From: Hydrogenovibrio sp.
Lineage (GTDB): Bacteria > Pseudomonadota > Gammaproteobacteria > Thiomicrospirales > Thiomicrospiraceae
Assembly (NCBI GenBank): GCA_015484555.1
Contig: WFMZ01000011.1
Span: 1-45,674 of the forward strand
Length of the DNA: 45,674 bases
Direction: 5' to 3'
Shown here piece after piece: positions 1 through 45,674 of the stretch (its first letter is position 1; each line of letters begins with the position of its first letter). Made by a program: the position numbers and the translations under genes. The notes beneath the pieces were generated by a model. It saw only the letters and a program-made list of their open reading frames with translations. It ran no database searches and had not been told where the DNA came from.

Positions 1-100
1 ATTAATTTTGGCATACTAACTGTTAATAGCCATATAACAACTTACTACAGGCGCCTTTTACAGGATTTAGTTAGCTTTAAAATTAATGTGAAAAAATGAT

Positions 101-2590
101 ATGAAAACAATTAACACGCAAAATATTTATACAAACTTATTTGGAGATTGCTATTTCCAAGAAATCAATTGCCAGGTATTTGATAACGTGGGAGCCAATG
201 CAACTTTTCATAAAGTATTTAAAAAAGAATTGGACATTAAAAATACGCTCTTTATTATTGTCGGTTCCGATTCAGGGCTGTTAATTCCTTACTTACAAAA
301 AAACCATGCCGATCAGGGACGGCATTATATTATTTTAGAAAAGCCTGAAATAATTTCATATATTGAAGATAACATTGATGTCGATCAAAAGTTAATTGAT
401 ATATTGCCGTTAGATGTGAATTTCAATAGTATCTCTGAAAAATTTCCTGATTATACTTCTCACTCTCGCTATAAGTTGTTACGTTCGATAGCCGTTATTG
501 ATTCAATTAACTCAGATTACCAAGCCATTTGGGAAGAAGCTCAGGATAAATTTAATATTTTTATCAATGCCGAAATTGGCTATACAACTAATAATGTTTT
601 TGTAGATAGTCAACTTAGAAACTTGTCTTTAAGCCAAACACCAGTTGATAAAATTAAAGGCGCTTTAAAGGGTTTAACTGCCATTATTATGGGTGGAGGG
701 CCTACCTTGGATGAAAATATTGGTTGGATAAAAGAAAACCAAGATAAGCTGGTAATTTTTGCTGCTGCACGTATTTCAGGTCGTCTTAAAAAAGAAGGTA
801 TTCAGCCTGATTTTTTCGTCACCGTAGATCCACATGCTGTTAGCTATGACAACAGTAAGTCAATACTACCTTACGGAGACTCGGCTATTTTAGTACACGC
901 TAACAATGCTAACTCTAAATTATTAGCCGAATGGTCTGGCGACAGAGCATACTTAGGCTTACGCTATCCTTGGGTAGATTCACAACACAACCAACCCTAT
1001 AACTTACAAGTGATTGGTCCCACCGTAACCAATACAATGGCTTCTGTAGCAGCCTATTTAGGTGCCCAGAAAATTATTTTTTCAGGTGTTGATTTTTGTA
1101 ACTCTGCAGCAGGAAAAAGCCATGAATCTAATAGTGTTGAGTCTAAGTTAGGAAAATACTTAGATCAGGCCAGTAATCGTGTCGAAACTTATTCCGGTCG
1201 TATCGCAGAAACGACACCCAGCTTTGCTCAGGCACGTAATGCGATGGAAGATCTAGTTCAATATGCTATAAAAACTTTTGAAAATAGTTTCTATACACTT
1301 AGTAAAGAATCAGCCATGGTTAACCAAGTGATTCATCAAACTACCGATAAGATAGAATTACCTGAAAATAATAAATTTGAAGCTCTTTCAAAGATTAAAT
1401 TAACTTTAAAATTTAACCTAAAGCAATATGTTATTTTCTTGAAAGAGGCCAAATCCTATTGCCTAGAAATGCGAGATTTATGTAAGGAAATAGCTGGAAA
1501 TTCTCGCAAAGGGATCAAAATCGCTAAGCTATTATTTAAAGACTTAGATAATACAAACGAACTGACTCAACAACTACTTCAACTTCAACAAAAAACCAAT
1601 AATTTATTAGGGGATCATGCTGAGTTTATGTTTAATTACTCCATGAAAGCTTACAAAGATTTCATGGACCCTAGTATAGGGGAAGATAATATGACTAGAG
1701 ATGATATAAAAAACTCTTTTATTTATTATTTCAAGGGGTTAATTAACTCTTCTGTTCCGCTACGAAAATCTATAGAACAGTCGGTCGCTCGTTTAAATCA
1801 TCGTATAAATGAAACCAAGGGTGTTAAACCTTTAGGTAAGCTAATTGAAAAATGGCAAGAATATGAAGAGCAAGGACGACCTCTAGTGTGGCTTAAAATG
1901 CACAATCTCACTTTACAAGATTTACCTGTAGAGCACCAAGTTCCGGTCAAGAAACTAATTGACTTCTTCGAGAAGGAGCTCTCAGAAACCGATACCAAAC
2001 TGAGTAAACAATTGAAATCTCGTGGGGAAAGTACGGCAAACCACTTTGCCCGTATTCAACGCTATTTCACTGAAAATAGAACGGGGGATTTAGAAATATT
2101 AATTAATTATATTGCTGACAATGCTACTGAAGGCGATCAGTCAAAAGACCTGTGTCATATTGGTTCAGGTTATTTGTACGAATTAAAAGATATGCCTAAT
2201 GAGGCTCTAGATCACTATGTACAAATTAAAGATCAACACCTTTTAATGGAGGGCTTAAAGCGCGTTACAAATATAACATTGAACCAGAAAGATTACGCCA
2301 GTACATTAAATACACTGGAAGTTTTAATCAATTATTCCGATGAATACTATATTGCCTACGCTGATATTTCCGCTGCTACTGGTGATAGCATAGGTGCTGC
2401 TGAAATTTATCAACACTATCTAAAAACACATGAAGAAGATGTGACTACTTGGATTAAATTAGCAAAGATACAAATTCATAATGGCGCTACTACTGAAGCC
2501 ATTCAAGCTATCAACAAAATTAAAGAGTTAGAACCTGAAAACCAGATTACCAATGAACTGTTAAACCTAGCATCAAAGCCTAAACATTAA
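101..2590 (+). CDS. maf: Maf-family (DUF115) flagellin glycosyltransferase
   Basis: This 829-residue protein matches the motility-associated factor family, which transfers nonulosonic acids (pseudaminic or legionaminic acid) onto flagellin in the cytoplasm. The recognisable core is the MptE-like/DUF115 region around residues 190-260, with a glycine-rich stretch (IIMGGGPTLDENI) and the motif FVTVDPHAVSYDN. Residues of roughly 660-825 look like tetratricopeptide-type helical repeats, a common C-terminal extension in Maf proteins. The gene faces and converges on the leg/ptm sugar operon, which would make its donor substrate. The upstream 100 bases hold no clear promoter or strong ribosome site, so it may be read from a gene left of the window, plausibly flagellin. 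The family call is firm; the sugar specificity is inferred from context. Confidence 0.85.
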   Translation: MKTINTQNIYTNLFGDCYFQEINCQVFDNVGANATFHKVFKKELDIKNTLFIIVGSDSGLLIPYLQKNHADQGRHYIILEKPEIISYIEDNIDVDQKLIDILPLDVNFNSISEKFPDYTSHSRYKLLRSIAVIDSINSDYQAIWEEAQDKFNIFINAEIGYTTNNVFVDSQLRNLSLSQTPVDKIKGALKGLTAIIMGGGPTLDENIGWIKENQDKLVIFAAARISGRLKKEGIQPDFFVTVDPHAVSYDNSKSILPYGDSAILVHANNANSKLLAEWSGDRAYLGLRYPWVDSQHNQPYNLQVIGPTVTNTMASVAAYLGAQKIIFSGVDFCNSAAGKSHESNSVESKLGKYLDQASNRVETYSGRIAETTPSFAQARNAMEDLVQYAIKTFENSFYTLSKESAMVNQVIHQTTDKIELPENNKFEALSKIKLTLKFNLKQYVIFLKEAKSYCLEMRDLCKEIAGNSRKGIKIAKLLFKDLDNTNELTQQLLQLQQKTNNLLGDHAEFMFNYSMKAYKDFMDPSIGEDNMTRDDIKNSFIYYFKGLINSSVPLRKSIEQSVARLNHRINETKGVKPLGKLIEKWQEYEEQGRPLVWLKMHNLTLQDLPVEHQVPVKKLIDFFEKELSETDTKLSKQLKSRGESTANHFARIQRYFTENRTGDLEILINYIADNATEGDQSKDLCHIGSGYLYELKDMPNEALDHYVQIKDQHLLMEGLKRVTNITLNQKDYASTLNTLEVLINYSDEYYIAYADISAATGDSIGAAEIYQHYLKTHEEDVTTWIKLAKIQIHNGATTEAIQAINKIKELEPENQITNELLNLASKPKH

Positions 2591-2616
2591 TCCGTTTAGT
2601 TCTAAGTATTAGAATC

Positions 2617-2644
2617 AAAAACAGCTCTTGTTAGAGCTGTTTTT
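2617..2644. terminator. Bidirectional intrinsic terminator between maf and ptmE
   Basis: A perfect 12-bp inverted repeat, AAAAACAGCTCT and its complement around a TGTT loop, gives a hairpin with A/T tracts on both sides. It lies between two convergent genes and can end transcription from either side. Confidence 0.9.
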
Positions 2645-2668
2645 ATTTGGAATAATATCTAAAGTTAA

Positions 2669-3739
2669 CTAGTTTAAATTATCTTTAAAATACACTTCAT
2701 AGTCTGCCTGAGCTTGTTCATAGTCAGGGATATGCCCTATATCCATCCAATATTCTGTTAACGGAAAACCACCCGTTCTTTTGCCTTCTTGTAATAAGCC
2801 ATCCACTAAGGTTGGCATATCATAAAACTCATTGTCTGGAATTTTTTGCAAAATATCCGCATCTAAACAATAGATACCTGCATTCACAAAATAACGATAA
2901 GTGGGCTTTTCCACAATTTGACTAATTTGAGAACCATCCATTTCAATTACGCCATAAGGAACCTGTTGAGAATACTCTCGAACGCATGTGGTAATACAGT
3001 TTTTATGCTCTGTGTGAAAGTCAATCAAAGCGGTGAAATCAACCTTGGTTAATAAATCACCGTTCATCACAATCATAGGACCATTGTTTAAAGCTCCGCT
3101 TGGCAGTAAGCTTAAAGCGCCTGCGGTTCCCATTGGCTGACCTTCTTCAATGTAGGTGATATTAACCCCCCACTGGCTACCATCACCAAAGTGATTTCGA
3201 ATGGTTTCACCCAAGTAGTTAATGCAGAAATAAAATTCGGTGAAGCCTTGTTCAGAAATATGCTTCACAATGGTTTCTAAAATAGGTTGATTACCAACGG
3301 GTAACATGGGTTTAGGTAAGGTTTCTGTTAAAGGACGTAATCTCATCCCTAAACCACCTAACATCAATACTACAGGGTTCTTTCGGCGTAGCGTATGCTC
3401 TGTTTGAACATAATAAAGCCCTATCACTTTATGGTCACTGTTAATGATTGGTAAGTGACGTAATGACTTGCGTTTAATATGCTGCTTCCAAACCATTTCG
3501 GTTTCGTGTTCAAGTCCTACCGTTGGCTCGGTATTGGCAACATTAATTATCAAACTATCTAGGCTCGCACCTTTCAATAACCCACGTCGAATATCGCCAT
3601 CGGTTACGGTTCCCACTAGCTTTTGCTCAGGGGAAATAACCAACACAATTTGCATCGCTTGTTGATCTAAAACCGTAAGGGCATCTCGAATCGTTGCTTG
3701 TTCAGAGATGGCGATGGTTTGCCAGTCAAATAAATTCAT
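2669..3739 (-). CDS. ptmE: CBS-domain sugar-1-phosphate nucleotidyltransferase (PtmE-like)
   Basis: The N-terminal ~115 residues form a tandem CBS region (for example LVGTVTDGDIRRGLL). The C-terminal ~235 residues form a nucleotidyltransferase with the motif LGGLGMRLRPLTETLPKPML. This architecture matches Campylobacter PtmE, the guanylyltransferase that makes the GDP-amino-sugar precursor used for legionaminic acid. It is the last gene of the leg operon, 6 bases after legF, and has a good ribosome site (AGGTTGAT directly before ATG). The activated base (GDP) is inferred from the family and the neighbouring leg genes. Other CBS-nucleotidyltransferases act in LPS heptose or mannose pathways. 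Confidence 0.8.
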   Translation of the reverse strand: MNLFDWQTIAISEQATIRDALTVLDQQAMQIVLVISPEQKLVGTVTDGDIRRGLLKGASLDSLIINVANTEPTVGLEHETEMVWKQHIKRKSLRHLPIINSDHKVIGLYYVQTEHTLRRKNPVVLMLGGLGMRLRPLTETLPKPMLPVGNQPILETIVKHISEQGFTEFYFCINYLGETIRNHFGDGSQWGVNITYIEEGQPMGTAGALSLLPSGALNNGPMIVMNGDLLTKVDFTALIDFHTEHKNCITTCVREYSQQVPYGVIEMDGSQISQIVEKPTYRYFVNAGIYCLDADILQKIPDNEFYDMPTLVDGLLQEGKRTGGFPLTEYWMDIGHIPDYEQAQADYEVYFKDNLN

Positions 3740-3745
3740 ATCAAC

Positions 3746-4471
3746 CTACCTTAGTTGCTTTTGGCGCATTTTTAATAGCGCTTCAACTTGAAATACATCT
3801 GCCAAGTCATCAATATCTACCCCTGAAATAGAATCCATTACAAATAATTCAGATCCACCTTCCGCCGTAAACGCGCCCTGCTTTCGTAAGTAGTCTGGTG
3901 TCACAATATAAATGGCACCGTTAATCACATAATAATCATCATTGTAATCTTGTCTACGCGACACATACTGTGAAGGTTGCGCCAAATACTGCCAACCCGA
4001 TTCTGACCGCTGAACGCACTTATAAGGATGTTCTTTCATAGGTTGAACACTTAGCAATGACTGTTTATCACTGCTTAAAAATTGTTCAATTGCACCATCA
4101 ATATCCTTAACACTTCGCAAAGGTGAAGTTGGCTGTAACAGCACAATTGCATCGGGCAATCTTCCCTGCTCTTCTAGCCAATCTAACACATGCAATACTG
4201 CTTCGGCAGTGCTGGTTTGGTCTGCTGCTAACTCCGTAGGGCGAATATAGTCTACCGCGACACCACAAGACTCTGCAAAATCATTAATGGCTTGGTCTTC
4301 ACTGCTCATCATTAACTGCGTAATATGCTGGCTTTTTTGGGCTTCATCTAATGTATATTGCAATAAAGGTTTGTCTAAAACTGGGTATAAGTTTTTACCA
4401 ATTAAGCCTTTAGAACCGCCTCTTGCAGGTACTAGAGCTAAAATATTTTGGGTGGGTAACTTAGTGCTCAT
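3746..4471 (-). CDS. legF: CMP-nonulosonate (legionaminate) cytidylyltransferase
   Basis: The protein belongs to the CMP-NeuAc synthetase family that activates sialic-acid-like sugars with CTP. The N-terminal nucleotide-binding motif LVPARGGSKGLIGKN and the later LLQPTSPLR are clear. I place the start at the internal ATG at 4471 (MSTKLPTQN), which has an AGGAT ribosome site; the frame stays open for 11 more codons upstream. It overlaps the end of the preceding gene by 11 bases, suggesting translational coupling. Specificity for legionaminic over pseudaminic or neuraminic acid is inferred from LegB, LegG and PtmE in the same operon. Confidence 0.85.
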   Translation of the reverse strand: MSTKLPTQNILALVPARGGSKGLIGKNLYPVLDKPLLQYTLDEAQKSQHITQLMMSSEDQAINDFAESCGVAVDYIRPTELAADQTSTAEAVLHVLDWLEEQGRLPDAIVLLQPTSPLRSVKDIDGAIEQFLSSDKQSLLSVQPMKEHPYKCVQRSESGWQYLAQPSQYVSRRQDYNDDYYVINGAIYIVTPDYLRKQGAFTAEGGSELFVMDSISGVDIDDLADVFQVEALLKMRQKQLR

Positions 4472-5585
4472 GCCTATCCTTTTTCTGTTGCAACATGGTT
4501 TCAATCATAATATGAACGGCCAAACTCGGGTCCGGCAAATGTTGCTTGGCATTGTGCCAAAGTCTTTGTTTAACCGGTTCTAGCAACCCTTGTTCCAAAA
4601 TAGGAATAAGCGCTTCTTCTTTATCGACCAAAAGTAATAAATCTTCAGAGACTAATGGTATTTCTTTCAATTGGCTATAATCTTGCCACCACTGAATAAG
4701 CTCAGGCTCAAACCATAAATAGACGCTGGTGTTGAAAGGTTTTTCGGCCATTTCATTTAAATAAAGCGCATCAAACCCACAGGTTGAAAAGGCACTTAGC
4801 ACCAAATCACAAACCACTAGGCTATGTTTAATGTCTTTCTGCTTATCAAACGTGGCTTTCTCACCAAAGGCTTGCTGAAACAATGCCATGGTTTTATTTT
4901 TTAAGGTTTCGGATTCTTTTGGGTGCGGGCGGTAAATTAATTGGAAGTTTTTATCCCATTTTTGTAGTTGGCGAACCAAACCTTCAATGGTTTTAAAGTA
5001 ACCCGGCACTTCTAAAATAGGTTGACCATAAAACCCTAGCACAATATGCTCAGAGTCAAAAATCGCCAGGGGTGGGTAGCTGGCTTCACGCTGTTTTAAA
5101 GCATTAAAATGATGGTAATCAATATGCTTAATAGAGCCGATAGGAATTGTATTAATTTGAGGGTAACGCTTGCTGGTAATACGTTTTGCTTCATCATCTA
5201 AGACAAAAGCGGTGTTTGGAATAGCTTGACAGGCCTGGTTTATATCGCCCCAAAAGCTTTGAAGCGCAAAACTATATACGCCCTGCTGCTCTGCCCATAA
5301 AAGCGTAGTTTCATCAATACCTGTGTCAGGGCCCGAAATACCGGTTAACACTAGATCGGGTTTAAAGTCATTAAATTGCTGTTGCAGAAAAGTGGAGGAT
5401 TCCAGTTCAGCATTCGAAACTTCAACCCAGTCTAGTTGGCCTTTAAAGTTCACTAAAATAGAGGTTGCAGGTGCCTGGCATACAATTCGGCAACAAAAGT
5501 CTTTGTGTGAAATTAAGTCTGGCAATAATTTTTCAAAAGAGAGCGCAGTAGCAGGATCTCTAGCGGTAATAAGTAGGTTCAACAA
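4461..5585 (-). CDS. Unrecognised glycosyltransferase-like protein in the nonulosonate operon
   Basis: The 374-residue product is not one I can name. It has no signal peptide or membrane segment. The pattern suggests a GT-B fold: an N-terminal Rossmann-like half (MLNLLITARDP; later DLVLTGISGPDTG) and a C-terminal half with the motif YRPHP at residues 218-222, as in sialyl- and glycerophospho-transferases, then a serine-rich loop (LSAFSTCGFDALYLNE). It lies between legG and legF, so a role in handling or transferring the nonulosonic sugar is plausible. A 147-base gap precedes it, unlike the overlapping junctions elsewhere in the operon. A copy of the dispersed CCACCCCTGGCG motif lies inside it and encodes residues 171-178. 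Confidence 0.6.
   Translation of the reverse strand: MLNLLITARDPATALSFEKLLPDLISHKDFCCRIVCQAPATSILVNFKGQLDWVEVSNAELESSTFLQQQFNDFKPDLVLTGISGPDTGIDETTLLWAEQQGVYSFALQSFWGDINQACQAIPNTAFVLDDEAKRITSKRYPQINTIPIGSIKHIDYHHFNALKQREASYPPLAIFDSEHIVLGFYGQPILEVPGYFKTIEGLVRQLQKWDKNFQLIYRPHPKESETLKNKTMALFQQAFGEKATFDKQKDIKHSLVVCDLVLSAFSTCGFDALYLNEMAEKPFNTSVYLWFEPELIQWWQDYSQLKEIPLVSEDLLLLVDKEEALIPILEQGLLEPVKQRLWHNAKQHLPDPSLAVHIMIETMLQQKKDRHEH
5056..5077 (-). repeat. Dispersed CCACCCCTGGCG element, copy 1 (inside coding sequence)
   Basis: The 12-bp core lies at 5064-5075 on the minus strand, followed by ATTTTTGACTC. It lies in the sense orientation of the glycosyltransferase-like gene and is read as PPLAIFDS. 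Confidence 0.85.
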
Positions 5586-5614
5586 TTTCTATTTCCACTA
5601 AGGGTTAATCGGTT

Positions 5615-5635
5615 GAACTATCTCAAGTAGTTCAG
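5615..5635. other. Small inverted repeat before the glycosyltransferase-like gene
   Basis: A perfect 7-bp inverted repeat (TGAACTA / TAGTTCA, 7-base loop) lies in the 147-base gap between legG and the next gene, 30 bases before that gene's start. There is no T tract on the transcribed strand, so it is not an obvious terminator. It could be an operator or an mRNA hairpin. Confidence 0.4.
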
Positions 5636-5732
5636 AGCGATGCTGCCCTGCTAGCTTATATAAAAATACGAATTTTTGCCACTCTAACGCTGATATTTTG
5701 CTACTTTATGACAGAGCCATGAGAAAACTTAA

Positions 5733-6941
5733 TCATTTATCACACTCAGGCAAATCATAAAAAGGTTTATTTAGATTAGTGGCTATTGAGCGTTGGCTTA
5801 AAAACTGTTCTAAATGCTGCGTCATTGCTTGAGCAACCTGCCCTTTTCCATACAAACTTTCAGTTGTTGCTAGCTTATTTTGGAAAGTTTCTGACAAGGC
5901 CTTTTCCAATACTTCTTCAATTTCAATTTGAGTTTCACCGCAATGAATAATCGATTCTGCACTCAAGCGCCCTTTTTGGCGCTCACCCATATTCACGGTC
6001 GCCACTTGCATGGCAGGTGCTTCAATAATGCCACTAGATGAGTTGCCTAAAACGACTTTAGCCAACTTCATTAAACTTAGGTAACGTTGTGACCCTAAAG
6101 ACTGCACAAAGTATGCATTTATATCGGTTTGTTGTATCCAATTTTGAATTTCTTGATTTAATGCTTGTCCACTGGCATCGGCATTGGCTCCCGTCCAAAT
6201 TAAGGTAATAGGCTGTTTTTTAGCCGTTTCTTCTAGGGCTTTAAATACTTTTTTTAATACTAATTTACCCATCATTGAACCCCAAGAAACAGGATGATAG
6301 GTCATGAGGATAATATTATCTTTTAATTTAAACCCTAAGTTTTCTTCCAGCTCTGTTGCCGTTAAATAATCAATATTTTCAATAACATCTAACCCTGGTG
6401 AACCAACGGTATGAACTTGGCTAGGTTGTTCACCCATTTGAATAACACGCTTTCGATAGGCTTCCGCCGCAACAAAATGTAGATTGGCAAGCTTCGTAAC
6501 GGCATGACGAATGGCTTCATCCATTGCCCCTTCTGTCACTTCACCGCCATGGATATGGGCGATTGGAATATGGTTTAACAGTGCGGCAGAACAAATGCCT
6601 AACAACTCATAACGGTCACCCAATACCACTAATATATCGGGTTTATGCTGATCAAATTGTTTTGAAAAAGCTCGCATCGCTTGACTGGTTGCCAAAGCAA
6701 TAGAAATATCAGAGTTTGTATCCTCTGTTTCAAAAATAGGCACTTCTGCAAAGATAGGCACCCGTGCTTTTATTTCATTAACCGTATTGCCTTGAGACGA
6801 TAATAAATGGGCGCCAGTGACGTACAGCTGACATTCTAAAAGTGGAGAAGCATTTAACTGTTCAATTAAATTGGCCAACAAACCAAATTCTGCACGGGTG
6901 GCAGTCACCACCGCTACTTGATATTTTTGGGTCTGACTCAT
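5733..6941 (-). CDS. legG: UDP/GDP-sugar 2-epimerase, hydrolysing (LegG/NeuC)
   Basis: The 402-residue protein has the hallmarks of the NeuC/LegG hydrolysing epimerases, which release the NDP and yield the free 2-epimer that the next enzyme condenses with phosphoenolpyruvate. Visible motifs are VVTATRAEFGLL at the N-terminus, VLGDRYELL, HIHGGEVTEGAMDE, TYHPVSWG and GNSSSGIIEAPAM. It starts with an ATGA overlap on the end of legI, as expected for coupled pathway genes. In Leg pathways the substrate is GDP-linked 2,4-diacetamido-2,4,6-trideoxyglucose. That assignment rests on the neighbours legB, legC, legH and ptmE. Confidence 0.88.
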   Translation of the reverse strand: MSQTQKYQVAVVTATRAEFGLLANLIEQLNASPLLECQLYVTGAHLLSSQGNTVNEIKARVPIFAEVPIFETEDTNSDISIALATSQAMRAFSKQFDQHKPDILVVLGDRYELLGICSAALLNHIPIAHIHGGEVTEGAMDEAIRHAVTKLANLHFVAAEAYRKRVIQMGEQPSQVHTVGSPGLDVIENIDYLTATELEENLGFKLKDNIILMTYHPVSWGSMMGKLVLKKVFKALEETAKKQPITLIWTGANADASGQALNQEIQNWIQQTDINAYFVQSLGSQRYLSLMKLAKVVLGNSSSGIIEAPAMQVATVNMGERQKGRLSAESIIHCGETQIEIEEVLEKALSETFQNKLATTESLYGKGQVAQAMTQHLEQFLSQRSIATNLNKPFYDLPECDK

Positions 6942-7939
6942 AAAGAAATGCCTTCATCTTCAGCAAAGTTTTGAGTCGCCACACGGCCTAAAGCATCATC
7001 CCAGTCAGTCGATGGCAAGCCCGTTTCTGCTCGCTTTAAGGTCAGGTTTTGTTCACTAAAATATTCCCCTATTTGGATAGGCATCTTAGCCACAATGCGT
7101 TTACTCACTAAGCTTTTATTGCCTTTTTCAGACGCAGAGGCTGTTTTAATACCATTTCCCATCGCCATTTCTATTTGACGAATACGGGCAACCATCGCTT
7201 TCAATTCATCGGGCTCTAAGCTAGCTTTATGATCAGGACCAGGCAAGGTTTTGTCTAAGGTAAAATGTTTTTCAATAACCCTGGCACCCATCGCTACTGC
7301 CGCAATCGGTACGGCAATACCTAAAGAATGGTCCGATAAACCCACTTCAACATTAAATTGCTTTTGAATACTTAACATGGCGTTTAAATTAACATCTTCA
7401 AACGGGGTTGGATAAGCAGTATTTGCATGCAAAATAGTTAAGTTACCGGAGGATAAGCCTGCTTTTAATAAGGTATCAATCGCCAATTCAATTTCATCTA
7501 GCTCGCCCATTCCTGTTGATAAAATGGTGGTTTGATTTAACTTGGCTATTTTTCGTAAATAAGGAATAGACAACAATTCACCTGAAGGAATTTTCCAAGT
7601 CTTCATTTGTAATTGGTTCAATAGTTCAATACTGTCATCATCAAATGGCGTGGACATAAATTCAATGTCATGCTGTTGGCAATACTCCATTAAAGTTTGG
7701 TGATCTGATTTAGAGAGTTCTAATGCTTTTAAGAGTTGATATTGGCTTTGCGCTTTACCGGTGTTTTCGGTTTGATAGTCAGCCTGTTGTAAAGATTTGG
7801 AAACTAAGTTCTGTGCTTTAAAAGTTTGAAACTTAACGGCATCTGCACCTGCTTCTACTGCGGCATCAATAAGCGCTAAAGCTTGGTTAAGGTCGCCATT
7901 ATGGTTCACCCCTGCTTCAGCGATAATAAAAGTTTTCAT
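6938..7939 (-). CDS. legI: N,N'-diacetyllegionaminate synthase (NeuB family)
   Basis: This is a NeuB-family sialic-acid synthase that condenses phosphoenolpyruvate with a 6-deoxy-mannosamine-type sugar to make the nine-carbon nonulosonic acid. The N-terminal TIM barrel begins IAEAGVNHNGD and carries VKFQTFKA, STPFD and GLSDHSLG. HFTLDKTLPGPDHKASL is the metal-binding region. The C-terminal ~65 residues form the antifreeze-like SAF domain. At 333 residues it is the usual length. It follows the DUF2920 gene directly, with no gap. LegI rather than PseI is inferred from the companion genes. Confidence 0.9.
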   Translation of the reverse strand: MKTFIIAEAGVNHNGDLNQALALIDAAVEAGADAVKFQTFKAQNLVSKSLQQADYQTENTGKAQSQYQLLKALELSKSDHQTLMEYCQQHDIEFMSTPFDDDSIELLNQLQMKTWKIPSGELLSIPYLRKIAKLNQTTILSTGMGELDEIELAIDTLLKAGLSSGNLTILHANTAYPTPFEDVNLNAMLSIQKQFNVEVGLSDHSLGIAVPIAAVAMGARVIEKHFTLDKTLPGPDHKASLEPDELKAMVARIRQIEMAMGNGIKTASASEKGNKSLVSKRIVAKMPIQIGEYFSEQNLTLKRAETGLPSTDWDDALGRVATQNFAEDEGISL

Positions 7940-9124
7940 TTAAATTTCTTCAGTATAAGCTTTAACTGGAAAGCTTTTATAATCAAATACATATTGGTAG
8001 TCGTCCATTTTATAAATATGTTTTGACTTTAAACTAAAGTCATTTTTCGTATCTTTTTTATCATTTTCAATCATCTTAAGCTTAGAGTAAGCTTTATCAA
8101 ACAAGGTAAGCATTGATAAATTCATGCCATGATTTATATTTTTAACATATACGCCATCAACATCCTCTTTGCCCAATACTTCCATATGTACATTCAAACC
8201 TAGGCTAGTCATTTTTTTAGCCATATTAACCTTCTGTTCCGTTGATGCAATGTTATCGCTCTCTGCATGTACAAAATAATAATAAGTTTTAAGCCCCTTA
8301 GAAAACATTTCTTGAAGTTGTCCACTAGAAAAGTTACGAATTTCATACCGATTAGCATCAAAAGAATTTGTTAGTCCTTTTTGAAAAATCCAAGCCGAAC
8401 GAACATAAAAGCCTGTCGTAATATTGCTATGCAGTTTAAGGCTCAACTCACAAGCACCTACTTCTCGTCCAACAATGTAGGTTAAATGAGGACTTGCCCA
8501 AGATGAATTATCAAATACTGCCCTAAAAGTATTAGGGGCTATTTTAGTTGCCATATTCGCAATATAACCACCATAAGACGAGCCTATTAAAATAACATTT
8601 TCAGCTGGAATATTTGGGTTGTTTAACAGCACATGTTCTACCGCATTAATAATATCTAAGGCTTGCAAAACACCTGCATTTTGATATTCATTTTTTCCAG
8701 GTAGAAGAGTTGCAGAAATTTTAGCCTGCTGGTTAGTATCCGCTAAATATTTATTTAATATCTGCACACCTTCTGCAACGGTAGAACCCTGGAAAGGTTG
8801 TTTATGAGCTAAAAATAGCTTTTCTATTTGTGCAATATCTTCCGCTTCATAATGAATTGAACTTTCATCAGTATTACGACTAAATTTACAATGGTAATCT
8901 ACTGAAATAGCCGTCAGGCTATATTTTTCGGCTATTTTTTGACAAAAAACTTCTGCGTAGTTTCCTGATAAGTCTTTTCCAAAACCGGGGATATAGACCA
9001 CTAAACCCACTGATTTCTTAGCTGGCTCTACCATGCTGTAAGTTGTTTCTCGTTTATGATTAGCAAAACCTAACTCAAAATCAGCTGTCGTTTTATATTT
9101 TATTTCACTTTCAGTCAATGACAT
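7940..9124 (-). CDS. DUF2920-type alpha/beta hydrolase in the nonulosonate operon
   Basis: The 394-residue protein resembles the DUF2920 family found in Campylobacter flagellar-modification and surface-sugar loci, whose role is not established. It has an alpha/beta-hydrolase pattern: an early strand and oxyanion region (VVYIPGFGKDLSGN), a nucleophile elbow GSSYGG with Ser183, a late Asp/His region (HAESDN; NINHGMN), and no signal peptide. The gene sits between legH and legI with a 15-base gap on one side and no gap on the other, so it is clearly co-transcribed with them. A deacylase, acyltransferase or esterase acting on the nonulosonate is a reasonable guess. The substrate is unknown. Confidence 0.7.
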   Translation of the reverse strand: MSLTESEIKYKTTADFELGFANHKRETTYSMVEPAKKSVGLVVYIPGFGKDLSGNYAEVFCQKIAEKYSLTAISVDYHCKFSRNTDESSIHYEAEDIAQIEKLFLAHKQPFQGSTVAEGVQILNKYLADTNQQAKISATLLPGKNEYQNAGVLQALDIINAVEHVLLNNPNIPAENVILIGSSYGGYIANMATKIAPNTFRAVFDNSSWASPHLTYIVGREVGACELSLKLHSNITTGFYVRSAWIFQKGLTNSFDANRYEIRNFSSGQLQEMFSKGLKTYYYFVHAESDNIASTEQKVNMAKKMTSLGLNVHMEVLGKEDVDGVYVKNINHGMNLSMLTLFDKAYSKLKMIENDKKDTKNDFSLKSKHIYKMDDYQYVFDYKSFPVKAYTEEI

Positions 9125-9139
9125 AATTTTACCTTTAAA

Positions 9140-9790
9140 TTAAAGAGATTTAACCCATTTAGCTGGGTTACCGACATAGACACCCCTTTCATGGATGTCT
9201 TTCACCACCACCGAACCTGCGCCAATCACAACTTCATCACAAATAGTCAAGCCTTGAATCACCACCGCCCCGCTACCAATCAAACATTTATGACCTATTT
9301 CAACATCACCATTAATAATGGATCCCGTTGAAATATGACAAAAGTCACCAATCATCGCACCATGTTCTACCAGAGCATGATTATTAATAATAGTATTACA
9401 ACCAATTTCCACAAAATGATTAATAAAACATTGGTGTAAAACAACAACGCCTTCCGCTAAAGTTGCACTAGATGCAACACGGGAACTATTAGAAACCAAA
9501 GTAGGTAATTGACCACCAAATTGTTTGACATGCTTATAAAGCATTTCACGAACCAGAGTGCTTTTAAGCTGTCCAACAGTAATAATACAACATGGCGTTT
9601 GTTTAAGCAGTTGCTCTAATTGGTCATCTGTTCCTATCACAGGATAGCCCAGTAAGCCGGTGCTGTTAGAGTCATGCGCTTCAATAATACCCACTATGTG
9701 ATGGGTTTGATTATTTTCAATCACATCAATCACCGAGGCACAATGTCCACCGCCACCTAGTAATAAAACAGGGGTTTTATCTTTAGTCAT
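9140..9790 (-). CDS. legH: NeuD/PglD-like sugar O/N-acetyltransferase
   Basis: The protein has the two-part NeuD/PglD design. An N-terminal Rossmann-like part (PVLLLGGGGHCASVIDVI) is followed by a C-terminal left-handed beta-helix of hexapeptide repeats (for example GDFCHISTGSIINGDVEIG, VVIGAGSVV) that binds acetyl-CoA. In Leg pathways it acetylates the 4-amino group made by LegC. I choose the start at 9790 (MTKDKTP), where GGAG sits at a normal distance, rather than the ATG at 9835 that lies well inside legC. It then overlaps legC by 8 bases. Confidence 0.87.
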   Translation of the reverse strand: MTKDKTPVLLLGGGGHCASVIDVIENNQTHHIVGIIEAHDSNSTGLLGYPVIGTDDQLEQLLKQTPCCIITVGQLKSTLVREMLYKHVKQFGGQLPTLVSNSSRVASSATLAEGVVVLHQCFINHFVEIGCNTIINNHALVEHGAMIGDFCHISTGSIINGDVEIGHKCLIGSGAVVIQGLTICDEVVIGAGSVVVKDIHERGVYVGNPAKWVKSL

Positions 9791-10964
9791 TTTTTTCTCC
9801 CGCAGGACAGCGAATACCACTTGGAATATTGACAAGGCGTTCAGCTAAAAATTCAGTAATCGGCATGGCGGTTCTAATTTCATCTTCATAAATAGCCAGT
9901 TGGTGCATGGGTGTCCATAAAGGCCTAGCTTGAATGGATTGTTCGCAAGCTAATTTAAGGAAACTATCTCGCTCTGTTTGGGTTTCAAACAATACTGCAT
10001 TTAACCAATAATTAGGTTGTTGATTTTCGGGCGAAGGAATAGAGACCACCCCTGGCGATTTTTGGGTTTCAAATAAGTATTGCTTCGCTAGCAATCTTTT
10101 TTCAATTAAAAAGCCATTTAACTTTTGAAGTTGCGCGACGCCTAAAGCAGCGTTTAAATTTGGCATGCGTAGGTTATAACCAATTTCATCATGCTCAAAT
10201 AACCAAGCGTGTGGTACTTTTGCCGTGGTGCTTAGGTGCTTTGCTTGCTTTGCTAGGGCATCATCATTCGTAATGAGCATGCCCCCGCCCCCAGTAGTTA
10301 AAATTTTATTGCCGTTAAAACTAAAGACCCCAAAATCACCAAAGGTGCCGCTATGTTGACCTGCTATAAAACTGCCTAGGCTTTCTGCGGCATCTTCAAC
10401 AATATTTATATTGTATTGTTTACACAAGGCGATTATTTCAGGCATGTCTGCACAAAACCCTAGTGTATGCATTGGCACGCAAGCGGCAACACGGCGTTGT
10501 GTTTGAGTATGAAATGTTTGACCATTTTCTGAATAGGTTTGGGTAGTTAAAAAGGCTTTTAAATCATCAGCTGACAAGCTTAAATTATTTTCATCGACAT
10601 CAATAAAAATAGGATTAGCCTCAATCATCCGGATGGCATTGGCCGTAGCGATAAAGGTTAAAGATTGGGTAATCACTAAGTCATTAGCTTGCACGCCTAG
10701 TGTTTTTAACGCTAGGTATAAACCCATTGTACCGTTCACAACGGCAATGGCATGCTTTGCGCCCGTATAGTCGGCTATTTTTTGTTCAAACTCGGTTACA
10801 TAAGCGCCCACTGAAGAAACGAAGGTAGAATCAATACAATCTCCCACTAAGTTCTTTTCGGTTTCATCGAAGCAGGGGGCATGCAAAGGAATCAATTCAT
10901 CAGTTTGATAATGTGTACGAATGAGGTCTAACAACCCCTGTCCGGTTGGGGCTTGGCTAGACAT
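9783..10964 (-). CDS. legC: PLP-dependent NDP-4-keto-sugar aminotransferase
   Basis: This DegT/DnrJ/EryC1-family aminotransferase converts the 4-keto sugar from LegB into the 4-amino sugar. The PLP lysine is Lys220 in the motif FSFNGNK, followed by a glycine-rich loop (TTGGGGML). Upstream motifs DAAESLGS and VNGTMGLYLAL also fit the family. It overlaps legB by 8 bases at its start and legH by 8 bases at its end. A copy of the dispersed CCACCCCTGGCG motif lies inside it in antisense orientation (10044-10070). LegC rather than a close homologue such as PseC is inferred from pairing with LegB. Confidence 0.88.
   Translation of the reverse strand: MSSQAPTGQGLLDLIRTHYQTDELIPLHAPCFDETEKNLVGDCIDSTFVSSVGAYVTEFEQKIADYTGAKHAIAVVNGTMGLYLALKTLGVQANDLVITQSLTFIATANAIRMIEANPIFIDVDENNLSLSADDLKAFLTTQTYSENGQTFHTQTQRRVAACVPMHTLGFCADMPEIIALCKQYNINIVEDAAESLGSFIAGQHSGTFGDFGVFSFNGNKILTTGGGGMLITNDDALAKQAKHLSTTAKVPHAWLFEHDEIGYNLRMPNLNAALGVAQLQKLNGFLIEKRLLAKQYLFETQKSPGVVSIPSPENQQPNYWLNAVLFETQTERDSFLKLACEQSIQARPLWTPMHQLAIYEDEIRTAMPITEFLAERLVNIPSGIRCPAGEKND
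10044..10070 (+). repeat. Dispersed CCACCCCTGGCG element, copy 2 (inside legC)
   Basis: The core lies at 10046-10057 and is followed by ATTTTTGGGTTTC. The whole 27 bases are identical to copy 3 in the intergenic region before cysS. Here the motif is antisense to legC and its complement is read as ETQKSPGVV. Confidence 0.9.
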
Positions 10965-11958
10965 TGTAAATATCGGCCTTGTAACGTTTTAAATTTTCTG
11001 GCTTAGTAAACCATTCAATTGTGGCTTCTAAACCTTGTTCTATATTGTATTTTGGCTCAAAGTTAGTCAGGTCTTTAATTAACGTATTGTCACACCACAG
11101 TCTAAATACTTCTGAATCTTTAGGGCGTAGACGCTGTTCATCTGTGACAAAGTTCACATCAGAATGCATAATCTTTTTAATTAAGTTCAGCGTATCTTGT
11201 ACTGAAATTTCAAAGTTGGATCCAATATTAATGGTTTGCCCAATCGCTTGCTCTGCTTCAGCAATTGCCATCATGCCTGCACAGGTATCAGAAACGTAGT
11301 TGAAATCTCGTGTTGGCGAAGTATCACCCAGCTTAATTTCTTTAGCACCCTTCGCTATTTGACTAATCATGGTTGGAATTACTGCACGTGCTGACTGCCT
11401 TGGGCCGTATGTATTAAAAGGTCTGGCAATACAAACGGGCATTTCAAAAGCATTGTAGTAAGACATGGCCATGGCATCGGCACCAATTTTACTGGCGCTG
11501 TAAGGTGATTGAGGCTGTGGCGGATGCTTTTCGTCAATAGGAACGTATTGTGCCGTGCCATAAATTTCTGAGGTTGAGGTATGCATTAACCGCTGAACAC
11601 CATTTTCTAAACAGGCCTGCGCAATATTTAAAGTGCCATTTACATTGGTTTCTACATAAGAATTAGGGGCTACATACGAATAAGGAATGGCAATTAAGGC
11701 GGCTAAATGAAAAACGGTATGACAGTCTTTGGTAATGACTTTACAGTAAAAAGGATCGCGAACATCACCGCTAACCACTTCAATTTCTTTTAAATAAGGA
11801 GACTGCTCTAACCAGCCCCAGTCGTTAAAGGAATTGTACAAGGCCAATGCACGTACCTTCGCCCCTGCTTCAACTAAGGCTTCACATAAATGTGAACCAA
11901 TGAAACCATCTGCACCGGTTACTAAAACCTGCTTGCCTTGCCAGTAAGATGATGCCAT
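10957..11958 (-). CDS. legB: NAD-dependent NDP-GlcNAc 4,6-dehydratase (LegB)
   Basis: This extended short-chain dehydrogenase/reductase carries out the first committed step, making the 4-keto-6-deoxy sugar. The Rossmann motif GADGFIG is at residues 15-21. The catalytic Tyr153 and Lys157 are in SPYSASK, after a TSTSEIYG strand. The 333-residue length and the GDTSPTRDFNYVSD segment match LegB-type enzymes more than the shorter-loop PseB type. It is preceded by the mltC-like gene with a 32-base gap that includes a ribosome site, so a common transcript is likely. Confidence 0.88.
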   Translation of the reverse strand: MASSYWQGKQVLVTGADGFIGSHLCEALVEAGAKVRALALYNSFNDWGWLEQSPYLKEIEVVSGDVRDPFYCKVITKDCHTVFHLAALIAIPYSYVAPNSYVETNVNGTLNIAQACLENGVQRLMHTSTSEIYGTAQYVPIDEKHPPQPQSPYSASKIGADAMAMSYYNAFEMPVCIARPFNTYGPRQSARAVIPTMISQIAKGAKEIKLGDTSPTRDFNYVSDTCAGMMAIAEAEQAIGQTINIGSNFEISVQDTLNLIKKIMHSDVNFVTDEQRLRPKDSEVFRLWCDNTLIKDLTNFEPKYNIEQGLEATIEWFTKPENLKRYKADIYNV

Positions 11959-11990
11959 ATTGCTTCCTTATTTAAAGTTGTTCTGTCTAC

Positions 11991-13256
11991 TTAATATTTG
12001 GAATGAGCTTCCATTGGAATATTAAGTAAATCTGTATATTTTGTATCTGCTTTAAGCACCTTGTCTAAATAAGCGCGTGTTTCAGCTGATTTATGATCAA
12101 ACCTTAGCTTTTTATAAACTTGCTTAGGGTTCATGCTATTCACTTTAGAGACCGCTTTTTCAGGTGTCTTACCAAATAATGATAACACCGTACTTAGACC
12201 CCCATTATAGGAAGAAATCGTCATCATTTCTTTGATTTTTTTATTCTCTACCTCAGACAGGTAATCGTTGGTAAGTAAACTTAAATAAGCTGTTCCCATT
12301 CGAATATTATTTTCAGAATTCAATAGCTCTGTTGGAGAGGGTTGACCAGACTTTTCATCCACTAAGTTATAAACATCTTTACCTGCTGAACTGGCCTTTA
12401 ACTGCATTAAGCCAATCGCATTTGATTTGCTAACTGCTTTCGCATTAAAACCACTTTCTGTTTCCATAATGGCATAGACCAAAGAAGGTTTAATATCATA
12501 TTTCTTTGCATAATTTTCTACCCAAGACTGATAATCTCTCGCGGGGCCTGTTAAATCTGACTGTATCAGAGGAATATGCAGTAAAACGAAGTCCCCTTCT
12601 TCATCTGAAAAATTTTCAGCCATATTGGCTAATAAAAAGTTAGCATAGCGATAAGCTTGCTTAGGATAGCGAATAGGATGATTATTTTCATCGGCTATTT
12701 TTTTATAAAAATAAGGCGTTTCTTTGAAATTAAACCGCTCATCACTTAATAGGTTTTGTTCACGATATGGTGCTTTCGAGAGTAAAACACGCACAATGGC
12801 TTGTTTGATATTTTTAGAAGAAGCCACTTTTTTAGGAAATTCAATAATCAACTCATCTTCATAAATAACCAGAGACGGTAAACTATTCTGTTGTTGTGCC
12901 CCTGAACTTTTATGAATGCCTTGGCTGACTGTATTCACTTGCATAGATGGACGTTTATTTGTTGTTTTATTTTTTGGATTTGACTTGAAACCTGAATCCT
13001 CATGGTTTTCAAGCTCTATTAATCCTTCTGATAATGCCTGCTCCAATGAATTGACTATTTTTAAAGGTCTTTTCGATTCAACCACCACAATAGAACGAAT
13101 GCCGGATACGGAATGAGCAGGCACGACCACTTCATCTTCTATTAAATTTGACACCATAAATAGACTATTTTTAGCATACATCAACCCGCCACTGACTAAC
13201 ACCAGTAGCAATACGGAAATGCTCATTGAAAATAATATTTTTTGGCTAGATGTCAT
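11991..13256 (-). CDS. MltC-like membrane-anchored lytic transglycosylase
   Basis: The C-terminal half (residues ~240-410) is a family-1 SLT domain closest in pattern to MltC. The catalytic glutamate is Glu267 in METESGFN, followed by NAIGLMQL and the substrate-groove motif SSYNGG. Residues ~125-210 resemble the N-terminal MltC domain. Unlike E. coli MltC it is anchored by an N-terminal transmembrane helix (residues ~9-28) and not a lipobox, and a polar linker of ~100 residues follows. The gene lies between flgL and legB on the same strand. The local FlgJ lacks a wall-hydrolase domain, so this enzyme may open peptidoglycan for the rod. That role is inferred. Confidence 0.8.
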   Translation of the reverse strand: MTSSQKILFSMSISVLLLVLVSGGLMYAKNSLFMVSNLIEDEVVVPAHSVSGIRSIVVVESKRPLKIVNSLEQALSEGLIELENHEDSGFKSNPKNKTTNKRPSMQVNTVSQGIHKSSGAQQQNSLPSLVIYEDELIIEFPKKVASSKNIKQAIVRVLLSKAPYREQNLLSDERFNFKETPYFYKKIADENNHPIRYPKQAYRYANFLLANMAENFSDEEGDFVLLHIPLIQSDLTGPARDYQSWVENYAKKYDIKPSLVYAIMETESGFNAKAVSKSNAIGLMQLKASSAGKDVYNLVDEKSGQPSPTELLNSENNIRMGTAYLSLLTNDYLSEVENKKIKEMMTISSYNGGLSTVLSLFGKTPEKAVSKVNSMNPKQVYKKLRFDHKSAETRAYLDKVLKADTKYTDLLNIPMEAHSKY

Positions 13257-13301
13257 TTTTCTGTCAATACAACTTAAATAGAGGTTATTTAATGATGATA
13301 T

Positions 13302-13318
13302 AGCACAGATGAAGCCAA
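13302..13318 (-). promoter_or_regulatory. Possible sigma-54 promoter for the mltC-leg operon
   Basis: On the minus strand TTGGCTTCATCTGTGCT has GG and GC at the obligatory 12-base spacing and an otherwise moderate match (TTGGC and TGCT conserved, central AC not). It would start transcription about 35 bases before the mltC-like gene. It overlaps the hairpin that follows flgL. Confidence 0.4.
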
Positions 13319-13331
13319 CTTCTGTTGGCTT
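13312..13331. terminator. Hairpin after flgL
   Basis: A perfect 8-bp stem (AAGCCAAC / GTTGGCTT) with a TTCT loop lies 32 bases beyond the flgL stop. There is no long T run on the minus strand, so termination would be weak. It overlaps the possible sigma-54 site. Confidence 0.45.
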
Positions 13332-13362
13332 AACATGAAAGTATTTTTAATACTAAGTGAAG

Positions 13363-14388
13363 TTAACGCAGGTATTTAAACAAGCTTAAATCTTGTACTC
13401 TGGTAAAAATTTTCTGTGCCATTTCTAGCGCAGTCTTATCTCGAGTAAATTGAGCTATTCCCGCGGTGATATCTTGGTCTTCAAGGGTAGAACGGTGCTC
13501 TTTTAAAGAGATACTAAAAGATTGCCCTGCATCATACTGAGTGGTAATTCTATTCTGACGCCCCCCTATTTCAGCCAACTGCTTAGACATATCTTTAATA
13601 CCATTCAATAAGTCAGTACCAATAGCTGCTGAAGGCTGTAAGCCTTGGTCTAAGCTATCTTTTAACTGAACCAATACATTAATTAAAGAGGGATCAACCC
13701 CTGCAGGTAATGATGTAGCGGAACTGATACCAAATACAGCCCCTCCATTATCGGTAATACGCACACGACTGGGGTCGCCGTTATTGTCAGGTGACAATTT
13801 ATTACTTGAATCAAATCCAATTTGAACAAAACGCGAACCAAAATTGGCTTTCTCATCATAAGCTGCACCGGCATTTACATTACCAATATAAGCAAAATAT
13901 TTATTACCTGGCTGTAAAGAACCTGAGTTGCCAGTATCTTCTACAAAGGCTTTGGCATCATTCACATTATTACCCGCAAATAATAATTCACCTTCCGAGT
14001 TTGTTGAGTTCATCACATTAGCTAAATGGTCAATTAGCTGACCAACTTCTATTCCTGCTGCTTGTCTATTTGCTGGAGAATAAGTTTCGTTCATCATTTG
14101 AATCGTCAACTCTCGTGCTCTGTGAGTAACATCAACAGCACTGTTCACTTGCGTTTCTTCATAGGATAACTGAGATTTTGCATACTGACCATTCTTTTCA
14201 TACTGAGAAATGGTATTTATTGTTTTGCTCAACGAATAAATTTGAGAAACCGCCGTAGGATCATCACTGGGTTTATTCACCCGCTTACCAGTAGTCAGTT
14301 TTTCTTGAATATCTAACAGGTTATTTTGTTGCTTGTTAATAGAGGCTAAACTCGTGGATTGAAACTGGTAAGTTGAAATTCTCATCAT
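13363..14388 (-). CDS. flgL: Flagellar hook-filament junction protein FlgL
   Basis: FlgL is a flagellin-like export substrate joining the FlgK ring to the filament. The N-terminal helix (MRISTYQFQSTSLASINKQQ) with the conserved segment QEKLTTGKRVNKPSDDPTA is diagnostic. The C-terminal helix (DITAGIAQFTRDKTALEMAQ) closes the D0/D1 coiled coil. The 341-residue length is normal. It starts 9 bases after flgK ends. An alternative start one codon later (the second Met) is possible. Confidence 0.95.
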   Translation of the reverse strand: MMRISTYQFQSTSLASINKQQNNLLDIQEKLTTGKRVNKPSDDPTAVSQIYSLSKTINTISQYEKNGQYAKSQLSYEETQVNSAVDVTHRARELTIQMMNETYSPANRQAAGIEVGQLIDHLANVMNSTNSEGELLFAGNNVNDAKAFVEDTGNSGSLQPGNKYFAYIGNVNAGAAYDEKANFGSRFVQIGFDSSNKLSPDNNGDPSRVRITDNGGAVFGISSATSLPAGVDPSLINVLVQLKDSLDQGLQPSAAIGTDLLNGIKDMSKQLAEIGGRQNRITTQYDAGQSFSISLKEHRSTLEDQDITAGIAQFTRDKTALEMAQKIFTRVQDLSLFKYLR

Positions 14389-14397
14389 AAACTCCTA

Positions 14398-16233
14398 TTA
14401 TTTAACTGCGCTTAATATGGTTTGAAATAATGACTGTGAAGTCTGCAATATTCTTGCAGATGCTTCATAAGCTTGCTGATATCTTAATAAGTTCGCAGCT
14501 TCTTCATCTAAGCTCACGCCCGACATAGACTCTCTACGCTGTGAAATTTGATCATACACGTTAGTTTGTGCGGTTAGCTGAATGTCAGTTCCACGAACAT
14601 ACATACCCACATTAGTCGCCATTTTAGAATAGCCACCTAAAATACTTTCTGAAGGATTACCAGAAGCATCGGCATACAATAATTTTGCTGTTTGTAAACT
14701 GGCCATATTCGCCATATTCACGTTATCACCCACTGAAGCTGCTGCAGGTGCTTCATCCAGTAAATTACCACTATTCGTTGTGTCTACGGGGCTTTGCCCT
14801 CTTGTCGCAAGAAGATTACCATCCCTAAGAGCGGTATCAAAATTATTAATTATCTCTTGGTGTGGTTTAATTAAAAATTTATCCCCCGCTGCAACAGTTG
14901 TGGCCCCGGTAAAGTCAAAATTTAAACCATCTACTTTTGCCTTAGTTCCAGCTGGAATGGTTGCTATCGGTGCCGTACTCTTAGAATTTCTATCAAATAC
15001 TTCAAAGTTTAAAGCTGAATTTACACGCACTTCATACTCTCGTGACTTAAACTCACCAATATCGGTATTTGCAGTGGTTAAAAATTTTTCTTTATCACCA
15101 AAGGTAGTTGGCTGTGTAGCTGGCGCATAAGGGGGTTGTCCATTAAAGCCCGCAAGAGCTGAAATATTAGGTTGGAAATTGACGACAATACCGGTTCCGT
15201 CTTCCACGCCGGTATTCTTATCACTTTGAATCGCATTCATGTTTAGGGGCTTGTAAAAGTCACCTCCTGCATTACCATTAGTATCATAACCCTGATAATG
15301 TTGCCAGTTGGTTGAAGCCACTAAGCCGTTTAGCATCACCCCTAAATCATTCATAGATTTATCGAGCATATTTGCACGATAGTCTAGCACGGCTCCCAAT
15401 TGACCTTGACTAATATTGCCAGATATTTCACGCCGTTGCCCACCAATATTCATAAATACTTCAGTACGGTTTTCGTTCACAAACTCACTTCGAGAAGCTT
15501 CAATATGGGTCACCGTATTGCCACTAATTAAAGGCAAACGCCCATTACCTGTATAAACGTCTATCGAGCCTTTTGCACCTGGAAAAGTTTTAACGTCCAT
15601 ATAGGTGTTCAAATCAAAAATAGCTTTATCTCGCTGATCTAATAAATTATTAGGTGGTTGAGAACCATTAGACAGTGCGTTAGCAACTTCTACATTCACC
15701 CCTTTAATCAGATCTAACCGGTTATTGATTTCCTTTGTTAGATCTTTGATTTGTACATTAGCCTGTTCCTGTGAAGTTCCTAATACCGAAGACATATTGC
15801 CAATTAAACTTTGCATATTGCGGGATTCATCTAATACCAATTGGCGATTAGTGCTAGAGATAGGATTATTAGCTAGATTCTGCATAGAGTCATACAAACG
15901 TTGCATGAAATCTTGGACACCTTGATTATTACTGGCAACGACCCCTTCAATGTTCTTAGAAAGAGAAAGCTGTTCTGTATAGCGAGACTTTAAGCTATTT
16001 GAACTAGAAAGTTGGTCTTGAATATAACTTGCATAAATACGTTCTACCGTCTGAACACGAGAACCGCTACCCATGAAACCTTGTCCATAATTGCTGGGGG
16101 TATTGTTTACAATATCAGCTCTTTGACGGTTATACCCATCTGTACCAATATTGGCAATGTTTTGTGATGTCACTGCAATCGCATTTTGGAACGTACGGGT
16201 TGCGGCGGTACCTATGTTCAGTAGAGATGCCAT
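14398..16233 (-). CDS. flgK: Flagellar hook-filament junction protein FlgK (HAP1)
   Basis: The 611-residue product is the first hook-filament junction protein. The N-terminal rod-type motif (VTSQNIANIGTDGYNRQRA) and the C-terminal helix (SLDEEAANLLRYQQAYEASARI) are typical of FlgK. The central ~350 residues are the variable, surface-exposed domains. It follows flgJ by 46 bases. No separate sigma-28 promoter is visible in that gap, so flgK and flgL may be read mainly from upstream. Confidence 0.95.
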   Translation of the reverse strand: MASLLNIGTAATRTFQNAIAVTSQNIANIGTDGYNRQRADIVNNTPSNYGQGFMGSGSRVQTVERIYASYIQDQLSSSNSLKSRYTEQLSLSKNIEGVVASNNQGVQDFMQRLYDSMQNLANNPISSTNRQLVLDESRNMQSLIGNMSSVLGTSQEQANVQIKDLTKEINNRLDLIKGVNVEVANALSNGSQPPNNLLDQRDKAIFDLNTYMDVKTFPGAKGSIDVYTGNGRLPLISGNTVTHIEASRSEFVNENRTEVFMNIGGQRREISGNISQGQLGAVLDYRANMLDKSMNDLGVMLNGLVASTNWQHYQGYDTNGNAGGDFYKPLNMNAIQSDKNTGVEDGTGIVVNFQPNISALAGFNGQPPYAPATQPTTFGDKEKFLTTANTDIGEFKSREYEVRVNSALNFEVFDRNSKSTAPIATIPAGTKAKVDGLNFDFTGATTVAAGDKFLIKPHQEIINNFDTALRDGNLLATRGQSPVDTTNSGNLLDEAPAAASVGDNVNMANMASLQTAKLLYADASGNPSESILGGYSKMATNVGMYVRGTDIQLTAQTNVYDQISQRRESMSGVSLDEEAANLLRYQQAYEASARILQTSQSLFQTILSAVK

Positions 16234-16279
16234 ATTAGCGTCCTTATTTTATATCTGGTCGGGTTGAACTCAATCCTGC

Positions 16280-16786
16280 TTAGCGAATGCCTAACCCTCT
16301 TACCGCCAATCGATCTTGTGTCAACTGTAGTGTGTTAGAGGGCTTTGCTTTAATCAAATTTTCTTTATGAATAAGATTATGAGCTGCTGGATTGTGCAAT
16401 CCATTCAATCCTTTGCCCGTTTTCTTTTCAGCCAACTTATAAGCTTCATATTCTGATTGTGACATAGTTGGTTGCTTAGGTGCAAGTTGTTCTACTATTG
16501 TATCGGCCAAACCTAGCCCACCTTTAGCTGAGATAGATTGGGATAATTGTTTGTCGTACCAGTCTTTATAAAAATCGGCCTTATCGCTATCTAGCCAACC
16601 ATCATCTAACTTAACCTTTCTGGCTTCTTTTAAAATTTGTTCTACAAATAATGATTCGAACTGCTCTGCTACAGGCTTTAATGCAGACTTTTCATCATTC
16701 TTTGCTTTCATCTTCAAGTCATTTAACGCTTGGGTATCCGTATAAACTTGGTAGTTTTCTAGTTTTCCTGTATTAGCAATAGGCAT
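16280..16786 (-). CDS. flgJ: Single-domain FlgJ rod-binding protein
   Basis: This 168-residue protein contains only the rod-binding/capping domain: VAEQFESLFVEQILKEARK and the segment KADFYKDWYDKQLSQSI. The muramidase/glucosaminidase domain that makes the E. coli and Vibrio proteins about 300 residues long is absent. The frame ends with a normal stop and there is no remnant of that domain before flgK, so this is a single-domain form and not a truncated one. It directly abuts flgI. Confidence 0.9.
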   Translation of the reverse strand: MPIANTGKLENYQVYTDTQALNDLKMKAKNDEKSALKPVAEQFESLFVEQILKEARKVKLDDGWLDSDKADFYKDWYDKQLSQSISAKGGLGLADTIVEQLAPKQPTMSQSEYEAYKLAEKKTGKGLNGLHNPAAHNLIHKENLIKAKPSNTLQLTQDRLAVRGLGIR

Positions 16787-17896
16787 TTAAATCACCATTA
16801 ACTCAGCGGTTAATGCACCCGCCTGCTTTAAAGCTTCTAAAATAGCGACTAAATCACCTGGCGCTGCCCCAACCTTGTTAACAGCCTGCACAATATCATC
16901 TAACGTCACTCCTTTAGGAAATTTAAACATACGACCTTCACCTTCGTTTAGGACGCTAATTTCAGATGCTTGGCCCGTTTTCGTATTTCCCCCTGCAAAA
17001 GGGTTAGGTTGTGAGACGGCCTGGCTTTCTGAAATTTTTACCACCAAATTACCATGGGTTACCGCTGCCGCAGAAACACGAACATTACTGCCAATCACCA
17101 CTGTACCCGTTCTAGAATTAATAATAATTTTAGCAGCAGGCATGCCGCCCTTTACTTCAATATTTTCAATAATCGACAAAAAAGCCACCCTTTGATTAGG
17201 TAAGCGTGGTGCTAATACTTCTATCGAATCTGCATCCAATGCCAAGGCAGTCCCCCCTCCCAGCTTTTTATTAATTGCATTCACCATGTTAGTGGCGGTG
17301 GTAAAATCTGAATTTCTTAGGTTTAAAGTAATGGTATTACCTTGTGCAAACCCATTATTAACGACCTTCTCAACGGTTGCACCACTCGGCACTCGCCCTA
17401 CACTAGGGATATTAACCGTAATCCTTGAACCATCCGCACCAGCCGCATCCAACCCTCCTACAATTAAGTTACCTTGCGCTAAGGCATATACATTACCATC
17501 CACCGCCTTTAAAGGTGTCAATAGTAAGGTTCCGCCACGCAAGCTTTTAGAATTACCCAGAGAAGAAACTGTGACATCAATTTTTTGCCCTGGCTTAGCA
17601 AATGCAGGTAATTCAGCATGAATAGCCACCGCAGCAATATTTTTAGAACCCGACTTTGTACCTGGCGGTAAGTGAATACCAAATTTACTTAACATAGACA
17701 TTAAACTTTGATCTGCATAGGCGGTTTTATCACCCGTACCACTTAAGCCAACAACAAGACCATAACCAATCAAAGGGTTAGACCTTACGCCACCAATATT
17801 GGCTAAATCTTTAACTCTTTCAGCAGAACTATTCATGCTAAAGGTCAATAAAGCCATTAATGCCGTCAATAAGATGACTATTTTTCTGGTTTCCAT
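16787..17896 (-). CDS. flgI: Flagellar P-ring protein FlgI
   Basis: FlgI forms the periplasmic P ring around the rod. A signal peptide (residues ~1-25, ending NSSA) precedes [26 protein letters not shown], the conserved start of the mature protein. The C-terminus ([20 protein letters not shown]) is also typical. The ribosome site is strong (AGGAG 8 bases before ATG). Unusually, it is separated from flgH by 283 bases that contain a terminator and a sigma-54 promoter, so flgI starts its own flgIJKL transcript. Confidence 0.96.
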
Positions 17897-17955
17897 CTCT
17901 TTTCTCCTGGATATAAAGGGAAAATAATTTTATTTTTATAGTTTAAAGGCTAGGT

Positions 17956-17972
17956 AGCAGTTGCTGTGCCAC
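17956..17972 (-). promoter_or_regulatory. Sigma-54 promoter of flgIJKL
   Basis: On the minus strand GTGGCACAGCAACTGCT matches the -24 TGGCAC and -12 TGC boxes with GG and GC exactly 12 bases apart. The predicted start near 17945 gives a leader of about 49 bases to flgI. Confidence 0.85.
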
Positions 17973-17997
17973 TTAACTAAAAAGGGGAAATTAAACT

Positions 17998-18024
17998 TAA
18001 AGAAATAAATAGAACGGCCGATAA
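17998..18024 (+). promoter_or_regulatory. Consensus sigma-28 promoter on the strand opposite flgH/flgI
   Basis: TAAAG, 14 bases, GCCGATAA: an exact match to the FliA consensus boxes at the standard spacing. It points right, against the surrounding genes, with a predicted start near 18031. Nothing that looks protein-coding lies downstream on this strand before flgH, whose end it would read in antisense. Confidence 0.75.
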
Positions 18025-18030
18025 AGACGC

Positions 18031-18138
18031 TTTTTGAAAAAATTGCTAAATTTTAGGCAATAAAAAGAGGCTCGAAGCCTCCAAAGACCAGAAAAGAGAT
18101 AAACAGTATTACTTTGGTCGAGATAATATTGCCTGAAA
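18031..18138 (+). ncRNA. Candidate sigma-28-driven three-way-junction RNA
   Basis: Beginning at the predicted start of the sigma-28 promoter, the sequence can fold into an outer stem (18051-18062 with 18127-18138, 12 pairs including one U-G) that encloses two hairpins. These are 18067-18072 with 18076-18081 (GAGGCT/AGCCTC), and 18086-18092 with 18113-18119 (7 pairs including one G-U). The linkers are AAAA, CAAA and GAGATAA. Both wobble pairs become C-A mismatches if the minus strand is folded, which favours a + strand RNA. No intrinsic terminator follows on the + strand, so the 3' end is unknown and the RNA might run on as antisense to flgH. It exists only as a prediction. Confidence 0.5.
18062..18081 (-). 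terminator. Intrinsic terminator after flgH
   Basis: On the minus strand a 6-bp stem, GAGGCT/AGCCTC, is followed directly by TTTTTATT. It lies about 100 bases past the flgH stop and separates flgFGH from flgIJKL. The same bases form one arm of the predicted + strand RNA. Confidence 0.7.
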
Positions 18139-18179
18139 AAGCCAACTTAAAAGCCCAACTCCTCGTATTAACTGCTTAC

Positions 18180-18899
18180 TTATAAAGGCCAGTACTTACT
18201 TAAAAACTGAGTGACTGCACCAGGTCGATTACTGTCACCAGAAATACCGACATCTTTATAAATTAGACGAACATCAGCTACCTTGGCAGAATCAATGGTA
18301 TTATCTGGTCGAATATCTTCTGGACGAATAATACCCGCAAAACGAATCACTTCATCGCCGTCATGAATAGTAATCCACTTCTCGCCTCTAATCACAAGGT
18401 TCCCATTAGGAATAACTTGCACAACAGTGACGGCAATGGATCCTTTTAAGCTCGAGTTTTGCTTGACGTCTGCCTTTCCCTTAAACTTACCTGTAGAGCC
18501 ATAGCTAAGCCCAATACCCGTTCCAAGGCCCGGAACAGAAACATTTCCACCTGCTATCGTAGCAGAACCAGCTAATTTGCCATTCAAACCATATTGTTGT
18601 GCATTTTGTTTTTCGTATTTAGCCTCATCTTTTTTCTTAGCATCAAATTTCTCTGCCAAGTTAATCGTAATAATATCCCCTATTCTATGTGCCCTTGAAT
18701 CATCAAATAAACTTAATGAATCTCCTGCATAATACAGAGAACCATTATTAGCGGTATTTTTTTCTGGAATATTTAAGGGATAAGCAGGCTCATAACTAAA
18801 TTTCTGCATTCTTTCAGGGGGTGCCGATACACAACCTGCTAATAATGTAATATTAATTAGCAAGGCCAAATTTAATATTTTTGTTTGTGGTTTCATCAT
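18180..18899 (-). CDS. flgH: Flagellar L-ring lipoprotein FlgH
   Basis: FlgH forms the outer-membrane L ring. The N-terminus is a lipoprotein signal with lipobox LLAGC (Cys22 or 23 depending on which of the two initial Met codons is used). Conserved FlgH segments include SLSLFDDSRAHRIGDIITI, SLKGSIAVTVVQVIPNGNLVIRGEKWI and the RPEDI motif near the end. The length of 239 is standard. It follows flgG by 34 bases. Confidence 0.96.
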   Translation of the reverse strand: MMKPQTKILNLALLINITLLAGCVSAPPERMQKFSYEPAYPLNIPEKNTANNGSLYYAGDSLSLFDDSRAHRIGDIITINLAEKFDAKKKDEAKYEKQNAQQYGLNGKLAGSATIAGGNVSVPGLGTGIGLSYGSTGKFKGKADVKQNSSLKGSIAVTVVQVIPNGNLVIRGEKWITIHDGDEVIRFAGIIRPEDIRPDNTIDSAKVADVRLIYKDVGISGDSNRPGAVTQFLSKYWPL

Positions 18900-18933
18900 T
18901 CTATCCTTGTCGTTAAAAACAACTTAAAGGCCT

Positions 18934-19725
18934 TTAAATATTATTATTCAAATACTTCATCATGCCATCCGCAGCAGAGATAGCTTTGGAGTTCATTTCA
19001 TAAGTACGCTGGGCTTCAATCATCGCCACTAATTCTTCTACTGTACTAACGTTAGAGGCCTCTAACGCCCCTTGTAATAAACTACCTGCTTCATCTGTTC
19101 CTGGGTTCTTATTATCAGGTACCCCACTGGCCAAACTTTCTTTATAAAAGTTGTTACCAATAGCATCTAAACCTGAGGGGTTAGGAAAGGTCGTTAACTC
19201 TAATTGACCCACAACCGAAGGCTGGGCTACACCAGGCTGCTTTACCGACACCTCTCCATCTTTACCGATAAAAACTTCTGTTGCATCTAATGGAATATTA
19301 ATGGCAGGCTCTACTAAGTAACCTGAGGAGGTTACCAAATCACTATTTTGGTTCGTTTGAAAAGAACCATCTCTAAAGTACATTTCATTACCATTTTGGT
19401 CTAAGGCTCTAAAAAAACCTCGACCTTGAATGGCAACATCCAATTGATTATCTGTTACCATCAAGTTACCTTGTGAGAATATTTTTTGTACACCCACTGC
19501 TTTGGTACCCGTTCCTAGCTGCAAACCGGAGGGAAAGGTATTATCTTCATTACTGGTTGCCTTTGCGCCTGGCTGGCGAACATTTTGATACATCAAGTCT
19601 ACAAATTCTGCTCGTCCTTTTTTAAAGGCAAAAGTATTCGCGTTAGCAATGTTGTTTGAAATAGCAGCCAATCTAAAAGTTTGTGCCTCTAAACCTGTTT
19701 TCGCTATATATAATGCTCTATTCAT
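18934..19725 (-). CDS. flgG: Flagellar distal rod protein FlgG
   Basis: FlgG builds the distal rod. The N-terminus MNRALYIAKTGLEAQ, the rod motif SNNIANANTFAFKKGRAEF and the C-terminal NVSTVEELVAMIEAQRTYEMNS define it. The 263-residue length is normal. It sits 23 bases after flgF in the same transcript. Confidence 0.96.
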   Translation of the reverse strand: MNRALYIAKTGLEAQTFRLAAISNNIANANTFAFKKGRAEFVDLMYQNVRQPGAKATSNEDNTFPSGLQLGTGTKAVGVQKIFSQGNLMVTDNQLDVAIQGRGFFRALDQNGNEMYFRDGSFQTNQNSDLVTSSGYLVEPAINIPLDATEVFIGKDGEVSVKQPGVAQPSVVGQLELTTFPNPSGLDAIGNNFYKESLASGVPDNKNPGTDEAGSLLQGALEASNVSTVEELVAMIEAQRTYEMNSKAISAADGMMKYLNNNI

Positions 19726-19748
19726 AGTGTGCTCCTAATATCCAACGG

Positions 19749-20486
19749 CTAGCTTAACTTCAATAAAGAATCTGATTTTTGTGCATGATCTTTAGTTGTT
19801 TTCATCATTTTTATCTGCATTTCATATTTTCTGGATAACTCAATCATGGTGGTTAAGGCTTCTACCGTATTCACATTACTGGTTTCTAATGCACCTGAAA
19901 CGACCGTGACATCAGCTTGTACTAAGTTAGCACCTGTAGAGTGAATATAACCATCCTTGCCTTTTGTGAGTTCTTTTATATTAGGTGCCACCAATTTAAG
20001 CTGGTCAATGTCTACCATAAGGTTAGTATTTGAGTCTGAAGGAATAATAGAAATAGTACCGTCTGCGGATATTTCTATCGAACGATAAGGCGGAATAGAA
20101 ATCGGCACCCCTCCCTCATTCAAAATAGGGTTGCCACGCTTATCAACCAAGTCCCCTTCGGGTGTCACCCTTAAGGCAGCTGTTCGCACAAGGCCCTCTT
20201 TTCCACTAGGTGTTTGAACCGCCATAAAGCCATTTTCCTTAGTCATAATATCCAATGCCCTGCCGGTCACCTTAACCGCACCAGGAGAGAAATCAGTAGC
20301 AGGTCTTTCATCCATAGCATAGGCTCGTGAATTCCAGCCAGGGCCTTCCACATTCTGCGCTCGAAACTGGTTAAAGTCTTGTTTAAACCCGTCTGTATTA
20401 GCATTGGCTAAGTTATTTGCATTATTGGCTTGAGAAAGACTCACTTCCTTCGCTCCACTCATAGCGATATACAACATGCGATTCAT
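19749..20486 (-). CDS. flgF: Flagellar proximal rod protein FlgF
   Basis: FlgF is a proximal-rod subunit. The start MNRMLYIAMSGAKEVSLSQ, the motif ANNLANANTDGFKQDF and the C-terminal helix NVNTVEALTTMIELSRKYEM are typical, and 245 residues is normal. It heads the flgFGH transcript and has a long, hairpin-rich untranslated leader driven by a sigma-54 promoter. Confidence 0.95.
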   Translation of the reverse strand: MNRMLYIAMSGAKEVSLSQANNANNLANANTDGFKQDFNQFRAQNVEGPGWNSRAYAMDERPATDFSPGAVKVTGRALDIMTKENGFMAVQTPSGKEGLVRTAALRVTPEGDLVDKRGNPILNEGGVPISIPPYRSIEISADGTISIIPSDSNTNLMVDIDQLKLVAPNIKELTKGKDGYIHSTGANLVQADVTVVSGALETSNVNTVEALTTMIELSRKYEMQIKMMKTTKDHAQKSDSLLKLS

Positions 20487-20710
20487 AATAAATCCTTGAT
20501 TTTTATGTCTTCAAGAACATCTAAAGCTAAGGCTTTAAATGTGAAATATAAAAGTGAAATAGCCTTCTTAAAAACTATTTCAAGCTTAAGCACTTATCTT
20601 TAATTGACTCTACGGTCTGTGCTTATCCTTTCTAAAAAAGAAAGGGATATCCCTTGTGTGTTGCCGCCTATTTTTACCTTTGATGGTTTTTTGACGTTTT
20701 TTTAATACCA
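20487..20710 (-). promoter_or_regulatory. Long, hairpin-rich 5' leader of flgF
   Basis: If the sigma-54 promoter at 20721-20737 is used, the flgF mRNA carries about 224 untranslated bases. These hold a run of inverted repeats: 20522-20537 (TAAAGC/GCTTTA, 4-base loop), 20555-20582 (TGAAATAG/CTATTTCA), 20587-20625 (TAAGCAC/GTGCTTA) and 20627-20645 (CCTTTC/GAAAGG). The palindrome GGGATATCCC follows at 20644-20653. I recognise no known riboswitch and see no gene in this stretch. Confidence 0.5.
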
Positions 20711-20720
20711 ATCTCTACAT

Positions 20721-20737
20721 AGCATTAGCCGTGCCAA
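20721..20737 (-). promoter_or_regulatory. Sigma-54 promoter of flgFGH
   Basis: The minus-strand sequence TTGGCACGGCTAATGCT is close to the RpoN consensus, with a perfect TTGGCACG -24 box and TGC at -12, spaced correctly. The predicted start is near 20710. Confidence 0.9.
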
Positions 20738-20803
20738 AATAATAAAAAAAAGATTAAAGCTTTTAAGGACCTAGCCGATATAAAGTTATATAGGAGTATA
20801 ATC

Positions 20804-20830
20804 AAAAAAACCGGCAAGGCTTGCCGGTTT
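20804..20830 (-). terminator. Intrinsic terminator of flgBCDE
   Basis: On the minus strand AAACCGGCAAG pairs with CTTGCCGGTTT, followed by a T run. It lies about 80 bases after the flgE stop. Confidence 0.9.
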
Positions 20831-20908
20831 CGAGATGAGTCTTAATGTTATTTTGCCATCTGTGCATTAAACTTAAAGGCAACTAAATGTCAAAAAATGA
20901 CCTTAGTA

Positions 20909-22474
20909 CTATAATTGTAAGATTCTTTGAAATAAGGTCTGTGACGTTGAAATAACCTGTGCACTAGCCTGGTAAGTTCTCTGAGTTTGAATCATATTGA
21001 CTAATTCACCCGTAGTGTCTACGTTAGAGTACTCTAAAGAACCTCCTTGAATCGTACCAAAACCATTTGACTGTGGAGACCCTAGCTGAACCGTACCGGA
21101 ACCAAACGATTCTGCATAGGTTTGCCCCCCTAATTTTTCCATGGCATTTTTGTCAGAAAAGTTAGCAACACCTAGTCTTGCCACAGCAATAGAACGTCCG
21201 TTTGAATAACGTGCTTCAATTGTACCGTCTAGCCCAGTATTGATGCCCACTAGGTCACCAATTTTAAAACCGTTCTGAGATACACCCCGTAGGTTGTAAG
21301 ACCCAGCAAACTGAGTCATCTCTTTAAAATTAACATTAATAGTCGTGTTAGTTGTAGTGGTACCACCCAAAGGATCGGTCGCCCCTGTTAAAGGCGTATC
21401 AATCACCCAACCCATTGAAGTATCATTACCAGAGGCAGTCCAATCCGCTGAAGCCAGAGGACTATTCGCGGCTGCTTGCCCTACTGGTACAAAGTTAGTA
21501 CCAGCAGCAACTGCCACACCAACGGGCGTTCTGGTATCAATTAATTTTCCATTAGTATCAAAGCGGAGTTCAAAAAGTAAACCTTCGTCTGCTGTACCTA
21601 CACCCGCCGTGGATGACTCTGTATGCCCACTGGTCACATATTGCTGAGTCGTTGGGTCAAAATCTTGCATGGTGTACTGCGTAATCCAACTGGTATACTT
21701 CACCCCTGTACCCGTACCATCTGTCACATAGGAACCATCAGCGGCCACCCCCACATCAGAATTGGCTGCAGTCACTACATCACGCTTATAAAAGTTACCC
21801 GTCAAACGGTGCTCACCACCTAATGAATCATGCACAATTTTATTAGTTGAAAAGTCAGGGAAACCACCATAATTAGAACCACTATCTGTATTCGTCAATA
21901 ACGCTAAGTTGGGAGAAGTACCTACCGATGTGGAAGGCACACCACCATTCACGTTATTAATTTCTTCACCATTTAGATTTATGTTGTAGCTCATTTCATC
22001 GGTAGCTTGCGGTGTTTTGTTTAAGGCATCTAAATCAATAGAACTTAGCGTTGTATCAAACACAGGTTGAGTTTCCGTTGAAATAGCAGGATTTAACAAA
22101 TAACCTTGTAGTTTATTACCCGTTTGATCGGTAATAAATCCCTCATTATCTAACTTAAAAGAACCATTTCTAGTGTACACATTAGGGTACTTACCGGTTT
22201 GATCTTCTAATACAAAGAAGCCTTCTCCATCAATAGCGTAGTCTAAATCACGACCTGTTCCTTGAATGGTTCCCTGCCCAAAATCTTGGGTATAGGCTTC
22301 AACACGGACACCATTACCAGGTGAATGCTGGCTGCCTGAAAACATGTCTGCAAATTCTGCTCGTGAACTTTTAAAGCCGACAGTCTGTGCGTTAGCCAGG
22401 TTGTTAGAAATAGTTGCTAAGCCTTGTGATGAAGCGTTAATACCACTTAGTGCGTTAAGGTCAAATGAAGCCAT
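20909..22474 (-). CDS. flgE: Flagellar hook protein FlgE
   Basis: FlgE is the hook subunit. The N-terminal rod/hook motif SNNLANAQTVGFKSSRAEFADMF, the internal YTRNGSFKLDNEGFI and the C-terminal NVDTTGELVNMIQTQRTYQA identify it. At 521 residues it is longer than E. coli FlgE (about 400), with the extra length in the surface-exposed middle (~residues 170-390), as in many polar flagella. It is the last gene of flgBCDE and is followed by a strong terminator. Confidence 0.96.
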   Translation of the reverse strand: MASFDLNALSGINASSQGLATISNNLANAQTVGFKSSRAEFADMFSGSQHSPGNGVRVEAYTQDFGQGTIQGTGRDLDYAIDGEGFFVLEDQTGKYPNVYTRNGSFKLDNEGFITDQTGNKLQGYLLNPAISTETQPVFDTTLSSIDLDALNKTPQATDEMSYNINLNGEEINNVNGGVPSTSVGTSPNLALLTNTDSGSNYGGFPDFSTNKIVHDSLGGEHRLTGNFYKRDVVTAANSDVGVAADGSYVTDGTGTGVKYTSWITQYTMQDFDPTTQQYVTSGHTESSTAGVGTADEGLLFELRFDTNGKLIDTRTPVGVAVAAGTNFVPVGQAAANSPLASADWTASGNDTSMGWVIDTPLTGATDPLGGTTTTNTTINVNFKEMTQFAGSYNLRGVSQNGFKIGDLVGINTGLDGTIEARYSNGRSIAVARLGVANFSDKNAMEKLGGQTYAESFGSGTVQLGSPQSNGFGTIQGGSLEYSNVDTTGELVNMIQTQRTYQASAQVISTSQTLFQRILQL

Positions 22475-22531
22475 ATGCCTTCTCCTTTCATAAATTTTGT
22501 TTGTTTAGTTCTTAAAAATCTCTGCTATCAA

Positions 22532-23221
22532 TTAAGAACTAATTTCTCTTACTGCATCCATCGAAACTCGCTCGCCCGTTGCAAGGGTTAAGGTCATGCT
22601 GCCGTCCTTATTAACAGAAATACTATTCACCTTAGAAGGCACAATGGTATTAATACTTTGTAGATCGCCCTTAGCATCCGTACCATAAACCGTCAATTCA
22701 TACTGCCCTGAATCACGAATGGCACCAACATCATCTTTACCATCCCAAGAAACTGTTTTATCACCACTAGGTAAATCTCCTGCTGATAACTCTTTAACGA
22801 TGCCTTGCCCATCTGAAATAATCACTTTAACATCGGTTAAAGACTGTGCTAAAGATAGACGTATATCCGTTGGTTTTCCTGATGTATGACTAAGCTCCGA
22901 GCCCACTGCCTGTACATTTTTGCCAATTAAAGATGAAGCCTGTAAGGTCTGCATTGCTTGAAAACCACGGGTCATTGCCATAATCGAATCGTTCATTGAG
23001 TTAGTTGATTCCAATTGGTTCATTTGTGTTAAATCGGTTACAAAGCTCGTTGGATCCATTGGTTTACTAGGATCCTGGTTCTGCAGCTGAGTTGTCAGTA
23101 AGCGCAAAAAATCGGTTTGCCCCAGTTTATTAGAGGGCGCACTGGAAGCTGGATTAGAATTTTGCTGAAGCCCTGCAATAAAATTCTTTGATGTACCTAA
23201 TGCTGAAAGATCTAAAGCCAT
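22532..23221 (-). CDS. flgD: Flagellar hook-capping scaffold protein FlgD
   Basis: FlgD caps the growing hook. The signature FLRLLTTQLQNQDPSKPMD at residues ~39-57, followed by QMNQLES, is diagnostic. The C-terminal ~120 residues carry the Ig/tudor-like cap domains (SWDGKDDVGAIRDSGQYELTV). The 229-residue length is normal. It starts 10 bases after flgC. Confidence 0.95.
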   Translation of the reverse strand: MALDLSALGTSKNFIAGLQQNSNPASSAPSNKLGQTDFLRLLTTQLQNQDPSKPMDPTSFVTDLTQMNQLESTNSMNDSIMAMTRGFQAMQTLQASSLIGKNVQAVGSELSHTSGKPTDIRLSLAQSLTDVKVIISDGQGIVKELSAGDLPSGDKTVSWDGKDDVGAIRDSGQYELTVYGTDAKGDLQSINTIVPSKVNSISVNKDGSMTLTLATGERVSMDAVREISS

Positions 23222-23231
23222 GGTCTATCTC

Positions 23232-23642
23232 CTATTTTCCTAATTGAATGGTTCTTAATAAAAGTTGTTTTGCCGTGTTCATTACTTCAATATTTGTGTC
23301 ATAGGTTCTAGAAGCATCCAACATGTTAGCCATTTCTTCTACGACATTAACATTTGGCCTGAAAATATAGCCATCTTTATTTGCCATCGGATGGCTCGGG
23401 TTATATTCCATTTTTAAAGGTGCTTGACTTTCAACAATTTCCTCAATTTTAACGCCTCCAGATGGACGCCCTGTTTCATCATTCATAATGGTTTTAAAGA
23501 CGGGCTGCTTTGAACGATAAGTCTCCCCAGCATTAGAGCTAATACTATCTACGTTGGCCATATTAGAGGCTATCGTGTTTAAACGAATAGTCTGCACATG
23601 CATACCGGTTGCTGAAATATCTAATCCTGGAAACATTGACAT
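23232..23642 (-). CDS. flgC: Flagellar proximal rod protein FlgC
   Basis: FlgC is a proximal-rod subunit. The features are MFPGLDISATGMHVQ, the motif ASNMANVDS and the C-terminal NVNVVEEMANMLDASRTYDTNIEV. It is 136 residues long, normal for the family. It sits 19 bases after flgB with a ribosome site (AGGAGAAG). Confidence 0.96.
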   Translation of the reverse strand: MSMFPGLDISATGMHVQTIRLNTIASNMANVDSISSNAGETYRSKQPVFKTIMNDETGRPSGGVKIEEIVESQAPLKMEYNPSHPMANKDGYIFRPNVNVVEEMANMLDASRTYDTNIEVMNTAKQLLLRTIQLGK

Positions 23643-23661
23643 TTAACTTCTCCTCTTTCCT

Positions 23662-24063
23662 TTAATCGCCACGCAATGCGCCACGAATACCTCTTATTTT
23701 GCCGTTAATAGCTTCTAAAGTAACTTGATACTGAATCGCATTTTCTTGAAACTGTGCCTTTTCAATATTTGTTTCAACCGTATTCCCATCTAATGCGGGT
23801 TGGGTTGGCATACGGTACTTTAAAAAATCATCTGTTGAAGCTTCTGCAAAACCATCAATATGTCTGACATTGGTTCTTTGCAAATCAGGTTTAAACATCC
23901 CTAAATCTAAATCGTCTTGTGCGGCAGCCATCTCTTTGCGCCAATCAAGGTCTCTTGCTTTAAAGTTAGGCGTATCTGCATTGGCTAAATTATTAGCCAA
24001 TATATTTTGCCTATCTCGTCTGACTGAAAGCGCATGTTCATGTATTCCGAATACAGAGTCCAT
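23662..24063 (-). CDS. flgB: Flagellar proximal rod protein FlgB
   Basis: FlgB is the rod subunit next to the MS ring/export gate. Its 133 residues include RRDRQNILANNLANADTPNF, the family signature, and the segment KAQFQENAIQYQVTLEAING. It is the first gene of flgBCDE, about 63 bases downstream of the predicted start of a sigma-54 promoter. Confidence 0.96.
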   Translation of the reverse strand: MDSVFGIHEHALSVRRDRQNILANNLANADTPNFKARDLDWRKEMAAAQDDLDLGMFKPDLQRTNVRHIDGFAEASTDDFLKYRMPTQPALDGNTVETNIEKAQFQENAIQYQVTLEAINGKIRGIRGALRGD

Positions 24064-24136
24064 TGCTTATTCCTTTTCTAGTAGGTGTCAATTTTCTGTT
24101 GTTTTATTATTTTTATATATTAGTTACTAGGCTTAT

Positions 24137-24153
24137 AGCAACCTAAGTGCCAA
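24137..24153 (-). promoter_or_regulatory. Sigma-54 promoter of flgBCDE
   Basis: The minus-strand sequence TTGGCACTTAGGTTGCT has a -24 TTGGCAC and a -12 TTGCT box at exact spacing. The predicted start is near 24126. Confidence 0.92.
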
Positions 24154-24249
24154 CTTATTTTAAAAGGGCTAAAGTTATCTAGAAATGGGCGCTAGTCGGC
24201 AGGAAGATAAAAAACTTTAGGTGTTTTTTATTTTATTTTGAAAGTATTA

Positions 24250-24279
24250 AACCTATTCGGCAATAGTTGCCAATAGGTT
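24250..24279. other. 13-bp inverted repeat upstream of the flgB promoter
   Basis: AACCTATT plus GGCAA pairs with TTGCC plus AATAGGTT around a TAG loop, with a single bulged C. It lies about 100 bases upstream of the sigma-54 promoter and 18 bases beyond the flgT terminator. It has no T tract. It could be an activator-binding dyad (enhancer) or a second weak terminator. Confidence 0.45.
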
Positions 24280-24297
24280 ATTAAAAATGATGGATAC

Positions 24298-24324
24298 AAA
24301 AAAGGCTACCTAAGGCAGCCTTTT
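24298..24324 (-). terminator. Intrinsic terminator of cheV-flgT
   Basis: On the minus strand the hairpin AAAAGGCTGCC / GGTAGCCTTTT (one G-U pair) is followed by a T run. It sits 24 bases past the flgT stop. Confidence 0.88.
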
Positions 24325-24347
24325 CGTTATTTTAACAAGTCCGTAAG

Positions 24348-25616
24348 TTACCAAGAACGAACTTCATCCCCAACTTGAATTAAACCTTTTTTGGTTATCA
24401 ATTTAGCAATTGCAAATTTAGACTGTATTCGAGTAATTTTCAAAAAACCTGTGGGCGAAGAGACAAACCCTAAATTTACGCCTCCTTTTAAAATAGGACG
24501 ACCAAACTGGTGATAAACGGTTAATTCATCGCCTACTTTGGCTCCCGATTGTGCTGAGAGAAATAGGATATATTCTCCATCTCGAATATCAATAATTTGT
24601 GCACTCAAAGGCTTACATTTTAAAAACTGTTTAATACCCGATACCTCTTGTTCCAGTAAAGTATTAAATACCATACCTGTATCCGTGGCATAAAAAGCAT
24701 TAGTACCAAATGGACGCCCCCGTCCAACAGTAACCTCTCCTTCCACATCAAAGCCATACCTTTTAGTGTATACCGTTTCCTGGGCTATTAGATCAACCAA
24801 GTAGACATCTACTTCTATATATCTAGAATGAGGAGCTACCTCTTGATTATAGTAGCGCTTAATATCATTCCAACGACTGCTCTCAACTTGACGTCCTACC
24901 GTACGAATAACATTTAACAGTAAATACTGTGCCCCTGTGTTTTCACGAATAGGGGTTAATTTAGCTTTAATTAAGCTAGGAGTTGCCAGTTGAGATGATT
25001 CTTGCAAACGCCCTCCGGCATGTAACAATATTAAATTTTTATAACCATGTTCACCTAATCTCCTGTCTAACTCTAACTGAAAGCCGGCCGTTAGATTAGA
25101 AATATCAGAAGCACCTGACGTATCTGTTATGACTACTTGTGCAATGGCTAATTTTGGCTGTAAATAATTACCCAGTACATGTCCACAAGCAGCCGGATCT
25201 TCTGTTACACAGACATCTAAAACAACTTGATAAGTTGTTGGCTTAGGCATCTTAATAGGCATTCCCTGATCATCAAAACCAGCATTAAAGCTTGGCTTCT
25301 TTAAGCCTTCTTCTCGTACTTTAAATTTAGAAACTTTAGACTGGGTCGTAAAACGGACGGTATCTTTAGTGAGCTGGAAGCTGTTTACTTCTTGCGTAGA
25401 TTGAATTTTTAAATTATTTTGCATGCTAGCAAGTTTTAAAGCATTACGAATCGCTATTCTACGAGCATACTCTTCGGTCACGCCTTCGGTGGAGGCCGTG
25501 CCCACAACCGTAGAACAATGATTAGGATAAGCTTGATTTGCCAAACTAATACTAGGTTGCCCGACTACTACCCATAAAATAAGAAGGGATGAATAACGAA
25601 GTAAGTATCTAAACAT
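24348..25616 (-). CDS. flgT: Flagellar H-ring assembly protein FlgT
   Basis: The protein fits FlgT, a periplasmic component of the H ring surrounding the basal body in polar flagella such as those of Vibrio. The signal peptide covers about residues 1-25 (ending SLA). An N-terminal domain follows (STEGVTEEYARRIAIRNAL, the repeated-helix region seen in FlgT). The middle domain contains VVITDTSGASDISNLTAGF. An SH3-like C-terminal domain ends with KGLIQVGDEVRSW. I choose the ATG at 25616 because it gives a clean signal peptide; the frame stays open 31 codons upstream into cheV. The partner genes flgO and flgP are not in this window. Confidence 0.8.
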   Translation of the reverse strand: MFRYLLRYSSLLILWVVVGQPSISLANQAYPNHCSTVVGTASTEGVTEEYARRIAIRNALKLASMQNNLKIQSTQEVNSFQLTKDTVRFTTQSKVSKFKVREEGLKKPSFNAGFDDQGMPIKMPKPTTYQVVLDVCVTEDPAACGHVLGNYLQPKLAIAQVVITDTSGASDISNLTAGFQLELDRRLGEHGYKNLILLHAGGRLQESSQLATPSLIKAKLTPIRENTGAQYLLLNVIRTVGRQVESSRWNDIKRYYNQEVAPHSRYIEVDVYLVDLIAQETVYTKRYGFDVEGEVTVGRGRPFGTNAFYATDTGMVFNTLLEQEVSGIKQFLKCKPLSAQIIDIRDGEYILFLSAQSGAKVGDELTVYHQFGRPILKGGVNLGFVSSPTGFLKITRIQSKFAIAKLITKKGLIQVGDEVRSW

Positions 25617-25659
25617 GATAGTAAAATTATTCCTTAAGGGGCTTAACAACCAACCTTGC

Positions 25660-26631
25660 TTAGGCAGATTGAGAGGCTTGTTCAGTAAAGGCATCAATTC
25701 TATCAACAATAACCTGAGCCAATTCTTCTGGATTCCATTTAGACAAAAATTTATTTGCCCCTACTTTCTCAGTTAAGGAGTCATTAAAACCACCACTTAA
25801 CGAAGAACTAAGTATGACATATAAATCGGACAGTCTAGGGTCTTTACGAATATTGGTTGTTAGGGTGTAACCGTCCATTACAGGCATTTCAATATCTGAA
25901 ATAACCATTAATATGCGTTCACCCACCGGCTTAGAAATATCTTTATCAGCATCATCAGCCCACTTTTGTAAAAATTCTAGTGCTAATTTACCATTGTTAA
26001 CTACTTTATTAGCCACTCCTAACTTATCTAAGGTTGCTTTCAATTGATTTCTAGCCACTACAGAGTCATCAGCACCCAATACAAAGAAATCATGATCGTG
26101 CGTTTTACTCGCATGTTCAGACATAAATTCAGCAGATACTTCTTGCGTTATACCCGATACTTCTTGTAAGACTTTTTCAACATCTACAATTTGTACAATA
26201 CTATTGTGCGCTCGGGTAATACCTGTTAGATAGTTAACACTTAATAATGAATCTGGTGGCGGTAAAATATCTTCCCACCTCATATGAACAATTCTATCTA
26301 CATTCTCTACCAAGAAACCTTGTACAGAACTGTTAAATTCAGTCACAATGGTTAAAGAATCCCTGTATTTTTCTTTTGGAATAGGCTCCAGATCCAAGGA
26401 TTTCGCCAAATCAATCATCGGCATCGTTTGCCCACGAATATCGGCTACACCGACAACTCTGCTGTCTGATTTAGGCACCGCAGAAATTTGAGGGGTTCGA
26501 ATCACTTCTCGTACTTTAAATACGTTGATACCGAATAACTGGTCACCCTTTATTTTAAACAACAACAATTCCATACGGTTCATTCCCGCAAGAGAAGTTC
26601 TTTGGTCAACCCCTGTTAACAAACTAGACAT
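25660..26631 (-). CDS. cheV: Chemotaxis coupling protein CheV (CheW + receiver)
   Basis: CheV links chemoreceptors to CheA and is tuned by phosphorylation. Residues ~18-160 form a CheW domain (MELLLFKIKGDQLFGINVFK, VADIRGQTMPMIDLA). Residues ~180-315 form a response-regulator receiver with acid-pocket Asp188/Asp189 and phospho-acceptor Asp246 in VISDIEMPVMDGY. It is divergent from flgA and precedes flgT. The same arrangement is known near flagellar genes of Vibrio and Pseudomonas. Confidence 0.94.
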   Translation of the reverse strand: MSSLLTGVDQRTSLAGMNRMELLLFKIKGDQLFGINVFKVREVIRTPQISAVPKSDSRVVGVADIRGQTMPMIDLAKSLDLEPIPKEKYRDSLTIVTEFNSSVQGFLVENVDRIVHMRWEDILPPPDSLLSVNYLTGITRAHNSIVQIVDVEKVLQEVSGITQEVSAEFMSEHASKTHDHDFFVLGADDSVVARNQLKATLDKLGVANKVVNNGKLALEFLQKWADDADKDISKPVGERILMVISDIEMPVMDGYTLTTNIRKDPRLSDLYVILSSSLSGGFNDSLTEKVGANKFLSKWNPEELAQVIVDRIDAFTEQASQSA

Positions 26632-26805
26632 GATATAGCCACCCTATTTCTACTGGTTTTTGGCACCGAATCAAACCATCCGTACCATTAAATATTATAA
26701 TGCTTCCGTTAATATAACTGAAAAGCATACTTCAATCAAAACGCCCTATAAAGGCATATTTCATGTAAAATAAATTTATCCCACTTAACTTACTCACCTA
26801 ATATA

Positions 26806-27549
26806 GTGAAGAATAGGCCAACTTTGAAAAAATTTATATCACCCTTAACCTCTTTATTTGCCGTTTGCCTATTACTGCTTTCGGCATCGCACTATACGTT
26901 TGCTAGCCAAGGGAATCCAGTTACTTATCTTTCCCCAAAACAGCTTAATCAAATAGTGCTAAGCCACCTAAAGCAAAAAGTTGACCAAAAACTAGATTCG
27001 CCCAAAATTAAGATTACCCCTATTAGCAAAAGAATTCGTTTAGCCCAGTGCCAAACAGGTATTGAACTAACCGACCAAAGCCCCTCTAAAATAGCGGGCC
27101 GTATGACGATTAAGCTAAGTTGTCAAAAACCTAGCTGGAAAATTCATATTACTGCTACGGTTAATGGAAATTTGCCCGTTATCGTATCAAAAAATGGTAT
27201 CTTAAAAAAAATGCTCATCAAACCTTCTGATGTCGAAATGATTTATTTACCTTATAAAAAAGTAAAGAAAGGTACCATGCAAACGCTAGATAAAGTGGTG
27301 GGCATGCGCACTAAAAGATCAATTGGCCCCCATAAAATAATTTCTATCCATTATTTACAACCGCCCTATTTAGTTTTCAAAAATCAGCCGATAAATATCA
27401 TATTCTATATGGGTAATTTAAAAGTCGAAAGTTCAGGTACCGCTTTAAAAAGTGGCACGAAAGACCAACAAATATCTTTTAAAAACAACGCTTCAAATAA
27501 AGTTTTAAAAGGAATTGTTGTCGCACCTAATACGGTCTGGGTGCCTTAA
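26806..27549 (+). CDS. flgA: Flagellar P-ring chaperone FlgA
   Basis: FlgA is the periplasmic chaperone that helps FlgI form the P ring. The signal peptide is followed by an N-terminal region with a Cys pair (RLAQCQTGIEL, KLSCQKPSWKI) and a C-terminal SAF domain (residues ~125-245, VVGMRTKRSIGPHKII). The start is uncertain. GTG at 26806 has no ribosome site, while TTG at 26824 lies 7 bases after TAGG and would give a compact signal peptide (MKKFISPL). The product is 241-247 residues, close to the usual length. Confidence 0.88.
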   Translation: MKNRPTLKKFISPLTSLFAVCLLLLSASHYTFASQGNPVTYLSPKQLNQIVLSHLKQKVDQKLDSPKIKITPISKRIRLAQCQTGIELTDQSPSKIAGRMTIKLSCQKPSWKIHITATVNGNLPVIVSKNGILKKMLIKPSDVEMIYLPYKKVKKGTMQTLDKVVGMRTKRSIGPHKIISIHYLQPPYLVFKNQPINIIFYMGNLKVESSGTALKSGTKDQQISFKNNASNKVLKGIVVAPNTVWVP

Positions 27550-27583
27550 GGGCAAGAAAATGTGAATAAATCACTTTTTAAGC

Positions 27584-27610
27584 TAAACTTTATAAGAGTG
27601 CTGCCGTTAA
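27584..27610 (+). promoter_or_regulatory. Sigma-28 promoter of flgMN
   Basis: TAAAC, 14 bases, GCCGTTAA: two mismatches to the FliA consensus at exact spacing. The predicted start near 27617 is about 60 bases before flgM, a gene that is typically under FliA control. Confidence 0.75.
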
Positions 27611-27676
27611 ATATAAGTAGAAAGATAGAATTAACTGATTTAGAATAGTAAATCAAACGTGATAGGGGAAAGAATC

Positions 27677-27970
27677 ATGGACATTAAAACCATTAGCGCT
27701 GGCTTATCCAGCAGAGTAACAGACAACAACTCTCAACAGACAAAAACAAACAATCAAGTTAGCAGCTCTACAGCCAAAGGCTTGAATGACAAAGTGACTT
27801 TAAGTTCATCTGTTAAAGACTTAGAGCAAACGGCTAAATCAGCTACCGTTGATAATTCTGCGCGCATTTCAGAGCTTAAAGAATCCATCAAAGACAACTC
27901 TTATCAAGTAAACGCCGAAAGCGTTGCCTCGAAATTACTGGCAACTGAAACCTTAATAGTGGGTGCATAA
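27677..27970 (+). CDS. flgM: Anti-sigma-28 factor FlgM
   Basis: This 97-residue protein fits FlgM, which holds FliA inactive until it is exported through the finished hook. The N-terminal half is polar and low in hydrophobic residues, as for a disordered, secreted protein. The C-terminal part (ARISELKESIKDNSYQVNAE, VASKLLATE) matches the FliA-binding region. I place the start at ATG 27677 (MDIKTI) with the site GGGGAAAG; the frame extends 6 codons upstream to a GTG. It is followed by flgN after 6 bases. Confidence 0.88.
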   Translation: MDIKTISAGLSSRVTDNNSQQTKTNNQVSSSTAKGLNDKVTLSSSVKDLEQTAKSATVDNSARISELKESIKDNSYQVNAESVASKLLATETLIVGA

Positions 27971-27976
27971 ACTAAT

Positions 27977-28456
27977 ATGACACAAACAATTGATTTAAAC
28001 AAACTTTCCCAGCATGTTAATCAATTGTTTGTTTTATTATGTCAGTTCGAAACCGTTCTAAACCAAGAATCAACTATTTTAAAATCATCAGATCTTTCCT
28101 CTTTGTCTGATATTACCTTAGAAAAAGAAAGCCTTACCCAAAAAATTGATCTAGAATTTCAAGTGCTTAACAAGCAATTAACCCCTAAAATCCATTCCTT
28201 AAATGAACTGCTAGAATCTGATTTTTTCCAAACTTTCCCTACCGAACTGCAAAAAACAATTCAAGAAACGACAGAAAAAATTGTGCAATGTAGTGATCAG
28301 AATCTTGCCAACGGCATGTCGATACAAGCATTAAGCAACATTAACCAAACTGTCTTACAATTATTTAGTGGCCAAAACCCTCAAAATAAAACCTATTCTG
28401 CCTCTGGAAAATCAAAAATAACGGATAATGCGTCAAGAACACTAGGTAAAGCTTAA
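27977..28456 (+). CDS. flgN: Flagellar export chaperone FlgN
   Basis: FlgN is the cytoplasmic chaperone for FlgK and FlgL. The 159-residue product is largely helical, with the N-terminal pattern LSQHVNQLFVLLCQFETVLNQE and the segment SDITLEKESLTQKIDLEFQ typical of the family. The position directly after flgM, as in many proteobacteria, supports the call. Sequence conservation in this family is low. Confidence 0.83.
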   Translation: MTQTIDLNKLSQHVNQLFVLLCQFETVLNQESTILKSSDLSSLSDITLEKESLTQKIDLEFQVLNKQLTPKIHSLNELLESDFFQTFPTELQKTIQETTEKIVQCSDQNLANGMSIQALSNINQTVLQLFSGQNPQNKTYSASGKSKITDNASRTLGKA

Positions 28457-28505
28457 CCCTTTCTACTAACTTTCAAACAAATACCTCTTAATAAAAATTA
28501 AACAA

Positions 28506-28522
28506 CTGGCTTAATTTATGCT
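28506..28522 (+). promoter_or_regulatory. Weak sigma-54-like site before the PilZ gene
   Basis: CTGGCTTAATTTATGCT has GG and GC at the right spacing and intact TGGC and TGCT, but lacks the central AC. It would give a leader of about 55 bases. A chance match is quite possible. Confidence 0.35.
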
Positions 28523-28587
28523 TAAATTATCCTATTAATTTTTAACCTTTAAAAATCTTGTAATAGATTTGAAACGAGAACCAGTTT

Positions 28588-29157
28588 ATGTCAATTTCAA
28601 ACAACCGCTCATTTTTTAGAATAGACGCTATGATTCCTTGTGGTTACCGCATTATGACGGAAGCAGCAAGCTTAGAAAACCCCTTGCCTGTATCATTAGA
28701 CTCTAACTATATTGAAGAATATTTCTTAGAAGATTTTAATGAGCTTGAAGAGCAAATTAAAGAAATTACCGCCATCATCAGTAAAAAGAGTGATTTAGTC
28801 GCTAAGGCTTTAAATGCATTAAATAGTAAAATTAACTTTTTAGTACAAACAGTGGATAAAAAACAACTGACACAAACTATTCCTGTTCGGATGGTTAATT
28901 TAAGTGCCGGAGGATTAGCTTTTAAAGTAGATCAAAAAATAGATACCTCTTATAAAGTAGATATTTTAATTCAGCCTACGCAAGATGAAGAGCCTGTGCT
29001 TGCTCGCTGTGACATTGTAAAAGTTATTCCTGAAGCAGATGGTTCAAATACTATTGCTTTAGAGTACCAATCTATTTCGGAAGATAATCGTCGAAAATTA
29101 GTGTACTTCATTCAAAGTAAAGAAATTGAATATGCTAACCAAGAGCGTAATAAATAA
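28588..29157 (+). CDS. PilZ-domain (c-di-GMP) protein with a helical insertion
   Basis: The 189-residue protein has both PilZ binding signatures, RSFFR at residues 7-11 and NLSAGG at 104-109, followed by beta strands (VDILIQP, TIALEYQSI). Between the two motifs lie about 80 residues that look helical and acidic (YIEEYFLEDFNELEEQIKEI and beyond), far more than the ~30 usually found there. It follows flgMN on the same strand, so a role in c-di-GMP control of the flagellum is likely but inferred. It has no signal peptide or membrane helix. Confidence 0.78.
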   Translation: MSISNNRSFFRIDAMIPCGYRIMTEAASLENPLPVSLDSNYIEEYFLEDFNELEEQIKEITAIISKKSDLVAKALNALNSKINFLVQTVDKKQLTQTIPVRMVNLSAGGLAFKVDQKIDTSYKVDILIQPTQDEEPVLARCDIVKVIPEADGSNTIALEYQSISEDNRRKLVYFIQSKEIEYANQERNK

Positions 29158-29171
29158 AACCTTATTTTAAT

Positions 29172-29675
29172 ATGCGAATTCAAGCATTTAGAACGTTTGC
29201 TATTTTAATATTTACTACCTTGCTCTCCTTTTCTGTCATGGCAAAGAATAATAGTCAAAGTAATATTAAAATGGGATCGGTTAATAAAGATAATTTATCC
29301 GCCAAACTCTACTTTGGTGCCGATTTCATGGTACCTTCAGATAGCTTTTCTATTGGCATTGGTTTTGACAATGTCGGTTTATATGGTGGCAATGGCGCAA
29401 CCAATACCTACGGAAATTACACCTTAGGTGGCCAAGTTAAACTAGGCTATTCTTTTAAGTCCTTAATTAATTACCCTATCGTTATCAAAGCGGATGTTGG
29501 CTACGGCGTCACACAATATTACAAAAACAACTACTATGGGCCACAGTATGGTATCAACCTTGAGAGCAAGCTATATAAGCTACTAGGTGCGGGTATCGGT
29601 TATAAAAGTATTGATACGGGAACGGAACTGGGCACCACAGATAATGTCCTTATTTATCTTTCTCTCAGACTTTAA
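29172..29675 (+). CDS. Small outer-membrane beta-barrel-like protein, function unknown
   Basis: The 167-residue product has a signal peptide (residues ~1-24, ending VMA). A mature part follows with alternating polar and hydrophobic strands rich in Gly and Tyr (YGVTQYYKNNYYGPQYGINL) and ending in an aromatic or hydrophobic final strand (VLIYLSLRL). This is the pattern of a small 8-strand barrel of the YfaZ or OmpA-like kind. I do not recognise the exact family. It begins 14 bases after the PilZ gene with no clear ribosome site of its own and is followed by a terminator, so it is probably the end of that transcript. Confidence 0.55.
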   Translation: MRIQAFRTFAILIFTTLLSFSVMAKNNSQSNIKMGSVNKDNLSAKLYFGADFMVPSDSFSIGIGFDNVGLYGGNGATNTYGNYTLGGQVKLGYSFKSLINYPIVIKADVGYGVTQYYKNNYYGPQYGINLESKLYKLLGAGIGYKSIDTGTELGTTDNVLIYLSLRL

Positions 29676-29693
29676 ACAAAACTAAGCACGCAT

Positions 29694-29723
29694 AAAAAAG
29701 CCAGCAACTTTGCTGGCTTTTTT
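29694..29723 (+). terminator. Intrinsic terminator after the outer-membrane protein gene
   Basis: AAAAAAGCCAGCAA pairs with TGCTGGCTTTTTT around a short loop, with a T6 tail on the + strand. Confidence 0.92.
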
Positions 29724-29746
29724 GTGTAAGGCGCTTTGAAAGATAA

Positions 29747-29773
29747 GAAACCCAAAAATCGCCAGGGGTGGTC
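29747..29773 (-). repeat. Dispersed CCACCCCTGGCG element, copy 3 (intergenic)
   Basis: The core lies at 29760-29771 on the minus strand. The 27-base element is identical to copy 2 inside legC. It lies between the terminator at 29694-29723 and the 3' end of cysS. Confidence 0.9.
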
Positions 29774-29801
29774 CAAGCTAATTTAAGCTGACAGACTTAA
29801 C

Positions 29802-31172
29802 TTAGCTTTTACGCCAAGACGTCCCTTTTGCTGAATCTAATAGTTCTATGCCCTGCTCTAACAACAAGTCTCTTACTTCATCTGAACGAGCGAAGTCTTT
29901 ATTGGCTCTTGCCGTTGCTCTTTCTTCAATCAGCGCTTCAATGGCTTCATCGGTTAAGTCTGAATCTGATGGCTGCAATTTAAAAAACTGCTGTGCAGCT
30001 TCTTCTAGCAAACCTACTTGATTCGCTAATGTCTTTAGCAAACAGGCTAGGTCGGCAGATTGTGTTTTATTCACTTCTTTTGCCAGTTCAAATAACACCG
30101 CAAAAGCTTGTGGTGTATTAAAGTCATCATTCATTGCAGACATAAACTGACTTTGGAAGTCCGTATTTTCAACCATCGTGCTTGAAGGTGTTACCAATTC
30201 TAAAGCAGAATATAAACGCCCTACGCTGGATTTAGCAATGTTTAGATTTTCTTCTGAATAATTAACAGGACTACGATAGTGACTAGACAACAAGAAGTAG
30301 CGAATCACTTCTGGGTGATATACCTTTAGCACTTCACGAATGGTAAAAAAGTTATCTAATGATTTAGACATTTTTTCATCATCAATGCGGACAAAACCAC
30401 AGTGCATCCAGGTATTCACATAGTGTTCACCTGTTGCACATTCAGATTGTGCTATTTCATTTTCATGGTGAGGGAAGGTTAAATCCATACCGCCGCCGTG
30501 AATATCAAAATGATTACCCAAACACTTTGTCGACATAGCAGAACATTCAATATGCCAACCAGGGCGACCTTGCCCCCAAGGAGAAGCCCAAGCAGGCTCG
30601 TCTGCTTTAGATGCTTTCCAAAGTACAAAGTCTAAAGGATCTCTTTTTGCCGTATTCACTTCAACACGCGCACCCGACTCTAAATCTTCAATATTCTTAC
30701 CAGATAAACGACCATAATCTTCATCAGATTTAACATTGAAATAGACATCACCATTATCAGCAGGATAAGCATGGCCTTTTTCAATCAAGGTGCTAATCAT
30801 GCCTTCAATATCATCCATGTGTTCGGTGGCCAATGGCTCTTGGTCTGGGCGTAATACGTTCATAGCCGCTTCATCTTCATGCATGGCATCAATAAAACGA
30901 CCGGTTAGCTGTTGAATGCTTTCGCCATTTTCTAGGGCACGTTTTATGATTTTGTCATCAATGTCGGTAATGTTGCGAATGTAGTTCACGTCATAACCTA
31001 ATGAACGAAGATGTCTAACAACGGTATCAAAAACCACCATTACGCGAGCATGCCCTACGTGACAATAGTCGTACACAGTAATACCACAAACATACATGCC
31101 TACTTTGTTTTCAACCAAAGGGACAAAGATTTCTTTTTGACGTGTTTCGGTATTAAAAATTTGTAATGCCAT
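29802..31172 (-). CDS. cysS: Cysteinyl-tRNA synthetase
   Basis: CysS charges tRNA-Cys. The class-I HIGH-type motif is seen as CGITVYDYCHVGHARVM, zinc ligands include Cys28 of MYVCGITVYD and the WHIECSAMS region, and KMSKSLDN is the KMSKS motif. The true start is ATG 31172 (MALQIF), with GGAG upstream. Its ATG overlaps the stop of glnS in TAATG, so the two synthetases are translationally coupled. The 456-residue length is standard. Confidence 0.97.
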   Translation of the reverse strand: MALQIFNTETRQKEIFVPLVENKVGMYVCGITVYDYCHVGHARVMVVFDTVVRHLRSLGYDVNYIRNITDIDDKIIKRALENGESIQQLTGRFIDAMHEDEAAMNVLRPDQEPLATEHMDDIEGMISTLIEKGHAYPADNGDVYFNVKSDEDYGRLSGKNIEDLESGARVEVNTAKRDPLDFVLWKASKADEPAWASPWGQGRPGWHIECSAMSTKCLGNHFDIHGGGMDLTFPHHENEIAQSECATGEHYVNTWMHCGFVRIDDEKMSKSLDNFFTIREVLKVYHPEVIRYFLLSSHYRSPVNYSEENLNIAKSSVGRLYSALELVTPSSTMVENTDFQSQFMSAMNDDFNTPQAFAVLFELAKEVNKTQSADLACLLKTLANQVGLLEEAAQQFFKLQPSDSDLTDEAIEALIEERATARANKDFARSDEVRDLLLEQGIELLDSAKGTSWRKS

Positions 31173-32839
31173 TAGCTGCTCCAAGTATCTCTTAGGCCAA
31201 CTGTGCGGTTAAACACCAATTTATCTGCTTCACTATCTCGGCAGAAATAACCTTCTCGTTCAAACTGATAAGCTTGCTCTTTCGGCGCTTCAGCCATGCC
31301 TGGCTCGACAAAACCCTGTTGAACAGTTAACGAATTAGGGTTAAGCACTTCTTCAAAGTTGTCCGACTTAACTGGGTTTTCAACCGTAAATAAACGATCA
31401 TATAAGTGGAACTCAGCAGGCTGTGCGGTGCTGGCTTCTACAAAGTGAATAACCCCTTTTACTTTACGACCATCTTCAGGATTTTTGCCCAGAGTATCTT
31501 TGTCATAAGTGCCATATATAGTGGTAATGTTACCAGCATCATCTGTATCAAAACGTTCTGCTAACACGACATAGGCATTTCTTAAACGTACTTCTTTGCC
31601 CACTGCCAAACGTTTCCACTTTTTATTCGGCGCGGTTTCAATAAAGTCTGCACGGTCAATATAAAGCGTTTTGCCAAAATGAATACTGCGTTTACCTAAG
31701 TCTTCATTTTGAGGGTGATTAGGGGCTTGAAGCGTTTCAATTTCATCTGCATCATAGTTTTCAATCACCAATTTAATCGGGTCTAACACGCCCATGGTTC
31801 TAAAAGCTGCCACGTTCAAATCATCACGAACCGCTGCTTCTAAAATACTCATTTCCGTCATGCTATCTACTTTTGAGATACCAATACGTTCAGCAAAACT
31901 TCTTAAAGATGCAGGCGTATAACCACGGCGACGCAGACCAGAAATAGTCGGCATTCTAGGGTCGTTCCAACCAGTCACCAACTTATCATCAACCAACTGG
32001 TGTAACTTACGCTTCGACATAACTGTATAGGCTAAGTTCAAACGCGAAAACTCATACTGATGTGGGCGGGTTGGCTTATTAAAGTCTACCAATGAATCTA
32101 ACACCCAATCATATAAACGACGGTTGTCTTGAAATTCTAGTGTACAAAGTGAGTGGGTTATTTCTTCAATGGCATCTGAAATGCAATGCGCAAAGTCATA
32201 CATTGGGTAAATACACCACTCTGTTCCCGTTTGATGATGGTCTGCAAATTTAATACGGTAAATCGTTGGATCACGCATACACATAAAACTAGAAGCCATG
32301 TCAATTTTGGCTCTTAACACACACTCACCTTCCTGATACTCCCCCGCTTTCATTTTTTCAAAATGTGCTAGGTTCTCAGCAGGGGTGGTCTCTCGGTAAG
32401 GACTGTTTTTACCCGCTTCCGTTAAGCTACCACGGTATTCTCTGGTTTCTTCAGCTGATAAGAAATCAACATAAGCCAAACCTTTGTTAATTAATTCAAC
32501 TGCATATTGATAAAACTTAGGAAAGTAGTTTGATGAATATTTAATTTCTCCTGCCCATTCAAACCCCAGCCACTGTACATCTTTTTTAATAGACTCTACA
32601 TATTCTAAATCTTCTTTCGCAGGGTTGGTGTCATCAAAACGTAAATTACACTGCCCAGGGTAATCTTGAGCCAAACCAAAGTTTAGGCAAATCGACTTAG
32701 CATGACCAATATGCAAATAGCCATTAGGTTCTGGTGGGAAGCGGGTTTGAATAGCGCTATGTAGCTCGGTTGATAAGTCTTTATCAATAATATTACGAAT
32801 AAAATTAGTAGGTTTTTCAACCGTTTCATTTTGGCTCAT
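31172..32839 (-). CDS. glnS: Glutaminyl-tRNA synthetase
   Basis: GlnS charges tRNA-Gln. The motifs [18 protein letters not shown] (HIGH) and VMSKRKL (KMSKS-type), followed by the C-terminal anticodon-binding beta-barrels, are clear. I choose ATG 32839 (MSQNETVEK), which has AGGA at a suitable distance, over an ATG 21 codons upstream. The length is 555 residues, like E. coli GlnS. It forms a two-gene operon with cysS. Confidence 0.97.
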
Positions 32840-32998
32840 TTCAAGTCCTGAATTTAGAAGGGGTTTCATTTTTAATCGAAAAATTATAACATTTTCAATC
32901 ACAGATTCGGTTGGTTTTCATGATAGAATTATCCTAAAATTAGCTTTTATACAAATGTCTTAAAAGCACTAAGTCATTTTAAAATTAAGGAAATAGTT

Positions 32999-33616
32999 AT
33001 GCTTCGACCCTTTATCCAACCTATTTTACGTTTAGTAGCGCTTTCGCTTTTATTATCTGCCAACGTAGCTTGTGCACAAACTGAAGCCCCCACGTCACTT
33101 ACGCCTACTAGCCCTCTTCCACAGGTTAAGTTAGAAACGACCCTGGGGAACATTATTGTTGAATTAAACCCTCAAAAAGCGCCTATTACCGTTAAAAACT
33201 TTTTACGTTATGTTAATGAAGGCTTTTATGATGGCACTGTTTTTCACCGTGTTATTCCTAACTTTATGATTCAAGGCGGTGGCTTTACGACCGATATGCG
33301 TAAAAAGCCAGTTCATGCACCCATTCAAAATGAAGCTGATAACGGGCTACGTAACCGAATTGGGACGATTTCAATGGCTAGAACCAATGACCCTCAATCT
33401 GCTACCGCACAATTTTTTATTAACGTTTCACAGAATAATTTTTTAGATTTTCGTGAAAAAACACCTCGTGCTTGGGGGTATGCCGTATTTGGAAAAGTGA
33501 TTAGTGGCATGAAAACAGTCAACCAAATTCGTCTAGTCAAAACCGGGTTTAAGAATGGAATGGGTGATGTACCTATTCACCCTATCGTTATTTTAAAAGC
33601 GACCCAAATTCAATAA
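32999..33616 (+). CDS. Periplasmic cyclophilin-type peptidyl-prolyl isomerase
   Basis: The protein is a PpiA-type cyclophilin exported by a signal peptide (residues ~1-27, cleavage likely after ACA). The cyclophilin domain starts near residue 42 (VKLETTLGNIIVELN) and holds the catalytic signature FHRVIPNFMIQGGGF and QFFINVSQNNFLDF. It is followed after 32 bases by a cytoplasmic homologue. It probably helps fold envelope proteins. Confidence 0.9.
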   Translation: MLRPFIQPILRLVALSLLLSANVACAQTEAPTSLTPTSPLPQVKLETTLGNIIVELNPQKAPITVKNFLRYVNEGFYDGTVFHRVIPNFMIQGGGFTTDMRKKPVHAPIQNEADNGLRNRIGTISMARTNDPQSATAQFFINVSQNNFLDFREKTPRAWGYAVFGKVISGMKTVNQIRLVKTGFKNGMGDVPIHPIVILKATQIQ

Positions 33617-33648
33617 TAAATACACTTTACATACTTTAAGGAAAAAAC

Positions 33649-34155
33649 ATGACACAAGTAATCTTTCAAACAGACCTAGGCGATATTACCATTGAAGTGG
33701 ATTACGACAATGCCCCTATTGGCGCTGAAAACTTTGTACACTATGCAATGGACGGTTTTTATAACGGTACTATTTTCCACCGTGTTATTCCTGGTTTCAT
33801 GGTTCAAGGTGGCGGTATGTTACCAGGAATGGATGAAAAGGAATCTGGTGAAGCAATTGAGAACGAAGGCGACAATGGCCTTAAAAACGTTCGTGGCGCT
33901 CTATCTTACGCTCGTACACAGGATCCACATTCTGCAACGACTCAGTTCTTCATAAACTTAGTTGATAATGCTTTTCTTGACCATACTGCTAAAGATATAA
34001 ATGGTTGGGGTTATGCCGTATTTGGCCAAATTGTAGAAGGTATTGAGGTTATTGATGCCATTGCTAAGGTAGACACCACCAACCGTCGTGGTCATTCTGA
34101 TGTCCCTACTGATGATATTATGATTAACAAAACCATCGTAAAAGAAGACGACTAG
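33649..34155 (+). CDS. ppiB: Cytoplasmic cyclophilin-type peptidyl-prolyl isomerase
   Basis: The 168-residue PpiB-like enzyme consists of a single cyclophilin domain without a signal peptide. Signatures are FHRVIPGFMVQGGGM and HSATTQFFINLVDNAFLDH. It is a tandem paralogue of the exported gene just upstream, with its own ribosome site (AAGGA). A terminator follows. Confidence 0.93.
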   Translation: MTQVIFQTDLGDITIEVDYDNAPIGAENFVHYAMDGFYNGTIFHRVIPGFMVQGGGMLPGMDEKESGEAIENEGDNGLKNVRGALSYARTQDPHSATTQFFINLVDNAFLDHTAKDINGWGYAVFGQIVEGIEVIDAIAKVDTTNRRGHSDVPTDDIMINKTIVKEDD

Positions 34156-34162
34156 TTTTATT

Positions 34163-34185
34163 AAGGGCGAGCTTTCGCCCTTTTT
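34163..34185 (+). terminator. Intrinsic terminator after ppiB
   Basis: AGGGCGA pairs with TCGCCCT around a short loop, with a T tail. lpxH begins 13 bases later. Confidence 0.85.
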
Positions 34186-34197
34186 GATGACAGACCT

Positions 34198-34953
34198 ATG
34201 CCTAATATTCTCATCACCGCCGATATCCATCTTCATTCCAATGAAAATCATCCTATTAATCAATGCTTTCTTAACTTCTTAAAACAAGAAGCCACACATT
34301 GCCAAGCCTTGTATTTATTAGGGGATATTTTTGAAATGTGGGTAGGGGATGATATTGGTTTAAATGAACAAGCTACCATTATTGAGCAATTTAAAAAGCT
34401 AACCGATAAGGGGGTGCCCATTTATTTAATTTATGGTAATCGTGATTTCTTATTAGGCAAGGCATTTTGGCAGGCAACGGGTATTCAGCATCTGGCTGAA
34501 CCTTACCTATTAAAACAAGGTGACCAGCAATTTATTTTGGCACATGGCGACCACCTGTGTACCGATGATAAGGCTTACCAAAAAATGCGTGCTTGGTTTA
34601 GAAACCCTTTCATTCAATGGTTGTTTTTAAAGCTACCTAAAAGCAAGCGCCTTCAAATTGGCCAAGATATGCGGGCTAAATCTCAACAATTTAGCCAAAA
34701 TAAAGCCGGCAATATTATGGATGTGAATGAGCAAGCCGTAGACGATCTGTTTCAACAGTTCCCCGAAGCGAATGCTTTAATCCATGGCCATACCCACCGT
34801 CCAGACTGCCATAAAATGAATGTGAATGGTCAAAGTAAAACTCGCTGGGTGCTGGGTGATTGGCGACCTGAAGCAGACTATTTAAGCATTGACGCCAAGG
34901 GGAATATTCAGTGCTTAAATACCCTTAATACTCGCGACCAAATACCTTTTTAG
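34198..34953 (+). CDS. lpxH: UDP-2,3-diacylglucosamine diphosphatase LpxH
   Basis: LpxH is a metallophosphatase of lipid A synthesis that releases lipid X and UMP. The binuclear metal site is visible as ITADIHL, LLGDIFEMWVGDD, YGNRDFLLG, AHGDHLC and HGHTHRPD. Length is 251 residues (E. coli about 240). It starts only 13 bases after a terminator hairpin and has no clear ribosome site, so some read-through from ppiB may be needed. Confidence 0.94.
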   Translation: MPNILITADIHLHSNENHPINQCFLNFLKQEATHCQALYLLGDIFEMWVGDDIGLNEQATIIEQFKKLTDKGVPIYLIYGNRDFLLGKAFWQATGIQHLAEPYLLKQGDQQFILAHGDHLCTDDKAYQKMRAWFRNPFIQWLFLKLPKSKRLQIGQDMRAKSQQFSQNKAGNIMDVNEQAVDDLFQQFPEANALIHGHTHRPDCHKMNVNGQSKTRWVLGDWRPEADYLSIDAKGNIQCLNTLNTRDQIPF

Positions 34954-34957
34954 GCTT

Positions 34958-34984
34958 GACCACCCCTGGCGGTTTTTGGCTTTC
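34958..34984 (+). repeat. Dispersed CCACCCCTGGCG element, copy 4 (intergenic)
   Basis: The core lies at 34960-34971, starting a few bases after the lpxH stop codon. The 27-base element differs from copies 2 and 3 at two positions. Confidence 0.88.
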
Positions 34985-35020
34985 ATAGGCAATTTAGCTG
35001 ATGTCAATCAGCATCAAATA

Positions 35021-35365
35021 TTAATCAAACGTTAAAAACTTAAAATCTAAACTCTTCTCTTCTAACTGAAAGCGTACCTTTTCAGAGACTCTGCCTGACT
35101 CTTGAATACCCGCACAATTCCAAGCTATCAGCCATTCATAAGAATAATCGCAACGATACAAGTTGTCTTTGATGTTCACAATAGCATCTACTCGTAAACC
35201 ACCTGAATAGCTTGCAACATCATTGATATGTGACATATCTTGCACAAAATCATCTACATACTTTTCTATTTCTGGCTGAATAACGTCTGCCAATAAAACT
35301 AATTTTTTTACAGGGTTACTAGAGATTAAGTTACCTTGTTGTTCTCGTGTTAACGCTAATTTCAT
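35021..35365 (-). CDS. Hypothetical protein
   Basis: The 114-residue product is not recognised. It is cytoplasmic by appearance, with a mixed helix/strand pattern: an N-terminal helical half (residues ~1-45) and a C-terminal half of alternating strands (RVDAIVNIKDNLYRCDYSYEWLI) with two Cys residues and a Trp-rich segment. It is a stand-alone gene between lpxH and the divergent antiporter gene. The codon use looks like that of its neighbours. Confidence 0.6.
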   Translation of the reverse strand: MKLALTREQQGNLISSNPVKKLVLLADVIQPEIEKYVDDFVQDMSHINDVASYSGGLRVDAIVNIKDNLYRCDYSYEWLIAWNCAGIQESGRVSEKVRFQLEEKSLDFKFLTFD

Positions 35366-35442
35366 TTCACATTTCCAATTGTTTAATTCAACAGGGTATT
35401 TTCTCTTACAATGAGCACTATTATATTTAAAAGAGAAACATC

Positions 35443-36762
35443 ATGCTTGAAACAGGAATATTTATTATTGGTCTAATGACCTTTGCTTTAATTATCCAGC
35501 AAAAGTTTAAAATCCCCCTGCCTATCACCCTTATTTTATCCACATTAGGCCTGGCCAGTTTTAATATTCACCCCATTGATATCAGTGCGCATAGTTTTGA
35601 TGAAATGCTTTTACTGCTACTGCCTTTACTATTAATGGGTGATGTTTTACTGCTTAAAACGCAAGACTTAAAAGATAACTGGCTAAGTGTACTGTCTACC
35701 GCAGGCATTGCCGTAGGCCTATCCATTAGTATTGGCGTACTCTTACAAGAAGTGATGCTACCTGGCTATGCTATCAGTATGCCTGCAATGGTCGCTTTAA
35801 TGACGATGGTGGTTGCCACAGATCCGGTGACCGTGGCTTCTATTTTTGGCAACGCCAAGCTACCTCATAAACTAAAGTTTTTAGCCGAATCTGAATCTTT
35901 ATTTAATGATGCGACCGCCTTTGCCATATTTATGGTCGCTATCAGCTTAATGCAAACCCCTATGGATACAGCAGGCATTATCGCCACCTTTAGTATTGCC
36001 ACCTTAGGGGCTTTAGCCACGGGTACGGCTGTTGGTTTTATCGGTATGTATGCTTTAAAGATATCTGATGACCCCACCATAGAAACGGGTATTTTATTAC
36101 TGATTGCCTACTCAGCCTTCTTGATTTCAGAGCACTTCCATTTTGCAGGTATTTTTGCCATCGTCGTTTCAATGGTCTTGGCTAAAGCGCTCATCAGTTC
36201 TCGTGAAGACATGGTTAAAGCTACTGATAACTCTTTAATGGAACAACGTATTGAGGCCAATCAACTACCAGAACAACCTTCTCATTGGCAACAAAGCTTA
36301 CAGCACTTACGAGCTACCAAACAAAACAGTTCTCAAATATTACAGTTTGTTTTATTTGCAGCCTTAGTCGCCAATATTATTTTATTTATTTCCATTGCGG
36401 AGCTAATTAACGTCCAAATGCTAAGCCATTATTGGAAAGAAATTGTATCTGTCTTTGTTGTGACAACTATTATCCGAATGGTCACCATGGCACAGTTTGC
36501 CTGGGTATCCAACCGAACCAGTATGCAGAATGTCTCAACAGACTGGTGGATGATTTTAACCCTAGCGGGCGTGAAAGGAGGGCTGTCTATTTTAATGGTT
36601 CATATGATTCCGAAAACGTTTGAATACAAAGAGCTCTTTGAAGCCGTTGTCATCGGGAATATCATGTTATCGATTATGATTTATGCGCCTTTAATGATGT
36701 TAATTATCAAGTTAAGACAGCATAAGTTTAATGAAGAAGATGGCCATACAACGCACGATTAA
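35443..36762 (+). CDS. CPA1-type cation/proton antiporter
   Basis: The 439-residue inner-membrane protein has about 12 hydrophobic segments and the CPA1/NhaP signatures ATDPVTVASIFG (ion-binding Asp) and AESESLFNDATAFAIFMV. It probably exchanges Na+ or K+ for H+. A cytoplasmic loop (residues ~255-300) and a short charged C-terminus (EEDGHTTHD) are visible. It starts with a good ribosome site (AAGAGAAA) and stands alone. Which cation it carries cannot be told from the sequence. Confidence 0.87.
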   Translation: MLETGIFIIGLMTFALIIQQKFKIPLPITLILSTLGLASFNIHPIDISAHSFDEMLLLLLPLLLMGDVLLLKTQDLKDNWLSVLSTAGIAVGLSISIGVLLQEVMLPGYAISMPAMVALMTMVVATDPVTVASIFGNAKLPHKLKFLAESESLFNDATAFAIFMVAISLMQTPMDTAGIIATFSIATLGALATGTAVGFIGMYALKISDDPTIETGILLLIAYSAFLISEHFHFAGIFAIVVSMVLAKALISSREDMVKATDNSLMEQRIEANQLPEQPSHWQQSLQHLRATKQNSSQILQFVLFAALVANIILFISIAELINVQMLSHYWKEIVSVFVVTTIIRMVTMAQFAWVSNRTSMQNVSTDWWMILTLAGVKGGLSILMVHMIPKTFEYKELFEAVVIGNIMLSIMIYAPLMMLIIKLRQHKFNEEDGHTTHD

Positions 36763-36783
36763 TATGCGTTAGCAAGCAAGACT

Positions 36784-36815
36784 ATGCTAACAACCTGGAT
36801 TAACCAAGTTAGCAT
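36784..36815. other. Inverted repeat between antiporter and rhlE genes
   Basis: A perfect 8-bp stem (ATGCTAAC / GTTAGCAT) with a 16-base loop lies between two convergent genes. There is no T tract, so it is at best a weak terminator. Confidence 0.4.
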
Positions 36816-36844
36816 GATTTAAGGTGAGGATTAAGCCGTTAGAA

Positions 36845-38218
36845 CTATCGGTTACCCGAACGGTTTGCAGGCTTACCGCCTGTTGAAGAGCCGCCACTTG
36901 GCTTTCTACTTCTTTGGCCTGGCTTGCCTGCACTTGGCTTGCCACCATTAGAAGAACGACGAGGCTTTTTAGCGCCCCCGCTGTTACGGTCGTTTGACTG
37001 ATGACCAAATGCTTTTGGCTTCTTAGGTTTTTTAGGCTTGTTTCCGCCTACTTTATTTGGGTTTAAACTTGATGGCGGTACATCATGATCAGGTTCAAAA
37101 TGATCATAAATCTTTCTTTCTAGTAACTTGCCAATTAAGTGTTCAATGTCTTTTAATTGCCCAAACTCATCTGCACTCACTAAAGAAATAGCTTCACCAG
37201 ACTTTCCTGCACGCCCTGTTCGGCCAATTCTATGCACATAATCTTCTGCCACGTTAGGTAGGTCTAAGTTAATCACGTGCGGTAATAATTCAATATCAAT
37301 ACCACGCGCCGCAATATCCGTTGCCACTAACACGCGTGCTTTACCTGCTTTAAAGTCATTTAAGGCTTTAATACGTGCATTTTGACGTTTGTCACCGTGG
37401 ATAGAAGTCGCGCTAACCCCATTGGAAATTAGCTTTTTAGCCAAACGACTGGCACCGTGTTTGGTTCTTGAAAAAACCAATACTTGTTGCCAATCGTTGT
37501 CTTTAATCATGCGTAACAGCAAGTCAGACTTACGTTTTTTATCAACGGGAATAATCCATTGAGTAATTTTATCAACCGTACTGTTTTCAGGCGTTACCGA
37601 TACTTCAACTGGGTTGTTAACTAATTTCTTCGCCAAGGCACGAATATCTTGTGAAAAAGTAGCTGAAAATAATAGGTTTTGACGTTGCTTAGGAAGCTTG
37701 GCAATAATCTTATTAATATCGCGAATAAAGCCCATATCCAGCATTCTATCGGCTTCATCTAAGACAAACATTTCCAAATGATCAAATTTCACTGCACCTT
37801 GGTTAATCAAATCTAATAAACGTCCTGGTGTCGCGATTAGGACATCTAGCCCGCCACGTAGTCTTTGCATTTGTGGGTTGATTTTAACGCCACCATAAAC
37901 AATGTCTGCTTTTAGGTGAAGGTACTTACCATAAGTTTGTACACTTTCGCCCACTTGTGCAGCCAGTTCACGCGTTGGGGTTAATATCAACGCACGTGCT
38001 TGGTTACTACCCGGCTTTTTCCCTTTCGATAATATTTCTAGCATAGGCAAGGTAAAGCCCGCTGTTTTACCCGTACCTGTTTGAGCAGCAGCCATCACAT
38101 CCTTGCGATCTAATATGGCGGGAATGGCTTGAGCTTGAATAGGTGAAGGCGAGGTATAACCCTGATCTTCAATAGCTTTTAATATATTGTCGGATAGGGC
38201 AAGGGATGAAAATTTCAT
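36845..38218 (-). CDS. rhlE: DEAD-box RNA helicase RhlE
   Basis: This is an ATP-dependent RNA helicase of the RhlE type, working in RNA and ribosome metabolism. Helicase motifs are in order: Q motif (GYTSPSPIQ), [32 protein letters not shown], then [19 protein letters not shown] and [11 protein letters not shown] basic, Lys/Gly/Ser-rich tail of about 75 residues follows. I choose ATG 38218 (MKFSSL), preceded by CAGG, because nine upstream codons add nothing conserved. Confidence 0.93.
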
Positions 38219-38306
38219 GTAAAAACCTGTTGGGTAAAAGTGCAATTAAGAATTGTGAGTATAATAGGCGTATCAGTCCACAATAGCCAGTTATATTATC
38301 TAAATT

Positions 38307-39038
38307 ATGCCTAAGCAATTTTTACCAAAACATCAATATATTCACTTAGATAGCATCGATTCTACCAGTCGTTTTTTAAAAGATTTGGCCGAAAAAGAGC
38401 GCCCTCTTCAACCCGTTATTTGTACGACTCGTGAACAAACGCAAGGTTATGGTCAACAAGGAAAAACTTGGTTAAGTGAAGCGGACTCTTCTATTTTTTC
38501 TATTTTATTGCCCTTAAAAAGCAAAGCGATTGTGCCTGGTTCAGCCAGCTTAAAAACAGCCTTGGCTATTCACAAACAGTTATCAAAAGAGATTAACGAG
38601 CCCTTAACCCTAAAATGGCCTAATGATATTTACAATACCAAAGGTAAAGTAGCGGGTAGTTTACTTGAGCTCGTGGCTTTGCCACATTACCGAGCACTGG
38701 TAATTGGTGTGGGCATTAACCATTCCCCCCCTAAAAATATGCAGACAGCCAGCTATATAGCCTCTTTTGATTTAAAGCCTTTTTTAGAAGGTTTGCTAAC
38801 AAACTTATCTGTCGACAACTTATTAAGCCATGAGAAGGCTGATGACCTCTGGTTAAGTGACTGGCAAGCCGTTGATTTTTTTCATATCAACGAACCTTTA
38901 CAGTTAATTCAACAAGGGGAAAATAGTGCATTACCTGTGACTTACCTGGGTATCAATGCACAAGGCCAAGCTTTGGTTCAGGGAGAAGAAAAAGTTTATA
39001 AGTTAACCTCTGGGGCTAACTCGTTGCGTAAACGTTAA
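38307..39038 (+). CDS. birA: Biotin-[acetyl-CoA-carboxylase] ligase, monofunctional
   Basis: The enzyme attaches biotin to the carrier domain of acetyl-CoA carboxylase. Motifs are QTQGYGQQGKTWLS (the biotinyl-AMP loop, normally GRGRxGRxW and here degenerate), LKWPNDIY and KVAGSLLE. There is no N-terminal DNA-binding domain, so it is not the BirA repressor form. At 243 residues it contains the catalytic part and the small SH3-like C-terminal domain. It ends overlapping the convergent methyltransferase gene by 4 bases. Confidence 0.87.
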   Translation: MPKQFLPKHQYIHLDSIDSTSRFLKDLAEKERPLQPVICTTREQTQGYGQQGKTWLSEADSSIFSILLPLKSKAIVPGSASLKTALAIHKQLSKEINEPLTLKWPNDIYNTKGKVAGSLLELVALPHYRALVIGVGINHSPPKNMQTASYIASFDLKPFLEGLLTNLSVDNLLSHEKADDLWLSDWQAVDFFHINEPLQLIQQGENSALPVTYLGINAQGQALVQGEEKVYKLTSGANSLRKR

Positions 39039-39952
39039 TCTAGCATTAACGCTGCTTTAAATTTAAACAATAATACCTTTAGCCCTTTCCCTTTTTCTGC
39101 TTCCTTAAAAACGCCAGGGGTGGCCAGCTGTTCTACAAACTGGCAGGCAGGGCAAACTGTTTCTACGGTCTCTAATAAAAACTGTTCATCTAAATCAGGT
39201 GCATTTAAACAAAGCATAACCCAACCATCGTCCACCATTAAATCTGGCAAACGGCGAATGATTTTTTGATAGTCCTTTTTAATATCGACACTGCCTTTTT
39301 GAAAAGCAGGTGGATCACAAATAAGTAAATCATAAGGCCCGTGCCTCTTTAAACGACCAAAAGAACGAAAAATATCCACCCCTTCAAACTTCACCTTAGC
39401 CAAATCTTGATTATTTAAACGATGGTTTTCTCGCCCTTTTGCTAAGGAGGCCTTGCTCATATCTACATTCAAAACCTGCTTAGCACCCCCTGATATAGCG
39501 GATACAGAAAAAGCACAAGTGTAAGCAAACAGGTTGCAAACATTGGCATTTGAACTATGTTGTTGCACCCATTTACGGCCATTCACCATGTCTAAAAATA
39601 AACCGGTATTTTGCGTTTTATTTAAGGCAATATCAAACTGTAAGCCTTGTTCTGATACCTGGCATTTTATGATCGATTCACCTAGTAACAATTCAAAAGG
39701 GGCGCCCTTTTGATAACGATGCTGTACTTGAACAGACTGAGATTCTAGAATTTTATCTTGTAACTGCTCTGCCCAACTCATTAAATTTGTATTTGGCTCT
39801 GCTTTAAATAAACTAATTAATACCACGGGTGGCAACCAATCTACTAACACATGTTCTAACCCAGGGTAAGCATGACCACGACCATGAAATAAGCGTTGGC
39901 AATCTTTTGAATTTTTATCTAGGGCAGTAAAGTCTATTAAATCAATCATCAT
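39035..39952 (-). CDS. Class I SAM-dependent methyltransferase (RlmI/K-like)
   Basis: The C-terminal two thirds are a Rossmann methyltransferase: FLDMVNGRKWV, NLFAYTCAFSVSAISGGA (SAM loop), VDMSKASLAKGRENH and CDPPAF (catalytic NPPF-like motif). This pattern fits large-subunit rRNA cytosine or guanine methyltransferases, but the target base is not known. I choose the ATG at 39952, which follows GAGG by 7 bases; a TTG two codons earlier is less likely. A copy of the dispersed CCACCCCTGGCG motif lies within it. Confidence 0.8.
   Translation of the reverse strand: MMIDLIDFTALDKNSKDCQRLFHGRGHAYPGLEHVLVDWLPPVVLISLFKAEPNTNLMSWAEQLQDKILESQSVQVQHRYQKGAPFELLLGESIIKCQVSEQGLQFDIALNKTQNTGLFLDMVNGRKWVQQHSSNANVCNLFAYTCAFSVSAISGGAKQVLNVDMSKASLAKGRENHRLNNQDLAKVKFEGVDIFRSFGRLKRHGPYDLLICDPPAFQKGSVDIKKDYQKIIRRLPDLMVDDGWVMLCLNAPDLDEQFLLETVETVCPACQFVEQLATPGVFKEAEKGKGLKVLLFKFKAALMLD
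39104..39125 (-). repeat. Dispersed CCACCCCTGGCG element, copy 5 (inside coding sequence)
   Basis: The core lies at 39112-39123 on the minus strand, followed by TTTTTAAGG, and is read in a third reading phase as ATPGVFK in the methyltransferase gene. This copy is the most divergent outside the core. Confidence 0.75.
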
Positions 39953-40006
39953 TTTCAAGCCTCTTTATACAAGAATATTTCAAACTAATTGCTAAATTTT
40001 AGCGAC

Positions 40007-40035
40007 AAAAAAACCGCTATAAACAGCGGCTTTTT
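40007..40035 (-). terminator. Intrinsic terminator after the cytochrome c gene
   Basis: On the minus strand CCGCT pairs with AGCGG around a 6-base loop, with a long T run on the exit side (seven A's on the + strand). Confidence 0.88.
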
Positions 40036-40062
40036 AACTTAAATTTAAAGCTGAAATTAACG

Positions 40063-40647
40063 TTAAAGTGTTGCGATATACTTAGCAAGCGCATTAATTT
40101 CTTCATTAGATAAGGCTCGCGCTTGTGGCACCATCATACTGCTCATCGGCCCAATATGTTCACCTGCTTTATAACGTATTAATTTGGCTGCGGCTTCTTT
40201 TTCAGACAAAGCTTGTAGGTTAGGACCTACCCCACCTTCACCATTGGAACCATGACAACCTGAGCAAGTTGAAAACAAAGCACGTCCATCTAAGGCTGCA
40301 ACCATTGGCTTAGGCTTAGCAACAGGCGCTGGCTTCGATACTTTTTCAACCATTTTAGCCGCTGGCTTTGCCACCATCGCTTTAGGTGCTTCTTGCTTTT
40401 TAACGGCCATTACAGCAGGTTGCTTGGTAATGGGCTGTGCCACTTCTACCGATTTAGTTACGGTAGCAGCCTCTTTCTTTTCAGCTATTTTAGCGACGAC
40501 AGGCTTTGCTTTGTTGATAGTATCTGCTTTAGGCGCAAGCGCAGCATCAGAAATATCATGAGGGCTCTTATCACCAGACCACGTCATCAAGGCCAATCCC
40601 AATACAAATACAACACTTGCCACTAACATCCAAATTAATTTAGTCAT
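40063..40647 (-). CDS. Membrane-anchored c-type cytochrome
   Basis: The 194-residue protein has an N-terminal membrane helix (residues ~5-22) and then a ~90-residue linker very rich in Lys, Ala, Pro and Val. A single class-I cytochrome c domain follows, with the haem motif CSGCH (Cys128, Cys131, His132). GPMSSMM provides the likely axial Met and EEINALAKYIATL is the final helix. It resembles cytochrome c5/c553-type carriers, presumably shuttling electrons in the periplasm. A strong ribosome site (AAGAG) and its own terminator suggest a single-gene transcript. Confidence 0.87.
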   Translation of the reverse strand: MTKLIWMLVASVVFVLGLALMTWSGDKSPHDISDAALAPKADTINKAKPVVAKIAEKKEAATVTKSVEVAQPITKQPAVMAVKKQEAPKAMVAKPAAKMVEKVSKPAPVAKPKPMVAALDGRALFSTCSGCHGSNGEGGVGPNLQALSEKEAAAKLIRYKAGEHIGPMSSMMVPQARALSNEEINALAKYIATL

Positions 40648-40800
40648 AATATTCTCTTCCCATTTATAAAATTACATTGTGTGCGTAATCATACCCGCTA
40701 ACCATAGACACTCCAACCCTTTCTACCCAAAAAAGTAGGTTCATTTAGTAAAGTATTCCATAAATTGAAAGCCCATGCTCAAATAGGACATTATCTTCAT

Positions 40801-40827
40801 ACCCACCCCTGGCGATTTTTAGGCTTC
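40801..40827 (+). repeat. Dispersed CCACCCCTGGCG element, copy 6 (intergenic)
   Basis: The core lies at 40803-40814, followed by ATTTTTAGGCTTC. It lies in the 243-base gap between the cytochrome and chemoreceptor genes, just beyond the chemoreceptor's terminator. Confidence 0.88.
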
Positions 40828-40844
40828 AACATAATCAACCAGCA

Positions 40845-40872
40845 TAAAAAAACCTCAATAAAGAGGTTTCTT
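40845..40872 (-). terminator. Intrinsic terminator after the chemoreceptor gene
   Basis: On the minus strand GAAACCTC pairs with GAGGTTT around a 6-base loop, with a T tail. Confidence 0.85.
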
Positions 40873-40890
40873 TAAAAAAGCTACCTGAAT

Positions 40891-43212
40891 CTACACTTTA
40901 AACTTAGACACTAACTCGGCTAGTTGCGAGGCCTCATCTTTCATATTTTCAGAAGCGGCGGTGGTTTCTTCAACCAAGGCAGCGTTCTGTTGAGTGGCAT
41001 TGTCAATATCAGCAACTGCCTGCCCAATTTCAACCGTAGAAGAACTCTGTTCAATAGAGGCAACTGAAATATCTGCCACTAATTCACTAACTTCACGAAT
41101 AGAAAGGGTGATATTTTGTAGAGCCTCATCAGAAAGCTTGGCGCGCTCTGTTCCTTCATCTATTGCTGACACGGCATTTTCAATTAGTGACTTAATGTCT
41201 CTCGCTGCATCTGCAGACTTACCAGCAAGGTTTCTTACTTCACCCGCTACGACGGCAAAACCTCTGCCATGATCACCCGCTCTTGCAGCTTCTACAGCAG
41301 CGTTAAGTGCGAGTAAGTTCGTTTGAAAAGCAATCGAATCAATTAAGCTAATAATTTCTTCAATTTTAGAAGAGGCTTCTCGAATATCACCCATTGATTC
41401 AATGGTTGATCTCATGACTTCTGCACCCTTATCTGCTTGTGTTCTGGCTTTACTGGCTAGATCATTCGCTTTCTGAGCATTGGTCGTAGTATCTTTAACA
41501 CGCTCACCAATTTGAGCCATCATTGCAGTCGTTTCTTCTAAAGAAGCTGCTTGTTGCTGAGTACGATCATTTAGGTCGACTGCACCTTGATAAATTTGGT
41601 TAACGTTATCAACCAAGTGTTGAACACCCAAGGCTGTTTGGCCAATTAACTTAGATAAGTTTTCAGTTGAAACACCTAGTAGATCGGCAACCATACCAAA
41701 CTTACCTTCATATTCATGTTCTACTTTTTTGGTTAAGTCTCCTTCAGAAATCCCTTCCACTACGGCTGAAATATCATCTAAAGCAGTCGAAGTTTGTTTA
41801 ATTCTAGTATTCACACTATCCGCTAAACGCTTAAACTCACCACTAGATTCAACTTCCACTTGTTGCGAAAAGTCACCTTTTGCCATCGCATCTAATACAC
41901 GGTTGGTTTCTGAAATAACCGCACTCATTGTCTTCAATGCAGAAGCGACACTATTCTGAATCTCACCTTTAACAGAAGGGTCTAACGTGACACTAAAGTC
42001 ACCGGCTTCTAGTGCTTTCACAACCTTTGTCACTTCTGACATGGTTAAGGCGGTACTTTCTGTTGACTTATTCACCGCATCTTTTAGGTTTTCAAATTCA
42101 CCGACAAACTTGCCTTCAATACGTTGCGAGAAGTCACCTGCAGCAACGGCATCCATCACAGCATTACTACCGTGCAAGGATTCTTGAAACATTTCTATTA
42201 GTTCGTTGATAGATTCTGTTGCCAAACCAATTTCATTTCGCGTACCCACATCAATACGGATAGATAAATCACCTTGGTTTTTAATATTTTCTACTGCTTT
42301 CTGCATACCACTTAAAGGAGAGAAGGCGCTTAACATCATTCTATTGACTAAAACAAAAGCAATTAACAACCAAAGAATAACGGCAGCTAAACCAAGATAA
42401 AAGGCATTGTCAGACTCTACTTTTGCTTCGGTAGATTCTGTTAGTACCACTGTATAAGCAATAATTTTATTTTTGACATCTAAAACAGGGACAGAAACGG
42501 CTCTATAAACCTCTTTGGCATTTGAAACAAATTCAATACTATCGCCTTTCACATCAAACTTTCTAGCTTGAATAGACTGCTTTAGCCATTTACTCGATTC
42601 ATACTTTAACTTATCAGCAGTATTGAACAAGGCGACTTGTACCGCACCAATACGAGCTATTTCACGTAGCATGACATCGTAGTTAACTAATAAATCGATT
42701 GCCCCAATTACTTTACCGTGAGGAGCGATAGGCAATACAAAATGAATATTAATTTGTCCAGAAGCATCTTTCTCAATCCCTTTTACCAAGTTAACATCGT
42801 TGATTGCCGTTTGAACCAAATTAGAAGTAATATCTTGTTCGCCTTTATTACGAGAAAATAACAACTTCCCTTCATTAGAGAAAACACGAATATTACTAAC
42901 CACTTTAGTCGCTTCTAATAAGTTTGCGGTGGTATTGATACGCTTCGCAATCATTGCTTTATCTTGATCTTTTAATGCTTGAATCAAAATTTTATCACGC
43001 GTAAATGAAAAAGTAGTATTTTCCATTTTCTCTTCCATGTTGCTAGAAATAATAGCTTCCATTGAAGTGGCCTTATTGACGAAGGCATTGCGTAACTCTG
43101 TTTTAGCAATAGAGGCGTTAACCATATAAACACCGATAAAGATGAAGATGGTAATTAATACTACTGATAGAGTAAAGATTTCTAATTTTTTTCTTAAAGA
43201 ATACTGTTTCAT
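40891..43212 (-). CDS. Methyl-accepting chemotaxis protein with a poly-HAMP chain
   Basis: The 773-residue receptor has a first membrane helix (residues ~12-32), a periplasmic sensor of about 235 residues and a second helix (~270-293). A long cytoplasmic run of HAMP-like modules follows at ~295-540, with repeated patterns such as [24 protein letters not shown] and [13 protein letters not shown], each followed by EF/EIQ-type turns. The C-terminal signalling domain has the hairpin tip [20 protein letters not shown]. The tail ends SKFKV, with no CheR/CheB-tethering pentapeptide. It starts 9 bases after the rhodanese gene, so the two are co-transcribed. The ligand is unknown. Confidence 0.92.
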
Positions 43213-43221
43213 TTTACATTC

Positions 43222-43635
43222 CTATTCGTATGGATAGCCAGCATTTTTCCATGCTGGGAAACCTGATCTAAAGTAATACACGTTGGTATAACCATACGAG
43301 ACTAATTTTTTAGCACCCTTAGAAGCACGGTGACACTTTTCAGCATTACAATAACTAACGACGGGTTTATCTAAGGCAATTTTTGCCTTTAACCCTTCCG
43401 CCGTAAAACCTGATTTTTTAACATTAATATGAATAGCTCCAGGTACTCGCCCTGCATCCCAGTCAGACCCTTTGCGGGTATCTATAAAAGTAGCCCCTGC
43501 TAACCACAGTTTTTTAGCTTCAGCCGCATCAATGGTGGTTGCACCCGCCACTTTGGTTACCGAATCTGCTTTCGATAAGGCATTGGTTGAAAGAATAACG
43601 CTGAAGAGCAGCACCAGTATTTTTAAACTTTTCAT
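43222..43635 (-). CDS. Periplasmic rhodanese-like protein
   Basis: The 137-residue protein has a signal peptide (about residues 1-22). A single rhodanese domain follows, with FIDTRKGSDWDAGRVPGAIHI and the active-site loop starting at Cys96 (SYCNAEKCHRAS), and a second Cys101 in the loop. It is likely to bind or transfer sulfane sulfur in the periplasm. It forms an operon with the chemoreceptor gene and lies next to soxB, which suggests a link to thiosulfate use. That link is inferred. Confidence 0.85.
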   Translation of the reverse strand: MKSLKILVLLFSVILSTNALSKADSVTKVAGATTIDAAEAKKLWLAGATFIDTRKGSDWDAGRVPGAIHINVKKSGFTAEGLKAKIALDKPVVSYCNAEKCHRASKGAKKLVSYGYTNVYYFRSGFPAWKNAGYPYE

Positions 43636-43736
43636 AGGAAACCTTTTTTAAAATTTTGTAAACTTATTTTAATGCTTCGCAGTATCTAGCAAGGATAAGA
43701 CCATGTCGGTAAGTATATAAAATTTTGTTAATTTAG

Positions 43737-43770
43737 ACAAAAAAAAACCCGCTAAATAGCGGGGTTTTTT
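43737..43770 (-). terminator. Intrinsic terminator after soxB
   Basis: CCCGCTA pairs with TAGCGGG around a 2-base loop; on the minus strand a run of about ten T's follows. It lies 18 bases past the soxB stop. The + strand also has a T6 run. Confidence 0.93.
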
Positions 43771-43787
43771 GGATAACTTAAAATGTA

Positions 43788-45674
43788 TTAAACTAACACA
43801 CCAGGATAGTTAGCAATACCAGGGTTGTTCTTCACACCCTTAAGCTTAGGATTGTTTACCTTCTTAAGCTTAGTTGAACCTTTATGGTTACGTAAGTAAG
43901 AGGCAGCAACATCCCACATTAGACGACCGTCGCCTATCGCTTCTACTTGTGCCCAACCAGCTACAGAGTAAGTCTTATTAGCTTCTAACGGCATTCCGTT
44001 ATCTAAACGCATTTCAGAAATACGGTTACCAAACTTGGCATTCGGTGCACAAGTGTAGTCCATACCACCTAAACGAACCATATCACCACCTGACTGAAGA
44101 TAGGGGTCTTTCTGGAATAAGTTTTCACAAATTCCTTCTAAGATATCTTTCATGGCTGCACCCGTTACTTCAGACTTATAAGTTTCACCATAGGTCATTG
44201 AGGTCTCATCCATCACGCTTTTCATGGTAATCATTTCACCTGCTAGGACTGATGGCCCCCAACGAACACCGGCAGACATTGCAATTTGTGTATCGTGCTC
44301 TTCACGAAGAGAGTTCACAATAATCTGATCCCATGTTCCCATAAAGTTACCTCGACGGTATAGCGTATCTTCTGCTACGGCTAGTTCTTCACCTAAAATT
44401 TCGCCGTAGGTCTTACCTAAACGATCTTTGTTGGTGTAAGCGTCAGGACGACGAGATTCGATAACATGCTCGTCATACTTCGTAGCATCAAGTCTGCCAA
44501 GGAATGCTTCTACTTCTTTGTCGGCGGTTAGTTGGTTTGAGAATACGGGTAGTAATGTGTAGTTGATATCGCGTAACTTGCCGTTTTGGATATCTAAATC
44601 CATGCAAGCAACATATTTTCCGTTAGAACCTGCGTTGGTTACGTGACATACGCCACCTTCTGGGGTCTTAACGGGGGTTGTTTTTGAAATACCGTCATGA
44701 GTGTGACCACCAAATATTGCGTCAATTCCGCTTATGCGAGAAGCCATTTTAAGGTCTACGTCCATACCGTTGTGAGAAATCATCACAACTGCGGCTACTT
44801 TTTCTTGTGCACGGATTGTGTTTACCGTTTCCTGTAAAGCATCTTCACGAAGCCCGAAAGACCAGTCTGGAAAATTAGACTGTGGGTTGGCATTTGCTGT
44901 ACGCGGGAATGCTTGACCGACAATAGCAATACGCTCGCCATTAATAACTTTGATGGTGTAAGGTTTAAAGGCTCGAGCATCGTCTTCATCATAAAGACCT
45001 ATACCATCATAACGTTCTGTCATTTCACGGTATTCGTCACCGAATAAAGAATCTTCTTTAATACGTATGTTCTGTGCTAAAAATTCACCTTTAAAGTCCT
45101 TCAGGTTAGAGAGTACTTCTTTTTCATGATAGGTGAATTCCCAGTGACCTGTCATGATGTCAACACCTAGAATATTTGAGGCTTCAACCATGTCTTTAGC
45201 ACGTGTCCACAAGGCTGTTGCTGAACCTTGCCATAAATCGCCACCATCCATCAATAAGGTATTGTCACGACCGCCAGCGGCTTCTCGCAACTTGTCTAGT
45301 AGGGTTTTAATGTGAGAAAACCCGCCAAGCTTGCCATACTGTTCGGAAGCATCTTGGAAGTTTAAATAACTAAAAGCGTGTGCTAAAGCGGTATGTTCTT
45401 TAATACCAAGCTCTTTCAATAGTTTTTTACCCACTACGTGAGGAAGCTTACCATAGGCAGGCCCAACACCTAGGTTGACATTAGGCTCTCGGAAATAAAT
45501 TGGCTTTAATTGAGCATGGGTATCGGTAATGTGTAATAAACGCACTTTACCTTTCATAGGTAAATCATACATTGCTGATGATGCTGCTTCGCCTTTAGCA
45601 CCAGATGGGCTAGAAGACATTGCATTTGCTGTACCAGGTAACATACCTGCAGCAGCTGCTAAAGACATTACATG
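43788..45674 (-). CDS. soxB: SoxB thiosulfohydrolase, 5' end cut by the window
   Basis: SoxB is the periplasmic di-manganese enzyme that releases sulfate from the SoxY-bound thiosulfate intermediate. The metallophosphatase motifs are LLHITDTHAQLKP, LLMDGGDLWQG, TGHWEFTYHE (the SoxB-specific form), MISHNGMDVD and FGGHTHDG, with the nucleotidase-type C-terminal domain (VMDETSMTYGETYKSEVTG). The reading frame stays open to the window edge and the visible N-terminus (AAAAGMLPGTANAM) looks like the end of a Tat signal peptide. The true start is therefore outside the window, and the internal ATG at 45668 is not the start. No other sox gene is present in the window; soxB standing apart from soxXYZA is known in this bacterial group. 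Confidence 0.95.
   Translation of the reverse strand, partial: HVMSLAAAAGMLPGTANAMSSSPSGAKGEAASSAMYDLPMKGKVRLLHITDTHAQLKPIYFREPNVNLGVGPAYGKLPHVVGKKLLKELGIKEHTALAHAFSYLNFQDASEQYGKLGGFSHIKTLLDKLREAAGGRDNTLLMDGGDLWQGSATALWTRAKDMVEASNILGVDIMTGHWEFTYHEKEVLSNLKDFKGEFLAQNIRIKEDSLFGDEYREMTERYDGIGLYDEDDARAFKPYTIKVINGERIAIVGQAFPRTANANPQSNFPDWSFGLREDALQETVNTIRAQEKVAAVVMISHNGMDVDLKMASRISGIDAIFGGHTHDGISKTTPVKTPEGGVCHVTNAGSNGKYVACMDLDIQNGKLRDINYTLLPVFSNQLTADKEVEAFLGRLDATKYDEHVIESRRPDAYTNKDRLGKTYGEILGEELAVAEDTLYRRGNFMGTWDQIIVNSLREEHDTQIAMSAGVRWGPSVLAGEMITMKSVMDETSMTYGETYKSEVTGAAMKDILEGICENLFQKDPYLQSGGDMVRLGGMDYTCAPNAKFGNRISEMRLDNGMPLEANKTYSVAGWAQVEAIGDGRLMWDVAASYLRNHKGSTKLKKVNNPKLKGVKNNPGIANYPGVLV

Follow-up and report, generated by a model that had tools for sequence, protein, structure and literature searches.

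The window, the whole 45,674-nucleotide stretch of DNA analysed here, comes from a Hydrogenovibrio-like genome belonging to a group of sulfur-oxidising bacteria. The closest named FlgH, at 76% identity, is from a Hydrogenovibrio MAG (L071), and the other FlgH matches of at least 59% identity come from records titled Hydrogenovibrio, Thiomicrorhabdus, Piscirickettsiaceae, Thiotrichales or Gammaproteobacteria. The minus strand carries flgB to flgL; flgI and flgH were named by Pfam and the remaining flg genes from their translations and order. The earlier placement of a FliA-type site on the plus strand, opposite to flgH and flgI, is supported. Read along the minus strand, the 283-base gap between flgH and flgI contains the flgH 3′ end, a terminator hairpin, a reversed FliA motif and a σ54-type element, followed by flgI. 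The features discussed below are:

16787–17896, minus strand: flgI (PF02119, 442.6 bits)
17956–17971, minus strand: σ54-type −24/−12 element for flgI, TGGCACAGCAACTGCT; 53 bp from the motif start to TGGC
17998–18024, plus strand: exact FliA (σ28)-type promoter motif facing flgH, −35 TAAAG at 17998–18002 and −10 GCCGATAA at 18017–18024
18051–18062: 5′ arm of the outer stem (plus strand, 12 pairs), not conserved
18066–18082, minus strand: intrinsic terminator hairpin after flgH (element A), GGAGGCTTCGAGCCTCT then TTTTATT
18084–18095, minus strand: conserved leader directly before the terminator hairpin, TTTTCTGGTCTT
18086–18119, minus strand: second hairpin of the preliminary description, minus-strand loop UUUAUCUCUUUUC, possibly a diverged element C
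18127–18138: 3′ arm of the outer stem (plus strand), not conserved
18180–18899, minus strand: flgH (PF02107, 179.5 bits)
20721–20736, minus strand: σ54-type element of flgF, TGGCACGGCTAATGCT
20755–20781, plus strand: second backward FliA-type motif (12/13), in the flgE–flgF gap and adjoining the flgF σ54 site
24137–24152, minus strand: σ54-type element of flgB, TGGCACTTAGGTTGCT
24193–24219, minus strand: FliA-type motif in forward orientation upstream of flgB, two mismatches
27659–27970, plus strand: flgM, encoding the anti-σ28 factor

The window motif scored 13/13 against the FliA (σ28) consensus TAAAG, N13–N15, GCCGATAA. The preliminary description had correctly reported an exact TAAAG-N14-GCCGATAA on the plus strand. 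No other exact copy occurs in the window, where 100 shuffles gave none, or anywhere else in the 1.92-Mb assembly. With up to one mismatch, the genome contained 14 matches compared to 10 for the reversed pattern; one-mismatch matches are near chance genome-wide, and near-matches alone mean little. One FliA-like match, at 16500–16526 on the minus strand, lies inside flgJ in the codons of an AKGGLGLADT stretch and was set aside as probably coding-driven.

We gathered 57 distinct flgH–flgI gaps from the family, of which 53 had both genes; the four without a flgH flank were left out of the motif counts, and two gaps shorter than 30 bases were dropped, one ending at a contig end (L069) and the other, of 16 bases, representing a real absence (L071). 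The inverted FliA motif was present at 11/13 or better in 22 of the 53 gaps (mean of 1.4 in shuffles; reversed pattern 0/53) and in 31/34 flgE–flgF gaps (shuffles 0.5; reversed pattern 3/34). Upstream of flgB (32 loci), the motif was inverted in 11 and forward in 20, where shuffles gave 0.5 and the reversed pattern 1/32. These sites share descent, and the counts are not independent. The motif is also frequently missing: 23 of the 44 gaps bearing a σ54 site fell below 11/13, among them two loci of the same genus (L017 and L018) at 10/13. Eight gaps of 31–96 bases have neither a σ54 site nor the motif. In L071, the closest named relative by FlgH, the 16-base gap contains none of these elements. 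At another locus (L022, in G031), flgH is followed by what appears by eye to be a transposase-like gene, with flgI about 10 kb away.

The same motif was found at flagellin loci. Upstream of 30 Flagellin_N loci, a set that includes flgL and one locus cut such that its own start region was unscanned, the forward motif reached at least 11/13 in 14 cases and the inverted pattern in two; four loci had a 13/13 motif, two of them identical, and one G000 flagellin had 12/13. A σ54 match was sought upstream of the same 30 loci and none was found. The consensus likewise precedes two YjfB-type motility genes and one DUF5610 gene, again without a matching σ54 site. Because it is shared by the upstream regions of the flagellin, YjfB-type and DUF5610 genes, the motif appears to be the FliA consensus of this family. 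Of the conservation predicted for relatives' flgH–flgI gaps, the promoter part was supported (22/53), with a match to the flagellin promoter consensus, while the outer stem of the proposed RNA was found in none of the 56 other gaps. Beyond the family, 33 of 321 sampled genomes of the class had a match to the pattern, 31 lying outside it (35 matches compared to seven for the reversed pattern), a count of the sequence pattern in any context.

The distances between the inverted motif and TGGC of the adjacent σ54 element were restricted to 32–35, 41–46, 53–56 and 62–65 bp when flgI, flgF and flgB were taken together (64 inverted sites within 100 bp, 18 distinct distances). These bands are about 10 bp apart, with a vector strength of 0.67 near 10.2 bp on the distinct values, and none of 4000 random draws was as strong. 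Phasing also held for each promoter separately (flgI 0/4000, flgF 0/4000, flgB inverted p = 0.0055), and the 20 forward sites at flgB were phased as well, at 38–40, 48–49 and 59–60 bp. Control elements measured from the same −24 box, the leader of A and A′ and loop C (both described below), were unphased (p = 0.95 and 0.55, respectively). A single flgB site fell beyond the 100-bp limit, at 115 bp. Although relatedness makes the genomes non-independent, there is agreement among three promoters, each with several spacing classes. The fliD promoter of G013 (L299) has a forward motif 14 bp before TGGC, forming a composite promoter that is out of the flgB phase. The phasing points to joint action of the σ54 promoter and whatever binds the motif. 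Polymerase contact or occlusion would account for this, as would an activator. From its recurrence, its phasing and its match to the flagellin promoters, the motif is a conserved site tied to σ54 promoters and most likely a backward FliA promoter.

The preliminary description had also proposed that this promoter drives a plus-strand RNA with a three-way junction. Its predicted fold is present at the positions given, with a 12-pair outer stem (11 Watson–Crick pairs and one U-G), inner hairpins at 18067–18081 and 18086–18119, GAGATAA at both 18096–18102 and 18120–18126, and wobble pairs at 18054/18135 and 18091/18114. Compared to shuffles, the fold is stable on the plus strand (z −4.3) and less so on the minus strand (z −2.8). 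The outer stem, with both arms, was in none of the 56 other family gaps, a genome search for a second copy of the fold gave only a 29-base partial match, and both wobble pairs that had been taken to support a plus-strand RNA fall in parts of the fold absent from relatives. By eye, other closing helices of different sequence occur in L035 (about ten interrupted pairs), L062 (nine) and L068 (seven). Rfam returned three matches for positions 17500–18600, all below gathering scores, and none for 12 relatives' loci. When 26 family stretches were folded on both strands (one further stretch was too short), energy was lower on the minus strand in 22, on the plus strand in three and tied in one; this test is weak because z-scores for the same stretches split 14 minus to 12 plus, and base composition explains part of the difference. 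The window scan found no plus-strand terminator-like site near the fold, as had been noted before. The three-way-junction RNA is not conserved across the family gaps, and with the G-U pairs of the conserved hairpins mostly on the minus strand (see below), a conserved structured plus-strand small RNA was not supported. An antisense RNA towards flgH may nonetheless be made.

Much of this structure is accounted for on the other strand. The first hairpin followed by TTTTTATT resembles an intrinsic terminator on the minus strand (18082–18066), a feature absent from the preliminary description, and a GC-rich hairpin with a T tract occurs on that strand in both the window and relatives; the terminator scan as a whole gave two sites in 4.5 kb compared to 3.4 in shuffles. 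Element A, consisting of the leader TTTCTGGTC, a hairpin and a T tract, was present in 15 of 57 flgH–flgI gaps, where stems differ in sequence and pairing is kept. A related module, A′, in which the leader TTTCTGGTC precedes the flgE terminator, was present in 18 of 34 flgE–flgF gaps (L252–L291), and A and A′ can be viewed as two sibling 3′-UTR modules within one operon. The 12-base leader occurs at the flgH–flgI site in all 11 genomes of the genus; its 13 other matches comprise two flgE sites, two sites on contig G004:C2 and nine elsewhere. G004:C2, which is small and odd, carries broken flgI pieces on both strands together with element A copies and is perhaps an assembly artefact. G-U pairs, summed over all folded pieces with chance pairs included, favoured the minus over the plus strand for element A (15 versus 1), A′ (11 versus 5), B (9 versus 4) and C (57 versus 1). 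Four of the five plus-strand G-U pairs of A′ come from one odd member (L266), and the main A′ hairpin alone, with one G-U in 135 pairs, says little on strand. Element B was found 19 times in relatives' flgH–flgI gaps; it is palindromic around CCAGGCCTGG, its paired flanks vary, and some examples resemble bidirectional terminators. Judged from these comparisons, the folded RNA would be mainly the minus-strand 3′ end of flgH, with a conserved leader and an intrinsic terminator, and may also be released as a 3′-UTR small RNA.

Relatives carry a further, covarying hairpin after flgH, element C, in 31 of 57 gaps, with a loop of about U5-N-UCUCCUUUUU on the coding strand (e.g. L016, L019, L027 and L068); the canonical form is absent from the window. 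In 21 trimmed stems aligned from the 31, 98.4% of cells pair, six of nine pairs change on both sides, and the minus strand has 17 G-U cells and no A-C cell. In 14 of 18 genomes, a stretch of at least 11 nt in the C loop is complementary to the start region of a flagellin gene; counted by flagellin, this holds for 17 of 41 recovered starts, some of them identical, with flagellin recovery incomplete in the 18 genomes. No such complementarity reached 11 nt in 125 flg gene starts from 17 of these genomes (longest 9), nor did the consensus loop find a partner among 45 ORF starts of the window (longest 8). The four genomes below 11 nt were G002 (6), G016 (7), and G009 and G029 (10 each). Flagellin GGAGAG occurs together with loop CTCTCC in G030, G005 and G006, GGAGAT together with ATCTCC in most other genomes, and the G033 and G029 flagellins have GGAGAA. 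In most genomes a non-cognate loop fits almost equally well, the sequences being alike, and it is the three changed cases that carry the weight of the proposed loop–flagellin matching. The second hairpin of the window may be a diverged element C. Among 34 start regions its best duplexes involved those of flgB and flgI and neither of the two recovered flagellins, and the flagellin link is therefore a result for relatives only. Flagellin L342 of the window species retains AAAGGAGATTTATC despite the missing canonical element C, which weakens the case for co-loss of C and the flagellin site.

We propose, with a probability of just under one half (about 0.48), that this locus combines FliA feedback on mid-stage σ54 genes with a flgH 3′-UTR RNA. 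A backward-facing FliA (σ28) site would lie beside the flgI σ54 promoter in fixed helical register; after hook completion FlgM would exit the cell, allowing σ28 RNA polymerase to bind the backward site, damp the mid-stage σ54 promoter by contact or occlusion, and also transcribe antisense through the flgH terminator. The flgH 3′ end on the minus strand would provide the leader and intrinsic terminator and perhaps be freed as a 3′-UTR small RNA. We counted in favour of this proposal the motif frequencies relative to controls, the phasing, the motif at flagellin, YjfB-type and DUF5610 genes, its absence from the eight gaps without a σ54 site, the minus-strand terminator and wobbles, the presence of FlgM in the window, and the C. 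jejuni fliA deletion described below. Counted against it were the 23/44 gaps without the motif at 11/13, its absence from L071, phasing that an activator would also produce, the out-of-phase G013 fliD promoter, shared descent and one-mismatch matches near chance. In sum, the promoter half of the preliminary description stands, on stronger grounds than were available to it, and most of the small RNA half is better assigned to the opposite strand.

The main rival reads the motif as the upstream site of a FleR/FlrC-like σ54 activator of rod/hook genes, with an incidental likeness to a FliA promoter. This possible though unlikely alternative fits a motif that, at flgB, flgF and flgI and whichever way it points, keeps to a single helical side of the −24 box. 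In Vibrio and Pseudomonas, the flgB and flgF promoters are targets of FlrC and FleR (PMC7064773), and FleR is said in PMC8335546, citing others, to recognise the P. aeruginosa flgB, flgF and fliC promoters; because fliC is among these, the motif at flagellin genes does not count out an activator site. Arguing against it are the occurrence of the consensus at flagellin, YjfB-type and DUF5610 genes that have no matching σ54 site, and the bipartite form of the motif, which by eye has σ28 spacing (N13/N14) and no dyad. Extending FliA feedback into a two-strand switch is a somewhat less probable reading still. Here, σ54-driven transcription would free a small RNA from the flgH 3′ UTR, the element C loop of relatives would mask the flagellin ribosome-binding site until late genes are on, antisense RNA from the backward FliA promoter would bear the same flagellin-like sequence and sequester the small RNA, and FliA polymerase in fixed register would also damp the σ54 promoter.

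We consider it improbable that FliA drives a small RNA folded into a three-way junction on the plus strand, even given the exact promoter, the stable plus-strand fold and relatives' z-scores without clear minus preference, since its outer stem is in none of the 56 other gaps, a plus-strand terminator is missing near the fold, the wobbles of conserved hairpins lie on the minus strand and, by eye, the first transcribed bases are unlike among relatives. A plain terminator next to a σ54 promoter, with the FliA-like motif weakly used or functionless, is similarly doubtful: terminators would explain the hairpins, and many σ54-bearing gaps have a motif below 11/13, yet motif recurrence and phasing run counter to it. 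Lastly, a chance match, to which the background level of one-mismatch matches might point, is highly improbable given conservation across several genera and is contradicted by the counts relative to shuffles.

The proposed feedback would give a concrete DNA arrangement, a promoter of late type by its sequence, set in reverse next to a mid-stage flagellar promoter at conserved helical spacing, by which a late σ factor could act back on mid-stage σ54 genes. In addition, the relatives provide a candidate 3′-UTR RNA and flagellin pair in which changes are matched on both sides in a few lineages. Literature searches on small RNAs in the genera concerned returned no papers, and we compared the locus with flagellar systems in other bacteria. 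Feedback of this kind has been reported in C. jejuni, where deletion of fliA raises expression of flgE and other RpoN genes by a mechanism given as unclear (PMC11187230).

In E. coli, UhpU, MotR, FliX and FlgO are σ28-dependent small RNAs (PMC10578931). The window shares with them a FliA-type promoter, and FliX and FlgO derive from flagellar 3′ UTRs, as an RNA from element A would. Unlike FliX and FlgO, which are made from the strand of their parent gene, the FliA motif here faces the opposite way, and the 3′-UTR RNA would come from an operon with σ54-type sites. FlmE (CJnc230) and FlmR (CJnc170) of C. jejuni are also among the closest known systems; FlmE is processed from downstream of RpoN-dependent flgE and represses flgM (PMC11187230). 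The arrangement here is similar in that predicted RNA modules follow flgE and flgH (A′ and A), with σ54-type sites at flgB and flgF and a FliA-type site adjoining. In contrast to the repression of flgM by FlmE, loop C is complementary to flagellin starts, and the FliA site here is antisense.

CjNC1 and CjNC4, σ28 RNAs predicted to act on σ54-dependent flagellar genes, are trans-acting and identical at 37/44 nt (PMC4626219), whereas the sites described here are placed in cis and phased to the promoters. Finally, as in the flagellar promoters controlled by FlrC and FleR, a σ54 site lies between flgE and flgF (PMC7064773); unlike those promoters, each one here has an added in-register FliA-type motif, and flgI has its own σ54-type site.
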